Of a DNA stretch of 64,000 nucleotides, positions 1 through 64,000 are shown one piece after another (within the stretch, counting starts at the first letter, position 1; the number at the start of each line of letters is the position of its first letter). The stretch covers positions 1 to 64,000 of the forward strand of contig CALFFK010000009.1 in NCBI GenBank assembly GCA_937957975.1, given 5' to 3'. The notes below the pieces were generated by a model. It was not told the DNA's origin. It saw nothing but the letters and a program-made list of their open reading frames with translations, and searched no databases. The DNA comes from an uncultured Neomegalonema sp. Lineage in GTDB: Bacteria; Pseudomonadota; Alphaproteobacteria; Rhodobacterales; Rhodobacteraceae. Made by a program: the position numbers and the translations under genes.

Positions 1-628
1 TCTCGCCCCAATCCGCGCGATACAGGAATCTCCATCCGCTCGCTGCAAGGGCAATGACCCCCATGCTTCCAAAAATCCAGTACCCGAATAATCTCCGAAA
101 CATCAGACGCCGATCAAACAGGAATGTCGCCCCCGCCGCCAGAACAGCCACCAGCCGCTTACCTTCCGCCGCCGCCCAGGTCGCAAGAATCGCCTGTGCA
201 TCACTGGTCTTGAAGGCTTCGGGCGTTAATAATGCGTTGGTCATGGGATTGTAGCGCAGGTCGAGCCTTTCGATCCCGCGCCCTGCAAATCCATCCAGCA
301 GCGCCCGCCCCCCCGCTTCGCCGATGCTGTTGCCGGATAGATAGAGTGTTGAAAGGTTTGTCAGTTTCTCTGCGATTGTGCGCGCATCATCGTCAGAAAG
401 CTGCAAATCGCGCAAGCCGAGACAGCGGCGATCCTGTCCCGTCAGACCAGCGATCAGCGATTGGGTCAGCGAGGCATCCATCTTGACGATTGTGCCAAAA
501 CCCGTGCGGTCGGCGAACGCCTCATCGAGACGAACTTTTTCGCTGGAAAAGAACAATCCATCCTTTCCCTTCGCCAGCAGGGCGTCGAGGTCTTCGCGCG
601 TGTCGATTTCGCGATAATCGAGTGCCAT
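1..628 (-). CDS. Leucine-rich-repeat protein with a membrane segment, 3' end outside window
   Basis: The minus strand is open from an ATG at 628 to the left edge (about 209 codons), so the C-terminus is missing. The product starts MALDYREIDTRED. Around residues 75-130 it shows two or three leucine-rich repeats of the ribonuclease-inhibitor style (LSTLYLSGNSIGEAGGRALL, then IERLDLRYNP). A hydrophobic stretch (YWIFGSMGVIALAASGW) near residue 190 could be a membrane helix. LRR domains bind proteins or ligands; the partner is not visible here. The gene starts 20 bp after the stop of the M24 hydrolase gene on the same strand, so it may be co-transcribed with it. No other domain can be named from this part. 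Confidence 0.6.
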   Translation of the reverse strand, partial: MALDYREIDTREDLDALLAKGKDGLFFSSEKVRLDEAFADRTGFGTIVKMDASLTQSLIAGLTGQDRRCLGLRDLQLSDDDARTIAEKLTNLSTLYLSGNSIGEAGGRALLDGFAGRGIERLDLRYNPMTNALLTPEAFKTSDAQAILATWAAAEGKRLVAVLAAGATFLFDRRLMFRRLFGYWIFGSMGVIALAASGWRFLYRADWGE

Positions 629-648
629 GTCGCTTCCCCCGTCTTCCG

Positions 649-1770
649 CTATGCTTCAATCACCGGCAATTCCGGCGTGGCCCGCTCCGTCAGCAAGCGG
701 GGGCCGTCCTCTGTCACCACGATATTCTCCTCCGTTACCATCATCCGCCCCGGCCCGACGCCCATTGACGGCTCCAGCGTCAGCACCATCCCCGGCTCCA
801 GCACGCGATTCTCGAAGGCGGCGAGTGATGGCTCCTCGGTTAATTCCGTCCCCAGTCCATGCCCCAGCCGTCCGATCCCGCCATCGGCATCGCCCAGCGC
901 CCCGGCCATGGCCGCATACACCTCCGCACAGGTTCGCCCCGGCCTTGCCGCCGCCAACCCCGCCTCGGTTGCTTCCCACAGCGTCCGATAGGCCCGCTTC
1001 GCCGCATCGCTCGCCGTGCCAATCGCGAAGTTCCGGTCAAAATCGCAGAAATAGCCGCGCAAACTCGCCCCGGTATCGAGCATCAGCACATCGCCCTTGC
1101 GCAGTGGGGTGGCATCGGGGGGCGAGATCACATCGCCATACCCGCCTTGCCCCGCGCCGCCGACCACATACGGAACCTCCTCGGCCCCTTCCTCCAGCAA
1201 GGCGATGCGAAAGGCCCGAAAGGCCGCATCCAGCGCCATGCCTTCCGCGAACAATTCCCCCGCCCGCGCAAAGGCCCGGCTCCCCACCGCACAGATTGCC
1301 GCCATCGCCTCAATCTCGGCGGGGGATTTCACGTAGCGCAAATTCCACACCAGCGCCGACGCATCCACCGGCTCGATCCCCAGCCGCCGGAAATCCAGCA
1401 TTGCCATGCGCAGCGCGCTCGCGCGCCCCATCGGCATCCCGACCACCGAAAACCCCGCCAGCGCATCGCGCAACAACGATACCCCGTCATCATCAGGGTG
1501 CGGCGATGACCACACCCGCACGTCCCGCACCCATGTCGAGCGCATCAACGCTTCGCCAATCCCCGGAATCACGGCAATCGGTGCGCCCTCACGCGGCACG
1601 ATCAGAAACCACGGGCGCGTGGAGGATTGCCAGAACGCCGTCCGAAACCCGCAGAAATACCGGACTTCCACTTCTGTCATCAGTAGCAGGGCATCCATCC
1701 CCGCCGCCGCCATCGCGCCCTGCGCCCGCGCCACGCGCGCCTCATATTCGCCGGGTGGAAAGTCAGGCAT
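649..1770 (-). CDS. M24-family metallohydrolase (Xaa-Pro aminopeptidase/ectoine hydrolase-like)
   Basis: A 373-residue M24 'pita-bread' hydrolase. The five metal-ligand positions are visible: the two Asp in LMLDTGASLRGYFCDFDR (about 230-245), His in LGHGLG (about 304), Glu in LTLEPS (about 333) and Glu in VTEENI (about 348). The N-terminal creatinase-like domain occupies roughly residues 1-150. I chose the start MPDFPPGEY at 1770 because it overlaps the upstream gene's stop by 8 bp; an ATG six codons earlier is possible. M24 members cleave Xaa-Pro peptides, creatine or ectoine. Pairing with a diaminopropionate ammonia-lyase-like enzyme suggests an amide or short-peptide substrate that releases an amino acid for the lyase; that is inference. 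Probably cytoplasmic. Confidence 0.85.
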   Translation of the reverse strand: MPDFPPGEYEARVARAQGAMAAAGMDALLLMTEVEVRYFCGFRTAFWQSSTRPWFLIVPREGAPIAVIPGIGEALMRSTWVRDVRVWSSPHPDDDGVSLLRDALAGFSVVGMPMGRASALRMAMLDFRRLGIEPVDASALVWNLRYVKSPAEIEAMAAICAVGSRAFARAGELFAEGMALDAAFRAFRIALLEEGAEEVPYVVGGAGQGGYGDVISPPDATPLRKGDVLMLDTGASLRGYFCDFDRNFAIGTASDAAKRAYRTLWEATEAGLAAARPGRTCAEVYAAMAGALGDADGGIGRLGHGLGTELTEEPSLAAFENRVLEPGMVLTLEPSMGVGPGRMMVTEENIVVTEDGPRLLTERATPELPVIEA

Positions 1771-2803
1771 CGGATTCCTCCGACACATAGATCATTGCCC
1801 GCATCCCCGCTTCGGGCATCCCGATCAACCCGGCAAAGCCCCCTGCGCCCGATGGGGTAGTCTCCATCCCCGCCGCCGCCAGCCGCGCCGCCGCCTCCTG
1901 CCCTTCCTGTTCGGAAACCAGCACGAACATATCCGCCTCCCGCGCCAGATATTTCAGCGCCAGATCCGACGGTTCCTTGCAATCGAGCCGCCCCATGCAG
2001 GAGACCGGCCCTTCCGTCAGCACGGATTTCCCGGCCTCGATACTGGCAAAGAGGGCAGGGGCCGCATCCGGCTCCACCACCACCAGCTTGACGGCATCGC
2101 CCCAGATCAACCGCGCCGCCACAGCCCCGCCGATGGCCATGCCTCCGACTCCTGCTTGCAGGAAGACATGGGTGGGCGGCTCCGGTATCTGATCGCCCGC
2201 TTCCCCGCCCATGGTCAGATAGCCTTCCATGATGTCGCGCGGGGGTTGGGAATAGCCTTCCCAGGATGTATCCGACAGCAGATGCCAGCCCTGCGCCTCG
2301 CCCTCGGCCATCGCGGCGGTCAGGCTCTCGGCGTAATCCTCGCCTGCGCGTCGCACATCGGCCCCCTTGCTGCGCAAGCGCCCGGCAAAGGTTTCCGGCA
2401 CGGTATTCGACAGATAGACAACGGCCTTGGCCCCGAACAGCCTTGCCCCGGCGGCCAGCGAAATCCCGTGATTGCCTGCACTGGCCGAAACATAAGTGCG
2501 CCCGGCCAGCGCCGTTTCGGGATTGCCCCCCGCCGCCACGGCTTCCTTGGCCAGCGCATAGGCCGCGCCCAGCGCCTTGAAGCTGCCCAGCCCCATCCGC
2601 AGCCGCTCATCCTTTGCGTGAAGCGCCGCAATGCCCAGATCGTTCGCCACGGCATCCAGCGAGACCAACGGCGTTTCCATCGCCACCGGGCACAGCGCAT
2701 AAAGCGCCCGTGACCCGGCCATATCGAGGGATACTTCCCCCTCTGCCATGCCATCAACGGAAGGCAGACCCCTGCCACGCAAGGGATTATCAAGAACGCG
2801 CAT
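1763..2803 (-). CDS. Diaminopropionate ammonia-lyase-like PLP enzyme
   Basis: Fold-type II PLP-dependent lyase of about 346 residues. The Schiff-base lysine lies in LRMGLGSFKALGAA (about 75), the substrate loop in SASAGNHGIS (about 110), and the phosphate-binding glycine loop in FLQAGVGGMAIGG (about 222). LGSFKALG with SAGNHG is typical of 2,3-diaminopropionate ammonia-lyase (DpaL), which converts diaminopropionate to pyruvate and ammonia. The family is usually near 400 residues, so this is a shorter member. Of two adjacent ATGs, the second (2803) has the better-spaced GGAG. The stop overlaps the start of the M24 hydrolase gene, indicating one operon and coupled translation. A threonine-dehydratase-like role is the main alternative. 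Confidence 0.75.
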   Translation of the reverse strand: MRVLDNPLRGRGLPSVDGMAEGEVSLDMAGSRALYALCPVAMETPLVSLDAVANDLGIAALHAKDERLRMGLGSFKALGAAYALAKEAVAAGGNPETALAGRTYVSASAGNHGISLAAGARLFGAKAVVYLSNTVPETFAGRLRSKGADVRRAGEDYAESLTAAMAEGEAQGWHLLSDTSWEGYSQPPRDIMEGYLTMGGEAGDQIPEPPTHVFLQAGVGGMAIGGAVAARLIWGDAVKLVVVEPDAAPALFASIEAGKSVLTEGPVSCMGRLDCKEPSDLALKYLAREADMFVLVSEQEGQEAAARLAAAGMETTPSGAGGFAGLIGMPEAGMRAMIYVSEESDA

Positions 2804-2984
2804 CGTCATCGTCTCCGGTCAAAATCAACCGGACGACCCTGCCTTGCCGAACGCGAAATACAAGAGGTTATTCGAGTATCGTGGCCCTGATGCAGACACG
2901 GCGAACCGCCCCTGCATCGCTTTCATTCCTGCAAATGCAGAAATCTTTCAATCACTTCAAGCCAATGCCCGCCGCTCACCCGCC

Positions 2985-3479
2985 TCAATCGTCATAAACC
3001 GGCGGTTCGGGTAGCTGCCCTTCCGGCCCCCATGGCGCGACGACCACGGCGGAAATCGAATTTTTCGGTGATCCTTCGATCACCTTGTCTGAATAGCTCA
3101 GATAGACCAGCGCATTACGCTTTGGATCATAGAATCGCACGACCTGTAGTTTCTTGAACAGGATCGAGGTGCGCTGCTGGAACACGTTCTCACCCGCCTC
3201 CAATTCGCCCGTATAGCTGATCGGCCCTGTCTGACGGCAGGTGATGGAGGCATCGGATGTGTCTTCGGCCAGACCGAGTGATCCCCGAATTCCCCCCGTC
3301 TTCGCCCGCGACAGGAAACACGCGACGCCATCCACTTTCGGATCATCAAAGGCTTCGACCACGATCTTGTGGTTCGCGCCCAGCAGTTTGAAGACCGTGG
3401 AAACCTCACCGATTTCATCGGCAAAAGCGGGCAGGGCGAGCGCGGTTACGGCCCCGGCAGCGAGCAAAAAGCGTTTCAT
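2985..3479 (-). CDS. creA: CreA family protein, exported
   Basis: A 164-residue protein with a clear signal peptide ([20 protein letters not shown], cleavage after AFA). The CreA core follows, with [29 protein letters not shown] and the aromatic [19 protein letters not shown] near the C-terminus. CreA proteins are widespread, small and periplasmic; their biochemical role is not established. GGAG lies about 8 bases before the ATG. It is downstream of the rhomboid gene on the same strand with a 71-bp gap, and 180 bp upstream of the PLP-enzyme gene; the latter gap contains a degenerate palindromic repeat near 2925. Confidence 0.9.
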
Positions 3480-3550
3480 TCTGAAATCTCCAACAGCAAA
3501 AGTGGTACTCGTTCAGCAGGTGGTGCGCATCCGGTGTGCTTTCCACCCCT

Positions 3551-4267
3551 TCAGCGTTTTACCAACCCCCATGGCCCCGGTATCGGCGCTTCCTCATAGG
3601 GCATCTCTGGCCAGTATTGTGGTTTGCCACGCAGCATCCAGATCAACGCGATGCCGATAACTCCGGCGACGAACCCGCCGATATGCGCGAAATAGGCAAC
3701 CCCGCCGCCTTCCATGCCAATGTTTGCCACCCCCATCACGATCTGAAGCGCCATCCAGCCGCCCAGTACGATCCATGCGGCCAGCGGTACGACCTTGATA
3801 ATGATGACGATGATGAACAACACATCCACCCGCGCCTTCGGGAACAATAACAGATAGCCCCCCATCAGCCCGGCGATTGCGCCCGATGCCCCGACATTGG
3901 GGATTGGGGACAAGGGGTCCACAGCGATTTGCGCTGCTGATGCCACCAACCCGCAGAGCAGATAAAAGAGCAAAAACCCCACATGCCCAAGATAATCCTC
4001 CAGATTATCCCCGAACACCCACAGGAACAGCATGTTCCCCGCCAGATGCATCCATCCGCCATGCATGAACATACAGGTTATCAGCGTATGCCAGTCGGTC
4101 CCCGCCGTCACTTCCGCAGGAACCATCGCCCATGTATCAAAAACCGCATAGACCTGATGATCCGACAGGAACCCATAGGTCAGATATATCAGTATATTGA
4201 TCGCGATCAGCGCGTAGGCAACATAGGGAATCCGGTTGGACGGGTTGTGATCTCGAAAGGGAAACAT
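3551..4267 (-). CDS. Rhomboid-family intramembrane serine protease
   Basis: A 238-residue polytopic membrane protein. It has the rhomboid hallmarks: the MHGGWMHLAGNMLFLWVFGDN helix (HxxxN, about residues 68-88), the nucleophile serine in NVGASGAIAG (about 128) and the catalytic histidine in AHIGGFVAG (about 193). Six to seven hydrophobic segments are visible. Rhomboids cleave type I membrane proteins within the bilayer; the substrate here is unknown. The C-terminal tail (KPQYWPEMPYEEAPIP) is cytoplasmic and proline-rich. The gene is divergent from the SDR gene at 4425, with a 157-bp shared promoter region. Confidence 0.92.
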   Translation of the reverse strand: MFPFRDHNPSNRIPYVAYALIAINILIYLTYGFLSDHQVYAVFDTWAMVPAEVTAGTDWHTLITCMFMHGGWMHLAGNMLFLWVFGDNLEDYLGHVGFLLFYLLCGLVASAAQIAVDPLSPIPNVGASGAIAGLMGGYLLLFPKARVDVLFIIVIIIKVVPLAAWIVLGGWMALQIVMGVANIGMEGGGVAYFAHIGGFVAGVIGIALIWMLRGKPQYWPEMPYEEAPIPGPWGLVKR

Positions 4268-4424
4268 CGCCTTGGTCCCGCCGGTTGCCTAAAGGTAGCT
4301 GACGCTATCCCATCGGTTCCAATATGGGAAGGTGCGGTGATCCGGCTCCTTATAATAGCAACGCGGTTGTCAAGCTGATGGTCCGGTGAAATGGTGGTGG
4401 CAACCACGCGGCGGAGGAGAACCC

Positions 4425-5246
4425 ATGACACCGGAGGCATTGTTTTCATTGACCGGCAAGACCGCCCTGGTCACGGGCGGCGCAACGGGTATTGGCCGGA
4501 TGGCCGCCGAAGCCCTCGTGCGCGCCGGGGCGCATGTGATGATTGCCAGCCGCAAGGGGGACGCGTGCGAGCGGGTGGCCGACGAGCTGAATGCGTTGGG
4601 CGCATCCGGCAGTGCCGAAGGCTTCGCCGGTGATGTTGCGACCGAAGCGGGCGTTAATGCACTTGCCGCAGCGGTGCAGGACAGGGCTGATGCGCTGCAT
4701 ATCCTGATGAACAATGCCGGTCGAAGCTGGGGCGCGCCGCTGGATACATTCCCCTATCACGCATGGGACAAGGTTCTCTCGCTCAATGTCACCGGCCTTT
4801 TCGCACTGACCCAGGCTTTGCTGCCCCTGTTGCGCGCCGGGGCCAGCGATGATGATCCTGCGCGCGTGGTCAATCTCGGCTCGGTCATGGGCGAAGTACC
4901 GATGGGCGATGGTGCTTACAGCTATGCGGCCTCAAAGGCGGCGGTGCATCAGATCACCCGAATCCTCGCGAAAGAACTCGCCGCAGACCGCATCACCGTC
5001 AACGCGCTCGCGCCGGGGCCATTCGTCAGCAAGATGACCGCCTTTGCAACGGCGGATACCACCATGCGATCCCGCGTTGGGGAGGATGTGCCATTGGGAC
5101 GTGTCGGACAGCCCGAAGATATTGCGGCCTGTGTGTTGTTCCTGTGTGGTGCGGGGGGTGGCTATGTCACGGGGGCGATCCTGCCGGTCAGCGGCGGTAT
5201 CAATGTGATGACCGGCCCCAATATCTTCGGCGCAGCCAGCGAATGA
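4425..5246 (+). CDS. SDR-family NAD(P)-dependent oxidoreductase
   Basis: A 273-residue classical short-chain dehydrogenase. The nucleotide loop is TGGATGIG (about 16-23), the NNAG motif is at about 92, and the catalytic set is Ser in NLGSVMG, Tyr and Lys in YSYAASKAA (about 160-165). The C-terminus keeps the usual GGYVTGAILPVSGG segment. The start at 4425 is preceded by GGAGGAG at ideal spacing; an ATG 13 codons upstream lacks one. It is the first gene of a plus-strand cluster with an acyl-CoA dehydrogenase and an APH-like kinase. In that context a role as hydroxyacyl or acyl-chain dehydrogenase is likely; the substrate cannot be read from sequence. Confidence 0.9.
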   Translation: MTPEALFSLTGKTALVTGGATGIGRMAAEALVRAGAHVMIASRKGDACERVADELNALGASGSAEGFAGDVATEAGVNALAAAVQDRADALHILMNNAGRSWGAPLDTFPYHAWDKVLSLNVTGLFALTQALLPLLRAGASDDDPARVVNLGSVMGEVPMGDGAYSYAASKAAVHQITRILAKELAADRITVNALAPGPFVSKMTAFATADTTMRSRVGEDVPLGRVGQPEDIAACVLFLCGAGGGYVTGAILPVSGGINVMTGPNIFGAASE

Positions 5247-5321
5247 ACAAGCTCTCGTCACCAAGCGGACCCACCCGGCCCTGTTTCGACGACACTCCAT
5301 GATGAAAAGGAAACCCGCATA

Positions 5322-6557
5322 ATGAATTTGGGCATGTCGGCGCGTGTGAAACCGCTGGTCGAAAAAGTGCGACAGATGGTCGATGAAGACATCGCGCCAC
5401 TGGATGCGGAATTTCACGCTGAAATCGGCAAGCATCCATCCGGCGACCGTTTCCGGCATACTGCGCGTCAGCTTGAGATCCTCGATACGCTGAAAGCCAC
5501 TGCCAAAGATCGTGGGTTATGGAATTTCTGGCTTACGGATTCCGAGCGCGGCTATGGGCTTACCACGGTCGAATATGCCTATCTGGCGGAGGAGATGGGC
5601 AAGGTCTCCATTGCGGCGGAAATCTTCAACTGCAATGCCCCGGACACGGGTAATATGGAGGTTCTGGAACGCTATGGCACTGCCGCGCACAGGGAACGCT
5701 GGCTCCAGCCCTTGCTGAACGGCGATATCCGCTCGGCCTATCTGATGACCGAACCCGATATTGCCTCCTCCGATGCGACCAATATCGCATTGTCGGCCCG
5801 TCTGGAGGGCGATGAATGGGTGCTGAATGGCGAGAAATGGTGGTCATCCGGCGCGGGCGACCCGCGCACGAAGCTGTATATCATCATGGCGGAATCCGAT
5901 CCTGACGCCTCCAAACACGCGCGTCATTCGATGTTTCTGGTGTCGGCGGAGGCGGCTGGCATCGAAATCCTGCGGCCGATGATGGTGTTCAACCATGACG
6001 ACGCCCCCCATGGCCATATGCATATTCGCTTCACGGATGTGCGCGTTCCCGCTGAAGACCTTGTGTTGGGCCGGGGGCGCGGCTTTGAGGTTGCGCAAGG
6101 CCGCCTTGGGCCGGGGCGCATCCACCATTGTATGCGCGCGATTGGGCAAGCTGAAAAGGCGCTCGAACTCATGTGCAAACGGTCGCTTTCGCGCGAAGCC
6201 TTCGGCAAGAAGCTGGCGGAGCTTGGCGCGAATTATGACATTATCGCCAATGCCCGGATGGAGATCGAGCAAGCCCGCCTTCTTTGCCTGAAGGCCGCAT
6301 GGATGATGGATACCGAAGGCACGCGCGCGGCGGCCCCGTGGATCAGCCAGATCAAGGTCGTTGCCCCGATCATGGCGCTCAGGGTCATTGACGAGGCGAT
6401 GCAGATGCACGGCGCGGGCGGAATTTCGCAGGATACGCCTCTGGCGGGTATGTGGACCCATGTGCGTACCCTGCGCCTTGCCGACGGCCCCGATGCCGTA
6501 CACCGGCGTCAGGTCGCAAGGGCTGAATTGCGGCGCTATACCAACGAAACAGCATGA
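5322..6557 (+). CDS. Acyl-CoA dehydrogenase, ACAD10/11-like
   Basis: A 411-residue flavin-dependent acyl-CoA dehydrogenase. FAD and acyl-binding segments are visible: YLMTEPDIASSDATNI (about 140), WVLNGEKWWSSGAGDP (about 167-182) and the C-terminal MQMHGAGGISQDTPLA with LRLADGPDAVHRR. The family's usual C-terminal glutamate sits in a divergent ADGPDAVH context, as in the ACAD10/ACAD11 branch. The stop overlaps the ATG of the APH-like kinase by 4 bp (ATGA), so both products are probably made together. In animals these two domains are fused as ACAD10/11 and act on 4-hydroxyacyl-CoA; Pseudomonas LvaA/LvaC is a split bacterial counterpart. Assignment to that pathway is inference from the pairing. 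Confidence 0.88.
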   Translation: MNLGMSARVKPLVEKVRQMVDEDIAPLDAEFHAEIGKHPSGDRFRHTARQLEILDTLKATAKDRGLWNFWLTDSERGYGLTTVEYAYLAEEMGKVSIAAEIFNCNAPDTGNMEVLERYGTAAHRERWLQPLLNGDIRSAYLMTEPDIASSDATNIALSARLEGDEWVLNGEKWWSSGAGDPRTKLYIIMAESDPDASKHARHSMFLVSAEAAGIEILRPMMVFNHDDAPHGHMHIRFTDVRVPAEDLVLGRGRGFEVAQGRLGPGRIHHCMRAIGQAEKALELMCKRSLSREAFGKKLAELGANYDIIANARMEIEQARLLCLKAAWMMDTEGTRAAAPWISQIKVVAPIMALRVIDEAMQMHGAGGISQDTPLAGMWTHVRTLRLADGPDAVHRRQVARAELRRYTNETA

Positions 6558-7576
6558 CGATGCTGCTCGATACCGACCGCGTTGCCGCATATCTCACCGA
6601 TCACATGCCCGGTTTTGAAGGGCCACTGACGGCACAGCAATTCCCCAGCGGCCAGTCAAACCCGACTTTCCTGATACGCGCGGCCTCTGGCATCTATGTT
6701 CTGCGCCGCAAGCCACCGGGCGTGCTGCTGAAATCGGCCCATGCCGTAGACCGCGAATTCCGGGTGCAATCGGCGTTGGCAGACAGCGCCGTGCCCGTGG
6801 CGAAGATGTATCTTCTGTGTGAAGACGATGCCGTCATCGGCTCGGCCTTCTATGTGATGCAGCATATGGAGGGCCGCAACCTGAACGATCCGCGCTTGCC
6901 GGGGATGTCGCCCGGCGAAAGGGCGGCGATCTATGACGAGATGAACCGCGTCCTTGCCGCCTTGCACGATGTTGATGTTGACGCGGTGGGCCTGTCGGAT
7001 TTTGGCCCGCCGGGAAATTATTATGAACGTCAGATCGGGCGTTGGTCCAAGCAATACCATGCGAGCGAAACCGGCCCGTTGCCCGACATGAACGCGTTGA
7101 TGGATCGCCTTGTTGATCGCATCCCTGCGCCGGATGGTCAGCGCAGCCTCGTGCATGGCGATTATCGCATCGACAACATGATCTTTGACGCCCATGGCGC
7201 GCAGTGCCTTGCGATCCTCGATTGGGAACTCTCGACAATCGGGCATCCCTATGCTGACCTCGCCGCGATGGTGATGCAATGGCATATGCCCGCCGGTGAG
7301 GAGGGGCGCGGTCTGGACGGGTTCGATCGCGCAACGAACGGCTTGCCGCACGACGAAGACTTCATCGCCGCCTATTGTGAGCGTCGTGGTCTTTCCGGTA
7401 TCCCTGATTTCGGGTTTTACTTGGCTTTCTGCTTCTTTCGTCTGGCCGCGATTCTACAGGGCGTAAAAAGGCGCGCGTTGGATGGCAATGCCTCCAACCC
7501 CGAACTCGGTTTGCGATACGCCTCCGTCATCCCGATGCTGGCGTCAAAGGGATTGGATGCTCTTGGGAACAGGTGA
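6554..7576 (+). CDS. APH/ACAD10-type phosphotransferase (putative 4-hydroxyacyl-CoA kinase)
   Basis: A 340-residue aminoglycoside-phosphotransferase-fold kinase. N-lobe: FPSGQSNPTFLI and YVLRRKPPG (nucleotide-binding lysine region, about 45-55). Catalytic loop: LVHGDYRIDNMIFD (about 198-211, with Asp and Asn). Metal motif: ILDWELSTIGHPYADLA (about 222, Asp). RRKPPGVLLKSAHAVDREF is typical of the kinase half of ACAD10/ACAD11. The ATG overlaps the dehydrogenase stop, and the PhyH gene starts 3 bp after this stop, so all belong to one transcript. By analogy to ACAD11 and LvaA, it may phosphorylate the 4-hydroxyl of a hydroxyacyl-CoA so the dehydrogenase partner can eliminate phosphate. Confidence 0.88.
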   Translation: MTMLLDTDRVAAYLTDHMPGFEGPLTAQQFPSGQSNPTFLIRAASGIYVLRRKPPGVLLKSAHAVDREFRVQSALADSAVPVAKMYLLCEDDAVIGSAFYVMQHMEGRNLNDPRLPGMSPGERAAIYDEMNRVLAALHDVDVDAVGLSDFGPPGNYYERQIGRWSKQYHASETGPLPDMNALMDRLVDRIPAPDGQRSLVHGDYRIDNMIFDAHGAQCLAILDWELSTIGHPYADLAAMVMQWHMPAGEEGRGLDGFDRATNGLPHDEDFIAAYCERRGLSGIPDFGFYLAFCFFRLAAILQGVKRRALDGNASNPELGLRYASVIPMLASKGLDALGNR

Positions 7577-7579
7577 ATT

Positions 7580-8470
7580 ATGCTGACAAACGAACAGATC
7601 GGTTTTTATCGCGAAAACGGTTATCTGCGGGTCGAAGGGGCCATTGAGCCAAAACCCCTCGCCGCGATGCAGCGGGTTACGGCAGATCTTATCGAGCGGT
7701 CCCGTACCATCACTGACAGCGACGATACCTATGATCTCGATGACGGCCACACCCCTGACACTCCGCGCCTTACCCGGATCAAGTTGCCCCATACCCGTGA
7801 TGCGGCGTTTTCCGACGTGCTGTACAGTCAGCGCCTCGCTTCGATTCTCAAGCCGTTACTCGGCCCGAACATCCGCCTTCATACCTCCAAACTCAATACC
7901 AAGGCTCCCGGTGGCGGGGCGGCGGTGGAGTGGCATCAGGATTGGGCTTTCTACCCCCATACCAACGACGATATTCTCGCTGTTGGTATCATGCTGGAAG
8001 ACGTGGATGAGGTGAATGGCCCTCTGATGGTCGTCCCCGGCACTCACAAAAATCCAGTGCTCAGTCACCATCGCAATGGCGTTTTTTGCGGTGCCATTGA
8101 TCCCGCTGATCCGCTGTTTGAGCGGGACAAGGCCGTCACGATCACTGGCAAGGCGGGCGACATGAGTATCCACCATGTCCGCGTCCTGCACGGCTCGGCA
8201 CCCAACCTCTCGGATCGTGCGCGGAAAATCCTGTTTTTTGAGTTGATTGCCGCCGATGCATGGCCCCTGATGGGCGTCGCAGGCGTCTATCAAGGTCTTT
8301 CCGCCCCCGAAATGTGGGGCCGGATGCAAGGTAATATCATCTGCGGCGAGCAACCGACAATTCCGCGCCTTGCGGCGATACCTGTTTCCATGCCCTTGCC
8401 GCCTCCCCCTGATGCGACCTCCATCTTCAAGGTTCAAAAATCAGGGGGAGCGATCAGCGCCTTTGCATGA
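7580..8470 (+). CDS. Phytanoyl-CoA dioxygenase (PhyH) family protein
   Basis: A 296-residue Fe(II)/2-oxoglutarate oxygenase. The iron triad is visible: HxD in EWHQDWAFYPHTND (about 113-115) and the distal His in VRVLHGSAPN (about 197), followed by an Arg (DRARKIL) suited to 2-oxoglutarate. The N-terminus (LTNEQIGFYRENGYLRVEG) is the standard PhyH opening. It starts 3 bp after the kinase gene, making it the fourth gene of the SDR/ACAD/APH cluster. A hydroxylation that creates the hydroxyacyl substrate for the kinase/dehydrogenase pair would fit, but PhyH enzymes have many substrates and this is not shown. A 159-bp gap separates it from the TRAP operon. Confidence 0.9.
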   Translation: MLTNEQIGFYRENGYLRVEGAIEPKPLAAMQRVTADLIERSRTITDSDDTYDLDDGHTPDTPRLTRIKLPHTRDAAFSDVLYSQRLASILKPLLGPNIRLHTSKLNTKAPGGGAAVEWHQDWAFYPHTNDDILAVGIMLEDVDEVNGPLMVVPGTHKNPVLSHHRNGVFCGAIDPADPLFERDKAVTITGKAGDMSIHHVRVLHGSAPNLSDRARKILFFELIAADAWPLMGVAGVYQGLSAPEMWGRMQGNIICGEQPTIPRLAAIPVSMPLPPPPDATSIFKVQKSGGAISAFA

Positions 8471-8629
8471 AATGTAAATTCGGGGTTTAAAAACTGCCTC
8501 GTATCGCGTTGAATACAACCCGAAGGGTAAAGACGAAAAGGACGATTGCCACGATTCACCCATGCTCCTCCGGTCACGGGAGCGCCACCAATGATGACCG
8601 AATTCCAATCGTATCTCAGGGAGAGAACC

Positions 8630-9652
8630 ATGAAAAAGCTGCTCGGCACCCTTTGTGCCCTCGCACTCACGACCGCCGCCACCGCCCCTGCATTTGCGGC
8701 CGGTGAAAAGACCAAGCTGCGTATCCAGACGCATTACGCACCGGAAACCACCTCCGGTAAGCTGCTGACCGAATATGTCGATAATATTCAAACGATGTCG
8801 AACGGCGAAATCGAAGTCGAGATGTTCTATTCTTCGTCGGTCGTCAAATCGGTCGAGACTTTTGATGCTGCGGCAACAGGCATCCTTGATTGCGACGCCA
8901 CGGGTGGCGCGTATCAGACCGGCAAAAACCCGGCCTTCCAGTTCGTCGGCGACATCATGGGTGGTTATGCTACCCCTGTGCAACAGCTTTCGTGGCTCTA
9001 TTACGGCGGTGGTCGTGAAGCGGCGAACGAACTGTACAACAAGTACGATATGCAGCTTGTCGGCTGGATCGTCTACGGTCAGGAATCCTTCGCTTCCACC
9101 AAGCCGATTGCCAAGATCAGCGACCTCAAGGACTGGAAATTCCGTTCCCCCCCCGGCATGGAAACCAAGATCTTCGAAAAACTCGGCGCAAAGCCCATCG
9201 TGATGGATTTCACCGAGATCTTCACCGCGCTTGAAACCGGCATCATTGATGGTGCGGATGCGTCTGGCCTCGCGAACAATGTGGGCCTCGGCCTCTATGA
9301 CATCGCGAAATACGCCAACTTCCCTGGCTTCCACTCAATGCCTTCCGACCACATTGCCTGTAACAAGGAAGTGTGGGAAGCGATGCCTGAACACCACAAG
9401 CGGATCATGGAAATCGCCATTGGCGACATCGCCCTGAAAAGCGCCCTTTCGTTCGAAAAGCAGAATGCTGAAGCGGCGGCAATGCTGGCGGAAAAAGGCA
9501 TCCAGATTGATGCATGGTCGGCTACTGACCTTCAGACCTTCCGTAACGCCGCACAGGCCGCATGGGGCGATTTTGCCACCACGCCGGAAGCGAAAGCACT
9601 GGTCAAAAGCCACATTTCCTATCTGAAGCAACTCGGCCTCGTGAAGGAATAA
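8630..9652 (+). CDS. TRAP transporter solute-binding protein (DctP family)
   Basis: A 340-residue periplasmic binding protein with a signal peptide (MKKLLGTLCALALTTAATAPAFA). The DctP signature region PPGMETKIFEKLGAKPI (about 166-182) contains the arginine-bearing stretch KFRSPPG, which in most TRAP receptors binds a substrate carboxylate. GIIDGADASG follows. The start at 8630 has GGGAGAG upstream; the 28 upstream codons do not look like coding sequence. It is the first of dctP-dctQ-dctM and a UxaA-type dehydratase, so the ligand is probably a sugar acid or similar organic acid (inference). Confidence 0.92.
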   Translation: MKKLLGTLCALALTTAATAPAFAAGEKTKLRIQTHYAPETTSGKLLTEYVDNIQTMSNGEIEVEMFYSSSVVKSVETFDAAATGILDCDATGGAYQTGKNPAFQFVGDIMGGYATPVQQLSWLYYGGGREAANELYNKYDMQLVGWIVYGQESFASTKPIAKISDLKDWKFRSPPGMETKIFEKLGAKPIVMDFTEIFTALETGIIDGADASGLANNVGLGLYDIAKYANFPGFHSMPSDHIACNKEVWEAMPEHHKRIMEIAIGDIALKSALSFEKQNAEAAAMLAEKGIQIDAWSATDLQTFRNAAQAAWGDFATTPEAKALVKSHISYLKQLGLVKE

Positions 9653-9680
9653 CTCGCACGAACCGGCGCTCGCCCGTTTC

Positions 9681-9704
9681 TGTCATTCCCGCGAAAACGG
9701 GAAT
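9681..9704. repeat. REP-like palindromic repeat
   Basis: TGTCATTCCCGCGAAAACGG followed by GAAT forms ATTCCCG/CGGGAAT arms. It lies in the 163-bp gap between dctP and dctQ. A degenerate relative lies at about 2925-2946 (CATTCCTGCAAATGCAG) and a half copy at 63385-63399 (ATGCGGGAATGACA). This pattern is a common dispersed intergenic repeat of proteobacteria. Between dctP and dctQ it may stabilise the dctP transcript and lower dctQM expression. Confidence 0.6.
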
Positions 9705-9815
9705 TTACCCTGTGCTTTATGGGGGATGGTTGGGTCGGGATGCGGATTGATACGGGCGGTGGGGGAGGGCGTATGCCCTCTCCCACACCCATTCGCTACA
9801 AGGGGGAGATGAACC

Positions 9816-10589
9816 ATGGTTGAACATGAACGCAACGGTCCGGTGGACTTGTTATCATGGTGCATAAGTCGTGTTGCGATGTGGGGACCGGCGGCTATCG
9901 TAGCCATCATTTTCTACGAAGTCGTGCTGCGCTATGTCTTTTCGGCCCCGACGCTCTGGGTAAACGAAATGTCCCTCTGGCTTGGGGGCGCGATCTACCT
10001 GACCTCCGGCCTCTACGCGATGCAGCAGCGTAGCCATATCCGCATTTTCATTCTTTATGACATGATGCCGGCTTTTATCAAAAAGCTGTTCAATCTCCTG
10101 TCCGTCTTCTGCCTCGTGATATTTGCTTTCGCCGTCATATGGGGCGGCTTTGGCGAGGCGGCGGCGAAGTTTGCCCGATGGGAAACCTTTGGCACGGCCT
10201 TTGATCCGCCAATCCCCGCGACGAACAAGCCGCTTGTAATGATGACCCTGCTGTTCGTGACGCTACAGGCGATTTCGAACCTCGTCCGCGATTGGCCCGC
10301 CGCCCCGTGGTTGCGCAAGGGTGTTGATATTCTCTCCACGGTCGTGATCGTCGGGCTGGCCATCCGTGCCATTCCGCGTGTCTTCGATCCCGAAACCTCC
10401 GTACCTTACGAATGGCGCATCGGTATCGTCGCCTTTTTGGTCATCTCGTCGGTGATCGTTCTCTATGGCCTCTGGCGCGACTTCAACCGCGCTCCCGTTC
10501 CTTTCGTCGATAATCACGACCCGGCAGCCGAGATTGATCTGCCGGATGAGGTTCTGAGCGGCAATCCACCTGCCACCGGGCGCACCTGA
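9816..10589 (+). CDS. TRAP transporter small permease (DctQ)
   Basis: A 257-residue membrane protein with four DctQ helices in the first 190 residues (VLRYVFSAPTLWVNEMSLWLGG is the typical second helix and loop). Two further hydrophobic segments (ILSTVVIVGLAIRAIP and IGIVAFLVISSVIVLYGL) extend it beyond the usual 160-180 residues. The hydrophilic tail is acidic and proline-rich. GGGGGAGATGAACC precedes the ATG. It partners with DctM 33 bp downstream to form the Na+-coupled translocator served by the DctP receptor. Confidence 0.9.
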   Translation: MVEHERNGPVDLLSWCISRVAMWGPAAIVAIIFYEVVLRYVFSAPTLWVNEMSLWLGGAIYLTSGLYAMQQRSHIRIFILYDMMPAFIKKLFNLLSVFCLVIFAFAVIWGGFGEAAAKFARWETFGTAFDPPIPATNKPLVMMTLLFVTLQAISNLVRDWPAAPWLRKGVDILSTVVIVGLAIRAIPRVFDPETSVPYEWRIGIVAFLVISSVIVLYGLWRDFNRAPVPFVDNHDPAAEIDLPDEVLSGNPPATGRT

Positions 10590-10622
10590 CGCCACCAACG
10601 ACAAGAAGAACAAGGTTCCCCG

Positions 10623-12263
10623 ATGGATATTGGCACGATTTCCCTCATTCTCCTGATTGGCATGTTGGTCCTGCTGGCCATCGGGATGCCACTGGGCTTT
10701 GCATCCGGTTTTCTCGCCGTCGTCGTGATGGTGTTGAAATTCGAGCCGACACTCCTCACCGATCCTTTCGTCTACGGGGCTGATTTTGAAAGCTGGACGA
10801 TGGGGGAGGGGACGCTGACGCGAAGATTCGGCTCTGGGCCGATGAACATACTGGCGCAGCGCCTTTATGGCATCACGACCAATTACGTCCTTGTTTCCGT
10901 TCCGCTCTTTATCTTTATGGCGACCCTGCTGGAACGCTCCGGCATTGCGCGGGATATGTATTCCTGTCTGCAACAATGGATGTCGCGCACGCGCGGCGGT
11001 ATCGCCGTCGTCACCGCCATCATGGCCATCGTCATGGCCGCCATGTCCGGTATCATTGGTGGTGAAGTCGTCCTGCTCGGCCTGATTGCCTTGCCACAGA
11101 TGCTGCGCCTCGGCTACGACCAGAACCTCGCCATTGGCACGATCTGCGCTTCCGGTTCCCTTGGAACGATGATCCCGCCCTCCATCGTCCTGATCTTCTA
11201 CGGCCTTATCACTGAAACCTCGATCCATGCGCTGTTCAAGGCGGCTTTCCTGCCTGGCTTTATCCTTGCGGGTACGTATATCGTCTACATCCTCTGGCGC
11301 ACCCGTCGCCATCCTGAACAGGCTCCACTGCCCGACCCGTCGCCTGACGACCTGACCGGGACTGACAAGCTGGTCTTCGGCCTCGCGCTTCTGTCGATGA
11401 TCTGGGCGGTTGTGATGGGCCTTATGGTACTGCGCGGCTATTATCTCAATACTTATGGCGGGATCGAGGATGATACCGGCTATGTGGACAAGGCATATCT
11501 GACCAAAGCCGCAATCACCGCTGGTTTCCTGCTCTTCATCTGCCTTTTCGTCGTGGGGCCAAAGGTCTGCGGGCGGGCGTGGCAGGCGGGCAAGGGCATG
11601 GTTGCCCCGCTTATGGTCGTCTTTGTCGTGCTCGGCTCGATCTATGGCGGCATCACCGGTATTACCGAAGCCGCCGCCATGGGATCGGTTGCTGTTCTTC
11701 TGCTCATTATCGCGCGGGGGGAGTTTTCGTTCAATCTGCTGACCGAAGCTTCGATGCGGACATTCAAGTCCACTGGCACGATCATCTGGGTCACACTGGG
11801 CGCGACGGCACTGGCCGGTGCCTACACCATCGCGGGTGGCCCGACCTATGTGGCCAACCTGATTACCGGATATGACCTGCCGACCATGGGCGTTTTGCTG
11901 GTGATGATGGTTATCTTCCTCTTCCTTGGCGCGTTTATGGACTGGACCGGGATCGTGCTGCTCGTCATGCCGGTCTTCCTGCCCATCGTTCTGAAACTGC
12001 CGATGGATGAGCTGGGCCTGACCGGCGGTCTGCCTTCGGAATCCATGGTGAGGATCTGGTTCGGGATATTATTCTGCGTGAATATGCAGGTCAGTTTCCT
12101 GTCGCCGCCCTTCGGGCCAGCGGCGTTCTATCTGAAATCCGTCGCCCCGCCGCATATCACTCTGCCGGATATTTTCCGGGGCTTCCTGCCCTTCATCGGT
12201 ATCCAGATCCTGATCCTGATGTTGGTATTGTGCGTTCCGCAGGTAACGACGGTGTTCCTCTGA
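10623..12263 (+). CDS. TRAP transporter large permease (DctM)
   Basis: A 546-residue polytopic protein, larger than the usual 425-residue DctM. The conserved core is clear: ALERSGIARDMY-type helix, AIMAIVMAAMSGIIGGEVVLLG, ICASGSLGTMIPPSIVLIFYG, and the C-terminal LGAFMDWTGIVLLVMPVFLPI with FGILFCVNMQVSFLSPPFGP. Extra sequence lies at about residues 45-75 and 225-315, including two more hydrophobic segments. The stop TGA overlaps the ATG of the dehydratase gene by 1 bp, which ties transport to that enzyme. Confidence 0.93.
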   Translation: MDIGTISLILLIGMLVLLAIGMPLGFASGFLAVVVMVLKFEPTLLTDPFVYGADFESWTMGEGTLTRRFGSGPMNILAQRLYGITTNYVLVSVPLFIFMATLLERSGIARDMYSCLQQWMSRTRGGIAVVTAIMAIVMAAMSGIIGGEVVLLGLIALPQMLRLGYDQNLAIGTICASGSLGTMIPPSIVLIFYGLITETSIHALFKAAFLPGFILAGTYIVYILWRTRRHPEQAPLPDPSPDDLTGTDKLVFGLALLSMIWAVVMGLMVLRGYYLNTYGGIEDDTGYVDKAYLTKAAITAGFLLFICLFVVGPKVCGRAWQAGKGMVAPLMVVFVVLGSIYGGITGITEAAAMGSVAVLLLIIARGEFSFNLLTEASMRTFKSTGTIIWVTLGATALAGAYTIAGGPTYVANLITGYDLPTMGVLLVMMVIFLFLGAFMDWTGIVLLVMPVFLPIVLKLPMDELGLTGGLPSESMVRIWFGILFCVNMQVSFLSPPFGPAAFYLKSVAPPHITLPDIFRGFLPFIGIQILILMLVLCVPQVTTVFL

Positions 12264-13795
12264 TGGATGCGCCGACCGGCACGCCACCCGCCGCCGTCCG
12301 CCTTGACCCGCGTGATAACGTGGCCACGGCAATCCGGGCGCTCAACCCTGGCGAGATGGCACTGGGCGTCCCGGTCATTGAGGCCATCCCGCGCGGTCAC
12401 AAGCTGGCACTGGCTTCCATCGCCATGGGCGAGGAGGTCAGGAAATACGCCCAGGGCATCGGCGCGGCCTCGTCCGATATTGCCCCCGGCCAGCACATCC
12501 ACACCCATAACCTCGCCTTCCATGCCTCGCGTCAGGATCACCGTTTCTGCACCGCGACAACGGACACCGACTTCATCCCCGAAGCCGACCGCGTGCAGTT
12601 CATGGGCTATCACCGTTCTGATGGCCGCGTCGGCACTCGCAATTACATTGCGATCATCACCAGTGTGAATTGTTCTGCCACTGCCGGACGCCTGATTGCG
12701 GAGCATTTTGGCGCAGCGGAACTTGCCGCCTTCCCCAATGTGGATGGGGTCGCGGCCTTCGTCCACGGCACTGGTTGCGCCATGGCCCCCAATTCCGACG
12801 GTTTTGAAAACCTGCAACGGGTCATGTGGGGCTATGCCCGTAATCCCAACTGTGCGGGCGTGTTGATGGTGGGGCTTGGTTGCGAGACGATGCAGCTTGA
12901 TTTCCTGCTTGAATGCTATGGCATTGAGCGCGGCCCCCTGTTTCGCACCATGAATATCCAGAATATGGGCGGTCTGCGCCGCACCGTTGAAGCGGGTATC
13001 AAGATCGCCAGCGAGATGCTGCCCCACGCCAACGCCCTTGAGCGCGCCCCCGCCGATGCCTCGCACCTGATGCTCGCCTTGCAATGCGGTGGATCGGACG
13101 CATGGTCGGGCGTCACGGCCAACCCTGCGCTGGGTTATGCTGCTGATATGCTGGTCAGGAACGGCGGCACGGCAGTTCTTGCTGAAACCCCCGAAATCTA
13201 TGGCGCCGAACACCTCCTCACCGCCCGTGCGCGCGATGAGGCCACTGCCCAAAAGCTTATGGACCGTATTGCATGGTGGGAGGATTACACGGCCAAACAC
13301 GGCGGCTCGATGGATAACAACCCGTCCCCCGGCAACAAGGCTGGTGGCCTGACCACCATTCTGGAAAAGTCTCTGGGGGCCGTCGCCAAAAGTGGCACTT
13401 GCACGCTGGAGGGTGTCTATCGCTACGGCGAACCCATCGACCGCAAGGGTTTTGTCTTTATGGACAGCCCCGGCTATGACCCCGCCTCCATCACTGGTGA
13501 GATTGCGTCGGGATGCACCCTTGCGGCCTTTACCACAGGGCGCGGATCGGTTTTTGGCTCCAAGCCCACGCCTTGCATCAAGATCGCCACGAATACCGAA
13601 ATGGCCACCCGTATGGCCGAAGATATGGACGTCAACGCAGGCCGCATCGTCTCGGATGGCGCGACTGTTGAGGAGGTTGGAACCGAAATCTTCAACCTGC
13701 TCCTGCGCGTTGCTTCCGGTGAGCCGTCTCTCTCTGAAGCGCAGGGTCTAGGCGATTACGAATTCGTTCCATGGCAGGTTGGCGCGGTGATGTAA
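12263..13795 (+). CDS. UxaA family hydrolyase (altronate/galactarate dehydratase-like)
   Basis: A 510-residue protein with an N-terminal SAF domain (DPRDNVATAIRALNPGE to about residue 90) and the long C-terminal dehydratase domain (GYHRSDGRVGTRNYIAIITS, GTGCAMAPNSDGF, LQCGGSDAWSGVTANPALG, GCTLAAFTTGRGS). Conserved cysteines in FVHGTGCA, GLGCET and ALQCGG fit the metal-dependent family. UxaA dehydrates D-altronate to 2-keto-3-deoxygluconate; GarD and sulfolactate lyase are relatives, so the substrate is open. The ATG shares one base with the dctM stop. The gene ends 1 bp from the convergent MBL-fold gene, with no room for a terminator between them. Confidence 0.88.
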   Translation: MDAPTGTPPAAVRLDPRDNVATAIRALNPGEMALGVPVIEAIPRGHKLALASIAMGEEVRKYAQGIGAASSDIAPGQHIHTHNLAFHASRQDHRFCTATTDTDFIPEADRVQFMGYHRSDGRVGTRNYIAIITSVNCSATAGRLIAEHFGAAELAAFPNVDGVAAFVHGTGCAMAPNSDGFENLQRVMWGYARNPNCAGVLMVGLGCETMQLDFLLECYGIERGPLFRTMNIQNMGGLRRTVEAGIKIASEMLPHANALERAPADASHLMLALQCGGSDAWSGVTANPALGYAADMLVRNGGTAVLAETPEIYGAEHLLTARARDEATAQKLMDRIAWWEDYTAKHGGSMDNNPSPGNKAGGLTTILEKSLGAVAKSGTCTLEGVYRYGEPIDRKGFVFMDSPGYDPASITGEIASGCTLAAFTTGRGSVFGSKPTPCIKIATNTEMATRMAEDMDVNAGRIVSDGATVEEVGTEIFNLLLRVASGEPSLSEAQGLGDYEFVPWQVGAVM

Positions 13796-13796
13796 T

Positions 13797-14588
13797 TCAG
13801 AGTGATTTCGGCACGAACACCGTTGGCAACTCCGGCAGCGTTTTTTGCGATAACGTCAGATCGTCTCCGGCCATGAAATCAATCTCGAAATCGTCTTTCA
13901 TGGCGCTCAGAAACTCCGCCAGTGTATAGCGCCCGAAGGCGTGCATTGGCAGCACCACCTGTGCCTTCAACCGCTTCAACATCGGGATGATCTCCTCTAT
14001 CCCAAGTGTGAACGTCCCATCCACCGGAACCATAATGACGTCGAGACGCCCCAGAAGCGCGTAATGCTCCTCTGTCGGTACATGATGGATATGCCCCAGA
14101 TGCCCAATGCAAAGATCACCGATCTCGAAGATAAAGATCGAATTGCCGAATGGTTCGACCCCTGCATATCCACCGCGAATGTCTGTCGGTACATTGCGGA
14201 TCAGGGTTTCTCCGAGGCGCAGAAAATGACGGCGTGGCTTGCCTTTTTCGCCCCACCCTTCGAGCGCGTGTTTGATCTTCGGGTCAGGAAAGGCCGTCCA
14301 ATGGGTTTCATGCGCATGATTCATGGTCACGACATCGGGCACACGGTCCAGTTGCTCCGCAAAATGCCCTGACCAATCCGTCGCGATCTGCAACCCCTCT
14401 GCGTTTTCCAATAGATAGGATGAATGCGCCACAAAGCGGATCGCGACCTCTTCTTTTCCGAGCGTTTCTGATGCCCGATGCAAGGGAGATGACGCTGCCT
14501 TTGCCAATTGAAAACATTCACTGGCCAGGGTGGGGGCCGTCCCCATCAACAAGAACGCAAACCCAAGGCATCCGGTGATCCTGCGCAT
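13797..14588 (-). CDS. Exported metallo-beta-lactamase-fold protein (UlaG-like)
   Basis: A 263-residue protein with a signal peptide (RRITGCLGFAFLLMGTAPTLA). Metal-binding motifs of the MBL fold are altered but recognisable: MNHAHETHW (about 90-98), IGHLGHIHH (about 165), VPVDGTFTLG (about 187) and LPMHAFGRYT (about 218). The pattern is closest to UlaG/L-ascorbate-lactonase-like hydrolases that lack the full HxHxDH. No neighbour fixes the substrate. The gene is convergent with the UxaA-type gene. Confidence 0.8.
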   Translation of the reverse strand: MRRITGCLGFAFLLMGTAPTLASECFQLAKAASSPLHRASETLGKEEVAIRFVAHSSYLLENAEGLQIATDWSGHFAEQLDRVPDVVTMNHAHETHWTAFPDPKIKHALEGWGEKGKPRRHFLRLGETLIRNVPTDIRGGYAGVEPFGNSIFIFEIGDLCIGHLGHIHHVPTEEHYALLGRLDVIMVPVDGTFTLGIEEIIPMLKRLKAQVVLPMHAFGRYTLAEFLSAMKDDFEIDFMAGDDLTLSQKTLPELPTVFVPKSL

Positions 14589-14656
14589 CCTGTATCCTCC
14601 CCGAAATGATTCATCCTGCGAGGGTAGGGGATATCAGGTAAAGGGCAAGAACGCAT

Positions 14657-14687
14657 CGGCCCCACCTTTGTTATAAAGGCGGGGCCG
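14657..14687 (-). terminator. Strong hairpin after the giant surface-protein gene
   Basis: A near-perfect stem CGGCCCC-A-CCTTT / AAAGG-C-GGGGCCG with a 5-base loop lies 28 bp beyond the stop of the giant DUF11 gene. The T run (GGTTTTT) follows it on the plus strand, so it resembles a classical terminator better in that direction, but such a stem can also end or protect the minus-strand transcript. Confidence 0.6.
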
Positions 14688-14714
14688 ACAGGTTTTTCAA
14701 AGTGGTCGTGTTCG

Positions 14715-17700
14715 TTACTGGCCGATACCGATAACCGTATCGTGGATGTCGTCAAATACATCCCATGTATCTTCGTCCAGCTTGACCTTGCCGCGAAGGT
14801 AGAAGCCCGCGCTATAGAGGTCGCGAATGCGTTCCTCCTCAAGATCAACATGATTATAGCCGATACCAAGCTGAACATTATCCGTCACATGGACCTTGAC
14901 CTCGCCCCCAACCCCGACCGTGTAGTTTTTGAAGTCCTGATCGGTGAACAGGGCGACATTGCCCGCCAGTGCCATGCGGTTCTCCGAGAATTCGTATTCC
15001 ACCCCAACCTGCGCCATGTGCAGCGTGTTCGAGTCGTCTGCGAAATCGGAACTGAACTCGGTATGCTCGCCCGCAATACGCCAGTTGGCGCGTAGGCGTT
15101 CACTTTCGGTCCAGGTACCACCAAGCGACCAACGGTGTGCTTGCTCGGTTCGTTCTGCCTCGTCGATCTCGTATTCGTACCAACCAAGCAGACGCAGCCG
15201 GTTATCGGCTTTCGGACGATAGGCGAGGCCAAGGCGCAGGCGGTCGCGGATACGTGACTGCTCGCGCTTGTTATCAAAGGCAAAACGATTGCGGAAAAGA
15301 ACCGTGAAGTCGGCATCGACCTTGTATCCGAACGCGAGGTTGGAAAACAGGCCATACCCGTTTTCGTCACGATCCCACTGGGTATCGAAGCGCGTAATCA
15401 CCCCCCGCGCCTCGTTGTTATAATCCATCCCGACTGTTGCCGCACTACGGCGCTCATCGCTGCTGGCGACGGGTTCGACATGCTCCGCAGAGAAGGTGAA
15501 CGTCGTGACCTCGGTTGGTTTCCAGCTATAGCGCAACCCGCTGGCGATGCCGTTGCCATTGGCTGCGCCGCCAGTGCGGTATTCGCTGAACCCTTCAAGA
15601 TTCTCGTAGGCGCGGTATTCCACACCGATCTTGGTGGTGTAGTTTGTGTCGCGCCCGTCCCCGATCCCGAAGAACCCGGATTCGGTGGTTGAGATTTCGT
15701 TCAGGCCGTAAAGCCGGATCTTGGGACTCCACTGATAATCCCCCCCTACGGTCAGACGACGATTGTCCAGATCAACGAAGTCCTGCTCGTATTCGGTGAA
15801 GACCGAAGCATTTGGCACCAGAGGCGGGCTGTAGCGCAGGCCCGCTATGCCGCTCAGAACGTCAGTCGTCGTATCGTCGTCTTTGGTGCGGACGGCACGG
15901 ATGCCGAGGCTGGCATCAAGGTTTTCCGTGACCGTGCGCGTGACCAGCGCCTCCACACCATAGCGTTCGCGGTCCCTATCCACATCACCGGTATAAAGTG
16001 CGTCGGCGGTCGCCTGTGTTCGTTCGCCGAGTTGCGTCTTTGCCCTGACCCGCGCTTCATTGCGCCCCGCAGAGACATAGGAACCCGGCACATCGAATTC
16101 TTCGTCCGTATGGGCAAGCTCCGCGTGTATGTTCGTTTGTCCGGTTTGATAATCGTAGCTTGCGCGATACCCGTTGCCGGAATCGCCCTCGTCATTTGTC
16201 GAGCGCGTGACTTCCAGTTCGACCTCCCCATAAACGCCCAGACCAGCCTCGGCATAAGCCGAGCGGATTGTGCGTTTTTCACCGAAACCGCGATCGGCAG
16301 AGGTTCGGAGTTCCCGGTATCCGATGGCAATATCGTCCGTCACTTCATAGCGCGCTTCACCACCATAGACGTAATATTCCTCACCGTTGGAATCTTCGGT
16401 CTCGTAAGTGACACGGATCGAGATCGGGTTCAGATTATCATCCAGGAGCGAAACGGGATTGTTGAAAATCAACGCACCGCTGAAATAATCGAGCGAGTAA
16501 TCGCTCAGGCGACGTTGTGGTTCGATATTCAGGATGACCGAAGGCTGATCCCTGTCCCGCGTGATAATCTCCACAATTTCCGATCCATCGCGAAGACCTT
16601 CCAGTTCGATATCATAGGGGCCGGAAACCCCACGCGAGGGGATTTCGACGATACGCTGGCCCAGTTCGGTCTCTGCCACGAAGACAGTGACAGAAACCGG
16701 CCCGTGTTGGTAACGCGCCTTGCCCCCGGTCAGTGACCGGCGAAAGGCACCAAGACGAACAGCATCACTTTCCGGTTCGACGGCAATATCGCCATAGAGA
16801 ATATAGGACTGCCCGCGCTCGACTTTCACGAACAGTCGCGAGGACGATTGCGCGTCAAAGCCCCGCTCGGAATTATCGCCATAGACAGGATAGAATTCGT
16901 CACGCGCGATGTCGCGGAACAGGCGTTCATTGGTGTCCTGATCGCTGTCGTAGCGCAGGGTGAGCAATGTATCGCCCAGGATGCGGCCCTTGAGATAAAG
17001 CTGCCCTCGCACACCTTCCGTTGTTTCCTCAAAGCCGGAAATATTGTCGGATTCTATCAATCCCTCAAGGTTGCTGCCTTTCGGGCCAACCCTAACAGCA
17101 CCTTCGATGATCCCGACGAACGTGCGTTCGCCCAGATCCGGTGTGATTGCCATTTCCTCTTCAACGCTACCGAATTCGGATTTTGCGTAGAGATATTCAC
17201 GCCCGACGAGATTGGGCGGGATGAAGTCGAAAGTCGCCTCACCATTGTCAATGAAGCTCTGAAGGCCCGGCTCTTTCGGGCGAATATCACGCACATCCCA
17301 TGCACCACGATGGGCATCAAGCGTCACCGTTGCCGGGGCGCGCACCAGACGTCCTTCCGCATCGACGACGCGGATGACAACGGGGACACGGACATTCGAG
17401 TCAGCCGTCACACTTGGTGGTGCAAGTATCTGCAAACCTGCGGGTGCGCCGGGTGCGTAGACGGTTCGCTCCTGACGACCACGCTCATTGCCAAAGGGGT
17501 CCGTAACCGTCGTGATGATCGTGTTGCGGCCAGTCTGGAGCGGGACAGCGATATATTCGAAGAGCTGGATACCACGCGACCTGTCGATCAGCTTTGCGCC
17601 GATCTTGGTTCCGGGAACCTTCTGCCCATTGATCGTCAGAGCGACATCTGTTTCGGCAGGTGACTTCAGAAGGATGTCGAGGCTGCGATATTCCGCGACA

Positions 17701-20579
17701 AACTCGTCATCAAGGCCGACGAGGCCGAAATCGGGCGACAGGGTTGGCAACAGCAGCGATAGACGCTGTTTGCGTTCCGCCTCCGTTTCGCCCCGGCGTG
17801 GTGTTTGCGCCCTGGATTCCTTGCCGGTCTGCGCCTTTGTTGGCAGGCGGTTGTCAATATCAGTTGTCGTGTCGAGCGCGTTTTCGGTTCGCGAACTCAG
17901 GGAACTCGTCCCACCGTCAAAGGTGAGGGGCAGGTCGTCCCGCAACAATGACTCGCTGAATGCAAGGCGGTTGAAGGATTCGCGCCGTGCGATGACTGCT
18001 TCTTCGGTCGCTTTCGTGTAGAGGATCGGGAAGTCTTCGCCCCGCAACTCACCGCGTTTCACGTCGATGAAGCGCGATCCGGGTTTTCCGGCATCGTCGA
18101 TTTCCGATAAGGCGACTTCGGCCCCGACGGGCAGGGTGGATTTCTGAATCGCGAGAACTTGCGTAATCGGGCGCAGGCCAAAGATTGAATAGCGTCCTTC
18201 TTCGTCCGTTACGACAGTCAGGCCGTTCGAAGTTACGAGCTTGACGCCCGGAATACCGGGTTCCCCATCATCGTCATCCTGTACGCCATCGCCGTTGATG
18301 TCGAGGAAGACGCGGCCAATCACGACCGCTTCATCAGCGAATACACTGCCCCGGTCATCGACCCGGACGATGGACCGTGCGGGTTGTGACGTGAGAGGCA
18401 GGCCCGTTCTGGCCTGAGTGCCCGATAGAATGGCGGTATTGGTGCGTCGGCCCTGTCCTGCGGTCGGGGAAACACGTACCGTATATTCCAGTTCGACTGT
18501 GGATTCAGGTCTTACCGTTCCCAGCGGGAATGACAGGATTGATCCGGGGCTACCGACGGGATCTTCCCCCGCAGGCTCGCCGTCGATGGCGGTTGAGCCG
18601 GGGATATAGAGGAACCCCGGCGGAAGACGGTCTGTGATCCGGGCATTCGTAAGCCCCTGACCCGTGAGGTTGTTTGCCTTGATGGTATAGACGACGTATT
18701 CCCCCCGGCGTACCTCGTCACGGTTGGCTGCCTTGTCCAGCGTCAGAGCCAGATTATCCTTGGGATCGACAGGCACATCAATATCGCCGAGTGGTCCCCC
18801 ATTGAAGGTAAAGGTCGTGCCATAGGATGCCTCAGTGCTGACCGTGCGCTGGAATCCGTTGAAGTCGAAATAGGCAGACGGAAAAGTATAGACGGAAGGC
18901 GGCGTTACGATGATGCGATACGTACCCTGTGGCACAGACTCAAAGCTGTAAAAGCCGTTCTGGTCGGTTGTGGTTGTTTGAAGCGGCGTTCCGCCAGTGT
19001 TATTCTGCGAGGGCGGGGAAGCGGCCTGAAGAGCGATGCCGAAACCTGAACCTGAACCGACAGGAAATAGCTCGACGGTCGCAGCGGTAACAGGCTCGTT
19101 CGTGAGTGCATCGAAAACATATCCGCCCGGCTCGACGATGATTTTGTCCTCGAACGTGTTCCCGCGACAGGTCGCGTTTGCCGATGCTGTGTCGTCTGCT
19201 CTGGGTTCCAGAACAGTATTGTTCGGAAATGCGACCGAACTTTCGCGCACTGCCAGACCGGCGGTGCGGAAGATGCCGGTATTCGGCCCGGTTTCCCGTG
19301 CAAGCACAACCTCGCTGTCATTCGAGAGCTCCATCCTGACGGTTATGAAGACCTCGTCTATTTCACGGCTTATATTACAGGAACCGGCGATCAACTGTAT
19401 CGCAACTTCCTCACCGAAATTCGTGGCGCCGATAGGATCGTTAAAGCTGCTGTCGAAGAATGTAAGGACGCCGTCTTCAATGACGACCGGCGTTGCCACC
19501 TCATTCGAGGTAGAAGAGGTCACACTGGTTCCGTCGTTGACATAAGCGACCGCCGTATTGATGACGGGCGTGTCTCCGGCATGGTCATTGACCCGCACGA
19601 TAAAACTCAGGTCTGTTGAGCGGCCAACATTGTAGGTGGTGTCTGTGATAAACGCGATGGCGTTGATGCGGCTACGATCAGTGGGCGGCGTTGTGACATA
19701 GCTATGTGCCCCTGCGCCTGTGAGATGAAAGACGGGTTCAAATTGACCCAAAGCACCTGTTGTTGTGAAAGTCGTGTTCAGGGGAATATCGTCGCGGACG
19801 AGAACGACGCTTTTTTGCGTACCGTCGATGATGATCGGCTGGTTGTCGATTGTATCGTAGGGCGCAACGTCCAGACGACTGTTGTTTCGTAGGCGCAGCA
19901 TATAGGTGATGTTGTCAGCGCCCTGGTCATACGTGGCGATCTTTTCGAGGCGCAGGCTTGATTCATCAATAAGTACAACACTTTCTGCCTGTCTGGACAG
20001 GGGGGTAGCGTTGCCTGGTGATGAAGATCTTAAGGATTGCGTTACCACTGCATTGACTTGAAGGGTCGCTACGGCGCGGTCATCCTGCACAACGCTGTTA
20101 GGCGTTAGGAAGGTGTAGAGAAGCGCAACAGAATCGTTCTGATGCATATCAAACGGGATGTTTGATGTGACGGCATAGTCATCGGAATCGACCAGACCAT
20201 TGCTGTTGGCATCCACATACAATGTGCCTGGGACGTCGAAATCATCGTCGCCGGAGTTTTGGGCGATAGTCGCGTTGATGGTCAGCGGCAGGTTGCCGGT
20301 ATTACGAACCCTGAATGAGAAGGTTCCCTCGGTCCCGCGCGTCAGGTGCAGCGTATTGCCGCCTGTGACTTCCAGGGCGGGAACTGGCAGTACAGTGGCG
20401 GAGACACGATTGGATTGAACGGTTTCGAAGATGCCCAATCCGGTATTCAGATACGTCGCACTGGCCTGGTTGGAAATTACCGTTCCGGCAGTGGGGGCGG
20501 CGGCGTATGCGGCTACGCTGGCTGTCGCAAATGCGAGTGATGTGGCAAAATTCCTGAAAGCTTTGGAAACAAACGTCAT
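14715..20579 (-). CDS. Giant DUF11/SdrD-like surface protein with C-terminal beta-barrel
   Basis: A 1954-residue exported protein. A signal peptide ends near AAYAA, followed by a module (APTAGTVISNQASATY) also found in the next gene. Tandem immunoglobulin-like DUF11 segments follow (for example RGEYVVYTIKANNLTGQGL, about 630-720), a CNA-B-like segment (GGYVFDALTNEPVTAATVEL, about 480) and an SdrD-B-like domain with a calcium-type loop (FLDINGDGVQDDDDGEPG, about 755). The last 550-600 residues alternate charged and aromatic residues in strands (IRLYGLNEISTTESGFFGIG, YEYEIDEAERTEQAHRWSLG) like a large outer-membrane barrel. It probably displays its N-terminal stalk at the surface. AGGAGG is 8 bases before the ATG at 20579; a GTG two codons upstream is too close. 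Last gene of a three-gene cluster. Function unknown. Confidence 0.85.
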   Translation of the reverse strand: MTFVSKAFRNFATSLAFATASVAAYAAAPTAGTVISNQASATYLNTGLGIFETVQSNRVSATVLPVPALEVTGGNTLHLTRGTEGTFSFRVRNTGNLPLTINATIAQNSGDDDFDVPGTLYVDANSNGLVDSDDYAVTSNIPFDMHQNDSVALLYTFLTPNSVVQDDRAVATLQVNAVVTQSLRSSSPGNATPLSRQAESVVLIDESSLRLEKIATYDQGADNITYMLRLRNNSRLDVAPYDTIDNQPIIIDGTQKSVVLVRDDIPLNTTFTTTGALGQFEPVFHLTGAGAHSYVTTPPTDRSRINAIAFITDTTYNVGRSTDLSFIVRVNDHAGDTPVINTAVAYVNDGTSVTSSTSNEVATPVVIEDGVLTFFDSSFNDPIGATNFGEEVAIQLIAGSCNISREIDEVFITVRMELSNDSEVVLARETGPNTGIFRTAGLAVRESSVAFPNNTVLEPRADDTASANATCRGNTFEDKIIVEPGGYVFDALTNEPVTAATVELFPVGSGSGFGIALQAASPPSQNNTGGTPLQTTTTDQNGFYSFESVPQGTYRIIVTPPSVYTFPSAYFDFNGFQRTVSTEASYGTTFTFNGGPLGDIDVPVDPKDNLALTLDKAANRDEVRRGEYVVYTIKANNLTGQGLTNARITDRLPPGFLYIPGSTAIDGEPAGEDPVGSPGSILSFPLGTVRPESTVELEYTVRVSPTAGQGRRTNTAILSGTQARTGLPLTSQPARSIVRVDDRGSVFADEAVVIGRVFLDINGDGVQDDDDGEPGIPGVKLVTSNGLTVVTDEEGRYSIFGLRPITQVLAIQKSTLPVGAEVALSEIDDAGKPGSRFIDVKRGELRGEDFPILYTKATEEAVIARRESFNRLAFSESLLRDDLPLTFDGGTSSLSSRTENALDTTTDIDNRLPTKAQTGKESRAQTPRRGETEAERKQRLSLLLPTLSPDFGLVGLDDEFVAEYRSLDILLKSPAETDVALTINGQKVPGTKIGAKLIDRSRGIQLFEYIAVPLQTGRNTIITTVTDPFGNERGRQERTVYAPGAPAGLQILAPPSVTADSNVRVPVVIRVVDAEGRLVRAPATVTLDAHRGAWDVRDIRPKEPGLQSFIDNGEATFDFIPPNLVGREYLYAKSEFGSVEEEMAITPDLGERTFVGIIEGAVRVGPKGSNLEGLIESDNISGFEETTEGVRGQLYLKGRILGDTLLTLRYDSDQDTNERLFRDIARDEFYPVYGDNSERGFDAQSSSRLFVKVERGQSYILYGDIAVEPESDAVRLGAFRRSLTGGKARYQHGPVSVTVFVAETELGQRIVEIPSRGVSGPYDIELEGLRDGSEIVEIITRDRDQPSVILNIEPQRRLSDYSLDYFSGALIFNNPVSLLDDNLNPISIRVTYETEDSNGEEYYVYGGEARYEVTDDIAIGYRELRTSADRGFGEKRTIRSAYAEAGLGVYGEVELEVTRSTNDEGDSGNGYRASYDYQTGQTNIHAELAHTDEEFDVPGSYVSAGRNEARVRAKTQLGERTQATADALYTGDVDRDRERYGVEALVTRTVTENLDASLGIRAVRTKDDDTTTDVLSGIAGLRYSPPLVPNASVFTEYEQDFVDLDNRRLTVGGDYQWSPKIRLYGLNEISTTESGFFGIGDGRDTNYTTKIGVEYRAYENLEGFSEYRTGGAANGNGIASGLRYSWKPTEVTTFTFSAEHVEPVASSDERRSAATVGMDYNNEARGVITRFDTQWDRDENGYGLFSNLAFGYKVDADFTVLFRNRFAFDNKREQSRIRDRLRLGLAYRPKADNRLRLLGWYEYEIDEAERTEQAHRWSLGGTWTESERLRANWRIAGEHTEFSSDFADDSNTLHMAQVGVEYEFSENRMALAGNVALFTDQDFKNYTVGVGGEVKVHVTDNVQLGIGYNHVDLEEERIRDLYSAGFYLRGKVKLDEDTWDVFDDIHDTVIGIGQ

Positions 20580-20681
20580 CCTCACAACCTCCTGGCCGGG
20601 TTGCCCTTGAAACGGGGCGCGGAAAATCTTCGGAAAGAGGTGATGGGGAGAGCGGACAGGATGTCCGCTCTCCGGTAGTCA

Positions 20682-23444
20682 TTATTCGTCGATCTTGACC
20701 GTGAAGGTCATAATGCCCTGCCCGCCGGGAACGAGCGTCCCGTAGGTGCCGGTCAGCGTTCCGGTGCCGTTGTTCGCAAAGCCACTGAGCGTTCCGGTCG
20801 AAACCGTGGCTGCACAGGTGCCGCCGCAGTTTGTCATGGTCGTCCAGGCTGGCGTGGCATCGGTGACGACCACGTCGTCAGCATTTGCCGTACCGCTGTT
20901 GAGCGCGGTGATGCGATACGTGATGCACTGACCGGGGATCGCGTTGACTGTGCCGGAGGTGAAGGCGGTCGTGCCTGCGCCGGTGGTACAGTCGGTCAGA
21001 CGTTGCTGTTTGGCCAGTGAGACATCGCCCGAAGCAATTGTTACAGTATCGGTGACGCTGTTGTTGCTGGCATTGGTGTCCGTCGCAGGCCCGCTTGGCG
21101 TCGTAAGGGCTGTGGCAACTTCAACGATCTGGCTTTCCACCAGACCAACTGTGGCCGTGGAGGGAACCTGAACGCGCAGGATGATGTCGGCTGAACCAAG
21201 TGCCGGGATGCCGGTAACGCCGCCGATGACGATGTCATCAATGTTGTCGATAACAACATCGCTGCTATCCGCCACGCCGTTGCCGTTGACGTCATGGAAC
21301 AATGTACCGGAGAAGGTGCTGAAGCCTCCGGGTAGCAGGTTCAGCGCACCTGCGGTGATCGCTGAGTTACCGTCGTTGGAGATCGTGTGCGGGATGTCGA
21401 GAATACCCGATGGTGCCGCCTGACGATTCTGGTTCGATGAGATGCGAAGATCGACAATACTGTTCACCGATATGGCGTTCAGCACTGTGTCGCCCTGACC
21501 TGTCGAAGCAGAGGTTATGCTTGTAACGAAGTCAGTCGTCACCGGCGGTGCGCCCGCAGGGGGTGTAATCGTCGCAATGACATCGACACTCTGGCCAGCG
21601 GGGATGTTGCCGGTATTCGTGATTGGCGTCCCGTTGAGCGTGAACTCTACCATATATCCTGTTGGCAGACCCGTGATGGCCAGATCGTAGTTGTTCGAGG
21701 TTGCGCCATTATTGGCGATATCGAACATGAATTCGACCGGGGTGCCAGGATCGGTTGCCTGAATGTCGAAGGGAGCACCGGCATTCGACTGATCTGCGGG
21801 TTGTGTCCCAAAACCATCGTTGTCCGCCGAGACGCCGAGCGTACCGTTCTCGTTACTGATGTCCACCTGCGCGGCATCAATCGTACCGGCGAAGCGCGTT
21901 GTGGCCGTGTTGGGCGTACCGCCACCGCTGGCAACTGCCGAAACGATAGCGTTGAAGCCGTTGGCGGGTACTGCGGTTGTGGCGACCGGCAGCGTTGCGA
22001 ACAACGTTACGGTCGTCGTACCGCCAACTGCGACAGGGCCAATCGGGCCTGCAACCGGGGTGATACCATCGGGGCCGACGAGCTGGAATGATGTTCCGAG
22101 GGGGAAGCCGTCCGTCACAGCATTCGCAAAGCTGACCTCAATATTCTGCACCGAGTTGGAGTTGTTCGTCAGAATAACTTCCATCGGGATCGTCGCGCCC
22201 TGGCTTACGACATCCGTAACTTCGACGACATCGTTCGCGACGGCATCATCGTCGGATGCGGAGATGACGTTTGGTGCGGTCGTGTCCAGGTTTGCGGCTG
22301 TGTCGGGATCGACGACATAAGTGGCTGCGCTGTAGTCCGCAGCAGTGATGCGATAGAAATCATCGATTGTAACTCGTGCCGTGTTTGAGTTGGAGCCGGG
22401 AACAGGGGTTGCGCCCACAGTCTGGGTGACGACGTTTTCGATGTCACCGGCAGGAACCGGGTTAACCGTATCGATGACTGCATCGAAGGTGACAAAGCCG
22501 GTACGGCCCTGTGGCACCAGATCAATCTGGAAAGCAACAGTGCTCGACGCTGCATCATAGCTGAATTCGATGCCATGACCGGAGCCGTTGATCTGCTCGA
22601 AGGTCGTCAAGGCCGGATTGGTTGCGTCGCCTGTATCGGTCAGGGCGTCCGGGTCGTCGGACCATCTGCCCGATCCGGGAACGTAGACAAGACGTGGGTC
22701 GAGAAGGTCACTGACGATCAGCTTGTCTGCGTCGGTCAGACCGGTGCTGGAATAGGTCAACGTGATTGTCACGACATCGCCTGGTCCGGTAAGGCCGTCG
22801 GCAGGCTGGCCGCCGACTGCGGTATCGGTGACGGTCATTTCCTTTAGAATATCGACGATTGGGGCGCTCGACACCGTGATAACATCGTCATTCGTCTGGG
22901 TTACAGTTGGGTCGAATGCACTGGTCGCGGTGACAGTAACCGTGTCGTTCTGACCCGCAGCGGCACTGGCCGGTACTACCGCCTCAATGACGATTCCGAA
23001 ACTGTCGCCAGCGTTGAGGAGCGGTGTTGTCGTGATTGGAGTCGTGTTGTCAGCGACACCATCACCATCCGCATCGGCAAAGATCTTGATGCTCGCCGGA
23101 TCGATCGTGAATGTACCCGCTGTGAGCGAATCTGCGGTGATCCCATAGCTGTCAGGTCCGTTACCATTGTTGGTGATGGTATGTGGAAGGAAGACCTTGC
23201 CGCCCGGTGCGCCCGTTCTGTCGGTCGGAGTGGCCAGGGTCAGCGCGGCGATCTGCTGAACGATGGTCTCGACCCTGTTCGAGGTAACGCGAACGGTATC
23301 ACCCGACGCATTGGTGTAGGTTGCGGTTGCCTGGTTCCCAATCCGCTCACCTGCGGGCGGTGCAGCGGCAAAGGCGGCTGCGCCTGCAAATGATGCAGCG
23401 GTAACAAGAAGGCCAAAACGTTTGGACCGGCGAATGGCTGTCAT
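20682..23444 (-). CDS. DUF11 repeat-containing exported protein
   Basis: A 920-residue protein with a signal peptide (RFGLLVTAASFAGAAAFA). It begins with the same module as its giant neighbour (APPAGERIGNQATATY versus APTAGTVISNQASATY). The rest is a string of beta-sandwich repeats with Asn/Thr/Val-rich strands and calcium-type loops (FADADGDGVADNTTP, FHDVNGNGVADSSD). The last about 110 residues form a DUF11 domain (CITYRITALNSGTANADDVV) with paired cysteines. It has no barrel and no sorting motif, so it is secreted or bound by a partner such as the giant barrel protein. It sits between the small exported protein and the giant, all on the minus strand. Confidence 0.85.
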   Translation of the reverse strand: MTAIRRSKRFGLLVTAASFAGAAAFAAAPPAGERIGNQATATYTNASGDTVRVTSNRVETIVQQIAALTLATPTDRTGAPGGKVFLPHTITNNGNGPDSYGITADSLTAGTFTIDPASIKIFADADGDGVADNTTPITTTPLLNAGDSFGIVIEAVVPASAAAGQNDTVTVTATSAFDPTVTQTNDDVITVSSAPIVDILKEMTVTDTAVGGQPADGLTGPGDVVTITLTYSSTGLTDADKLIVSDLLDPRLVYVPGSGRWSDDPDALTDTGDATNPALTTFEQINGSGHGIEFSYDAASSTVAFQIDLVPQGRTGFVTFDAVIDTVNPVPAGDIENVVTQTVGATPVPGSNSNTARVTIDDFYRITAADYSAATYVVDPDTAANLDTTAPNVISASDDDAVANDVVEVTDVVSQGATIPMEVILTNNSNSVQNIEVSFANAVTDGFPLGTSFQLVGPDGITPVAGPIGPVAVGGTTTVTLFATLPVATTAVPANGFNAIVSAVASGGGTPNTATTRFAGTIDAAQVDISNENGTLGVSADNDGFGTQPADQSNAGAPFDIQATDPGTPVEFMFDIANNGATSNNYDLAITGLPTGYMVEFTLNGTPITNTGNIPAGQSVDVIATITPPAGAPPVTTDFVTSITSASTGQGDTVLNAISVNSIVDLRISSNQNRQAAPSGILDIPHTISNDGNSAITAGALNLLPGGFSTFSGTLFHDVNGNGVADSSDVVIDNIDDIVIGGVTGIPALGSADIILRVQVPSTATVGLVESQIVEVATALTTPSGPATDTNASNNSVTDTVTIASGDVSLAKQQRLTDCTTGAGTTAFTSGTVNAIPGQCITYRITALNSGTANADDVVVTDATPAWTTMTNCGGTCAATVSTGTLSGFANNGTGTLTGTYGTLVPGGQGIMTFTVKIDE

Positions 23445-23557
23445 CAGATAGCTCCTCTGGGTAGATGAGGGCGGTCAAGCGTCCTGTAGAGCACCCGTGA
23501 GAGTGCCCTTGGCATGGGAGCGTCTTCACCGTTTTTGAGGTGGATATTGGGGGGGAT

Positions 23558-24061
23558 TTACTTGACGCGAACGCGATATGTGTTCGTGACCTGCTCATGG
23601 GTCTGGAGCGGATTCGAGAGCGTCCACCGGATCGCGGTGAAATGTTCGGGGCGTGCATTCTCGATCATGCGGGAGCCATCATCAAGCACGACGATCCGTT
23701 GTGCAGGAAGGGTTGACCATTCTTCACCGGGGCGATCGGGGTCGAGTTCACCGCGCACTTCGAGGATGGCGGGAGATGATGTTGCCAGGGTCGCAGGATC
23801 GACCACGGCCTGTTCGGGAACCGGCCCCACAATGGCAACGCCGCCGATGGCGTTGTTGAATGTGTTGCGATGGCGAATGCGGTATTCGATGAGCTGGCCG
23901 GGTTCGACGGTTACGGCATTCGCGTATTGTTCCGTGCCGTCTGCCGCCACCGTGATGACATGGGCGCTCATCTGACTCTTTAACTCAGCGAAAGCGAGGG
24001 TAGGAATGAGGACTGACAGCGTCGCAATGACGCTCGCGGTGGTTCTGATCGCAGGATACAT
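23558..24061 (-). CDS. Small exported single-domain DUF11-like protein
   Basis: A 167-residue product with a signal peptide (MYPAIRTTASVIATLSVLIPTLAFA). The mature part is one beta-rich domain (VEPGQLIEYRIRHRNTFNN, VVIVGPVPEQ-like strand, RPEHFTAIRWTLSNPLQ) resembling a DUF11 unit without repeats. It is the first gene of the surface-protein cluster, directly after the AT-rich gap. GGAGAGAG precedes two consecutive ATGs (24064 and 24061); the second has better spacing. A GTG further upstream is unlikely. It could be a chaperone or subunit for the two large proteins; nothing proves this. Confidence 0.75.
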   Translation of the reverse strand: MYPAIRTTASVIATLSVLIPTLAFAELKSQMSAHVITVAADGTEQYANAVTVEPGQLIEYRIRHRNTFNNAIGGVAIVGPVPEQAVVDPATLATSSPAILEVRGELDPDRPGEEWSTLPAQRIVVLDDGSRMIENARPEHFTAIRWTLSNPLQTHEQVTNTYRVRVK

Positions 24062-24411
24062 CATCTCTCTCCACAAGAGTTCCGACACCGCGTTCTGCGG
24101 GTCATCTTGGAAGGGATTATCCTGTAAGAAAATTACCAGATCATATCTAAAACTAGAATAACTGTGATTAAGTTGTTTATATTAATTAATTTATTTAAAG
24201 TAAGTGTAAAATACTATAATTAAATACTAGTCTATAAACTTACATAAAAATTGAATTAAAGGATATTTAATTGGTTTATTTTTTATTAAAATTAGTATTT
24301 AGTATTTTTTACTGTAAGTACAAATATTTTTATTTTTATAATTTGATTATTTATTTGTAATTCATGTATATAAAAGTCAACATAATCTGCGATGCAACCG
24401 AAGGTTTCAAA
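24062..24411. other. Gene-free, extremely AT-rich region upstream of the surface-protein cluster
   Basis: From about 24115 to 24400 the sequence is almost only A and T (for example TTAATTAATTTATTTAAAG), in sharp contrast to the GC-rich surroundings. There is no ORF and no clear direct or inverted repeat. It lies between the end of the alpha/beta-hydrolase gene and the start of the surface cluster, both on the minus strand, so it holds the cluster's promoter. It could be a site for an H-NS-like or MucR/Ros-type silencer, or the scar of an acquired segment. Confidence 0.7.
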
Positions 24412-25191
24412 TCAAGATTGAAGGATGAAGCCCTGTATGTGCTTTGATAGTTGATGTGGTTGCTCTACGCAGGGAATATGTCCGCAGTTATTTAACTCTA
24501 CGTACTGCGCGTTAGGTAAAAGTGACGCGAAATTTTGCATCAGGGCTGGTGGCGTTGACCCGTCATCTGCACCGCATACACAAAGTGCATTCACGTTTAT
24601 CGACACGCAGTCTGCAGTGAAGTCCGCATCCCGGATGGCCCGGCCCAGATCGCAGTATCCTGCGACAGGCGTGCGGACCAGCATCGACCGCCAGATTGGA
24701 AAGGTTGTTGCCTTATCCCGGAATTCAGGCGTGAACCACCGCTCCAGCGTTGCGTCGGCGACCGCTTCCATGCCCATGCGTTCGATCAGGGCGATTCGTT
24801 CGTTCCAGATGGCGTCAGTGCCGATCTTGTGCGCTGTATCGCAGAACACGACACGCGCCACGCGCTGTGGCGATGCCTTGATAAGCGCCTGTGCAATCAG
24901 GCCGCCAACGCTGAGGCCGATGAGTGTCGCACGCCCTATCCCCACATGATCCATGAGGGCGAGCAGATCATTCGCATGATCCTCAATAGAGCGTTCACCC
25001 CCCAAATCACTCAGGCCATGCCCCGCCGTGTCGTAGCGCAGCACCCGAAAGTCCGGCGACATATGATCAAGCATGGGTTCCCATATGCGGAAATCGGTGC
25101 CGAGCGAGTTGGAGAAGACCAAGGCCTCTCCATCGCGCGGGCCGCTGTCGCGGTAATGCAGGGCGCGGGTTCCGATCCGAAAGACATCCAT
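24412..25191 (-). CDS. Alpha/beta hydrolase, 3-oxoadipate enol-lactonase-like
   Basis: A 259-residue alpha/beta hydrolase. The nucleophile elbow is LIGLSVGGLIAQ (Ser about 96), the oxyanion region is SLGTDFRIWEPM, the catalytic Asp is probably in CVCGADDGSTPP (about 206) and the His in NNCGHIPCVEQP (about 235). SLGTDFRIWEPML with RYDTAGHGLS is characteristic of PcaD. No other protocatechuate genes are in the window, and the upstream neighbour is the carnitine enzyme, so the true substrate may differ. The start at 25191 is chosen because AGGAGG lies 8 bases upstream. Confidence 0.82.
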   Translation of the reverse strand: MDVFRIGTRALHYRDSGPRDGEALVFSNSLGTDFRIWEPMLDHMSPDFRVLRYDTAGHGLSDLGGERSIEDHANDLLALMDHVGIGRATLIGLSVGGLIAQALIKASPQRVARVVFCDTAHKIGTDAIWNERIALIERMGMEAVADATLERWFTPEFRDKATTFPIWRSMLVRTPVAGYCDLGRAIRDADFTADCVSINVNALCVCGADDGSTPPALMQNFASLLPNAQYVELNNCGHIPCVEQPHQLSKHIQGFILQS

Positions 25192-25298
25192 GGCCATGGC
25201 CTCCTGTTCGAGAGAAGGCTACCCCAGCCCATGCAGGGGCGAAAGGGGCCAAAAAGCACCGGGGCGTCATTCTGTAGATGGAATTCAGGGCGTATCCA

Positions 25299-26774
25299 TC
25301 AGATCGCCCGGATCGCCCGCCCCGCAAAATCAGGCGCATCCAGTGACGCATGGCCCGCCCCGACCAGTGCCAGCCGCTCTGTCACCGGCGCGGCGAGCGG
25401 ACAGGCGCAGCTTTCCGCCGTATTCACGCTCAACAGCATATGCTCGGCGGTGGCCAGCACCTCGTCGCTTTCCCCTTCGCGCATGATATGAGCGATGCGG
25501 ATGCGTTTTTCATCATGGCCGAGTAGCTGTGTGGTCACGGCAAGGGGGCGACCCTCGCGCACTTCTGCCACATGCCGCAGATGCGTCTCGACAGTATAAA
25601 TTGAACGCCCTTCCGCCATGTAGGCCGCATCCATCCCCAGATATGTCAGGAAGGCATCCGTCGCATCGCCAAAGACATGCAGGTAACGGAACTCTGTCAT
25701 ATGCCCGTTGTAATCCACCCAGTCGGGCAGCACTGTTGCGGAATGCAGGGGTAACGGCGCGGATAGATCATGCTCCGCCTCTGCCCCCGCAAACGACAAT
25801 TCGCGCAATCGTTTTTCATGGTTTGCGACGGTTGCCCCCGCTCCCCACGGTTTCGCTTTCAGTGCCTGTAGGATACCTACAAGGTTGTCGTCGCGAATGC
25901 GCTCCAGTTCCCGGATCGAATGCATCCCTGATTGCTCATCCGATTGCCCCGCGATCAGATCGACCAGTTCATCCGTGAAGTCCGGCACATCCATCAGTTT
26001 GGTCCATGGCCATTTCAGCGCGGGGCCAAACTGTGCCATGAAATGCCGCATCCCGGCTTCGCCCCCGGCCACGCGATATGTTTCGAACAACCCCATTTGC
26101 GCCCAGCGCAGACCAAACCCAAAGCGGATCGCATCGTCGATCTCTTCGGTTGTTGCCACGCCATCCTTCACCAGCCACAGCGCCTCGCGCCATACCGCCT
26201 CAAGAAAACGATCCGCGATATGCGCGTCGATCTCCTGCCGCACAACCAGCGGATGCATCCCCACCTGCGTCAGCAGGGTTTTCGCCCACTCCACCGCGCG
26301 CGGATCACCCGCTGGTCCCGCCACAATCTCGGCCAAGGGCAGCAGATAGACAGGGTTGAACGGGTGCGCGACGAGGATTTGGCCGGGGTCTTTTGATCCC
26401 TGCTGCAACTCTGACGGTTTAAAGCCGGAGGTTGATGACCCGATCACCGCTTCGGGGTGCAGCGTTTCCTGTATCTCTGCATAGACCCGGTGTTTCAGGT
26501 CCAGCCGCTCCGACACGCTTTCCTGTACCCAGCCAACCCCAGTCACCGCATCCGCGATACTCTCCGCAAACCGGATTGTGCCGGGGGAGGGCAGGGGAGC
26601 GACGTAAAGCCGCCGCGTCGCGGCCTCCGCATTCGCGTAGACCTCGCCTACCTTGCGCGGAGCCTCCGGGTCCGGGTCGAACACCGCCACGTCATGCCCG
26701 GCCAACGCAAACCGCGCCGCCCAGCCTCCACCGATGACCCCCCCACCGATGATCGCGATTTTTGTATCAGGCAT
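25299..26774 (-). CDS. lcdH: L-carnitine dehydrogenase fused to a hotdog thioesterase
   Basis: A 491-residue two-domain enzyme. Residues 1-320 form a 3-hydroxyacyl-CoA-dehydrogenase-type NAD enzyme (AIIGGGVIGGGWAARFALAG; GSSTSGFKPSELQ; VAHPFNPVYLLPLAEIV with the catalytic His). Residues about 350-480 form a 4-hydroxybenzoyl-CoA thioesterase-like hotdog (LPDWVDYNGHMTEFRYLHVF). This fusion is known from alphaproteobacterial carnitine catabolism: carnitine is oxidised to 3-dehydrocarnitine, and after the BKACE cleavage step betainyl-CoA is hydrolysed to glycine betaine. The BKACE (DUF849) gene is not in the window. The start at 26774 has a GGGAAG upstream. Confidence 0.88.
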   Translation of the reverse strand: MPDTKIAIIGGGVIGGGWAARFALAGHDVAVFDPDPEAPRKVGEVYANAEAATRRLYVAPLPSPGTIRFAESIADAVTGVGWVQESVSERLDLKHRVYAEIQETLHPEAVIGSSTSGFKPSELQQGSKDPGQILVAHPFNPVYLLPLAEIVAGPAGDPRAVEWAKTLLTQVGMHPLVVRQEIDAHIADRFLEAVWREALWLVKDGVATTEEIDDAIRFGFGLRWAQMGLFETYRVAGGEAGMRHFMAQFGPALKWPWTKLMDVPDFTDELVDLIAGQSDEQSGMHSIRELERIRDDNLVGILQALKAKPWGAGATVANHEKRLRELSFAGAEAEHDLSAPLPLHSATVLPDWVDYNGHMTEFRYLHVFGDATDAFLTYLGMDAAYMAEGRSIYTVETHLRHVAEVREGRPLAVTTQLLGHDEKRIRIAHIMREGESDEVLATAEHMLLSVNTAESCACPLAAPVTERLALVGAGHASLDAPDFAGRAIRAI

Positions 26775-26927
26775 GATGCCACTTCCCTGCACTGGTTCTT
26801 TCGTTCGTTGTGCAGCATCACTACGACAGAACGCAGTTTGCAATGGTTTCGGGTAAATTCTGTGGAGCGATAAGCTCGACATGTAACTTCAGATTGTGCA
26901 GTCTCACCACGCAACGGAGAGTTGATC

Positions 26928-28322
26928 ATGTCTGAGCTACCGGATTTCATTGTAAGCGGGGAACCTGTCCGCCTGTTTTCTGTCCTTTCGGATACATCGA
27001 AGGAAGGTCGGACGACCTCTGTATTCCTTTCTTGCCTTGCGAATGTATTCGAATATGGAACGGCCCTTTTGTCATCTCTTGGGCAACGTGTAGGTACACG
27101 AGCGCGCATTGAATGTTTCACCGAAGTCGGATTCGCAACGAAAGCAGGGGATAAAAAATTAAGACCCGATGGGCTGATCGTGTTGACTGTTGGGTCGAGA
27201 AAATGGACTGCACTTATTGAAGCAAAAGTGGGTAATAACGAACTTACGAACGAGCAAATTGAAGAATATTTGGCGCTGGCACAGGCACAAAAAATCGATG
27301 CCGTAATTTCGATTTCAAACCAGTTTTCTGCATCACCACACCACCATCCGCTTCAATTCAAATCCCGTTTGACCAATAAGGTTGATCTCTATCATTGGTC
27401 ATGGATGTACTTATTGACCGAAGCAGATCTTCTGCTGTCGAATTCACAAATCGAGGATGCTGACCAACACTACATACTCCGTGAACTTGTGCGTTTTCTT
27501 ACGCATCCGAGTGCTGGGGTTAAAGGGTTCGATGCTATGCCAAAGGCATGGGGCGATATGGTTAATTCGGTTCGGGCTGGTGCGCCCATACGGGCTAATT
27601 CGCCAGAGGCTGAAGAAGTGATTGGTGCTTGGCATCAGGAGGTCCGTGATCTTAGTCTTATCCTTAGTAGGCAGGTCGGGGTTGAGGTTAGCAACAGGTT
27701 GCCGCGCGCATTGGTCAAAGACAATGCCGCAAGGGTCAAGGCCGACCTCAGCGCGTTGGCAGATGAAAAATGCATGACTGCATCTCTTTTCGTGCCAGAT
27801 ACCGCTGCACCTATCGACATCAATGTTGATATGACCAATCGCACGATTAGTAGTTCGGCACGGATAAAGGCGCCAGCCGATAAGCACAGTACGAAGGCGC
27901 GGATAAATTGGGTTTTGCGGCAGCTCCAGAAAACCCCTTCAGACAACATCTATCTCCGTCTTCACTGGCCAGGGCGCGGACCTTACACCCAACATACTTT
28001 GGCTGAACTGCGAGATGATGTGACGATTGCCGAAGTAGGGAAAGACAAGCAGGTAAGCACGATTGAGGTCTGCATGGTTCGCGAAACCGGCGCGCGGTTT
28101 GCCCAATCCCGAAACTTCATCAAAGATCTCGAAGAGGCTGTTCCTGACTTTTATGAAACGGTGATGCAATACTTGAAGGTTTGGCAACCACCTGCGCCAA
28201 AATTACGTGAAGGCCGGACAGACGCATCTGATGTAACGCCAAAGGCAATCAGCGAGGAAGTAAACGATCCTATGCGGGCCGGATCATCTCCACAAAACAG
28301 CACGTTTGATCGCGAGCAGTAA
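26928..28322 (+). CDS. Putative PD-(D/E)XK nuclease, stand-alone
   Basis: A 464-residue protein I cannot place in a named family. Residues about 70-135 hold a PD-(D/E)XK pattern: KKLRPDGLIVLTVGSRKWTA, then LIEAKVGNNELTNEQIEEYL, giving D, E and K plus the following Gln-rich helix. The remaining 330 residues are mixed alpha/beta without a recognised domain and end in a polar tail. Base composition is poorer in G+C than that of both neighbours, which are metabolic genes. The start at 26928 has GGAGAG upstream; a TTG two codons earlier is unlikely. A restriction-like or anti-phage nuclease is the leading idea (inference); no methylase or partner gene is adjacent. Confidence 0.6.
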   Translation: MSELPDFIVSGEPVRLFSVLSDTSKEGRTTSVFLSCLANVFEYGTALLSSLGQRVGTRARIECFTEVGFATKAGDKKLRPDGLIVLTVGSRKWTALIEAKVGNNELTNEQIEEYLALAQAQKIDAVISISNQFSASPHHHPLQFKSRLTNKVDLYHWSWMYLLTEADLLLSNSQIEDADQHYILRELVRFLTHPSAGVKGFDAMPKAWGDMVNSVRAGAPIRANSPEAEEVIGAWHQEVRDLSLILSRQVGVEVSNRLPRALVKDNAARVKADLSALADEKCMTASLFVPDTAAPIDINVDMTNRTISSSARIKAPADKHSTKARINWVLRQLQKTPSDNIYLRLHWPGRGPYTQHTLAELRDDVTIAEVGKDKQVSTIEVCMVRETGARFAQSRNFIKDLEEAVPDFYETVMQYLKVWQPPAPKLREGRTDASDVTPKAISEEVNDPMRAGSSPQNSTFDREQ

Positions 28323-28405
28323 TTTGATGGGCTGATCCCACCTTCTTGAATGGTATAGTTCCTCCTTTTAGATACCGTCTGAGCGATGCTGAGGAAGGTG
28401 TGCCC

Positions 28406-29365
28406 ATGTCCAGCCCATCCCTGCCGAACGAATACGCCGTTGAGCTGATCCCGCCGGATATTTCCGCTTATGCGGCGGGCAATACCGGCATTCCGTATAT
28501 CTGGCGCTTTGAGGCGAGCGAACCCGGCCCTCATGCCATGGTTTCCGCCATCGTTCATGGCAATGAACCGGCGGGGGCGATTGCGCTGGACTGGTTGATG
28601 CAGCGGGATTTTCGCCCTGCGCGGGGGACGCTCACGCTGGCCTTTATGAATATCGCTGCCTATGAGGCCTTCGATCCGGCGGACCCCAATGCGACCCGCT
28701 GGGTGGATGAGGATTTCAACCGTGTCTGGGGCAGGGATGTACTGGATAGCGACCGTGACAGTGTGGAACTGCGCCGTGCCCGCGAAGTGCAGCCCGCCGT
28801 GGCCGCCGCCGATACCCTGCTCGATATTCACACCATGCAGCATCTCGCCCCGCCTGTGATGATTGCCGGGACAAAAGCGAAAGGTGTGGCCCTCGCCCGC
28901 AAGATAGGCGTTCCCCGCATTGTTATCTCTGATGCGGGCCATGCGGCGGGTGTGAGAATGCGTGACCATGGTGCTTTTGACGATGCCGCCTCGGAGGCCA
29001 GCGCCTGTCTTATCGAATGTGGTCAGCACTGGGAGGCCGCTGCCGGTATCCTCGCCAGGGAGTCCACTGCGCGCTTTTTGTGGGCGTTGGGCATGGCCGA
29101 TGAAAGCCTGATCGCTGAGGCGGGGGGTACGGAGCCGAAAGAACAGGTCTTTTTCGATGTAACCGAAGCCGTGACCATCGAGCATGACTTTACTTTCGCG
29201 CAGCCCTTCATGGGCGGCGAAATCATCGAAATCGCCGGAACCCTGCTCGGCCATGATGGCGGTCGGGAAATCGTTACTCCCTATGACGAATGTATGCTCG
29301 TCATGCCCTCCAAGCGCCTCTGGCCCGGCCAGACGGCAGTGCGCCTCGCCCGCCGGGTCGGATGA
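28406..29365 (+). CDS. Succinylglutamate desuccinylase/aspartoacylase family zinc hydrolase
   Basis: A 319-residue M14-like deacylase. Zinc ligands are visible in AIVHGNEPAGAIAL (His and Glu, about 53-56) and LLDIHTMQHL (His, about 143). The Asn-Arg substrate motif is in DEDFNRVWG (about 104), and the catalytic Glu is probably in CLIECGQHW (about 203). The C-terminal beta domain is present (GEIIEIAGTLLG). Members release acyl groups from N-acyl amino acids; AstE itself is a little different, so only the family is called. The start at 28406 has GAGGAAGG upstream. It is convergent with the YgjP-like gene (3-bp gap). Confidence 0.85.
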   Translation: MSSPSLPNEYAVELIPPDISAYAAGNTGIPYIWRFEASEPGPHAMVSAIVHGNEPAGAIALDWLMQRDFRPARGTLTLAFMNIAAYEAFDPADPNATRWVDEDFNRVWGRDVLDSDRDSVELRRAREVQPAVAAADTLLDIHTMQHLAPPVMIAGTKAKGVALARKIGVPRIVISDAGHAAGVRMRDHGAFDDAASEASACLIECGQHWEAAAGILARESTARFLWALGMADESLIAEAGGTEPKEQVFFDVTEAVTIEHDFTFAQPFMGGEIIEIAGTLLGHDGGREIVTPYDECMLVMPSKRLWPGQTAVRLARRVG

Positions 29366-29368
29366 TCC

Positions 29369-30058
29369 TCAATCCCGCCCGTAACGATGCAATTCAGGCC
29401 CATGCCCGCGTAGCCAGTCCTGCCAATGCCGGTAATCCGGGCACAGCGCCTTCACATGCGCCCAGAATCGGGGTGAATGGTTCATCTCGCGCAGATGGGC
29501 GGCCTCATGGGCGGCGAGGTAATCCAGCACTTCGTCAGGGGCAAGGATGACGCGCCATGAATAGGATAGGGTTCCGCTGGTCGAGCATGACCCCCAACGG
29601 CTGCGCGTATCACGAATGGTGATGCGGGAGAACGTGGCCCCAAGCGTCGCGGCATGGGCCTCGCTCCGGGCGCGCAGACGGGTACGGGCCTGTGCTTTCA
29701 GCCACCGCTCCACCGCGCCGGGCAGGGTATCCTCTCCACCGCCCACCTCGATGATCTCACCGGCCAGCCGCACCCCGCGCCCGTCGCGCCGCACGACCCG
29801 CTTTGGTTGGCCGCGATAGGGCAGGATCATGCCGTCTTCAAACGGGATCGCGGGTGGCATGGCGTCGAGCCGTGCCTCCAGCCAGCCGCGATTCTGGAGT
29901 GCGAAAGCCTTCGCTTCGGCCATGGGCATCCGGGGTGGCAGGGTCATGGTCGCGACCCCCGTTGCGCGGCTGATACTGAGTGTCACCCGCCGTGCGCCCC
30001 GCCGCCGGATAACGCGCAATGGCTGTGCGATGCCTTCGATGGAGAGTATCGCGGCCAC
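29369..30058 (-). CDS. YgjP-like (DUF45/M48-related) metallopeptidase
   Basis: A 229-residue protein. The C-terminal half carries the SprT/YgjP zinc motif YLAAHEAAHLREMNHSPRFW (HExxH, about 175-195) preceded by DTRSRWGSCSTSGTLSYSWR (about 150), which is diagnostic of the family. YgjP proteins are small and cytosolic with unknown substrates. I chose a GTG start at 30058 (VAAILSIEGIAQPLRVIRR) because it lies 5 bp after the phaZ stop; an in-frame ATG further upstream would place 32 codons inside phaZ. Probably co-transcribed with phaZ. Confidence 0.85.
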   Translation of the reverse strand: MAAILSIEGIAQPLRVIRRRGARRVTLSISRATGVATMTLPPRMPMAEAKAFALQNRGWLEARLDAMPPAIPFEDGMILPYRGQPKRVVRRDGRGVRLAGEIIEVGGGEDTLPGAVERWLKAQARTRLRARSEAHAATLGATFSRITIRDTRSRWGSCSTSGTLSYSWRVILAPDEVLDYLAAHEAAHLREMNHSPRFWAHVKALCPDYRHWQDWLRGHGPELHRYGRD

Positions 30059-30062
30059 CGGC

Positions 30063-31295
30063 CTACTTGCGGTGCTGTGCGATGAAAGCGGCCAGCTTTG
30101 GCTGAATCGTGGTGCGCCACCGGCTGCCGTTGAAGATGCCGTAATGGCCAACATCGGGGTTCGTGTAGGCTTCTTTCATCGTCTCAGGCAGATTGGACGT
30201 CAGGGTATGGCTGATATGTGTCTGCCCTTCGCCCGTGATGTCGTCGCGCCCGCCTTCGATGGTCATAATCGCGGTATCCGTGATTGCACCCAGATCGACA
30301 AGGCGGCCCTTGACCATGAATTCGCCTTTTGGAAGCAGGTGACGCTGGAAAACCATGTCGATGGTCTGGAGGTAGAATTCTGCCGTCAGGTCCATCACCG
30401 CAAGATATTCGTCGTAGAATGCCCGGTGCGCCTCTGCCGAATCTCCGTCGCCCTTGATGAGATGCCGGTACTGGCGCAGTCCGGCATTGATATGCCGGTC
30501 CATGTTCATCGACATAAAGCCGCTGAGTTGCAGGAACCCCGGATAAACCCGCCGCATCACGCCCGGATTGGGCAAGGGCACCAGCGAGGTCAATTGCGTC
30601 TCGAACCAGTTCAGCGATTTCTCGTCCGCAAGTTTTGTCGGTTCGGTCGGGCTGACCCGTGTATCAATGGGACTGCCCATCAGGATCAGTGAGTCCGGGC
30701 GACAGGGATCATTGTCCCCGGCCATCAGCGCGGTTGCGGCCAGGGCTGGCACTCCCGGCTGACACACGCCGACCATCGACGCACCTGGCCCCATGAATTG
30801 CAGGAATTCAATCAGGTATTCGACATAATCTTCAAGGTCGAACAGCCCTTCAGTCACCGGCACGTTTCGCGCATCGCGCCAATCCGTGACATAGACGTCA
30901 TGCGTTTCCAGCATTTTCGTGACCGTTCCGCGCAGCAGTGTGGCGAAATGGCCGGACATTGGCGCGATCAACAGGACTTTGGGGTCCTTGCCCTCGCTGC
31001 ACCCTTCGCCATAACGGCGGAAGTGCAAAAGACGGCAGAACGGTTTTTCCATGGCTGTCTCGATCCGCAGGGCAGCGGGGTGGCCATGGGCTTCGATAAT
31101 GTCGATGCCCCATTCGGGGCGTCCGTATCGGCGGGTTGCGTCATTGAACATCTCAAAGGATGCCGTCATCGTTCGCGCCATCTGGGTGTTGGCCCAGGGG
31201 TTGCGCGGATCAGTCCATGCCTGAAGGCCCGCCTCCGATGCCTGCCGCAATGGCGTGATCGTGGCGTGGGTCCATTCATAGGCGTGATAAAGCAT
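30063..31295 (-). CDS. phaZ: Intracellular polyhydroxybutyrate depolymerase
   Basis: A 410-residue protein of the PhaZ1 type that mobilises native PHB granules. The nucleophile is the cysteine in MVGVCQPGVPALA (about 180), the hallmark of intracellular PhaZ, in place of a lipase serine. The catalytic Asp is probably in IEGGRDDITGEGQ (about 353) and the His in PDVGHYGIFNGSRW (about 388). The start MLYHAYEW at 31295 matches family N-termini; an upstream in-frame ATG would add 45 unlike residues. A phasin-like gene sits at 54361-54978, which supports PHB metabolism. It is divergent from the TIGR02300 gene (197-bp gap). Confidence 0.93.
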   Translation of the reverse strand: MLYHAYEWTHATITPLRQASEAGLQAWTDPRNPWANTQMARTMTASFEMFNDATRRYGRPEWGIDIIEAHGHPAALRIETAMEKPFCRLLHFRRYGEGCSEGKDPKVLLIAPMSGHFATLLRGTVTKMLETHDVYVTDWRDARNVPVTEGLFDLEDYVEYLIEFLQFMGPGASMVGVCQPGVPALAATALMAGDNDPCRPDSLILMGSPIDTRVSPTEPTKLADEKSLNWFETQLTSLVPLPNPGVMRRVYPGFLQLSGFMSMNMDRHINAGLRQYRHLIKGDGDSAEAHRAFYDEYLAVMDLTAEFYLQTIDMVFQRHLLPKGEFMVKGRLVDLGAITDTAIMTIEGGRDDITGEGQTHISHTLTSNLPETMKEAYTNPDVGHYGIFNGSRWRTTIQPKLAAFIAQHRK

Positions 31296-31492
31296 CTTTT
31301 GTCCCGTCCGTTTCGCTGGTCGTCCCCCAAAGTCTCCCGGCAATTTTATCCGGACGACATTAAGGTATCTTATCGGTTCTGGTGTTGCACCGCAACAAAT
31401 CGTCTGCGAAGCCGCGAGGGGCTTTGACATCTGCCCCTGTACTGTGGCATCGGAAGCCGTTCTTTATCCGCCGAATTTCAGGAAATTATCCG

Positions 31493-31984
31493 ATGGTCAA
31501 ACCCGAATGGGGCGTCAAGCGCCAATGCCAGAGCTGTTCGGTTCGCTTTTACGACCTGGGCAAGACGCCCATTGTCTGCCCCGCTTGCGAGGCCGAATAC
31601 GATCTTATCGCCGCCTCCAAGCCCAAACGTGGCAAGGCCGCCGCAGCGGCGAAGGAGAAAAAGGCCGTTAAAAAGGTCGTCGAGGAGGAGGAAGACGAAG
31701 AACTCGTCGAAGTGGCCATTCCTGACGATGACGATGAAGATGAGGAAGATGTTATCCTGCCGGCGGATGCGGAAGATGATGTTACCGTCGTCACATCCAC
31801 TGATGATGATGACAAGGACGCCTTCGTTTCTGATGATGCCCTGATCGACGATGACGAAGGGCTGGACGATGATGAGGCATCCACTGATGATGATGACGAA
31901 GAGGATATCGACGTCGATATAGACGTCGTTGAAGATGACGACGATGAAGATGACGACACTCAGGATGGCGAAACCAACAAATGA
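31493..31984 (+). CDS. TIGR02300 (FYDLN acid) family protein
   Basis: A 163-residue protein with a Zn-ribbon-like N-terminus: KRQCQSCSVRFYDLGKTPIV followed by CPACEAEYD (four cysteines, residues about 12-34). A short Lys/Ala-rich linker and about 100 residues of almost uninterrupted Asp/Glu follow. This is the conserved alphaproteobacterial FYDLN family, of unknown function. The acidic tail could be a nucleic-acid mimic or protein-interaction tail. It lies 74 bp upstream of tRNA-Ala(GGC), an arrangement I recall as common in alphaproteobacteria. Confidence 0.92.
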   Translation: MVKPEWGVKRQCQSCSVRFYDLGKTPIVCPACEAEYDLIAASKPKRGKAAAAAKEKKAVKKVVEEEEDEELVEVAIPDDDDEDEEDVILPADAEDDVTVVTSTDDDDKDAFVSDDALIDDDEGLDDDEASTDDDDEEDIDVDIDVVEDDDDEDDDTQDGETNK

Positions 31985-32058
31985 TCCTGTGAGGATGTCA
32001 ATTTTCACTTGAACTGTGCGGCGCGCGCGAATAGATGGTGCGCTCCGCAACGCGGTAC

Positions 32059-32134
32059 GGGGCCTTAGCTCAGCTGGGAGAGCGCCTGCATGGCATGCAG
32101 GAGGTCAGCGGTTCGATCCCGCTAGGCTCCACCA
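32059..32134 (+). tRNA. tRNA-Ala (anticodon GGC)
   Basis: A complete 76-nt cloverleaf. The acceptor stem GGGGCCT/AGGCTCC contains the G3:U70 alanine identity pair. D arm GCTC...GAGC, anticodon stem CCTGC/GCAGG with loop ATGGCAT (anticodon GGC at 32092-32094), T arm AGCGG-TTCGATC-CCGCT, A73 and encoded CCA. The 3' part from 32090 is repeated exactly at 52416-52462, making this gene the integration site of a large element. The gene itself remains intact. Confidence 0.98.
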
Positions 32135-32136
32135 CC
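32090..32136 (+). repeat. attL core: 47-bp direct repeat inside tRNA-Ala
   Basis: It begins ATGGCATGCAGGAGGTCAGC and ends at CACCACC just past the CCA end. The copy at 52416-52462 is identical over 47 bp, and the flanking bases differ at both edges (C versus G before, C versus T after). This is the standard product of tyrosine-integrase insertion into a tRNA 3' end that regenerates the tRNA. Confidence 0.95.
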
Positions 32137-32154
32137 CCGTCCTCCGGGGTTTTT
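32135..32154 (+). terminator. Terminator after tRNA-Ala, supplied by the element
   Basis: CCCCG-TCCTC-CGGGG followed by TTTTT begins at the element side of attL. Since the original downstream sequence now lies after attR (a hairpin at 52461-52490), the element has replaced the tRNA's native terminator. Confidence 0.75.
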
Positions 32155-32217
32155 CAATACAGAACAGTGCGTTGGGCGGTATTTCGATGCGCTTCCGAAC
32201 GCCTCCATGAGGTCCTC

Positions 32218-32303
32218 GGTCACCGCTGGGTCACTCGGTCCAGTGACCCGATTGCTCAGAGGCCCGTTCTTCGGCGGTTCGCGGCCCGGTGACTTGGGGT
32301 CAC
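32218..32303. promoter_or_regulatory. Probable integrase arm-type sites, left end
   Basis: Five GGTCAC/GTGAC motifs in 86 bp: GGTCACC at 32218, GGGTCAC at 32228, GTGACCC at 32243, GGTGACT at 32288 and GGGTCAC at 32297. The segment GGTCACCGCTGGGTCAC (32218-32234) occurs exactly, in inverse orientation, at 40529-40545 upstream of the integrase gene. Similar motifs are at the right end. Position and repetition fit arm-type binding sites of a tyrosine integrase. Confidence 0.6.
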
Positions 32304-32315
32304 GGCTCGCTGCGA

Positions 32316-32654
32316 TTAAAGCCCCTGCAAGGCGCGCAGTTGAACCACGGCAATATCTAGCTGCTTGTCTGACAATTGACTTATCAGCGCCGCCGCTTCG
32401 CTCTCCTGATCGAGCCGCCGCCGACCCGGCGTAGAGGCCTCCGATGTGGGCAGGAAGCTCTGTACCGGCACCCCAAGTGCGTCGGCGAGCGCGATCAAGG
32501 TATCGATGGCGGGTAAGCTCTTACATCGCTCAATATTGGAGACAGCCTCGGCAGTCCTTCCGATTCGTTCTCCGAGCTCTGCTTGCGACAGGCCTGCCGC
32601 TTTGCGCTGGCTTCGCAGCCGACTGGCGAAGAATGATTTAAGGGCTTGCTCCAT
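32316..32654 (-). CDS. XRE-family HTH regulator
   Basis: A 112-residue protein. Residues about 10-65 are a lambda-repressor-like HTH (LRSQRKAAGLSQAELGERIG, TAEAVSNIERCKSLPAIDTL). A C-terminal helix pair (LISQLSDKQLDIAVVQLRAL) could dimerise. It is the first gene inside the element and points back to the tRNA. Two similar palindromes (CGAAG...CTTCG) lie just upstream of its start, between it and the plus-strand small membrane-protein gene. It therefore probably represses itself and that gene, like a prophage repressor. Confidence 0.85.
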   Translation of the reverse strand: MEQALKSFFASRLRSQRKAAGLSQAELGERIGRTAEAVSNIERCKSLPAIDTLIALADALGVPVQSFLPTSEASTPGRRRLDQESEAAALISQLSDKQLDIAVVQLRALQGL

Positions 32655-32657
32655 ACG

Positions 32658-32734
32658 CCGAAGCTGACTTCGGATATTGACGGAATAAATGGGCTATGAT
32701 TTGAAAATTATCAAAGAATCCGAAGCTTGCTTCG
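32658..32734. promoter_or_regulatory. Two palindromic operators of the XRE repressor
   Basis: CCGAAG-CTGA-CTTCGG at 32658-32673 and CGAAGC-TT-GCTTCG at 32721-32734 share the CGAAG/CTTCG half-site. They lie 4 and 67 bp upstream of the XRE start codon, in the divergent region shared with the plus-strand membrane-protein gene. They are probable binding sites for the 32316-32654 product. Confidence 0.6.
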
Positions 32735-32831
32735 AATTTAACGCAAATTCTCAATGTCAGTTCGAGGTGGTAGAAATCATGACATCTTTTACGGATCATT
32801 TGCCACCCCACACGAATCTTGCGTGTCTCGC

Positions 32832-32996
32832 ATGACTGACGACGAAGGCTACAGAGGGATCATGCTGTTCGGTATGGCGATTTTGGTTTTGAAATTGGCC
32901 ATAGTCCCGGAGCTTGTCGGTTTTTTCCATACCGTATCAGCATTCTTCGGCAACACCCCTGCGCCGGTTGTCGAGCTGGTGAAGTGTCTAGTTATT
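32832..32996 (+). pseudogene. Small membrane-protein gene, 5' part, cut by the transposon
   Basis: The ATG at 32832 opens a frame for MTDDEGYRGIMLFGMAILVL with a membrane helix (MAILVLKLAIVPELVGFF). It enters the transposon's terminal repeat at 32997 and ends at 33041 after 15 foreign residues. The 3' part is intact at 38511-38582. Joining the halves with one copy of TAGTTATT gives an uninterrupted 78-residue protein ending TLVESLTKAGGKP, with its stop overlapping the next ATG by 4 bp. The function of the ancestral protein is not recognised; XRE-linked small membrane proteins in mobile elements are often exclusion or holin-like factors (inference). Confidence 0.85.
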
Positions 32997-33021
32997 CGGT
33001 ATTATGTAGCAGTTACACCTA
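32989..33021 (+). repeat. Left target duplication and left terminal inverted repeat
   Basis: TAGTTATT (32989-32996) is followed by the 25-bp repeat that starts CGGTATTATG and ends GTTACACCTA at 33021. The repeat is the exact reverse complement of 38478-38502. Confidence 0.95.
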
Positions 33022-33100
33022 AATCAGAAAAGCCCTTTTGATTCAACGGCATTGCTAAAATCCATCCGGCCCTACTGACAGATGCTGACATTCGGGCGCG

Positions 33101-33484
33101 CTAGTCCAAATTCTCGATATAGGGCGGACACTTGCCATGCTCGTATCCGTCGCGAGGGACGATCCGCGCCAGCCCTTCCATGACGGCTGTAACGTGCCAG
33201 TCTACCCCGTCGATACGAACGACGGAGACAAGCCTGTCGGCATTATCCGTCGCAAGCGCATCGCTGCGCGCATCCCATGCTTGGGTAACTTCCACAGACC
33301 CGGCATCGAGCGCGGCCTGTAGGGCATCCTTCCCAACCCACGTGATCTTACCGCAGTTTCGTTCCGGCGCATCAAGCCAGAACTCATTCCGCTCCACGTC
33401 CGCCGTGATGCGAACCTCAACCCCGTTCCCGCACCGGAAGCTATCCGCATCGTCCGCAGCGTATGGCGGTGGACAGTCGATCAT
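33101..33484 (-). CDS. Hypothetical protein, transposon passenger
   Basis: A 127-residue polar protein starting MIDCPPPYAADDADSFRCGN at 33484, with GAGG upstream. It contains paired Cys (SFRCGNG, ERNCGKI) and a C-terminal RIVPRDGYEHGKCPPYIENL. No family is recognised. It is the first gene inside the left end of the transposon and is divergent from 33512-33733 with only 27 bp between starts. Codon use and length support a real gene. Confidence 0.55.
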   Translation of the reverse strand: MIDCPPPYAADDADSFRCGNGVEVRITADVERNEFWLDAPERNCGKITWVGKDALQAALDAGSVEVTQAWDARSDALATDNADRLVSVVRIDGVDWHVTAVMEGLARIVPRDGYEHGKCPPYIENLD

Positions 33485-33511
33485 TTGCCGATCCTCGCGT
33501 AAGCTGCCCCC

Positions 33512-33733
33512 ATGTATCGCACCATATACCGATGGCTGAACGGTTTCGACCCTATCCCGGATGACGAGATAGACGCGGAGGTGCGGCGAATCCTGGTGGA
33601 GCATCCGGGCGACCCCGTGGGGGAAGCGGAGCGGATCGTCGAGCGGCTACGGACGTTTAAAACGAAGCGGCAGTATCGGGAGCTAGTGAAGGCGGAGCGG
33701 GCGCTGGTGGCGGTTCAACGGGTCCGATTCTAG
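33512..33733 (+). CDS. Small hypothetical protein
   Basis: A 73-residue, highly charged, probably helical protein (MYRTIYRWLNGFDPIPDDEI, then a Glu/Arg-rich helix VGEAERIVERLRTFKTKRQY). No family recognised. It is divergent from the preceding passenger gene. An inverted repeat follows before the next gene. An extended shadow frame of the 33101-33484 gene covers this stretch on the other strand, but that gene's chosen start excludes it. Confidence 0.45.
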   Translation: MYRTIYRWLNGFDPIPDDEIDAEVRRILVEHPGDPVGEAERIVERLRTFKTKRQYRELVKAERALVAVQRVRF

Positions 33734-33760
33734 CGAAGGAAAAATAACCTTGCGTACGCT

Positions 33761-33819
33761 CTCTTTAAGAATTATCGATAAAACGACGTTACGGGCAATT
33801 CGATATAGGGCTTAAAGAG
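33761..33819 (+). promoter_or_regulatory. Inverted repeat that could hide the ribosome binding site of the next gene
   Basis: CTCTTTAAG (33761-33769) and CTTAAAGAG (33811-33819) are perfect complements 41 bp apart. The right arm contains the only Shine-Dalgarno-like bases (AAAGAG) and ends one base before the ATG at 33821. It is either an operator or a 5'-leader hairpin limiting translation of the 33821 gene. Confidence 0.45.
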
Positions 33820-33820
33820 A

Positions 33821-34480
33821 ATGGCGACTGATGAAGAGCTGATGCGCGCGCATGTGGTCGCTCAGGTGGTTTCCCAAATTCCCAAGGGTTTCTTGACAGA
33901 GTTTTACCAGCGCTCAGAGCGGGCATATTCAGACGAATTTTCCGAGATGAGCCACAAGGCCGCAAGAGTTGACGAGCAGAAAAGACTCAACCTGATTGAC
34001 GAGCGGCATTACCGCATTGATTTTGAGTTGCTTGAGGCGGCGAAAAGCTATGGGCTGAGCGCAACCGCGCACCCATTGCCAGAAAATACTTGGCGTTATG
34101 GGTATGTTTCGTGCGGGACGTTTGGACTCACGCAATCTTATGTGCGCCGGATAGGCGATCTTCCTAAGCCAGCAAAATTCAGAGACCGTCTTGCGTCTGC
34201 GTCTCGTATGCCCAGAATGCCGCTGACCGAAGCGGAAGACATCTACGAGGTCAAGGATTTTTACGCGATTTTCACGCACAATCCGGTTGGGGATAAATTT
34301 TCGGAAGAGCAGCAACGTCTTGGCTCGCTCATGTTCTCCGTGCCCTGCGAAGATATGAGAAAATGGGCTGTCAATATCAGCGTTCCAGAACTGATCACGG
34401 AATATCCGACCGTCAAGAAAGACAGCAAAGTGCGTGGCCCGACTTGGAAGCCCATCGAGAAGCGGGGAGGGGAGCAGTGA
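33821..34480 (+). CDS. Hypothetical protein paired with an ImmA/IrrE peptidase
   Basis: A 219-residue soluble protein of unknown family (MATDEELMRAHVVAQVVSQI). It has a helical N-terminus and a mixed C-terminal half (LPENTWRYGYVSCGTFGLTQ). No catalytic motif is evident. The stop TGA overlaps the GTG start of the XRE-ImmA gene (GTGA), so the two are translationally coupled. In ImmA/IrrE systems the peptidase often cleaves or senses a partner. This protein is the natural candidate for the effector or substrate, by context only. Confidence 0.7.
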   Translation: MATDEELMRAHVVAQVVSQIPKGFLTEFYQRSERAYSDEFSEMSHKAARVDEQKRLNLIDERHYRIDFELLEAAKSYGLSATAHPLPENTWRYGYVSCGTFGLTQSYVRRIGDLPKPAKFRDRLASASRMPRMPLTEAEDIYEVKDFYAIFTHNPVGDKFSEEQQRLGSLMFSVPCEDMRKWAVNISVPELITEYPTVKKDSKVRGPTWKPIEKRGGEQ

Positions 34481-35667
34481 GTACCATCGCAGTAGGCTTT
34501 GTTTCGGAAAGGCTGGTTGAGGCCAGAAAATCAAAAGGCATTTCGGCTGTGGATCTGGCGTCGATGATTGAGGTTAGCGCGCAGTCTCTCAGCAAGTATG
34601 AGAACGGGCATCAAGCACCGAGGCGCGAAGTTGTGGAGCGACTTTCAAAAACTCTTGGCTTTGCTGAGCAGTATTTTTTTCGTGTGCCCTATGACAGCGA
34701 CCAGAATCCGATTTTCTGGCGCGCAAAACTGACGGCTCAAGCCTCAGACCTAGACCGAGCCTCGGTGCGCCTCAAATGGTTGAAAGAGATTGTCGATTAC
34801 GTTGGCGACTTTTTCGATTTTCCCCAATTACAACTCATGGAAGCATCTATACCCGATGATCCTCTGCAAATTTCAACAGATTTAATCGAGTTGATCGCCG
34901 CCGAAGTCAGAGGCAACTGGAGCGTCAAACGTGGGCCGATGCCCGATATTGTTGAGAAGCTGGAAGAGAGCGGCGTTCTTGTTTCCCGCATTCATGTAGG
35001 CGCTGAGAAAGTGGATGCTTTTTCGCAATGGTCTGATCGCTTCCACATTCCGTTCATTGTGCTTTCACGGGACAAAGCTAGCGCAGTGCGCCAACGCTTT
35101 GATGCCGCGCATGAGTTGGGGCATATTCTTCTGCATCCAAAAGTCACTGATAGGCACTTAAATAACCGAGCGACCTATAAGGCTCTAGAAAAGCAAGCAG
35201 ACACGTTCGCCAGCTTTTTACTGCTTCCTGAGCGAGATTTTCTAGACGAATTGTTTTCACCAACGCTCGATGGCTTTCTATCACTCAAGGAAAGGTGGGG
35301 AGTTTCTGTGGCCGCGATGATCATGCGCAGCGGCTCGCTTGGCCTGTTGGATGAGGCCGCAACAAGGCGGATGTGGATGAATTACACACGACGCGGATGG
35401 CGCAAAGGTGAACCGCTAGACGGCAAACTTGAAAAGGAAAGCCCGTACCTGATCCGCCGTAGCTTTGAAATGCTGATTGATGCGGGCGTTCAATCTCCCG
35501 CTGAGATTTGCAATGCGCTGCCGTTCCCGGTTGGCGATCTTGAAGAGCTTGCCGACTTGGAAGCTGGCACATTGGGTGGACCAGTCGAGCAAAAAGCAGA
35601 GCCGGTCTTTAAGGATCACATACTTTCGACGGGGAATGTGGTCTCTATAAACGACCGTCGAAGGTAG
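34477..35667 (+). CDS. XRE-HTH and ImmA/IrrE metallopeptidase fusion
   Basis: A 396-residue protein. An N-terminal XRE helix-turn-helix (RLVEARKSKGISAVDLASMI, about 8-65) is followed by an ImmA/IrrE zinc peptidase domain with QRFDAAHELGHILLHPK (HExxH, about 205-220) and the downstream third-ligand region EKQADTFASFLLLPE. Such proteins act as stress- or phage-responsive regulators and as antitoxin-like partners. The GTG start at 34477 overlaps the preceding stop. The C-terminus (GDLEELADLEAGTLGG) is acidic. It lies in the middle of the transposon as a passenger and may decide host fitness or phage response. Confidence 0.85.
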   Translation: MSTIAVGFVSERLVEARKSKGISAVDLASMIEVSAQSLSKYENGHQAPRREVVERLSKTLGFAEQYFFRVPYDSDQNPIFWRAKLTAQASDLDRASVRLKWLKEIVDYVGDFFDFPQLQLMEASIPDDPLQISTDLIELIAAEVRGNWSVKRGPMPDIVEKLEESGVLVSRIHVGAEKVDAFSQWSDRFHIPFIVLSRDKASAVRQRFDAAHELGHILLHPKVTDRHLNNRATYKALEKQADTFASFLLLPERDFLDELFSPTLDGFLSLKERWGVSVAAMIMRSGSLGLLDEAATRRMWMNYTRRGWRKGEPLDGKLEKESPYLIRRSFEMLIDAGVQSPAEICNALPFPVGDLEELADLEAGTLGGPVEQKAEPVFKDHILSTGNVVSINDRRR

Positions 35668-35681
35668 CCGCGTATCAATGT

Positions 35682-35756
35682 GGGGCCGGTCATGGTGACG
35701 GGCGGCGGAATTAGGCCCCTGCTCCCGAGGGTTCAAGCCCCTCCGGCTCCACACCA
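35682..35756 (+). ncRNA. tRNA/tmRNA-like fold, probably degenerate
   Basis: A 7-bp acceptor-like stem GGGGCCG (35682-35688)/CGGCTCC (35744-35750) includes a G3:U70-type pair. It is directly preceded on the 3' side by a perfect T arm (GAGGG-TTCAAGC-CCCTC, 35727-35743). A small D-like hairpin (GTCA-TGG-TGAC) and a GGGC/GCCC stem lie between. The end reads ACACCA, not ACCA. The early GACGGG resembles the tmRNA 5' end. It is non-coding, 14 bp after the ImmA gene stop. It could be a relic att site, a decoy, or a terminator. Confidence 0.4.
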
Positions 35757-35773
35757 GAAGCATACAGACGCGC

Positions 35774-35980
35774 TCAGGGGCCGTCTATGCCCTTCTCGCG
35801 AAGTACGATCCCGCCAGCCTCTAAGGCGCTCACCATGGCGCTCAGGTTGTTCCCGATAGGCACTCGTCTACCGGCCTCGAAATCATTCACGGTGGAGCGC
35901 GACACGCTCGCCAATTCGGCAAGCTGCGTCTGCGACATATTCAGCCACGCGCGCGCGGCTCTGCATTGTTCTGGAGTCAT
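35774..35980 (-). CDS. Small XRE-type HTH regulator
   Basis: A 68-residue protein that is essentially one HTH domain (MTPEQCRAARAWLNMSQTQL, ASVSRSTVNDFEAGRRVPIG). It is divergent from the transposase. The 111-bp gap between their starts contains a perfect 16-bp palindrome and two copies of a CAATCAAA-type repeat. It is therefore the likely repressor of transposase expression and of itself. Confidence 0.85.
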   Translation of the reverse strand: MTPEQCRAARAWLNMSQTQLAELASVSRSTVNDFEAGRRVPIGNNLSAMVSALEAGGIVLREKGIDGP

Positions 35981-36013
35981 ACATGCGATCTAGGCGGAAA
36001 AAGAATGTACGTC

Positions 36014-36085
36014 AACCTCAATCAAATTGGTTGACACCAGATATATTGGCCAATATACCTGACCTCAATCAAAATGATTGGCACA
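36014..36085. promoter_or_regulatory. Operator region of the transposase
   Basis: Perfect palindrome TATATTGG-CCAATATA (36042-36057), flanked by two similar units: ACCTCAATCAAATTGGTTGA starting at 36015 and ACCTCAATCAAAATGATTGG starting at 36062. GTTGACACCAGA at 36030 recurs at 37132 and, inverted, at 37338 around the toxin-antitoxin promoter. These are probably binding sites for the divergent HTH protein. Confidence 0.65.
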
Positions 36086-36091
36086 GGTACG

Positions 36092-37054
36092 ATGGCTCAG
36101 CACTTCCTATTATCAGCAGCAGCAAGGACGCTTTCGCTCGCGAAAGTCGCCCGTCTGTCTGCCGAGGAAGCTGTTGAAGCCTTCAAGGCGATCCGTTGGG
36201 CCGATACGAACGGCGCTCCCGTCTGCCCCAACTGTGGTTGCGCTGCGGTCAATGCGTACAAGAGCCGCCCCATCTTCAAGTGCAAGGCTTGCCAGAAACA
36301 GTTCTCGGTCACGTCCGGAACGATTTTCTCTAACCGCAAAATGCCAGTCCGCGATATCCTGCTTGCCATCGCGATCTTCGCCAACGGCGCAAAGGGCTAT
36401 CCCGCGTTGCAGCTTTCCCGCGATCTGGATTGCCAATATAAAACCGCCTTCGTTTTGGCTCACAAGCTGCGCGAAGCCCTGTCGCTGGAACAGGACACGG
36501 GCGAAGTTCTGGTTGGCGAAGTTGAGGTTGACGGCATGTATGCTGGTGGCCACGTTCGCCCCGAAAACAAGAAAGAAGACCGGAAAGATCGTCGCCTTGC
36601 GGTCAACCAGTCCGGCAAGCGCCGTGTCGTCGTCGTCATGCGCGAGCGCAACGGTCGCACCCTGCCGTTCGTGTTCAATGGCGAGCATGAAGCCGTACCG
36701 ACGATCACCGCTCGGGTTGACCGTGACGCGACCGTCTATGCCGATGAGGCCGCGCATTGGGATGCGCTCCACGCTCGGTTCCAGACCAAGCGTATCAACC
36801 ACAAAGAAGCCTATTCCACGGATGAGGCCTGCACGAACCACGCGGAAAGCTTCTTTAGCCGCCTGCGCCGCGCCGAAATCGGTACGCACCACCATATCGC
36901 AGCGGACTACCTCAACGCCTATGCGTCGGAAATGGCGTGGCGCGAGGATAACCGCCGCGTTAGCAATGGCGGACAGTTCCTGCGAATCACGCGCGCAGCG
37001 GCTACGGCTCCGGTATCGCGGCAGTGGGCAGGGTATTGGCAACGTAGTAACTAA
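36092..37054 (+). CDS. IS1595-family DDE transposase
   Basis: A 320-residue transposase. The N-terminal zinc ribbon (CPNCGCAAV...FKCKACQKQFSVTSG, about 44-72) is followed by the IS1595 catalytic domain: the first Asp in GEVEVDGMYAGGHV (about 148), the second in ATVYADEAAHWDAL (about 216) and the Asn-rich ACTNHAESFFSRLRRAEIG (about 249). ATG at 36092 has CAGG upstream; a start six codons earlier is weaker. It is complete with no frameshift, so the element may still move. It is flanked by the divergent HTH gene and lies near the centre of the 5.5-kb transposon rather than near an end. Confidence 0.95.
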   Translation: MAQHFLLSAAARTLSLAKVARLSAEEAVEAFKAIRWADTNGAPVCPNCGCAAVNAYKSRPIFKCKACQKQFSVTSGTIFSNRKMPVRDILLAIAIFANGAKGYPALQLSRDLDCQYKTAFVLAHKLREALSLEQDTGEVLVGEVEVDGMYAGGHVRPENKKEDRKDRRLAVNQSGKRRVVVVMRERNGRTLPFVFNGEHEAVPTITARVDRDATVYADEAAHWDALHARFQTKRINHKEAYSTDEACTNHAESFFSRLRRAEIGTHHHIAADYLNAYASEMAWREDNRRVSNGGQFLRITRAAATAPVSRQWAGYWQRSN

Positions 37055-37131
37055 ATTTTACGTGCCAAAACGTAACAGTTGATGAGATGATTATACCATA
37101 TTTAGAAAGCACTTAGCTTTGCAAACTAGAA

Positions 37132-37349
37132 GTTGACACCAGAGAAAGCCCCATTCACGTTCCGCGTCAATTAATCCACAGGTGTTGACAAGCGTCAACA
37201 CTTCATTAGATGTTAGGCGCGAAGATTGGCCCGCAGCAAGCACCCAAACAAGCACATCGAGGCGGCGGTTTCGTATGCTGAAGATAACGGCTGGCGACAT
37301 TCGGAGCCGGGGAAAAGTGCCCATATGTGGGGTAAACTCTGGTGTCAAC
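37132..37349. promoter_or_regulatory. Palindromes around the toxin-antitoxin promoter
   Basis: GTGTTGAC-AAGC-GTCAACAC (37182-37201) is a perfect 8-bp-arm palindrome 25 bp before the toxin gene. GTTGACACCAGAG (37132-37144) and its complement CTCTGGTGTCAAC (37337-37349) bracket it. The GTTGAC half-site is shared with the transposase operator region. It is a likely autoregulation site for the HTH antitoxin. Confidence 0.55.
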
Positions 37350-37483
37350 ATGCAGACAGGGAGGGTTGCAGGATATCTGTGAATTCTACCCCACGCGTGC
37401 CTGAACATCACGCGGACAAGATCAGAAAGGCCGTCGGGGCGTGCCCCCACGGCGAGCAAGGAGGGCAAGATGACTGTTTATGA
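37226..37483 (+). CDS. HicA-like putative toxin
   Basis: An 85-residue basic protein opening ARSKHPNKHIEAAVSYAEDN with GWRHSEPGKSAHMWGKLWC, then DREGCRISVNSTPRVPEHH. The helix followed by a GW and a small beta-sheet with His/Cys resembles HicA-type mRNA-binding folds, though the catalytic His context (GKSAHMWG) is not canonical. Only a TTG start at 37226 fits, because TAG closes the frame 12 bp upstream. It overlaps the following HTH gene by 14 bp, the usual toxin-antitoxin layout. Confidence 0.55.
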   Translation: MARSKHPNKHIEAAVSYAEDNGWRHSEPGKSAHMWGKLWCQHADREGCRISVNSTPRVPEHHADKIRKAVGACPHGEQGGQDDCL

Positions 37484-37991
37484 TTTCACATTTGTTGTAG
37501 ATGCCGATCCTTACGCGGAAGATTTTGAAGATCGCTTCGTAGAGGCGGGGTGTGATGACGCCACCTTTCTTTTAATGAAAGGCTCTGCTGCGCTGAGCTT
37601 CGATAGGGAGGCCGATAATTACAAAACCGCCGTCCTATCGGCCTACAAACAAATTAAAGACGCAGGGTCATCTGTCGTCCGGTTTGAGCCGGACTTCCTA
37701 GTAAGTCCTGTAGATATAGCAGAGCGGGCTAACCTCACTCGGTCTAGTATAAACCTCTACATCAGAGGTGAGAGGCGGGAGGGTTTTCCTGCTCCCTCAG
37801 TTCGGGTCAAGTCTAAGAACCCTCTTTGGGATTGGGTTAAAGTGTCTCGCTGGTTAGTTGAAAATGATATGCTTAGGGAGTCCGCTTACAGCGAGGCTGT
37901 TATATCGCGCATAATCAACGCAACAGCACAATTGAACAACGTGATCCCGGATGCTGATATCGACGTTGAGCGGGCGCTTGAGGCAGTTTAA
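37470..37991 (+). CDS. HTH protein, putative antitoxin of the HicA-like pair
   Basis: A 173-residue protein. The N-terminal about 75 residues (DADPYAEDFEDRFVEAGCDD to AGSSVVRFEPD) form a small alpha/beta domain. A helix-turn-helix follows (VDIAERANLTRSSINLYIRG) with a wing-like FPAPSVRVKSKNPLWDWVKV. GGAGGGCAAG precedes the ATG. It starts inside the end of the toxin gene. Order toxin-antitoxin and an HTH domain in the antitoxin fit HicAB-like pairs. The palindromes upstream are probably its targets. Confidence 0.65.
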   Translation: MTVYDFTFVVDADPYAEDFEDRFVEAGCDDATFLLMKGSAALSFDREADNYKTAVLSAYKQIKDAGSSVVRFEPDFLVSPVDIAERANLTRSSINLYIRGERREGFPAPSVRVKSKNPLWDWVKVSRWLVENDMLRESAYSEAVISRIINATAQLNNVIPDADIDVERALEAV

Positions 37992-38017
37992 TCTCAATCG
38001 CCGCTCAGCGTCTAGCG

Positions 38018-38434
38018 CTACCCCACCAGCCGCCACTCATACGCCCTAGCGCTCCCTGACCGCGTAGCCTGTCCCCGCGTTCCCATATGCGCCAGACAGC
38101 GGCTTACGGCGCGCTGGATCGTGTTGTAGAACTCCCGGTCATCCGGGTCTTTCCCGCGATCCGCAATGAGTGCCAGGGTTACGTCTCGCGTGGTGCCCTT
38201 CCCATGCGTCCGCAGATAGTCGCATACGAAGCGGTGAAGCTGCCCGCGCTCGAATGTCGGGTTATAGACCCGTGGGGCGTTCTCGAACTCAGTGCATCCG
38301 AATGCGCGTAGGACTTGCTCAATCGCGCTACGGTCGTTCGTGAGGCTGGCGGCTTCGGAGCGAAGGCGCTCAATCTCCTTAGTGAGTTCCAGCCGCTTGG
38401 CTTTCAACCCGCTGATTGTGTTTGCGTATGCCAT
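38018..38434 (-). CDS. Hypothetical coiled-coil protein
   Basis: A 138-residue protein. The N-terminal 40 residues are a predicted coiled coil (LKAKRLELTKEIERLRSEAA). The C-terminal part looks like a winged-helix DNA-binding domain (LRTHGKGTTRDVTLALIADR, NTIQRAVSRCLAHMGTRGQA). The gene reads inward from the right end of the transposon, 43 bp from the terminal repeat, and is convergent with the antitoxin gene. Its role is unknown; a helper in transposition or regulation is conceivable. Confidence 0.65.
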   Translation of the reverse strand: MAYANTISGLKAKRLELTKEIERLRSEAASLTNDRSAIEQVLRAFGCTEFENAPRVYNPTFERGQLHRFVCDYLRTHGKGTTRDVTLALIADRGKDPDDREFYNTIQRAVSRCLAHMGTRGQATRSGSARAYEWRLVG

Positions 38435-38477
38435 GCCAAGGGTCTAGCATTTGGCAACGGATTCAACTAGATAGGTC

Positions 38478-38510
38478 TAGGTGTAACTGCTACATAATAC
38501 CGTAGTTATT
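38478..38510 (-). repeat. Right terminal inverted repeat and right target duplication
   Basis: The 25-bp repeat TAGGTGTAACTGCTACATAA plus TACCG (38478-38502) is the exact complement of the left end and is followed by TAGTTATT (38503-38510). Confidence 0.95.
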
Positions 38511-38582
38511 CCCGAAGAGGGTATGACAGGAGACCAGCGTACTCTCGTTGAAAGTCTAACCAAGGCGGGAGGTAAACCATGA
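38511..38582 (+). pseudogene. Small membrane-protein gene, 3' part, beyond the transposon
   Basis: In the frame of the 5' part (32832-32996), the sequence after the target duplication reads PEEGMTGDQRTLVESLTKAG, then GKP and TGA. The TGA overlaps the ATG of the next small gene (ATGA). This exact fit shows that the transposon split one gene. Confidence 0.85.
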
Positions 38583-38755
38583 GCCCAGAGCGCTTTCGTG
38601 TCGTGCTGAGCATCTGTGCAATTTTAAGCACGCTGGCTATTATGGATTCCTTTGCGCCAAAACTCGTTGGGCTGTCGCTGTTTATCGCAGTTGCTACTGC
38701 GATAGCTTACGGCATCTGGCTCCTAGGGCGTTGGCTCTGGGCAAAGCTGCGATAG
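38579..38755 (+). CDS. Small membrane protein (58 residues)
   Basis: MSPERFRVVLSICAILSTLA opens a 58-residue protein with two hydrophobic segments (VVLSICAILSTLAIMDSF and LVGLSLFIAVATAIAYGIWL) and a Trp/Arg-rich tail. GGGAGG lies 6 bases before the ATG. The start overlaps the stop of the disrupted gene, so both formed a two-gene operon controlled by the XRE repressor. The transposon now separates it from the original promoter. Confidence 0.7.
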   Translation: MSPERFRVVLSICAILSTLAIMDSFAPKLVGLSLFIAVATAIAYGIWLLGRWLWAKLR

Positions 38756-39190
38756 TAGCTATCTCTCTGCAGTCTGATAGGAAGTCGTGCTCCCTACTTA
38801 CTCTGGCTGCGCTGGCCCAGTGCTGAAACGAGCTGGTTGTGGAACCGCTTTGGCGCTGGGCCCAAGGGAGCCGGGAGTGTCGGCGTGTCCATAGTGTCCA
38901 ACCTATTTAGTACAGATGGCTAAATAGATGGACAGGTTAACACTCCGAGCATGGGCTAGCACACGTACCCCGGGGAAATGCCCTGCGCAGCGGGTGAACA
39001 TAGGTGTCTGTCCACTCTGTCCATCTATTTAGTACATCTGGCCGGGGGGCCTCGATGACCCTGACACACCGCCTGCGCCGCCGTGCCCATCGGGAGGGTA
39101 TCGGGAGGGGCACGAGACACCGGGCGGGGACCGACATAGCGGCGCGAGCGACGCCGCTCCCCGGGCCTCCCGTGGCCCTCGGGAACCTCC
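38756..39190. other. Gene-free region with a repeated TGTCCATCTATTTAG motif
   Basis: No credible gene in 435 bp. TGTCCATCTATTTAG occurs at 39019-39033 and, inverted, at 38920-38934; a one-base-longer variant (TGTCCAACCTATTTAG) is at 38895-38910. The first two form a palindrome around TACAGATGG. The region lies just past the end of the integrase gene. The repeats may bind an excisionase or replication factor. Confidence 0.55.
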
Positions 39191-40438
39191 TCACCCGCCG
39201 CCACCGTAAGCACGATCCAACCGCTCAAGCGCCTCTGCTCCACCCCGAACAGCTTGGGTGTAATGGCCCAGTGTAACGGCAGGGTTGGCATGGCCCGCCA
39301 GCTTGGCGACCAGCCCGACCTCGATCCCCTCCGCCTGCAACACGCTCACGAAGCTGTGCCGCGCCGAGTGGTGCGTGACGTATCGAATACCCGATTGAGC
39401 AAAGGCTGGCCGCCAGTACCGCTTGAGGAAATTCGAGTAGAGGACCGGCCCACCGCCACCCAAGCGTGGGAGCGGCCATTGCCTCGGGACACCGGGCCCC
39501 GGGAATACCCGATGGAGCGCGCCGTCAAGGCGGGGGCACACAAGCCGCCATTCGAGCAACATGCGCCGCAGCATCCCCGAGATTGGGATTTCCCGCACCC
39601 CCGCCTCGGTCTTGGTCTGGTCCGTCAGGCTCCCATCCCGCTCCTGAATGCGGCGGATATGGATGACGCTCGCATCCAGATCGATGTCCTCCCACAGGAG
39701 GCCCAGTTGCTCGGAGACCCGCACTCCGGTCAGGAACGGGAAGGCGTAGAAGATGCCGCGCGTCTTGTCGCTGCGCGCATGATCGAGCAGGGCCGCGACC
39801 TCCTGCGGCTCAAGGATCGACTTCTTCGGCTTGCTCTTGCGCTTGGCGAGGTTCGTCGGGAACTTGCATACCCGCACCCCGAAATCCTCTTCCGCCAGCG
39901 CGAGGATAGATTTGAGCATCCAGATACACCGATTGGCCGAGACTGCCCCGACCTCGTGGCGCACAAGGGTGTGCCATTGGCGAACCTGCGCCGTCTGCAG
40001 TCCCGAAACTTTCACCTTGCCCAGCATCTTCAGCAGCTTCGTGTCGCGATGGGGCTTGATACCGGTTTCGGTATAGCGCGCCCGCTCCTTCGGGGTGCCC
40101 TGCAGCAGCGGCCCGGTGATGATCCGGAGCAGGGGCTCGTAACCCTTAAAGGTACGCGCCTTGACCGTCCCACGCTTCGTGGAGCGCCAGTGATCGACAG
40201 CGTCGGCAACGGTCGGGTCGGTGTTGGGGTTGAAGTAGCGCTCCCGGGATACCTCGGCGATCAGGGCATCGCGGTAACCTTCGGCTTCTGCCTTGGTCTT
40301 GAACGTGGTCCGCCGCTTCTGCCCGGTATCAGGGCAGATGAAGTTGACGGTGTGGCGCTTGTGGATAACGATCTTGCCCGCTGCGCTCTTGCGCTTACGG
40401 TTCCATACGCCGAGCTTGGGCGTAAAATCTGACATCAT
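39191..40438 (-). CDS. int: Tyrosine-type site-specific integrase
   Basis: A 415-residue phage-type recombinase. An N-terminal arm-binding region (FICPDTGQKRRTTFKTKAEA) is followed by a SAM-like core-binding domain (about 75-190) and the catalytic domain: Arg in LTGVRVSEQLGLLWEDI (about 245), HHSARHSFVSVLQ (His-x-x-Arg, about 362), LAGHANPAV (His) and nucleophile Tyr in TLGHYTQ (about 397). All active-site residues are present. AGGAG precedes two adjacent ATGs (40438 and 40435). It is the only integrase in the element and presumably recombined the 47-bp tRNA core, though it lies 7-8 kb from attL; 5.5 kb of that distance is the nested transposon. Confidence 0.95.
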   Translation of the reverse strand: MMSDFTPKLGVWNRKRKSAAGKIVIHKRHTVNFICPDTGQKRRTTFKTKAEAEGYRDALIAEVSRERYFNPNTDPTVADAVDHWRSTKRGTVKARTFKGYEPLLRIITGPLLQGTPKERARYTETGIKPHRDTKLLKMLGKVKVSGLQTAQVRQWHTLVRHEVGAVSANRCIWMLKSILALAEEDFGVRVCKFPTNLAKRKSKPKKSILEPQEVAALLDHARSDKTRGIFYAFPFLTGVRVSEQLGLLWEDIDLDASVIHIRRIQERDGSLTDQTKTEAGVREIPISGMLRRMLLEWRLVCPRLDGALHRVFPGPGVPRQWPLPRLGGGGPVLYSNFLKRYWRPAFAQSGIRYVTHHSARHSFVSVLQAEGIEVGLVAKLAGHANPAVTLGHYTQAVRGGAEALERLDRAYGGGG

Positions 40439-41030
40439 GTATCTCCTAACATATTGACTTCATGAACAAAAATAACATCCCGGGAATCCGCGCACAATTT
40501 ATCGGATGCACAAAAGGGGGACAGAACGGTGACCCAGCGGTGACCAAGAACCCAAGGGCAGGGCCCTGCGATACTGGGGAATAGGGATGGAAAGCCCGGA
40601 AACCCGGGCCTCCGGGGATCGCGAATGCGGGGGAGGGCGGTATTGAATCCCCGCTGACAAAACAGGAGGTCAGTATCGGAGCATCAGCGAACCGCCGCCG
40701 CCCGGTGACCAAGCCGCCGCGCGGCGAGGGGGTATACAGGTCCGAAAACGGCAATAGTACTGGGTATCGGAGGACCCAGATTGAGCGGGTCGAATATATC
40801 CGGAACCCGTGTCAACATCGGGCCTACGTGGACACCTACCGAGGGCAGATCACCCAACCGAATGATCCAACCAAAACCTCAAAAGGGATAATTGTGGATG
40901 GGTACGATGGGAAGGGACGGGACGGTATGAGAGGGGGGGAGAGGGAGAGTATGGTGCACAGGCGCGCCGCCACACATGGTACCCCCTCCCCCCATACCCG
41001 ATGCGCGTCCGTCCCGTCCCATCGTCCCGG
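40439..41030. promoter_or_regulatory. Integrase upstream region: arm-type motifs and a G-rich inverted repeat
   Basis: 592 bp without a convincing gene. CGGTGACCCAG-CGGTGACCAAG (40527-40548) contains a 17-bp exact match to the element's left end. CGGTGACCAAG recurs at 40703-40713. A palindrome GCAGGGCCCTGC lies at about 40558. Further right, TGGGTACGATGGGA (40899) with GGGACGGGACGG, and the complementary CCGTCCCGTCCCATCGTCCC (41009-41028), form a long stem beside the AAA+ gene end. A near copy of this set lies at 44512-44615. Confidence 0.55.
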
Positions 41031-42899
41031 TCAGAACTCGTCGTGTTTGGACGCATCGTCGATGGCCTCGGGGATCACATCAAGCGGCATACCGGTGCCT
41101 CGGTGCTTGTTCGACACCCCTGGGAATCTGATCGGATTTGCGGGGTGGAAGACGCCGGGGACTTGTTCAATCGCCCGCTTCCATGAGCCGTTTGCCCACT
41201 TCGTCCCGGTATAGACACGGTCGATGGCAGTCGAACCATTGCGGATGACGACACCTTGCGACCCATCCCTGTGCCATATTCGCATCTCATATTTCGCAAG
41301 GATGCGTTGGCTGTCGCGCATCGCATCAGGCTTCTGTCCGCTCTGTACAGCGGCCACCTCCTTGGCGATCCAATGACCGAGTGGCATATCTCCACCTTCC
41401 TCCCCACGAACAGGATGCGCGAACAGGTGGTTGAGACATTCCATCGGGTCGTTGCGTTCATGGGCTTGACCATGGCGGCGGATGGTTTCCCCGTAAGTCT
41501 CGACCCAATCCTCAGCTTCCATTTCGGTCGGAGAGCACCCGTTGAGCGCAACGAATGCGCCTCCAAGCAGTGTCGCGATGTTGAGGCGGTGGCGGCTGTC
41601 GAGCAAGGGCATGACCTTGCGGAATACGGCGATAGCGTCGATGATTTCGTCGGCCTTGGACACGACATACCCGCACCAATCAGGGCCAAGTGGTTCAAAG
41701 TATTGCCGCTCTCCCTCAATGTAAGCTCCAGTTTCCGGATCGTTATCATGCGCTGTGAGTGGCAATATTAGAAACCGCGTCGCATCCGCTGGTGCCATGC
41801 CAACAACGTTGATGGCCGAGAGCATGAGCATCGTCTTGATGTTGAACTGCATTGCGTTGCCTTCCGGCGTTCCCCGCAAAACTGGGGAATCGGAAGAATA
41901 GGCGCTGCGTGCGAGCCGGATCATGGAGTTCAGGCGATTTCCATTCTGATCCGTCTCGAACTCGTCGATGATGACGGGGAGTGCATCGGGTCCGATGCTC
42001 TGGCGGATACCTGCCTCGGTACTCTGCCCATCTGCGCCCACGCAAAGCGGGGTCAATATGTTACGCACAAGATCATGCAGCGTCGTTTTGCCGGAGTTTG
42101 GCGGCCCGTAAAGGAACAGGTGAGGTCGGACGCCCAATGCACCGCAAATCACTGCAGCAACCATCCAGCCAAGAAACAAGTTCGCGTCGGCAGGATCGCG
42201 CCATGGGAATTTCTGGAAGAGCTTATCAAGACGCTCGACATCGAATTCAGCACCTCGATGGGTCTTGAGCGGTTCGAAGCAGAGGTAAGAATGCTCCGAG
42301 TCCTGATCAACATGCTCGCCTAGATTCACGACGATAGAGCCACGTTCCCGCCAGACGCCGCGCCCCCGTATTTTGCTCGCGTTGAAGGGGCCCTCGTCTT
42401 TGCTGGATTGAATTAGCGCCTCGCCTGCCGCCATGGCGTTGAGACCGCCCTTGCTCGTTGGAAATTGCCCTATCCAGAATTGCGAAGGGGCAAGTCCGAT
42501 CAGATATTGTCCTGAGAGCAATTGCTGAGGGGAGGCCGAGATAATTATGTTGCGGTCCCGATCCAGCAACGCGAAATTGCCGTTGGACTGGTAACCCAAC
42601 GGGACGGGTCCTTTATCGCCGGGGCCATATGCTCCGGCTTTCTTGTTCAGATGCAGCCCCTTCTTAACTCCGCTTTCGACCATCTCGGGCACTTCGCGCA
42701 GCGTGTCGCCCGAATAACCTTCGGGCAGGCAGCTTTCGATGAGGCCTTTGATGAATTCCGGATCTTGCGAATGGGGCAGCATGAAATTAACCGCCTTCAT
42801 CGCTGGATCATGGGTGCTTTCGCCCGAGAATAGGTCGAGTGCGTGCGGATTCGTGAGCCCTGCTTCGACCAAGGTCAATTGGGTGGGTTTCATGGTCAT
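41031..42899 (-). CDS. AAA+ replicative helicase-like protein of the element
   Basis: A 622-residue P-loop protein. Walker A is LFLYGPPNSGKTTLHDL (about 265), Walker B is LPVIIDEFETDQNG (about 310), and sensor-type residues follow (LMLSAINVVGMAPADATRFL). The N-terminal 90 residues (HDPAMKAVNFMLPHSQDPEF) resemble primase-C-terminal helical domains. The start overlaps the PrimPol stop by 4 bp (ATGA), so both act together. Such PrimPol plus SF3/DUF927-like ATPase pairs replicate phage satellites and plasmids. The product is expected to unwind an element origin, perhaps one of the G-rich hairpins flanking this operon. Confidence 0.8.
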   Translation of the reverse strand: MTMKPTQLTLVEAGLTNPHALDLFSGESTHDPAMKAVNFMLPHSQDPEFIKGLIESCLPEGYSGDTLREVPEMVESGVKKGLHLNKKAGAYGPGDKGPVPLGYQSNGNFALLDRDRNIIISASPQQLLSGQYLIGLAPSQFWIGQFPTSKGGLNAMAAGEALIQSSKDEGPFNASKIRGRGVWRERGSIVVNLGEHVDQDSEHSYLCFEPLKTHRGAEFDVERLDKLFQKFPWRDPADANLFLGWMVAAVICGALGVRPHLFLYGPPNSGKTTLHDLVRNILTPLCVGADGQSTEAGIRQSIGPDALPVIIDEFETDQNGNRLNSMIRLARSAYSSDSPVLRGTPEGNAMQFNIKTMLMLSAINVVGMAPADATRFLILPLTAHDNDPETGAYIEGERQYFEPLGPDWCGYVVSKADEIIDAIAVFRKVMPLLDSRHRLNIATLLGGAFVALNGCSPTEMEAEDWVETYGETIRRHGQAHERNDPMECLNHLFAHPVRGEEGGDMPLGHWIAKEVAAVQSGQKPDAMRDSQRILAKYEMRIWHRDGSQGVVIRNGSTAIDRVYTGTKWANGSWKRAIEQVPGVFHPANPIRFPGVSNKHRGTGMPLDVIPEAIDDASKHDEF

Positions 42900-43423
42900 A
42901 CCTCGATGATGGTGAGTGAATTGAAATCGGTGTCGAGCAGGGGAGTGCCGACCCAGCGATATGCTGCATTGGTGTCCGGATGGATCGTCGGCGGGATGAC
43001 GCAGAACGCACCATCGCCGAGGAGCTCACCGATTGAGAACTTGTCGCCCTGTTCAGACTTGACCCAGAGTTTCCGCGTCTTGAGCGTCTCGGTCAGCCTG
43101 ACGAAATAGGCGATGCCTTTGCTACCGATGCGCCCGCAAGGCGGATTGCCGAGAAGGAATTTCGCCGGTCGGATGTATCGGTCATCATCGATGTCGAGCA
43201 CGGCGAGCTTGGTACCGTCTGCGAACTCGGTTCCGAGACGCAGGCCGATGCCGTATTTTGGGTACTTGCTGGCCCACCCGCCAAGCTCGGCCACGCCGAA
43301 TTCGGCATCCGGCTTTGCCCACTCTTTGATCTTGCAGGCCTTTGTTCCGGGTTTGACGGGGCGGGGCTCATATCCAGCATCCCGGTACCGTTGCGCCCAA
43401 TGTTCGAACACTGGATCACTCAT
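42896..43423 (-). CDS. PrimPol-type DNA primase/polymerase domain protein
   Basis: A 175-residue protein consisting of a bifunctional primase-polymerase domain: GYEPRPVKPGTKACKIKEWA at the start, the catalytic Asp pair in LAVLDIDDDRY (about 70), GSKGIAYFVRL (about 105) and GAFCVIPPTIHPDTNAAYRW (about 145-160). It makes primers for replication of the element. The ATG at 43423 overlaps the AlpA-like stop by 8 bp. The protein is the minimal PrimPol domain; the ATPase is encoded separately by the next gene. Confidence 0.85.
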   Translation of the reverse strand: MSDPVFEHWAQRYRDAGYEPRPVKPGTKACKIKEWAKPDAEFGVAELGGWASKYPKYGIGLRLGTEFADGTKLAVLDIDDDRYIRPAKFLLGNPPCGRIGSKGIAYFVRLTETLKTRKLWVKSEQGDKFSIGELLGDGAFCVIPPTIHPDTNAAYRWVGTPLLDTDFNSLTIIEV

Positions 43424-43637
43424 CGCCCGACCCTCCATTGCCCGACGCAGTGACGACGGCTTGAATTTCGGACAGGCGAACGAGAACGCGGCTCGAAAAT
43501 GGCTGATATGACGGGACAAGCCCGCCCTTCACAGCACGGCGAAGGGTGTAGACGGGGACGCCAAGAGCGCTTGCCGCCTTTGGGATCGTGAGCAGGGGCT
43601 GCTCACCCAGTGCCTTTTGGGGGATGATTTCTTCCAT
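43416..43637 (-). CDS. AlpA/excisionase-like HTH protein
   Basis: A 73-residue protein with a MerR/AlpA-type helix-turn-helix (PLLTIPKAASALGVPVYTLR, then AVKGGLVPSYQPFSSRVLVR). It starts at 43637 with GAGGAG upstream. AlpA-like proteins control integrase genes or direct excision. Being coupled to the replication genes, it may switch the element between integrated and replicating states. Confidence 0.75.
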   Translation of the reverse strand: MEEIIPQKALGEQPLLTIPKAASALGVPVYTLRRAVKGGLVPSYQPFSSRVLVRLSEIQAVVTASGNGGSGDE

Positions 43638-43732
43638 TGGAAAGCTCCTCAAATTGATGGAGCCTCCCAATAGTCACACAGATTCGATTTGGTCGAAGGA
43701 CTCAAATCACTGATATAAATCCCTGAAGCGTT

Positions 43733-44389
43733 TCATGGCCGAGTTGTGGGCTCGACCTGTTCGATATCGACCCGGACACCGGCCTCAGAGAGCAGGCACA
43801 ATCCGGTTTTGAGTTTCTCAATATTTTGAAGCCGTGTGGGATCATAATTGCGGTCATCGGTCGTCACGCGCGACAACCATATATCCCTGTCCTTTGTGAA
43901 TTTTCGCGTCAGAATCTTTATGTGGCTTTCAGCATCTAGGATCCGCCCGTCGAGATGCTCCGCCCCGAAATCTTTGTGTACTTCACGGACAATGGGTTTC
44001 AGCGGTACGGTTCCATTGGGCCACTGCCCCTCGGCATACAGTGCTTCATGATACCGGTAGGCTATTTCCATCAACATGGCGCTGTCATCATCAATTGGAC
44101 GACCTTTTGATGCAGATGTTCCCGTGATTTTGCGGCAAATCTCGCGCGTGAGAACGGCTACACCCCGTTCATCTAAATCTGTATGGTGCGCCGCAACAAG
44201 GGCGCGCAGGACCTGAAGCAATGGCGCATCGTACTCGCGCCCATGCCCTGCAATGATATCGTCAGGATCGAGACTGCCGTCTTTCCCGCCCCAAACGACA
44301 TCGGTGTGGTCAAAATTCCCTGCACCAACTCGTGGAGTATCCGGGGGAAGGCGCTTTAGGTATTCAGGAACATTTTCTGGATCGCTCAT
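43733..44389 (-). CDS. Hypothetical protein, first gene of the replication operon
   Basis: A 218-residue soluble protein (MSDPENVPEYLKRLPPDTPR) without a recognised domain. The central part is helical (APLLQVLRALVAAHHTDLDE, IAYRYHEALYAEGQWPNGTV). It starts at 44389 behind AGGTAGGAC. It lies 95 bp upstream of the AlpA-like gene on the same strand. It could be a replication accessory or regulatory protein of the element. Confidence 0.6.
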   Translation of the reverse strand: MSDPENVPEYLKRLPPDTPRVGAGNFDHTDVVWGGKDGSLDPDDIIAGHGREYDAPLLQVLRALVAAHHTDLDERGVAVLTREICRKITGTSASKGRPIDDDSAMLMEIAYRYHEALYAEGQWPNGTVPLKPIVREVHKDFGAEHLDGRILDAESHIKILTRKFTKDRDIWLSRVTTDDRNYDPTRLQNIEKLKTGLCLLSEAGVRVDIEQVEPTTRP

Positions 44390-45076
44390 ATGTCCTACCT
44401 GTGTCGTCACATGTGAGGCGACCTTCATTCAGAGAACGCCAATAATCAGATTTCGCTGCGGACCCAGATCATAACGCCGCCGCGTCGATGAGCCCAAGCA
44501 GGATTTGATGGTGGGTACGATGGGACGGGACGGACATATATAGAGTAGGGCATGGGGAGGTATCGTCATCGCTGCCGTCCCGATACCCGATAGGCGTCCC
44601 ATCGCCAGCGTCCCGCATCATCTTGTTCCATGTGTTCCGTGTCCTCCGGAGACCGGAGACCAGCAGTGAGACGGTTGAGAGATGCGGGGTCATCGACGCG
44701 CCCCGACGAGTCCAGTAAATATGTGGAACACACGGAACAAATGACGCGTCAGCAGCACGACCGTTTGCCACCATCGCGGTGCTACATTTTCAGGGATTTA
44801 TCGACGGTGGAGAAGAGCGCATCTTCACCGTTCGGCGGATGCTTCGCGCGTCGAAAACATGGGGCGTCGCTCAGATGTGTCGCTACGATTCTGCGCTGAA
44901 CATCGGTTATTATCTCTACATGATCGCAAACTCTTTTCAGTTCTGCATGCTGACCTCGCCATACAGAATGATTAGCGAATTACAGAAATTAGCGCAGCGA
45001 CATAAAATGCCCGGCTACCATGCCAGAACATGAAAAAGAAGCGCGGGGTCCACTCTGCGCGAGGGAGGAGAAACCG
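44390..45076. other. Gene-poor region between replication module and cargo
   Basis: 687 bp without a convincing gene. TGGGTACGATGGGACGGGAC at 44512 nearly matches the inverted copy at 41009-41028, so the replication operon is bracketed. TGTTCCATGTGTTCCGT (44624-44640) and TGTGGAACACACGGAACA (44722-44739) form an inverted pair built of TGTTCC units. The right half holds the promoter of the solute-binding-protein gene. A weak ORF at 44779-45033 has no protein-like features. Confidence 0.5.
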
Positions 45077-46672
45077 ATGAATCATCTCGATAAGCTGTCC
45101 AGAGACCTCGCGACGGGCAGGACCGACCGACGAGGCTTTATGCAGGGCGCGCTCGCGCTCGGCCTCGGTGTTCCGGCGGCCAGCGCCATTGTCAGCAAGG
45201 TCGAAGCGGCAATGCCGAAGAAGGGCGGAATGCTGCGAGCCGGTCTGGCCGGAGCCAGCACGAGCGAGAGCTACGACCCCGCCACCTACGTCTCGATCTT
45301 CCAGCAGATGGGCCTGAACTTCGCGGTCCAGAACAACCTGACCGAGGTGAACGAAAACAGCGAGATCATCCCCGAACTTGCCGAAAGCTTCGAGGCGAGT
45401 GCCGATGCGAAGACCTGGGAATTCAAGCTGCGCAGGGGCGTCGAATTCCACAATGGGAAGACGTTCGAGGCCGAGGACGTGCTCGCCTCGCTCAACCACC
45501 ATCGCGGCGACGATTCCGAATCCGCCGCAAAGCCGCTGCTGGCCGCCATCGAGGAGATGCGGGCCGAGGACAAGCATACGGTCGTGTTCAAACTGGCCGA
45601 GGGCAATGCCGACTTTCCCTTCGTAATGAACGACTATCACCTGCCGATGTGCCCGTCGAAAGATGGAAAAATCATTTACGAGGACGGCGCGATCGGCACC
45701 GGCGGCTATGTTATGGAGGAGCACGAGCCGGGCGTGCGCATGGAGCTGCGCCGCAACCCGAACTACTTCAAGGGCGACGCGCGCGCCCATTTCGAGGAGG
45801 TGGAGCTGATCGGCATCGCCGACGTAACCGCGCGCCAGAACGCGCTCATCACCGGCGAGATCGACGTGATGAACCGGGTCGATATCAAGACCGCCGGGCT
45901 TCTGGCTCGCAACAAGTCCATCGAGATCGACGAGGTGACGGGAACGCAGCACTACACGATCCCGATGGATACCCGCGCCGCACCCTTCGACGATAACAAT
46001 GTGCGCCTCGCCCTCAAATACGCCATCGACCGCGAGAAGATGGTCGAAACCATCCTTCAGGGCCACGGCAAGGTCGGCAACGACCACCCCATTGCCCCGG
46101 CGAACCAGTATTACGCGGGCGATCTGGAACAGCGGGTCTACGATCCCGACAAGGCGAAGTTCCATCTGAAGAAAGCCGGTATGGATTCCCTGTCGCTCGA
46201 CCTGCACGCGGCCAATGCGGCCTTCGAGGGCGCAATCGATACCGCCGTCCTCTACAAGGAGCACGCGGCGAAAGCGGGCATCGACATCAACGTCGTCCGC
46301 GCGCCGAATGACGGCTACTGGTCGAATACCTGGATGAAGAAGCCCTGGACCATGAGCTACTGGGGTGGTCGCCCGACCGAGGACTGGATGTTCTCTGTGG
46401 CCTATGTCGCAGGCGGCGACTGGAACGAGACATTCTGGAGCAACGACCGCTTCATGGAGCTGCTCAAGGCCGCCCGCGCAGAACTCGACGGCGACAAGCG
46501 CCGCCAGATGTATCGCGAGATGCAGATGATCGTGCGCGATGACGGCGGCGCGGTCGTACCGATGTACGCCAACTACATCGACGCCCACTCCAAGAAGCTG
46601 GCCCACGGCCCGCTCGCCAAGAACTGGGAACTCGACGGATGGAAGATGGTCGAACGCTGGTGGTTCGCGTAA
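45077..46672 (+). CDS. Tat-exported ABC solute-binding protein (SBP_bac_5 family)
   Basis: A 531-residue periplasmic binding protein of the peptide/nickel/opine class. The N-terminus has a twin-arginine signal (TDRRGFMQGALALGLGVPAA). The family signature region is AVQNNLTEVNENSEIIPELA with WEFKLRRGVEFHNGKTFEAE (about 85-150). GGGAGGAG precedes the ATG at 45077. No permease or ATPase genes follow, so it is an orphan receptor that needs a transporter encoded elsewhere. It is the first cargo gene, convergent with the LysR gene. The ligand may be the substrate of the ligase/cupin operon. Confidence 0.88.
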   Translation: MNHLDKLSRDLATGRTDRRGFMQGALALGLGVPAASAIVSKVEAAMPKKGGMLRAGLAGASTSESYDPATYVSIFQQMGLNFAVQNNLTEVNENSEIIPELAESFEASADAKTWEFKLRRGVEFHNGKTFEAEDVLASLNHHRGDDSESAAKPLLAAIEEMRAEDKHTVVFKLAEGNADFPFVMNDYHLPMCPSKDGKIIYEDGAIGTGGYVMEEHEPGVRMELRRNPNYFKGDARAHFEEVELIGIADVTARQNALITGEIDVMNRVDIKTAGLLARNKSIEIDEVTGTQHYTIPMDTRAAPFDDNNVRLALKYAIDREKMVETILQGHGKVGNDHPIAPANQYYAGDLEQRVYDPDKAKFHLKKAGMDSLSLDLHAANAAFEGAIDTAVLYKEHAAKAGIDINVVRAPNDGYWSNTWMKKPWTMSYWGGRPTEDWMFSVAYVAGGDWNETFWSNDRFMELLKAARAELDGDKRRQMYREMQMIVRDDGGAVVPMYANYIDAHSKKLAHGPLAKNWELDGWKMVERWWFA

Positions 46673-46688
46673 ACGATCTGGCGGCGGT

Positions 46689-47600
46689 TCACACGGCGAA
46701 CCGCCGCATCGTCGGATCCGCCCCGACTTCCGCGAATAGCCATTCCAGCAACAGGTCGAGCCGGGGATTGGCGTTTCGCTGCTTCAATGTCGCCAAATAC
46801 CATCTGCCCGGCTCCGGCGTTGCAATATCGAAGGGTCTGACCAGCCGCCCTCTTTCAAGATCGCGCGCACAGAAGGGTGCTCTGGCGATGCAGACGCCCC
46901 GCCGTTTCAGCGCCGCTTCGCGCACCAACGGATAATTGTCGAAGACCGGCCCGAATTCCATTGCGTCGCGGTCCAGACCCGCCGCATCCAGCCAGCAATC
47001 CCAGTCCTCCGGCTCGTTCCATGTGCTCGGCACACGTAGCAGCGGGACGCCGTTCAGAGCGGCTTTGTCGGTGCCATCAAGAAACTCCGACGCGCAGACC
47101 GGAAAAATGTCGGTCTCGAAGAACGGCGTATAGTCGAAACGCTCGTCGAAGGGTGGCCCGTTGAAAACGCCGACATCGAAGCGGTGGATATCGTAATCCC
47201 CGTCCTCGAAAGACGATGTGATCCGCACGCGGATATCAGGATGGGCCTGCAGGAAATCCGCGAGCCGGGGCTGAAGCCACATCGTATTGAAGCTGGCGTA
47301 GGACTGAACGAGCAGGACATCTGGTTCATCCGGCGCCTGAATCCGCTGCGTCGCCTTGAGGATGCTCTGGATGCTCTCGCGGATCGACGGATAGTATTGC
47401 TCACCGGCGGAAGTCAGGGCGACAGACCGGCTGGTGCGTTCGAGCAACCGTACGCCGATGGAGTCTTCAAGCGCCTTGATCTGATGACTGACGGCGGCAT
47501 GAGTGACGCATAATTCGCTGGCGGCCTTGCGAAAGCTCTTGTGGCGTGCGACGGCCTCGAAAGCGCGCAGGGAGACAAGGGTGGGTATGCGGGTTATCAA
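46689..47600 (-). CDS. LysR-type regulator (GcvA-like)
   Basis: A 303-residue LysR protein with N-terminal HTH (LVSLRAFEAVARHKSFRKAA, VTHAAVSHQIKALEDSIGVR) and an effector domain of the GcvA type (FDVGVFNGPPFDERFDYTPF). It is divergent from the ligase operon with a 203-bp gap, the classical arrangement for a LysR activator of the neighbouring catabolic operon. It is convergent with the binding-protein gene. Confidence 0.92.
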   Translation of the reverse strand: MITRIPTLVSLRAFEAVARHKSFRKAASELCVTHAAVSHQIKALEDSIGVRLLERTSRSVALTSAGEQYYPSIRESIQSILKATQRIQAPDEPDVLLVQSYASFNTMWLQPRLADFLQAHPDIRVRITSSFEDGDYDIHRFDVGVFNGPPFDERFDYTPFFETDIFPVCASEFLDGTDKAALNGVPLLRVPSTWNEPEDWDCWLDAAGLDRDAMEFGPVFDNYPLVREAALKRRGVCIARAPFCARDLERGRLVRPFDIATPEPGRWYLATLKQRNANPRLDLLLEWLFAEVGADPTMRRFAV

Positions 47601-47803
47601 GAAACGTCCTTGTCAGAGATCAGCGGTAAGCGTTTCGAGACGATGACCACAACTTCATCAGCGAGTCGAGCCGTTTTGTCGATTGCATGATGGGCATATC
47701 GAACCTCAGGGTATCGGTTAGCGTGTCTTGCCGCTCGGAAATTTCTTTCATTTTTCCCACCGAAGGCGAACCGGCAAATTTGCTTGAAGAAACAGAGGAC
47801 TTC

Positions 47804-49414
47804 ATGCGCATGGTTTCATCCTCCTCCGCACCGGGTGCATACGCCTATCCGTTGCTGATCAAGCAGTTGCTGCTGCGCGCCATGGCGGTGTCCGGCGCGC
47901 AGGAGATCGTCAGCGGCCCGGATTTCAGGATGACCTATGCGCGCTTTGGCGAACGGCTTGGACGCCTCGCCAACGCCCTCGCCAGTCGGGGGGTGCGCGA
48001 AGGAATGCGCGTCGGCGTGATGGACTGGGACACGCACCGCTATCTCGAATGTTTCTTCGCGGTCCCGATGATGGGCGCCGCACTCCACACGATCAATGTG
48101 CGCCTCTCGCCGGCGCAGGTGCTTTATACGATCAACCACGGCAAGCCGGACATCATACTCGTCCACCGCGATTTCATGCCGTTGATCGAGGAGATCAGGC
48201 CGGGTTTCGAGCGCGACGTGATCATCGTCCCCATCGGAGACGGCGAAGGGTATGAAACGCTGATCGACGCCGCCGCGCCCGGTTTCGACTTTCCTGACTT
48301 CGATGAAAACCGCATGGCGACGCTGTTCTACACCACCGGGACGACCGGCGCGCCTAAAGGGGTGAGCTATTCCCATCGTCAGCTTGTCCTGCATACCCTC
48401 GGGCTGGTCGCGGGCTTCGGGGCGGAATCGGGCGATGCAGGCGTGAATCGGAATGACGTCTACATGCCGCTGACGCCGCTGTTTCATGTCCATGGCTGGG
48501 GATTCCCCTATGCGGCCACGATGCTGGGGGTGCGACAGGTCTATCCGGGACGATATGCGCCCGACGCGATATTGCGGCTGATCGCCCGTGAGGGCGTGAC
48601 TTTCTCCCATTGCGTGCCGACTATCCTCGCCACGCTGCTGGATCACCCGGACTGCGCGCGGACCGATCTGAGCCGCTGGAAAGTCATCATCGGCGGCTCG
48701 GCGCTGCCGAGGGGCTTGCAGGACCGGGCCGACGCGGCGGGCATTTCGCTCTGTGCCGCCTATGGCATGTCCGAGACCTGCCCGTTTCTCTCGGTCGCCG
48801 ACCTGAATGGCGGCACGCCCGACTCCCGCGCCCATAGCGGCTATCCCGGTCCGCTCGTCGATATGCGCGTTGTGACGCCGGACATGCGCGACGCGCCACG
48901 GGACGGCGAGACAACGGGCGAAGTCGCGGTGCGCGCCCCGTGGCTGGCGCAAGGCTATCTGGATGACGATGAAGCGTCCGGGGCGCTGTGGAAGGGCGGC
49001 TATCTCCACACCGGCGATGTCGGCTATCTGCGCGCCGATGGTTCGTTGCAGATCACCGACCGACTCAAGGATGTGATCAAGACCGGCGGCGAATGGATTT
49101 CCTCTCTGTCGCTGGAAACCATCGTCTCCACCTGTCCCGGCGTCGAGGAGGTCGCCGCGATCGGGCGACCCGATGAGAAATGGGGCGAAAGGCCGGTACT
49201 GGTCGTGCGATGCACCGAAGGGGCGGACCCGGACCACGTGCGCGAGGCGGCGCTCTCACAAATCCGCGCAAAGGTCGCTGTCGGTGAACTCTCGAAATGG
49301 GCCATCCCCGACGCTGTACTGTTCCGGGAGGCTTTGCCGAGAACCAGCGTCGGCAAACTCGACAAGAAGGCGCTGCGTCAAATCCTTCTTGATGACGCGG
49401 ACGGGACGTCATGA
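47804..49414 (+). CDS. AMP-forming acyl-CoA ligase (DmdB/FadD-like)
   Basis: A 536-residue ANL-superfamily ligase. P-loop: LFYTTGTTGAPKGVSYSHRQ (about 180-200). Other core motifs: AAYGMSETCPF (about 318), GGYLHTGDVGYLRADGSLQI (about 400), DRLKDVIKTGGEWISS (about 422) and the C-terminal Lys in PRTSVGKLDKKAL (about 520). FAVPMMGAALHTINVRLSPA is shared with 3-methylmercaptopropionyl-CoA ligase (DmdB) and medium-chain ligases. I chose the ATG at 47804, with GAGG upstream; an earlier ATG would add 39 unlike residues. The stop overlaps the cupin start by 4 bp. Confidence 0.88.
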   Translation: MRMVSSSSAPGAYAYPLLIKQLLLRAMAVSGAQEIVSGPDFRMTYARFGERLGRLANALASRGVREGMRVGVMDWDTHRYLECFFAVPMMGAALHTINVRLSPAQVLYTINHGKPDIILVHRDFMPLIEEIRPGFERDVIIVPIGDGEGYETLIDAAAPGFDFPDFDENRMATLFYTTGTTGAPKGVSYSHRQLVLHTLGLVAGFGAESGDAGVNRNDVYMPLTPLFHVHGWGFPYAATMLGVRQVYPGRYAPDAILRLIAREGVTFSHCVPTILATLLDHPDCARTDLSRWKVIIGGSALPRGLQDRADAAGISLCAAYGMSETCPFLSVADLNGGTPDSRAHSGYPGPLVDMRVVTPDMRDAPRDGETTGEVAVRAPWLAQGYLDDDEASGALWKGGYLHTGDVGYLRADGSLQITDRLKDVIKTGGEWISSLSLETIVSTCPGVEEVAAIGRPDEKWGERPVLVVRCTEGADPDHVREAALSQIRAKVAVGELSKWAIPDAVLFREALPRTSVGKLDKKALRQILLDDADGTS

Positions 49415-50121
49415 GTGAAAAACAGGCGCGCATCCGGGCGTTGATCGACGCCATCCATCGGTTCATGAAACCGCGCCGCGATACCGCGCCCGGTGTCGAT
49501 ATGCTGCTGCGTCGCCTTGCGGAAACGGATATGCGTGAAAGCGGTTTTCTGGACTTGCCGCCCCACCACTCCCGCCATGACGCCATTCTCACGGACGCCA
49601 TCGGGCGGATCGAAGCGCCCGGCCTGCTTGATATCGCCGCCCGCCTGACTGCGGCTAAAGAAGACCTGACCTGGCGCGAGGACGATAACCGATATTATCC
49701 GCCAGGGGCCGATCTGGGCGAAGGCTACCGACGCTGCAACCTGCACACGCTGCTCATCGGCCCTGACGCCTGCGGCTGGCATCACCCGGATTTCCGCCTC
49801 GGCGTCTTCATGCTCGGGCCGCACACGCTCTACCGCGACCACAACCACGATGCGCCGGAGCTTTATCTGAACCTGGCCCACAGAAGCGGCTGGCGTCTCG
49901 GATCGGGCGGCTGGCGTGATTACCCGGCCGGATCGCTGATCTGGAACGCGGCGGGGGCAGCGCACGCGACAAAGGTCTATGACCATCCGTTCCTGTCGGT
50001 CTTCGCATGGCTTGAAAATGTGAATGCGCCATGCGCCGTCATTCCTCGCGATGATTGGGATGGAATCGAACGGGAATTCGCGCAACACCAGTATCAAGGC
50101 TTGCAAAATGCTATCGACTGA
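49411..50121 (+). CDS. DMSP-lyase-family cupin (DddL/DddQ-like)
   Basis: A 236-residue cupin. The metal site is HNHDAPELYLNLAHRSGWRL (H-x-H-x3-E-x-Y, about 146-160), followed by the second cupin motif YPAGSLIWNAAGAAHATKVY (His about 192). This pattern is that of dimethylsulfoniopropionate lyases of the DddL/DddQ type, which split DMSP into dimethyl sulfide and acrylate. The N-terminal half is helical as in DddL. The ATG overlaps the ligase stop, and its own end overlaps the hydratase gene. Identity to characterised lyases cannot be measured here, so other beta-eliminated substrates remain possible. Confidence 0.75.
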   Translation: MSEKQARIRALIDAIHRFMKPRRDTAPGVDMLLRRLAETDMRESGFLDLPPHHSRHDAILTDAIGRIEAPGLLDIAARLTAAKEDLTWREDDNRYYPPGADLGEGYRRCNLHTLLIGPDACGWHHPDFRLGVFMLGPHTLYRDHNHDAPELYLNLAHRSGWRLGSGGWRDYPAGSLIWNAAGAAHATKVYDHPFLSVFAWLENVNAPCAVIPRDDWDGIEREFAQHQYQGLQNAID

Positions 50122-50965
50122 ACGCCAAGACGACATCGCATTCGTGGAAATGAATGCCCCGCCCGTGAACGCCTTCGGCATCGTCATGCGGCGGGCGCTC
50201 GAAGCGGCTTTCCAAAGCCTTGAGGCCGATGACCGCGTTTCGGTGATCGTGCTGTGCTCGGCCCTGCCTCTCTTCTCGGGCGGCGCCGATATTCACGAGT
50301 TCCGCGTCGGCGGCCTGTGGGATGCACCGACCCTGCCGGACCTGTGCGCGCTGATCGAGGCAAGCGCGACGCCCTTCGTAACCGCGTTGGAGGGCGCCGC
50401 CATGGGCGGCGCGCTGGAAATCGCCCTCGCCTGCGATTACCGCATCGCCACCCCGGAAGCGATGATGGGCCTGCCGGAGATCAAGCTCGGCCTGCTGCCG
50501 GGGGCCGGCGGCACCCAAAGGTTGCCGCGCATCGCAGGGCTGGAGACAGCAACGCACATGATCCTCTCCGGCGATCCGATCGACGGCGCGGAGGCGCTCT
50601 CCTGCGGGCTGGTCGATGAACTGATCGCCAGCGGCCCCGGTTTTCGCGAGGGTGTTCGGGACTTCGCTTCCCGGCTCCCCGGAAATGGCGACGCCAAGCG
50701 CCGCTGCGCGGACATGCGCGTCTCGCATTCCGATCCGGCCGGATATCTGGCCGCCATGCGCAAGGAGATCGAGCCGGACACCCGCGATCTGGTCGCGCCG
50801 CAGCGCTGTCTGCAATCCATCGAGGCCGCCTGCACTCTGCCGTTCAGGGAAGGGTTGGCGCAGGAGGTCGCCGGGTTCGCGGAACTGCTGGAAACGCCGC
50901 AATCCCGTGAAGCGCAACGCCGCTTCTTCGCTCAGCGCGGCGGCGCCGGAAAGGATACGCCATGA
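50108..50965 (+). CDS. Enoyl-CoA hydratase, like the N-terminal half of FadJ/FadB
   Basis: A 285-residue crotonase. The oxyanion motifs are SGGADIHEF (about 58) and EGAAMGGALEIALACDYRIA (about 98-117), and the catalytic Glu region is GLPEIKLGLLPGAGGTQRLP. The last 60 residues (LPFREGLAQEVAGFAELLET, PQSREAQRRFFAQR) match the linker that joins hydratase to dehydrogenase in FadB/FadJ, but the dehydrogenase is absent. It overlaps the cupin gene by 14 bp and the thiolase gene by 4 bp. In a DMSP-like route it could hydrate acryloyl-CoA (inference). Confidence 0.85.
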   Translation: MLSTERQDDIAFVEMNAPPVNAFGIVMRRALEAAFQSLEADDRVSVIVLCSALPLFSGGADIHEFRVGGLWDAPTLPDLCALIEASATPFVTALEGAAMGGALEIALACDYRIATPEAMMGLPEIKLGLLPGAGGTQRLPRIAGLETATHMILSGDPIDGAEALSCGLVDELIASGPGFREGVRDFASRLPGNGDAKRRCADMRVSHSDPAGYLAAMRKEIEPDTRDLVAPQRCLQSIEAACTLPFREGLAQEVAGFAELLETPQSREAQRRFFAQRGGAGKDTP

Positions 50966-52146
50966 AGGAAGCCGTCATCGTCTCGACCGCGCGCACGCCG
51001 ATCGGCGTCGCATTCAAGGGCGCGCTCAACACCATCAAGTCACCGACGATGATGGGCCACGCCATATCCCATGCCGTGAAACGCGCGGGCGTTGACCCCG
51101 CTAAAGTCGAGGATGTGATCATCGGATCGGTCCTGACAGCGGGAACCGCCGGGATGAATGTCGCCCGCCTCTCCGCGCTCGCCGCCGGGCTTCCGGTCAC
51201 AGCGGCGGGGCAGACCATTGATCGGCAATGCTCCTCCGGCCTGATGGCCATCGCCACGGCGGCGAAGCAGATCATGGTGGACGGTCAGAATATCGTCGTC
51301 GCGGGCGGGCAGGAGAACATTTCGGCGGTCCAGAACGCCTATCTCAAATGGGTCTCGGACGAGCAGGACCCGAATGTCATCACCCACGCCGAACACGCCT
51401 ATATGCCCATGCTGATGACCGCCGAGAACGTGGCGCGGGTCTATGGCGTCAGTCGGGAGGCGCAGGACGAATACGCCGCGTCCTCGCAGGCGCGAACCGC
51501 GCAGGCTCAGGAATCCGGCGCTTTCGATGAAGAAATCGTGCCGATAGCGGCGACAAAGCGGGTGAAAGATCGCGAAACCGGCGACGTGACGTTCGAGGAG
51601 GTCACCTTGTCGAAGGACGAGGGCAATCGCCCTGGCACCACGCCTTCTACACTCGCGGCCCTGAATCCTGTCATTGAGGGGGGATCGATCACGGCGGGCA
51701 ACGCCAGCCAACTGTCCGACGGCGCGTCCGCCTGCGTGCTTATGGAGAGCAGACTGGCCGAAAGGAGCGGGTTGTCGCCGCTCGGCGTCTATCGGGGCAT
51801 GGCCGTTGCGGGGAATGCGCCGGAGGAGATGGGCGTCGGTCCGATCTTCGCTATTCCAAAGTTGCTCAAGAACGCGGGCCTCGGTATCGACGATATCGGC
51901 CTGTGGGAGTTGAACGAAGCCTTCGCGTGCCAGGCTCTCTATTGCCGCGATCATCTCGGGATCGATCCGGACATCTACAACGTGAACGGCGGTGCGATCT
52001 CCATCGGCCACCCCTACGGCATGACCGGCGCAAGGCAGGTCGGACACGCTCTGCTGGAAGGCAGGCGCCGCAGCGTCCAGTATGTGGTCATCACGATGTG
52101 CGTCGGAGGGGGAATGGGAGCAGCGGCCCTATTCGAGATCGCCTGA
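50962..52146 (+). CDS. Acetyl-CoA acyltransferase (thiolase)
   Basis: A 394-residue thiolase II family enzyme. Active-site residues are all present: nucleophilic Cys in TIDRQCSSGLMAIA (about 90), His in NVNGGAISIGHPYGMTG (about 350) and Cys in TMCVGGGMGAA (about 380). It ends the cargo operon. A thiolase implies that a 3-ketoacyl-CoA is cleaved to acetyl-CoA, which goes beyond simple acrylate use. No 3-hydroxyacyl-CoA dehydrogenase is in the operon, so that step must come from the host. Confidence 0.92.
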   Translation: MKEAVIVSTARTPIGVAFKGALNTIKSPTMMGHAISHAVKRAGVDPAKVEDVIIGSVLTAGTAGMNVARLSALAAGLPVTAAGQTIDRQCSSGLMAIATAAKQIMVDGQNIVVAGGQENISAVQNAYLKWVSDEQDPNVITHAEHAYMPMLMTAENVARVYGVSREAQDEYAASSQARTAQAQESGAFDEEIVPIAATKRVKDRETGDVTFEEVTLSKDEGNRPGTTPSTLAALNPVIEGGSITAGNASQLSDGASACVLMESRLAERSGLSPLGVYRGMAVAGNAPEEMGVGPIFAIPKLLKNAGLGIDDIGLWELNEAFACQALYCRDHLGIDPDIYNVNGGAISIGHPYGMTGARQVGHALLEGRRRSVQYVVITMCVGGGMGAAALFEIA

Positions 52147-52415
52147 CTGGCCGCTGACATGCTTCTAGGCAATGTCCGCTCCCGGCGAAGTGCCACCGTT
52201 CCGATTTCGCTTCTGCGTCTGTTCCAAACTTCGACAGTTGGCTTGTCTCCGGTCATCTCCGGGTCACCGTGACCAATTTCAACCTCTCTTCGCGTGATTG
52301 AGCGCAATTGCATATTGTCTGCCTTCCTACACCAGATTTCTGCACCTCCAGTTTCGTTCAATCCCGCGCATTCTCCGGTCACTGCGTTGATTAATATGAC
52401 AAAACCATTTCGAGG
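52147..52415. promoter_or_regulatory. Right end of the element with GGTCAC-type motifs
   Basis: 269 bp without a gene between the thiolase stop and attR. GGTCAT at 52251, GGGTCACCGTGACC at 52261-52274 and GGTCACTG at 52377 repeat the motif seen at the left end and upstream of the integrase. They probably bind the integrase arm domain. Confidence 0.5.
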
Positions 52416-52462
52416 ATGGCATGCAGGAGGTCAGCGGTTCGATCCCGCTAGGCTCCACCACC
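52416..52462 (+). repeat. attR core: partial tRNA-Ala copy
   Basis: Exact 47-bp copy of tRNA-Ala from its anticodon loop to 2 bases beyond CCA. It lacks the 5' half and is not a functional tRNA. Confidence 0.95.
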
Positions 52463-52490
52463 TCACTCCCCGTGCGACGAGGCAGTGAGG
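52461..52490 (+). terminator. Probable native tRNA-Ala terminator, displaced
   Basis: CCTCACT and AGTGAGG form a 7-bp stem around a 16-base loop, directly after the attR CCA end and followed by TCGTATTT. Before integration it would have lain directly behind tRNA-Ala. Confidence 0.45.
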
Positions 52491-52801
52491 TCGTATTTCC
52501 GGAAAATTCACCCTAACGGCTACCGGCCTTGCGTATTGCAAGGGCGATGGTGTCATGTGTTTGCTCCGGCGCGGGGGCCATGTCGCACGCCGCAGGCGAA
52601 GCAGCAGAGCGACAGGTAAATTCAAACCGGGGCAATACCGAAAACCCGGTATCTACATTTCTGTAGTCCTGCTTTGATCCGCTGTGGGCAGGGAGATCAC
52701 CCGGTTGTGTGAACTCCTCGCTCTGGTGCGTGGTCTGCGCTATACCTATGTTAATGGTGAATACCACGTCCCGCGCAGAAGACGCTGTCCAGGAGAGACC
52801 G
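52491..52801. other. Gene-free stretch upstream of sufT
   Basis: 311 bp with no convincing coding sequence on either strand. It must contain the promoter of the sufT/iscA/tpiA genes. I see no clear operator or repeat. Confidence 0.4.
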
Positions 52802-53173
52802 ATGACAGATGATGCTCCCTCACCCCCCGCCGCGATGGGTGATCCGCTGATCCCCGATTCGAGCACGGATCATCCACGCTATGACGAAGTGGTCGAAGCG
52901 ATACGCAGCGTTTACGATCCCGAAATCCCGGTCAATATATTTGATCTGGGACTGATCTATTCGATCCGCATCGATGGCGAGAATGCGGTGGATGTCGATA
53001 TGACCCTCACCGCGCCTGGTTGCCCGGTGGCTGGTGAGATGCCCGGATGGGTGGCTGATGCTGTTGAGCCGCTGCCGGGGATCAAGCAGGTCGATGTGCG
53101 ACTGGTGTGGGAACCACCGTGGGATATGTCACGCCTTTCCGATGAGGCGCGGCTTGAACTCGGTTTCATGTAA
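52802..53173 (+). CDS. sufT: SUF-type Fe-S assembly protein SufT (MIP18/DUF59 family)
   Basis: A 123-residue DUF59 protein. The hallmark is IRSVYDPEIPVNIFDLGLIY (about 37-56) with the conserved Asp and Pro, followed by VDMTLTAPGCPVAGEMPGWV (Cys about 81) and VRLVWEPPWDMSRLSDEARL at the end. SufT supports Fe-S cluster delivery. The start at 52802 has CAGGAGAG upstream. It is 11 bp before an IscA/SufA-type gene and in line with tpiA; the other suf genes are not in the window. Confidence 0.92.
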   Translation: MTDDAPSPPAAMGDPLIPDSSTDHPRYDEVVEAIRSVYDPEIPVNIFDLGLIYSIRIDGENAVDVDMTLTAPGCPVAGEMPGWVADAVEPLPGIKQVDVRLVWEPPWDMSRLSDEARLELGFM

Positions 53174-53181
53174 GGAGATTT

Positions 53182-53562
53182 ATGATGTTCGGTCTTCCCG
53201 GCGACAAGCCACTTCTGACCCTTACGCCCCGCGCCGTAAAGCGCCTTACCACGCTGATGGAAAGTACGGATGATCCGGTCTATGCCCTGCGTATTGGCGT
53301 CAAGAAAGGCGGCTGTGCGGGTATGGAATACACGATGGATTATGCCACGGAGGCCCAATCCGGAGACGAGATGGTTGAGCAGGATGGCGCACGTGTGCTG
53401 ATCGCGCCTCTGGCGACGATGTTTATGATCGGAACCGAAATCGACTATGAAACCGGCTTGCTCGAATCCGGCTTCAGGTTCCGTAACCCCAATGTGTCGG
53501 AAGCCTGCGGTTGCGGCGAATCCGTCAGCTTTACTGCCCCTGAAACGGTGTCTGCCCAATGA
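53182..53562 (+). CDS. IscA/SufA-type (HesB) iron-sulfur carrier
   Basis: A 126-residue A-type carrier. The three conserved cysteines are in [12 protein letters not shown] (about 50) and [12 protein letters not shown] (about 110 and 112). GGAG lies upstream of two adjacent ATGs (53182 and 53185). A-type proteins hand Fe-S clusters to apo-enzymes. It follows sufT, and its stop overlaps the tpiA start by 4 bp. Confidence 0.92.
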
Positions 53563-54293
53563 ATCGTACTCCCCTCGTCGCGGGTAACTGGAAGATGAAC
53601 GGTCTTCCCGACTCTGCCGCTGAATTGCACAAGATGATCGGCGCGTTGAAGGGAGGCGGTCATTGCGACGTGCTTGTCTGCCCACCTTTTCCGCTGATCG
53701 CGACATTCGTGCACGATAGCGTTGATAGTGGCATCGGCATTGGCGCGCAGGATTGCCATTTTGCTGAGGCGGGCGCTCATACGGGTGACGTATCTGCCGC
53801 ATTGCTCGCGGCTGTCGGAGCAAGCGCGGTGATCCTCGGACATTCTGAACGCCGGGCGGACCACGGCGAAGGCGATGCATTGGTAAAAGCGAAGGCCGAA
53901 GCGGCCCTTGCCGCCGGTTTGATGCCGGTTATCTGTGTCGGAGAGACCGAAGCCCAGCGTGATTCGGGTGACGCTGAAGCGACCGTGCTGGCGCAACTGG
54001 ATGGTTCTTTGCCCGATAGTGCCGGGGTCGTCGTGGCGTATGAGCCGGTTTGGGCAATCGGGACGGGCCGCGTGCCGGAAAACAGCGACATTGCCGCAAT
54101 GCATCATGCGATCCGTCAGGCTGTGGTCGGGCGGTACGGTGATGCGGGGCGGGCTATCCGGCTGCTTTATGGTGGATCGGTCAAGCCTGGCAACGCGAAG
54201 GAGATTTTCGCCATCGAAGACGTAGATGGGGGATTGATCGGCGGTGCGAGTCTCAAGGCCGATGACTTTCTGGCCATCGTCGCCGCCGCATAG
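53559..54293 (+). CDS. tpiA: Triosephosphate isomerase
   Basis: A 244-residue TIM barrel. Motifs: [10 protein letters not shown] (Asn and Lys about 9-11), VILGHSERR (His about 94), [11 protein letters not shown] (Glu about 161, flexible loop 6 after it) and [11 protein letters not shown] (phosphate-binding). It interconverts dihydroxyacetone phosphate and glyceraldehyde 3-phosphate. It is coupled to the carrier gene by an ATGA overlap and ends at a strong terminator. Confidence 0.97.
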
Positions 54294-54310
54294 AAAATGG
54301 ACATGAAAAA

Positions 54311-54340
54311 GCCCCCGAACATGACGTTCGGGGGCTTTTT
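54311..54340. terminator. Bidirectional rho-independent terminator
   Basis: GCCCCCGAAC and GTTCGGGGGC form a 10-bp GC-rich stem with a 5-base loop (ATGAC). It is followed by TTTTT and preceded by AAAAA, so it works for tpiA on the plus strand and for the convergent phasin-like gene on the minus strand. Confidence 0.93.
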
Positions 54341-54360
54341 CATTGGGTTCTTGTTGATAA

Positions 54361-54978
54361 TCAGGCCATCAGTTCTTTTGCTTCTTCGATCCACTGTTTT
54401 GGTTGAAAACGGATCGACTTGATTTCGAGCGATGCCAGCAGTTTGGCGAACTGACTTTCGGACATCTCCGCGATTTGGGCAAAATTCTCGATCCCGGCAC
54501 CGTTCAGCTTTTTGGCGGTCGTCGCGCCAATTCCTGCGATGTGCGTCAGATCATCTTTTGTGGCAACGGTTTTCGATTCTACGGGTGGCTTCGGGCTGGC
54601 CACGATTTCTTCCACAAGCACATCGCTCACATCCGGCTCGAATGTATCATCATCAGCCATGACGGTTATGGATGCCGTTTCTACGGCGGGCGGTGCGGAT
54701 TTCTTCGCGGGTTCTGCCTTGGGGGCAGCCTTCGCAACCGGCTGGGTCGCTGTGGGGGCCGGGGAGGGCGCATTCGCGTCACTCAAACGCGAAGCAAGCG
54801 TATCCATTCCCTCATTTGCCATACGGGCGAACGACGCATTCAGTGCGAATACCGCCCCGAAGGGAGTCTTCGATGTTGCGTTGGCCAACTCGGAAAGCGT
54901 GCGCTCATGCATCCGTCCCAGCGAGGATGCAAGCTCGAAAATATGCAATCCCGTCTCTTTGACCATGTGGTTTTGCAT
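54361..54978 (-). CDS. Phasin-like protein with C-terminal helix-hairpin-helix domain
   Basis: A 205-residue protein. The N-terminal 65 residues form an amphipathic helical phasin-type region (KTPFGAVFALNASFARMANE). An Ala/Pro/Lys-rich linker follows (about 68-95) and then an acidic stretch. The last 60 residues are a helix-hairpin-helix domain of the DUF4332/HHH_5 kind (DDLTHIAGIGATTAKKLNGA). A phasin-HhH combination would link PHB granules to DNA or to another protein, as PhaM-like factors do elsewhere; this is inference. It is convergent with tpiA. Confidence 0.75.
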   Translation of the reverse strand: MQNHMVKETGLHIFELASSLGRMHERTLSELANATSKTPFGAVFALNASFARMANEGMDTLASRLSDANAPSPAPTATQPVAKAAPKAEPAKKSAPPAVETASITVMADDDTFEPDVSDVLVEEIVASPKPPVESKTVATKDDLTHIAGIGATTAKKLNGAGIENFAQIAEMSESQFAKLLASLEIKSIRFQPKQWIEEAKELMA

Positions 54979-55030
54979 GGTTTTCTCCTATGTTGCGTTG
55001 CAGCACAGGTAATAGGGGTGATGATGCCAG

Positions 55031-55867
55031 TCAAGGTGGTGGGGCTTGCCAGGCCCGGATTTCTCCATTTTTTATGGCTGGATTTGCACGATGATAATGA
55101 CCGATCAAACGTTGCAGTGCAATCTTGAGGACGATTTTGGCCGAGCGGGCCGACCAGGACATTCTGGCCTCAACCGTCTCCAGCCCTTCGAGGAAGCAGC
55201 AGGTGCGTAATGCTGCATCGGACAGGCCTGGCCCAAGCTCTGCCAGTGCATCCATCACACGCTGTCGCGCTGCCTCTGCCCCACCATCAACAGCACGATC
55301 CTGTGCGGAACCACCGGCACCTTTTGCGCCGGGGGCAAGGAAGCGCCGCCAATCCTGCGTGACGGCAGGGCCGAGTTGTGCGCGCTCAAAATCGGCGCGC
55401 AGGCGTTCACCCGCAGCGACTTCTTCATTGGTGAGAAAAGCCTTCCCTTCCGCGTTTTTACGGCGGGCCAGCCATCCAAGGGGCGATTCACCCAGATTAA
55501 CGGTCATTGACCGGGGGCGGGTGTCGGGCGCGCCCTGAAAGAAACGCTCTGCTTCCAGAAATCTGGCGTTTCGGCGGTCAGCAGCGGTCTTTCCCCGACG
55601 TTCTTTTCTACCTGTGCGGGCATAGCGTACACCTCGTGGTGATCGCGCAAATTCGCAGATGATGTTATTGGCAATCAATGTCCCGACCTCGCCTTTGGAG
55701 ACCCGGTTAACAAGCGTTGAGACGCCGCGATCAGCGTGGAACACACCTGCGCTTTCTTCTGAAAAGCATAGATATATGAATGCAGTATCCTGTATTAACA
55801 ATTGCGTAAGGTGACGAAGGCGGTGTGAACTGACAGGGGTAGGGGGCGGAGAAACAGGTACATTCAT
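55031..55867 (-). CDS. DUF6456 domain protein
   Basis: A 278-residue protein. The C-terminal 140 residues carry the DUF6456 pattern: VNLGESPLGWLARRKNAEGK, FLTNEEVAAGERLRADFERA, and LRTCCFLEGLETVEARMSWS near the end. Such proteins are common in alphaproteobacteria, of unknown function and probably DNA-associated. The first 110 residues are less conserved. The start MNVPVSPPP at 55867 is preferred over the longer Cys-rich frame; its Shine-Dalgarno is weak. It is divergent from the histidine kinase gene (258-bp gap). Confidence 0.75.
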   Translation of the reverse strand: MNVPVSPPPTPVSSHRLRHLTQLLIQDTAFIYLCFSEESAGVFHADRGVSTLVNRVSKGEVGTLIANNIICEFARSPRGVRYARTGRKERRGKTAADRRNARFLEAERFFQGAPDTRPRSMTVNLGESPLGWLARRKNAEGKAFLTNEEVAAGERLRADFERAQLGPAVTQDWRRFLAPGAKGAGGSAQDRAVDGGAEAARQRVMDALAELGPGLSDAALRTCCFLEGLETVEARMSWSARSAKIVLKIALQRLIGHYHRANPAIKNGEIRAWQAPPP

Positions 55868-56125
55868 CAAGCTATCTTTCGACGTTGGAATGGCATCAGG
55901 GTGAGTTGTGATTATTAGAACAAATATAGAACAATCGCAAGGCCGAACGCTCATCCGTGCTCCCCTGAAAGCAGGGAAATTGTAATCGAATACACACATT
56001 TTTAGATAGAATCCCGCCGCCTGCCGTTCACGAAACCTGTTTCATGCGCCCCCCTTTACGTAAATTTAGGCGAGGTCTGCACATTGTACTGCTACCGAAC
56101 GAAGTATGAGCAGGCGGATCAGTCC

Positions 56126-58360
56126 ATGAGTGCCATGTCGAACACGAACATTATGCGCTGGGCAGCAGCGGCAGGTATTGGGCTGGTCGTTGGTATCGCG
56201 ACGCTTGTTGCAATGTCTGGCGGTGCGCGGAGTGATCTTGCGACCCGGCAAGCTGCCAACATCGCTGCAATCGGGCAAGATGGCGCAAGTGCTATCGGCA
56301 CGATAGATCAGGGGCTTTCTATCGCTGCATCGCTCGTTGCTTCCCCTACTGTAGATGCACAGACCGAACGCGGGCGTTTTGCGCGTGTAACCAATGATTT
56401 CTTTCGGCGCACCGACGATGTACGCGCCTTTGTATTCTTTCGCAGTGCGCCGACCCGCGAGGTGGCCAATCGCATCGCCCAACCTGTCGCTGAGGCGATC
56501 ACCGAGTTTCGCGCGGGTGGCAAAGTTTTCTACCTCGCTGCCGCTAATATAGCGACGTCGGACGGCAACCGTGGCGGTGCGTTTCCACTGATTGGTGCGA
56601 GTGGTAAACTACCTGGTCCGCTTGCGGCAGGGCGCGAGATGCAGCGCACGCTCGGCACAGCGGTTGCCCGCAATGCCCATACATCTTCGGGATTCTTCGG
56701 CTGGAATGGTGGCGATATACGCACCCTTGCCGAAATCCGACTTTCTGACACCGGAGAACGCGTGTTCTGGCGCGTGATGCCGGTGCAGATGTTCAACCCC
56801 TCCACGGGTCAGGAAGTTCTGGTTGGCGCTGTCGCGGCGTTGGTTGATGCCAAAAAACTTCTCAGCGAGATCGCTGCGGCTCCTGCAACCCTGACCGGCC
56901 CCTTTGATCACATAGCGTTACCGGATGGTATTCTGGTGGCGGGTGATGGCAATGCACGTAGCATAGGTATTTCGACTGGTGATCAGGGTTTTGTTGCAAC
57001 TCTACCCGTCGAAAAGATTGGCTTTTTCTCGGTGTCCCTGTTTGGGAAGATTGGATCCATGCTCGCCGCGCTTGGTGCTGCGGCAGCGGTTCTTTTTGTG
57101 ACCTATCGTGAAGCCGGGGCGCGTGCGGCGGCTGAAGAACGTCTCCTCAAGCATCGCCGGGGTTTCAAGAAGCGTACTGCCGAGCTTAAACGGAGTGAAG
57201 AGCGGTTTCGCCGCCTCGCCGAATCGACCAATGTGGTGCCATGGGCCGCCGATCTCTCGGACCAGCGGTTCACTTATATCGGACCACAAATTGCGAAGAT
57301 GACTGGTTATCCTGTCAGTTCGTGGTGCGCATCCGGCTTTTGGGTCGGCCACGTTCACCCGGAAGACCGTCACAAGGCCTTCGTGGATGGGTTTAAAAAC
57401 CTCGGTGACGGTGAATATGCGGTGCTTGAATACCGCATTCGCTCGGCGGATGGCCAGATTATCTTCATCCGCAACATGCTGACCATTGCGCCCAAAAAAG
57501 ATGGTACGCGCATTGCCCAAGGCTACATGCTCGATATTACCGAGATGAAGACCGCGCAGGCCAAGCTCAATGATGCGCGCCGTCAGGCCGAGGAAGCCAA
57601 CAAGACAAAATCCGAATTCCTTGCGAATATGAGCCACGAACTTCGCACGCCGTTGAATGCTGTAATCGGCTTTGCAGAAGTGATGAAGGACGAACTCTTC
57701 GGCCCTATGGGCGAACGCTACAAGGATTATGCAGAAAGTGTTCATTCTTCAGGCAAGCATTTGCTTGAACTTATCAATGATGTGCTTGATCTTTCGAAGA
57801 TCGAGGCAGGTAAGATCGAGCTTATTGAAGAAGAAACCGATGTTTCGACGCTTTTGTCGAAATGTCGCACCGTTTTGCACGAACGTGCATCTTCAGCGGG
57901 CTTGCATATCCGTTTGGAGATCCCTGCCCTCCTGCCCAATGTCATTGTGGACAGTCGCCGCATCAAACAGGTTATCCTCAACCTGATGTCGAACTCTATC
58001 AAGTTCACTATGCCGGGCGGACGGATTACCCTGCGTGGAGAACTGATTGCCCCGAATGGCCTGCGCATCACCGTGAGCGATACCGGCATTGGCATGACCA
58101 AAGACGAGTTGGAGATTGCTTTCGAGCAGTTTGGCCAGATCGACAACGAACTGTCGCGTAACCACAGTGGAACGGGCCTTGGTTTGCCCATCACGCGTTC
58201 GCTGGTGGAACTACATGGCGGTGAATTGGAAGTTGAATCGCGTAAGGGCGTCGGTACCAGTGCCCATGTCTGGATTCCCCTCACTCGCGTCGTTAATCTG
58301 CCTGGTGCCAAGCCAGATGAGGACGAAACGACATTGAAATCGAAGCAGGCCACAGGTTGA
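56126..58360 (+). CDS. PAS-containing membrane histidine kinase
   Basis: A 744-residue sensor kinase. A first membrane helix (residues about 10-30), a large periplasmic sensor part (about 31-300), a second helix (SMLAALGAAAAVLFVTYREA, about 312), a short coiled coil, a PAS domain (RRLAESTNVVPWAADLSDQR to about 480), HisKA with phospho-acceptor His in LANMSHELRTPLNAV (about 503) and HATPase_c (NLMSNSIKFTMPGG; SDTGIGMTKDE; HSGTGLGLPITRSLVELHGG). No response regulator is adjacent, so it is an orphan. The start at 56126 or three codons later is likely. Confidence 0.92.
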   Translation: MSAMSNTNIMRWAAAAGIGLVVGIATLVAMSGGARSDLATRQAANIAAIGQDGASAIGTIDQGLSIAASLVASPTVDAQTERGRFARVTNDFFRRTDDVRAFVFFRSAPTREVANRIAQPVAEAITEFRAGGKVFYLAAANIATSDGNRGGAFPLIGASGKLPGPLAAGREMQRTLGTAVARNAHTSSGFFGWNGGDIRTLAEIRLSDTGERVFWRVMPVQMFNPSTGQEVLVGAVAALVDAKKLLSEIAAAPATLTGPFDHIALPDGILVAGDGNARSIGISTGDQGFVATLPVEKIGFFSVSLFGKIGSMLAALGAAAAVLFVTYREAGARAAAEERLLKHRRGFKKRTAELKRSEERFRRLAESTNVVPWAADLSDQRFTYIGPQIAKMTGYPVSSWCASGFWVGHVHPEDRHKAFVDGFKNLGDGEYAVLEYRIRSADGQIIFIRNMLTIAPKKDGTRIAQGYMLDITEMKTAQAKLNDARRQAEEANKTKSEFLANMSHELRTPLNAVIGFAEVMKDELFGPMGERYKDYAESVHSSGKHLLELINDVLDLSKIEAGKIELIEEETDVSTLLSKCRTVLHERASSAGLHIRLEIPALLPNVIVDSRRIKQVILNLMSNSIKFTMPGGRITLRGELIAPNGLRITVSDTGIGMTKDELEIAFEQFGQIDNELSRNHSGTGLGLPITRSLVELHGGELEVESRKGVGTSAHVWIPLTRVVNLPGAKPDEDETTLKSKQATG

Positions 58361-58379
58361 CCAGAGCTGCTGATTCATG

Positions 58380-58408
58380 CCGCATCGGTTTTTGCTATCC
58401 CGATGCGG
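58380..58408. terminator. Hairpin between the convergent kinase and asparaginase genes
   Basis: CCGCATCGG and CCGATGCGG form a 9-bp stem that covers the asparaginase stop codon, 20 bp after the kinase stop. The T run lies inside the loop, so this is not a typical terminator, but it is the only strong stem in the convergent gap. Confidence 0.4.
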
Positions 58409-59411
58409 AAAGCGTTACCCGCCGTTCACCGCATATCTCGCCGTTGAAATTACGGATCGAGGTGCGGGCGTAACGGTCGGTCGTTGGATGCGCGTCATCC
58501 AGAACGCCCAGATACACCAATGTTGCCGCGCACAGGGCTTCTGCTGCTGCCGTATTGCCATCGTCAATCTTCAGGCAAAAGCCTATGCCGTTTTCCGGGA
58601 TGATCCCCGTGAAGACGCCATCCGCTCCGGTCTTGACCACAGCGCGCCCGTCACATGCTTCGATAAGGGCTGCACAGGCTCTCCCTTGTCCTGACATCAG
58701 GAGCGGGTGCGCCCGCATTGCATCGCGCAAGCGCAACATGGCTGTACCCCGCGCATTTTCTGCCGGATCTGCGAACAGGGCCATGGCACGGGCTACCCCG
58801 GCTATGCTGGCGATGAAATTCGGGGCCGAGCAGCCGTCGATTCCATATTCGGGGGGCGCTTCGCATCCCGTTGTTTCCGCGAAAGCCAATGCCACGCCCC
58901 GTTGAACCTGTCCTGCGGGATCGAGATAGGCATCAAGCGGCGCGCCAATGTGGCGGGAATAGGTGAGGAACCCGGTGTGCTTGCCCGAACAATTGTTGAG
59001 GATGCGGCTTGCCGGAACCCCGGCGGCTTTCAGGGCCAAATCGCGGGGGCGCTGTGGTCCGCAGAGCAGGGCCGTCTCGTCCATCCCCATCGCTGCCAGC
59101 CACGCCGCTATCCGCGACGTATGATCCGGTGCGCCCTGGTGGGACGCGCAGGCCAGAGCGAGATGTTCGTCTGTCAGCCCCGCTTTCTCCATCGCGCCAG
59201 ACTCGATGAGAGGTAGTGCCTGAATCATCTTGATTGATGAGCGTGGCAGAATAGGTCGCTGTATATCACCCCAACTTGCATGGATCATCCCATCCGGGCG
59301 CGCCACGGCCAGCGCCCCTGTGTGGCGGTTTTCCGTAATCGGTCCGCGAGTCGTTACGACAAGTACAGGATTGATCTCGGACAATTTTTCTTTCCCCCAA
59401 TACGGAACCAT
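58395..59411 (-). CDS. L-asparaginase, AnsA (thermolabile rhizobial) family
   Basis: A 338-residue enzyme of the asparaginase II-like family found in rhizobia. Motifs: RPILPRSSIKMIQALPLIES (Ser-Ser-x-Lys, about 57-76), CASHQGAPDHTSRIAAWL (about 90), NNCSGKHTGFL (about 139) and GIDGCSAPNF (about 188). It hydrolyses asparagine to aspartate. The ATG at 59411 has no clear Shine-Dalgarno. A TTG nine codons downstream (LSEINPV) with GGGGGAAAG upstream is a serious alternative start. Confidence 0.9.
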   Translation of the reverse strand: MVPYWGKEKLSEINPVLVVTTRGPITENRHTGALAVARPDGMIHASWGDIQRPILPRSSIKMIQALPLIESGAMEKAGLTDEHLALACASHQGAPDHTSRIAAWLAAMGMDETALLCGPQRPRDLALKAAGVPASRILNNCSGKHTGFLTYSRHIGAPLDAYLDPAGQVQRGVALAFAETTGCEAPPEYGIDGCSAPNFIASIAGVARAMALFADPAENARGTAMLRLRDAMRAHPLLMSGQGRACAALIEACDGRAVVKTGADGVFTGIIPENGIGFCLKIDDGNTAAAEALCAATLVYLGVLDDAHPTTDRYARTSIRNFNGEICGERRVTLSASG

Positions 59412-59460
59412 CCATGCCCGAACTGTATTGGTTCAGCAATTGAACAAAATGGCAGGTACT

Positions 59461-59592
59461 ATGAAATCGCATCACAACAGCACCGTACACCGATCTCGAA
59501 ATGTTTTTCGGGATGTTGGAATCATTGCGGGCGTTAGCGTGGTGTTCTCTGTGTTCGCGCTCGTGATTTTTGCGGCGACCTTGCCTGTCTGA
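59461..59592 (+). CDS. Possible 43-residue single-pass membrane protein
   Basis: MKSHHNSTVHRSRNVFRDVG is followed by one hydrophobic helix (IIAGVSVVFSVFALVIFAAT) and LPV. GGCAGG lies 4 bases before the ATG. Positive charges before the helix predict a cytoplasmic N-terminus. It is short enough to be chance, but it lies in the gap between convergently placed asparaginase and gpsA genes and ends 7 bp before the gpsA stop. Confidence 0.45.
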   Translation: MKSHHNSTVHRSRNVFRDVGIIAGVSVVFSVFALVIFAATLPV

Positions 59593-59599
59593 CCTGCAA

Positions 59600-60571
59600 T
59601 CATTCGCTGTCGGGCAGCGGGCGTTGCAGCAATGCATCGACGGCCTCCTCAACTGACAGCTTGCCTTCGACAATAGCGGCGATTGTGGTGGAAATCGGCA
59701 TTTCCACGCCATGACGCTGGCCCAGGGCGACGGCCCCTGCTGCGCTTGCTGCCCCTTCGACCGTGCCGGCTTTTGCCTCGGTCGCGCGATCTCCGAGACG
59801 TAAACCCAGCGAGAAATTGCGCGATTGCGCCGATGCACAGGTCAGGACCAGATCGCCAAGGCCCGATAGACCTGCCATCGTCCCGGCGCGCCCACCCATT
59901 GCCTGAGCCAACCGCGTCATCTCGGCAAATCCTCGCGCCACGAGGGCGGCACGGGCGCTTTCGCCCATCCCCCGCGCGACAACGATGCCGCACGCGATGG
60001 CGAGGACGTTCTTGATCGCTCCCCCCACTTGCGCACCCACGAGGTCATCCGTGGGGTAGGGCCGAAATACCGGCGTTGCCAGAATATCGCGCAAAGCCTT
60101 TGAAAGCGCCATGTTTTCGGCGGCAATAGTGATGGCGGTTGGCAATCCGGTTGCGACATCAGCGGCAAAGCTGGGGCCAGTTAACACGGCGACCGGATGG
60201 CCGGGAACGGCGTCTTTGGCAACCTGATGGGGCAGGGCGAGCGTGCTACGTTCGACCCCTTTCTGGCACAGAATGAGCGGCACATTGGGCGTCAGGTGCG
60301 GTGCGACACGCTCCAGAACACCACGAGCCGCTTGCGCGGGAACCACTGATAAAACCGCATCCACATTGCGGAGGGCGGACATGGTTGTCGTCGCGATGAG
60401 AGAGGGGTGCAGGGCAACCCCCGGTAGATACTCCGACCGATGTGCGTCGGTGATAGTCGCCACTGCTGTCTCTGAACGCGCCCATATTATCGTCTCATGC
60501 CCTTGCGCGGCGCAAAGCTGTGCCAGCGCAACTCCCCAGCTCCCGCCGCCAAGGACGCCAATTCGTATCAT
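59600..60571 (-). CDS. gpsA: NAD(P)-dependent glycerol-3-phosphate dehydrogenase
   Basis: A 323-residue enzyme. Rossmann motif [20 protein letters not shown] (about 3-22), [13 protein letters not shown] (about 80), [14 protein letters not shown], the catalytic Lys region [20 protein letters not shown] (about 193) and [20 protein letters not shown] (about 243). It makes sn-glycerol 3-phosphate for phospholipids. The start at 60571 overlaps the tsaD stop by 4 bp, so the two genes are coupled. Confidence 0.96.
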
Positions 60572-61656
60572 ACTTTCGCGCCCCGCTTGCCCGTCCACAC
60601 GCCATGCATCGGGTTGCTGGCAATCGGAAAACGCGGTTTCGGAACGAGATCGCCATGCAAACCCGCAGCAAAGCGTTCCAAACCGGCCCATGCGATCATG
60701 GCACCATTGTCGGTGCAGAGATTCAGGGGGGGGAAGACGGTTTCGAATCGTTCTTGCCCGGCCAGTGTTTCGAGACCGGCCCGTAATGATCCGTTTGCCG
60801 CCACACCCCCGGCTATCGCAAAGCCCGTGCGTTCAATATCAGGGAAAACTTCGCGAAATTGCGCCATTGCGCGCTTTGATTTGCCAACCAGTACGGCCCG
60901 CGTTGCCGCCTGAAACCCCGCACAGAGATCGGCTATGTCCCCGTCGGTCATGCCCCCCTTCGCGACCAGATCATCCCGTACCAATCGTACGGCGGTCTTG
61001 AGGCCCGAAAACGATACGTCACAGCCGGGGCGGTCCATTAAGGGGCGGGGCAAGGCAAAGCGTTCCGGATCACCCTCTTTCGCAATCGCTTCCACGCGCG
61101 GCCCGCCCGGAAAACCCAGATCGAGCAGCTTTGCCACCTTATCGAATGCTTCCCCCGGCGCGTCGTCTATCGTCGTGCCGATTCGTTCATGCTGGCCGGG
61201 ACCACGCACAATCAGAAAGAGGCAATGCCCCCCCGACACCAGCAGCATCAGATACGGATAGGCCAGCCCGTCCGTCAGGCGCGGCGTCAGGGCGTGCCCT
61301 TCCAAATGGTTCACCGCCACCAGTGGCACTCCCGATCCGAGCGACAGCCCTTGCGCACAGGCTATCCCTGCGACCAGCCCGCCGATTAATCCCGGCCCTG
61401 TTGTCACCGCAATCGCATCGACGTCACGCAGGGAAACCGCCGCTTTCCCCAACGCCTGGGCGACAGCCACATCCAGCTTTTCTGCATGAGCGCGTGCCGC
61501 GATCTCTGGCACGACACCGCCATAGGCCGCGTGCAAATCCATCTGATCGAAGACGATATTCGACAGGATTTCCCCGCACCCTGCCGTTGCATCTCCCCGC
61601 ACGATTGCCGCAGCGGTTTCGTCACAACTTGATTCAATCCCCAACACGGTGGTCAC
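60568..61656 (-). CDS. tsaD: tRNA threonylcarbamoyladenosine synthase subunit TsaD
   Basis: A 362-residue ASKHA-fold protein. Motifs: [15 protein letters not shown] (N-terminal nucleotide loop), [20 protein letters not shown], the metal-binding [11 protein letters not shown] (about 110-115), [11 protein letters not shown] and [15 protein letters not shown] (about 265). With TsaB/E/C it forms t6A at position 37 of ANN-decoding tRNAs. The start is GTG at 61656 with GGGAG upstream. It is divergent from hemC (85-bp gap). Confidence 0.97.
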
Positions 61657-61741
61657 GGGTTTGCTCCCTGTCCCTTTGCGTTAACGATACATCGTGCTAC
61701 GCGAGAGGGACTTGACGTCTTTCGATGGAGAACGCAACCCG

Positions 61742-62683
61742 ATGAACGCTGCCTACGGTCCCGACCGCCCGTTTCGCATTGGCACCCGTGCCAGCCCCCT
61801 TGCCCTGGCGCAAGCCTATGAGACAGCTACACGGCTCAAACAGGCGCATGGACTTGGCGATGACAGCATCGAAATTGTGAAGATCATCACGACCGGCGAC
61901 AAGCAACTGGGCGTGAAGCTGGGCGAGATTGGCGGCAAGGGTCTCTTTACGAAAGAGGTTGAGGAAGCTCTCTACGAGGGCCGCATTGATCTGGCGGTGC
62001 ATTCCATGAAGGATATGCCGACCGTATTGCCTGAAGGGTTGGAGATCGCGACGCTCCTGCCGCGTGAAGATGTGCGTGATGCCTTTGTCAGCCCCCGCTT
62101 CGCCAGCATCGACGCCATGCCCGCCGGGGCCATTGTCGGCACGGCATCACTCCGGCGACAGGCGCAGCTTTTGCACCGGCGTTCTGACCTGAAGGTCGTG
62201 CTGTTCCGGGGCAACGTCCAGACCCGTCTGCGCAAGCTGGAGGAAGGCGAGGCTGATGCGACTTTCCTTGCGGTGTCGGGGCTTAACCGGCTGGACAAGG
62301 CCGATGTTGCCACCGCCATTCTCGATCCTGCCGAGATGCTGCCTGCCGTCGCGCAAGGCGCCATCGGGATCGAAACCCGTACTGATAATGCTGATATTCG
62401 TGCGGCCCTTGCGCCCTTGCATTGTGAGGCTTGTGGGACGCGTCTTGCCGCTGAACGGGCTTTCCTCGGCGCGTTGGATGGGTCGTGCAAAACGCCCATT
62501 GGTGGGCTGGCTGTGATCGAGGGTGATCGCCTGATCCTGCGCGGGGAAGTGCTGCGACCGGACGGGTCGGAGCGGCATGAGACGACCCGCGAAGGGCCGC
62601 TTTCTGATGCGGTCGCGATGGGCGTTGATGCGGGTGAGGAGCTGAAAAGCCGCGCAGGACCGGGCTTTTTTGTGCAGGCGTGA
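61742..62683 (+). CDS. hemC: Hydroxymethylbilane synthase
   Basis: A 313-residue porphobilinogen deaminase. Motifs: RIGTRASPLALAQAYETATR (about 11-30), GKGLFTKEVEEALYEGRIDL with AVHSMKDMPT (about 70-95), GTASLRRQAQLLHRRSDLKV, and the dipyrromethane-anchoring Cys in LHCEACGTRLAAERAFLGAL (about 242). It joins four porphobilinogens in haem synthesis. GGAG lies upstream of the ATG at 61742. The stop overlaps the GTG start of hemD. Confidence 0.97.
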   Translation: MNAAYGPDRPFRIGTRASPLALAQAYETATRLKQAHGLGDDSIEIVKIITTGDKQLGVKLGEIGGKGLFTKEVEEALYEGRIDLAVHSMKDMPTVLPEGLEIATLLPREDVRDAFVSPRFASIDAMPAGAIVGTASLRRQAQLLHRRSDLKVVLFRGNVQTRLRKLEEGEADATFLAVSGLNRLDKADVATAILDPAEMLPAVAQGAIGIETRTDNADIRAALAPLHCEACGTRLAAERAFLGALDGSCKTPIGGLAVIEGDRLILRGEVLRPDGSERHETTREGPLSDAVAMGVDAGEELKSRAGPGFFVQA

Positions 62684-63363
62684 TCCCCCGCACTGTCCTT
62701 GTCACCCGCGCGGCAGAGCAAGCCGGGGCCACCGCCCGTCGTCTGCGCGAGCGGGGCCATATTCCGGTTATTGCCCCTCTTGTCCGTATTGAGCAGTTGT
62801 CTGCCGTTATAGAATCCGACGCACAGGCGATCCTTGTCACCAGCCGCAACGGCGCGGCAGCTCTTGCCGCCGTAAACACTGTCCGCACAACTACGGTCCT
62901 CGCTGTAGGGGACGCTACAGCCGCCGATTTGCGCGGGGCGGGCTATGCGAACGTTCATTCCGCCGGTGGCGATGCCGAGGCTCTTGCCCATCTCGCTGTT
63001 CGCCTTCTCGATCCCTCAAACGGCCCCGTTGTGCACGCGCGAGGTGCGGAAATCCGCCATTCTCCGCTGGCGTTCTTGCGGCAGGTTGGTTTCCAGACCA
63101 TCGAGGCGATCCTGTACCGCACGCTTCCTATCGACACCCTGCCTGATACTGCAACCGCATGTGATACGGCCCTTGTCTATTCCCCCGGTAGCGGCACACG
63201 CCTCGCGAAAGCGGCCTCTCACGCTGCGCGTTTTCATATTATCGGCATCAGCCAGGCGGCTCTCACCCCCTTGTCTTCGCATCCCTGCGCGATCAGTCTT
63301 CATGCTGCGTCCCACCCTACGGAAGACGCCATGCTGACCCTTCTTGACGCCTTGCCTGAATAG
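62680..63363 (+). CDS. hemD: Uroporphyrinogen-III synthase
   Basis: A 227-residue HemD-type protein ([20 protein letters not shown] at the start, [13 protein letters not shown] about 50, [20 protein letters not shown] about 80, [14 protein letters not shown] about 168). The family is weakly conserved; position after hemC supports the call. It closes hydroxymethylbilane to uroporphyrinogen III. The start is GTG, overlapping the hemC stop (GTGA). Confidence 0.9.
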
Positions 63364-63384
63364 ATTCTTCGACACCAATGCGTT

Positions 63385-63399
63385 ATGCGGGAATGACAC
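63385..63399. repeat. Half copy of the REP-like repeat
   Basis: ATGCGGGAATGACA is the complement of TGTCATTCCCGCAT, half of the palindromic repeat at 9681-9704. It lies between hemD and the ABC ATPase gene. Confidence 0.4.
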
Positions 63400-63415
63400 C
63401 AGGAGGAAACGACCG

Positions 63416-64000
63416 ATGGCCACGATAGCCCTGCGCGGTGTTCACAAATCCTACGGCAAAACGCCCGTGATCCATGGCGTTGATCTGGATGTGGCCGATG
63501 GTGAGTTGATCGTGATCGTTGGGCCGTCAGGCTGTGGTAAATCCACGCTGCTGCGGATGGTGGCGGGATTGGAGACGATTACGGGGGGCGAAATCTCCAT
63601 CGGGGAGCGGGTGGTCAACGATCTGGAACCACGGGAACGCGACATCGCGATGGTCTTTCAGAATTACGCGCTCTATCCGCATATGTCCGTTCGCAAGAAC
63701 CTCGCTTATGGTCTCAAGATCGCGAAGACCCCGAAAGATGAAATTGAGCGGCGGGTCGCCAAGGCGGCCACCATGCTGCAACTGACCCCCTATCTCGACC
63801 GTCGCCCGCGTGAATTATCGGGTGGTCAACGTCAGCGCGTCGCCATGGGCCGGGCCATCGTGCGCGAACCCGCCGCTTTCCTGTTCGATGAACCGCTTTC
63901 CAACCTTGACGCCAAACTGCGCGTTCAGATGCGGATGGAGATCAAGGCGCTGCAAGCGGAACTCGGCACGACCGCGCTCTACGTCACCCACGATCAGGTG
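63416..64000 (+). CDS. ABC transporter ATPase, UgpC/MalK type, 3' end outside window
   Basis: The first 195 codons of a sugar- or glycerol-phosphate-type importer ATPase. Walker A is [14 protein letters not shown] (about 38), Q-loop is [13 protein letters not shown] (about 81), signature is [20 protein letters not shown] (about 132), Walker B is [15 protein letters not shown] (about 157) and the switch His is in YVTHDQV at the edge. [10 protein letters not shown] and [12 protein letters not shown] are typical of the MalK/UgpC branch. AGGAGG precedes the ATG. The regulatory C-terminal domain is not in the window. Confidence 0.93.

Follow-up and report, generated by a model that had tools for sequence, protein, structure and literature searches.

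The window analysed in this work is a stretch of 64,000 nucleotides from an uncultured Neomegalonema sp., in which a solitary gene had been annotated as a PD-(D/E)XK protein that could form a single-gene defence system. What kind of protein does this gene encode, and is defence its function? On the plus strand, positions 26928..28322 (ATG at 26928, stop codon at 28320-28322) encode a protein of 464 amino acids, and our analysis recovered the same ORF and the same length as the initial annotation. The ORF, its conservation and the structural models identify it as a real, conserved protein. The source genome (3.27 Mb, 125 contigs) contains one copy of the gene.

The protein and its predicted domains

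No model in Pfam, PADLOC or NCBIfam matched the 464-amino-acid protein at an E-value of 1, which bears out its earlier description as a member of an unknown family. The single PHROGs match had an E-value of 0.42, and a sequence search of the PDB returned only two matches (E 0.69 and 1.2). Among relatives with a name, the closest is L016, at 90% identity, from an uncultured Neomegalonema MAG. We aligned 40 full-length relatives with identities down to 26% (alignment A3); this alignment omits the split or truncated copies (L019, L063, L064, L072, L073, L083, L084 and L085), L066, which was missed by the simple gene caller, L075, the G944 copy and 7 of the 11 plasmid relatives. Searching the PDB sequences with the A3 profile produced no match at E 10. 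Among the 40 relatives, Pfam detected VRR_NUC weakly in 11 (best E 0.015) and PDDEXK_4 weakly in 3 (best E 0.032), whereas the window protein itself matched neither at E 1. PADLOC matched 7 families in the same 40 relatives, with 1 to 3 members each and a best E-value of 0.0034 (one member, a candidate model); these matches were treated as chance, and nine relatives scanned singly gave none. In the literature searched, no paper was evidently on this nuclease family; a TerD-nuclease fusion is possibly in print, in a 2012 paper on Ter.

As the core of a nuclease, the initial annotation had singled out the motif RPDG...LIEAK and the polar helix after it. The motif corresponds to residues 79-82 and 96-100 and the helix to residues 108-120, within a predicted N-terminal PD-(D/E)XK nuclease domain (26928..27512, plus strand, residues 1-195, with a modelled core at about 25-193). 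The catalytic D...(D/E)xK of this superfamily is represented by a predicted metal-binding aspartate, D81 (codon at 27168..27170, plus strand), and by E98-A99-K100 as the predicted catalytic E-x-K (27219..27227, plus strand). The helix after the E-x-K strand carries Q110-x-x-x-Y114 (27255..27269, plus strand), which we take to resemble RecB-type motif III, though Pfam gave no match to a RecB/Cas4-like branch. Because D81, E98, K100, Q110 and Y114 are kept in 40 of 40 relatives down to 26% identity, the motif is not a chance occurrence. The other residues invariant in A3 are R15, W93, N131, H156, W159, G197 and W208, and both E66 and P80 are present in 39 of the 40 relatives.

The full-length AlphaFold2 model, built from six sequences (those of the window, L016, L017, L018, L094 and L095), was of modest quality (mean pLDDT 72.4, pTM 0.51; 60.3 to 50.0 in the other four models). 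By ten-residue block, pLDDT ranged from 58 to 89 over residues 31-190 and reached 88-89 in the blocks with D81 to K100. The modelled core consists of helices at residues 25-39 and 41-49, strands at 59-65, 82-88 and 91-99, a helix at 108-120 and a strand at 125-130, which is the alpha-beta-beta-beta-alpha-beta core of the PD-(D/E)XK superfamily. The initial annotation had reasoned that a model without this fold would speak against it; such a model was not what AlphaFold produced. When residues ~20-193 were compared with known structures by VIA-align, the top-ranked matches were largely restriction-type nucleases: after AF1548 (Z 8.9), whose title gives unknown function, came AspBHI (8.4), PaqCI (8.2), MspJI (7.7) and FokI (7.4), with Cap4, Avs4, VRR_NUC and Shedu in lower rows. 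Foldseek against the PDB gave only two matches with E-values up to 0.001, both EcoT38I chains (E 1.6e-4), with low whole-chain TM-scores (0.18-0.24) and with unrelated folds further down the list. The best match in a structure search of a viral library was named a PD-(D/E)XK nuclease (E 2.2e-5). On these models we are highly confident that the protein has a PD-(D/E)XK nuclease fold, and the conserved residues and the models together predict, with good confidence, that it cleaves DNA.

The remainder of the protein had been described as having no other known domain. This description did not hold at the level of predicted structure, since residues ~200-421 (27525..28190, plus strand) model as a YbjN/type III secretion chaperone-like fold, though at E 1 no Pfam TY-chaperone model matched the 464-amino-acid protein or any of its 40 relatives. 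Modelled separately, residues 200-425 reached a pLDDT of 84.9 and a pTM of 0.82, and the predicted structure shows the helix, strand meander and helix of the TY-chaperone superfamily at Z values below 8. In VIA-align, 15 of the first 19 rows for this segment were YbjN-family proteins or type III secretion chaperones, led by YbjN (Z 7.6), AmyR (7.2) and Spa15 (7.0); the remaining 4 were three uncharacterised proteins and one regulator. Z values fell from 7.6 to 4.6 over these rows and then to 3.9 with unrelated folds, and all of them lie below 8, where VIA-align warns that a match may reflect a common arrangement; the fold assignment therefore depends on the uniformity of the list of matches. 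Foldseek returned no match for residues 200-425 at E 0.001. The low-confidence tail that follows (28194..28319, plus strand, residues 423-464, pLDDT under 50) is probably disordered. Altogether, the models make it probable that the protein belongs to an unnamed family that combines a PD-(D/E)XK nuclease domain with a YbjN/type III secretion chaperone-like domain.

Passages of PMC9503650 place TY-Chap domains in systems countering viral ADP-ribosylation and propose that they bind peptides, and a reference title in the same paper names YbjN-like DR1245 as a partner of DdrB. A literal secretion chaperone was ruled out by the nuclease fusion, and inspection of the listed neighbours by eye showed no secretion genes.

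Occurrence, inheritance and genomic place

The gene is accessory. With its own genome counted, relatives occur in 3-7% of the sampled genomes: 13 of 198 at the family level, 22 of 385 at the class level and 12 of 398 at the phylum level. In the genus, 6 of 14 genomes carry the gene; these are 6 of the 8 that are at least 90% complete, so that some absences may be missing sequence. A search of 50,697 phage records found no match, and pattern-based scans of viral contigs yielded two loci only. The gene has a GC content of 49.4%, compared with 56.7% in the surrounding 16 kb, in agreement with the lower GC noted earlier. Of 39 loci compared, 34 have a lower GC in the gene than in its flanks (median -7.4 points). 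In a tree of 41 rows (the 40 of A3 plus L075), the viral-contig copy L094 pairs with the chromosomal copy L075 at a support of 100/100, one row of family f82 falls inside the f1 clade and the two rows of family f91 stand apart. These placements would fit horizontal transfer; a single 14-row clade that holds all 12 rows of the window's own family, f1, counts against it. Six pairs were used to estimate dN/dS, of which five had saturated dS. The window-L016 pair, with dS itself near saturation, gave dN 0.060, dS 1.83 and dN/dS 0.033 (0.059 for the neighbouring 3HCDH gene), and on this one pair the intact gene appears to be under purifying selection.

Genes were called as longest ORFs, which includes some false antisense calls, also among the control ORFs of the repeat test described below, and neighbours without a Pfam match (guaA, IS3 and others) were named by eye. 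The window gene does lie between metabolic genes, as had been reported. It is head-to-head with a 3-hydroxyacyl-CoA dehydrogenase-thioesterase (3HCDH-4HBT) fusion (25299..26882, minus strand), which marks its site in the genus, and ahead of an AstE/AspA-like hydrolase (28346..29365, plus strand), which was not beside 3HCDH or the nuclease gene in the other genus stretches examined. The four nearest neighbours, two on each side, encode an alpha/beta hydrolase, 3HCDH-4HBT, AstE/AspA and YgjP, and no methylase is among them. Further upstream, two minus-strand genes (20682-24088) look secreted, with DUF11-type repeats by eye, and next to them 24089-24411 contains no ORF of 90 amino acids; the kilobase 24001-25000 has a GC content of 44.9%, well below the remainder of the window.

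The nuclease gene adjoins 3HCDH in five genus genomes (G000, G940, G941, G949 and G054) and is absent beside it in six others (G942, G943, G946, G947, G950 and G951); a contig ends at the 3HCDH site in G945, and the only 3HCDH matches in G948 and in G944, itself a carrier of the gene, were distant. In G947, a lipocalin-like gene (by eye) comes directly after 3HCDH, and in G949 a copy of the nuclease gene, split over two frames, lies between those two. The flanks on both sides align between G947 and G949 (72.6% and 71.4%); therefore it is the nuclease gene alone that is present or absent, by gain or loss. Elsewhere in the family, three genomes have the gene amid common neighbours (L077, L078 and L084), and L054 and L093 have it beside the same genes, which shows that over some distance the gene is passed on without changing its place. 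Since related genomes share its place in this way, in the genus and in both of these groups, the gene is not hypermobile.

Clustering the neighbours of 48 loci revealed no conserved partner gene across distant relatives. The largest clusters were of common families (ABC ATPases at 8 loci, short-chain dehydrogenases at 5 and the genus 3HCDH at 5), and most of the smaller ones joined L077, L078 and L084 or other related pairs with shared places. At E 1e-8, the neighbourhoods of 63 sequences, some of them duplicates, included an ion channel twice, SIR2 once, a ParB-methylase three times and a second PD-type protein twice. By eye, most loci have housekeeping neighbours and are not in defence islands. 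The term stand-alone thus suits the window gene and not all of its relatives, among which are 4 TerD fusions, 2 genes that overlap ion-channel genes and 1 that adjoins SIR2.

Flanking repeats, mobile elements and TerD versions

Within 6-kb flanks, direct repeats bracket the gene at several loci: 192 and 125 bp at 99% in L088, 394 bp at 85% in L067, 208 bp at 88% in L068, 46 bp at 100% in L055 and 27 bp at 96% in L054, with weaker or more distant ones in L078, L089, L058, L061 and L023. The repeat of L067 and L068 corresponds to the 3' end of a gene that by eye resembles GMP synthase (guaA-like). Between this gene and the second copy of its 3' end lies a unit (L067:8248-10454 and L068:8730-10909) in which an ion-channel gene (Ion_trans in L067) and the nuclease gene overlap at their ends, with an additional 114-amino-acid ORF in L067; no integrase was seen by eye in the ORF lists of these units. 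In L055 the repeat is a terminator-like hairpin and the unit measures about 1.6 kb. An empty-site search for L055 and L088 found relatives that do not match up to the junction, so that the argument for insertion at these two loci comes from the repeats, and the L088 repeat is possibly an assembly fault because it touches a run of N. With 1.5-kb flanks, bracketing repeats were found at 4 of 41 loci and 3 of 188 control ORFs (Fisher p 0.021), an excess that is suggestive only, because the criterion was chosen with the results already in view and control ORFs lie on shared contigs. The window locus has no bracketing repeat, just imperfect 15-18-nt repeat families, none of which brackets the gene.

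Some copies have phage-like or defence-type neighbours. The L057 copy adjoins a GTA/phage tail gene and the L094 copy is just ahead of an HNH-like gene (by eye), a terminase and a portal gene. A terminase gene is near the copies of L056 and L063 and a ParB-N6-methylase gene near those of L056, L063 and L095, the last of which has a serine recombinase and a terminase-like gene identified by eye only. The L069 copy adjoins a SIR2 defence-type gene (PADLOC E 1.1e-56; Pfam SIR2_2). Several copies are disrupted: in G123, IS3-like orfA/orfB are inserted at about residue 203 (L084:8932-10088), a 1.3-kb stretch of unassigned sequence interrupts the gene in G356, 60 codons are left in G736 and the G167 copy is broken or partial.

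Two further observations were made at these loci. A ParB-N6-methylase fusion, a terminase gene (by eye only in L095) and a small gene between them form a recurring set (L095:1655-6524, with the serine recombinase; L056:2195-5593; L063:12110-15567) that looks like a mobile element. A second protein that looks PD-(D/E)XK-like by eye is encoded at two loci no more than about 6 kb from the nuclease gene: L056:6939-8171, where it has no Pfam match, and L069:15298-15969.

Relatives with 28-33% identity were found in 11 of 72,556 plasmid records, 5 from Rhodococcus and 6 from Streptomyces. In the 4 actinobacterial relatives scanned with Pfam, each had a TerD domain at the N terminus, ahead of the nuclease and C-terminal unit. 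No TerD match was found in the 464-amino-acid protein or in the source genome, while the same genome search matched 2 of 14 control genomes. TerD is treated as a ligand-binding domain in passages of PMC7159879 and PMC7824862, and a TerD-dependent anti-phage system is mentioned in a passage of PMC3710099. ThiF, Mov34 and DUF6602 genes are near 2 of the 3 Rhodococcus copies read; on these plasmids (L020:10285-14136 and L141:1-2682), ThiF, Mov34/JAB and DUF6602 stand in a row, near the TerD-nuclease genes, that resembles a ubiquitin-like conjugation operon.

Proposed defence role and alternative functions

Several known systems share parts of this architecture. The predicted nuclease-domain fold is like those of the modification-dependent and type II restriction endonucleases AspBHI, MspJI, PaqCI, FokI and EcoT38I (Z 8.4 to 7.1), from which the window protein differs in its second domain and in the lack of a PDB sequence match; the cognate methylase expected beside the nuclease in restriction-modification was not found among the four nearest neighbours at the window locus. 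PADLOC includes models of Shedu, none of which matched the 464-amino-acid protein or was among the 7 families matched by the 40 relatives. The single-gene defence nuclease Shedu (SduA) also has a PD-(D/E)XK domain (8ti9_B, Z 5.4) and is presented in a passage of PMC12904381 as a gated nuclease system, whereas in our protein the nuclease domain is N-terminal and its partner is chaperone-like; Shedu may thus serve as the nearest single-gene working analogy and not as the family. In the TY-chaperone superfamily (YbjN, CesT-type secretion chaperones and conflict-system TY-Chap), the modelled fold is alike, and what differs is its fusion to a nuclease. The link to Ter (TerD) systems of stress and anti-phage defence lies in Rhodococcus and Streptomyces, where the same unit stands behind TerD, unlike in the window protein and its genome.

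Our preferred reading, held at somewhat better than even confidence, is that of a two-domain, metal-dependent PD-(D/E)XK DNA nuclease that is gained and lost as an accessory gene and that most likely serves as an innate anti-phage or anti-plasmid system; that the protein acts in defence at all we state with slightly more assurance. A single-gene defence system fits the patchy occurrence, the low GC, the one empty site, some flanking repeats and the carriage on plasmids and phage-like contigs. Against defence count the lack of a convincing PADLOC match in the 40 relatives, the location of most loci, by eye, outside defence islands and the place that the gene shares among related genomes. In such a system the nuclease would cut invading DNA, and the C-terminal chaperone-like domain would hold it quiet until a trigger is bound. 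Proteins with the chaperone-like fold are described as chaperones that bind peptides, so a phage protein would act as the trigger; in the actinobacterial versions, TerD would supply a further sensor. A methylase partner would be unneeded in the cell because activity would be gated and not marked on DNA. Gating of the nuclease by the chaperone-like domain is a tentative proposal, less secure than the defence role itself.

A nuclease of DNA repair or the stress response, working in the manner of Ter-linked DNA processing and guarding against chemical or DNA damage instead of phages, would account for the TerD fusion in all 4 actinobacterial relatives scanned, for the partnership of YbjN-like DR1245 with DdrB named in that reference title of PMC9503650 and for a site common to related genomes. 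We consider it unlikely, because the genome itself has no TerD match, only 3-7% of the sampled genomes have the gene, an IS3-like element splits one copy, those of G167, G356 and G736 are broken or partial, and two copies are on viral contigs. That the gene is instead an accessory gene of phages (a moron) with a role in packaging or superinfection exclusion, and that its chromosomal copies are leftovers, is suggested by the L094 copy before HNH-like, terminase and portal genes, by the L057 copy beside a tail gene, and by the terminase gene near L056 and L063 together with the ParB-methylase gene that these share with L095. This explanation appears improbable given zero matches in the phage records, only 2 loci from the viral-contig scans and, at most loci, no phage genes by eye among three neighbours per side.

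About equally improbable is a selfish, self-spreading nuclease gene of little use to its host, comparable to a homing endonuclease or a target-duplicating restriction gene. Restriction genes can insert with long target duplications, and the direct repeats that bracket the units of L055, L054, L088, L067 and L068, together with their excess over controls, point in this direction. However, in the 1.5-kb test 37 of the 41 loci had no bracketing repeat, nor does the window locus, the repeats lie at different genes, the units of L067 and L068 carry an ion-channel gene too, the repeat criterion was post hoc and the L088 repeat touches the N run. A bolder version of the defence reading would combine both ideas. 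The gene would then be a single-gene immune cassette of new architecture, its nuclease checked by a type III secretion chaperone-like domain that recognises a phage protein, either partly unfolded or one that binds single-stranded DNA (compare DR1245 and DdrB), and the nuclease would help the cassette to jump to the 3' ends of genes, duplicating 27 to about 400 bp; we regard this as a long shot.

If the preferred reading of a defence nuclease is true, the catalogue of defence systems would gain a nuclease family that is present in 3-7% of the sampled genomes and has no model in the libraries searched. A chaperone-like, peptide-binding fold would be coupled directly to a DNA nuclease, making one protein both sensor and effector. 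The insertion-like copies with duplicated gene 3' ends could help to explain the movement of solitary defence genes that have no integrase of their own.
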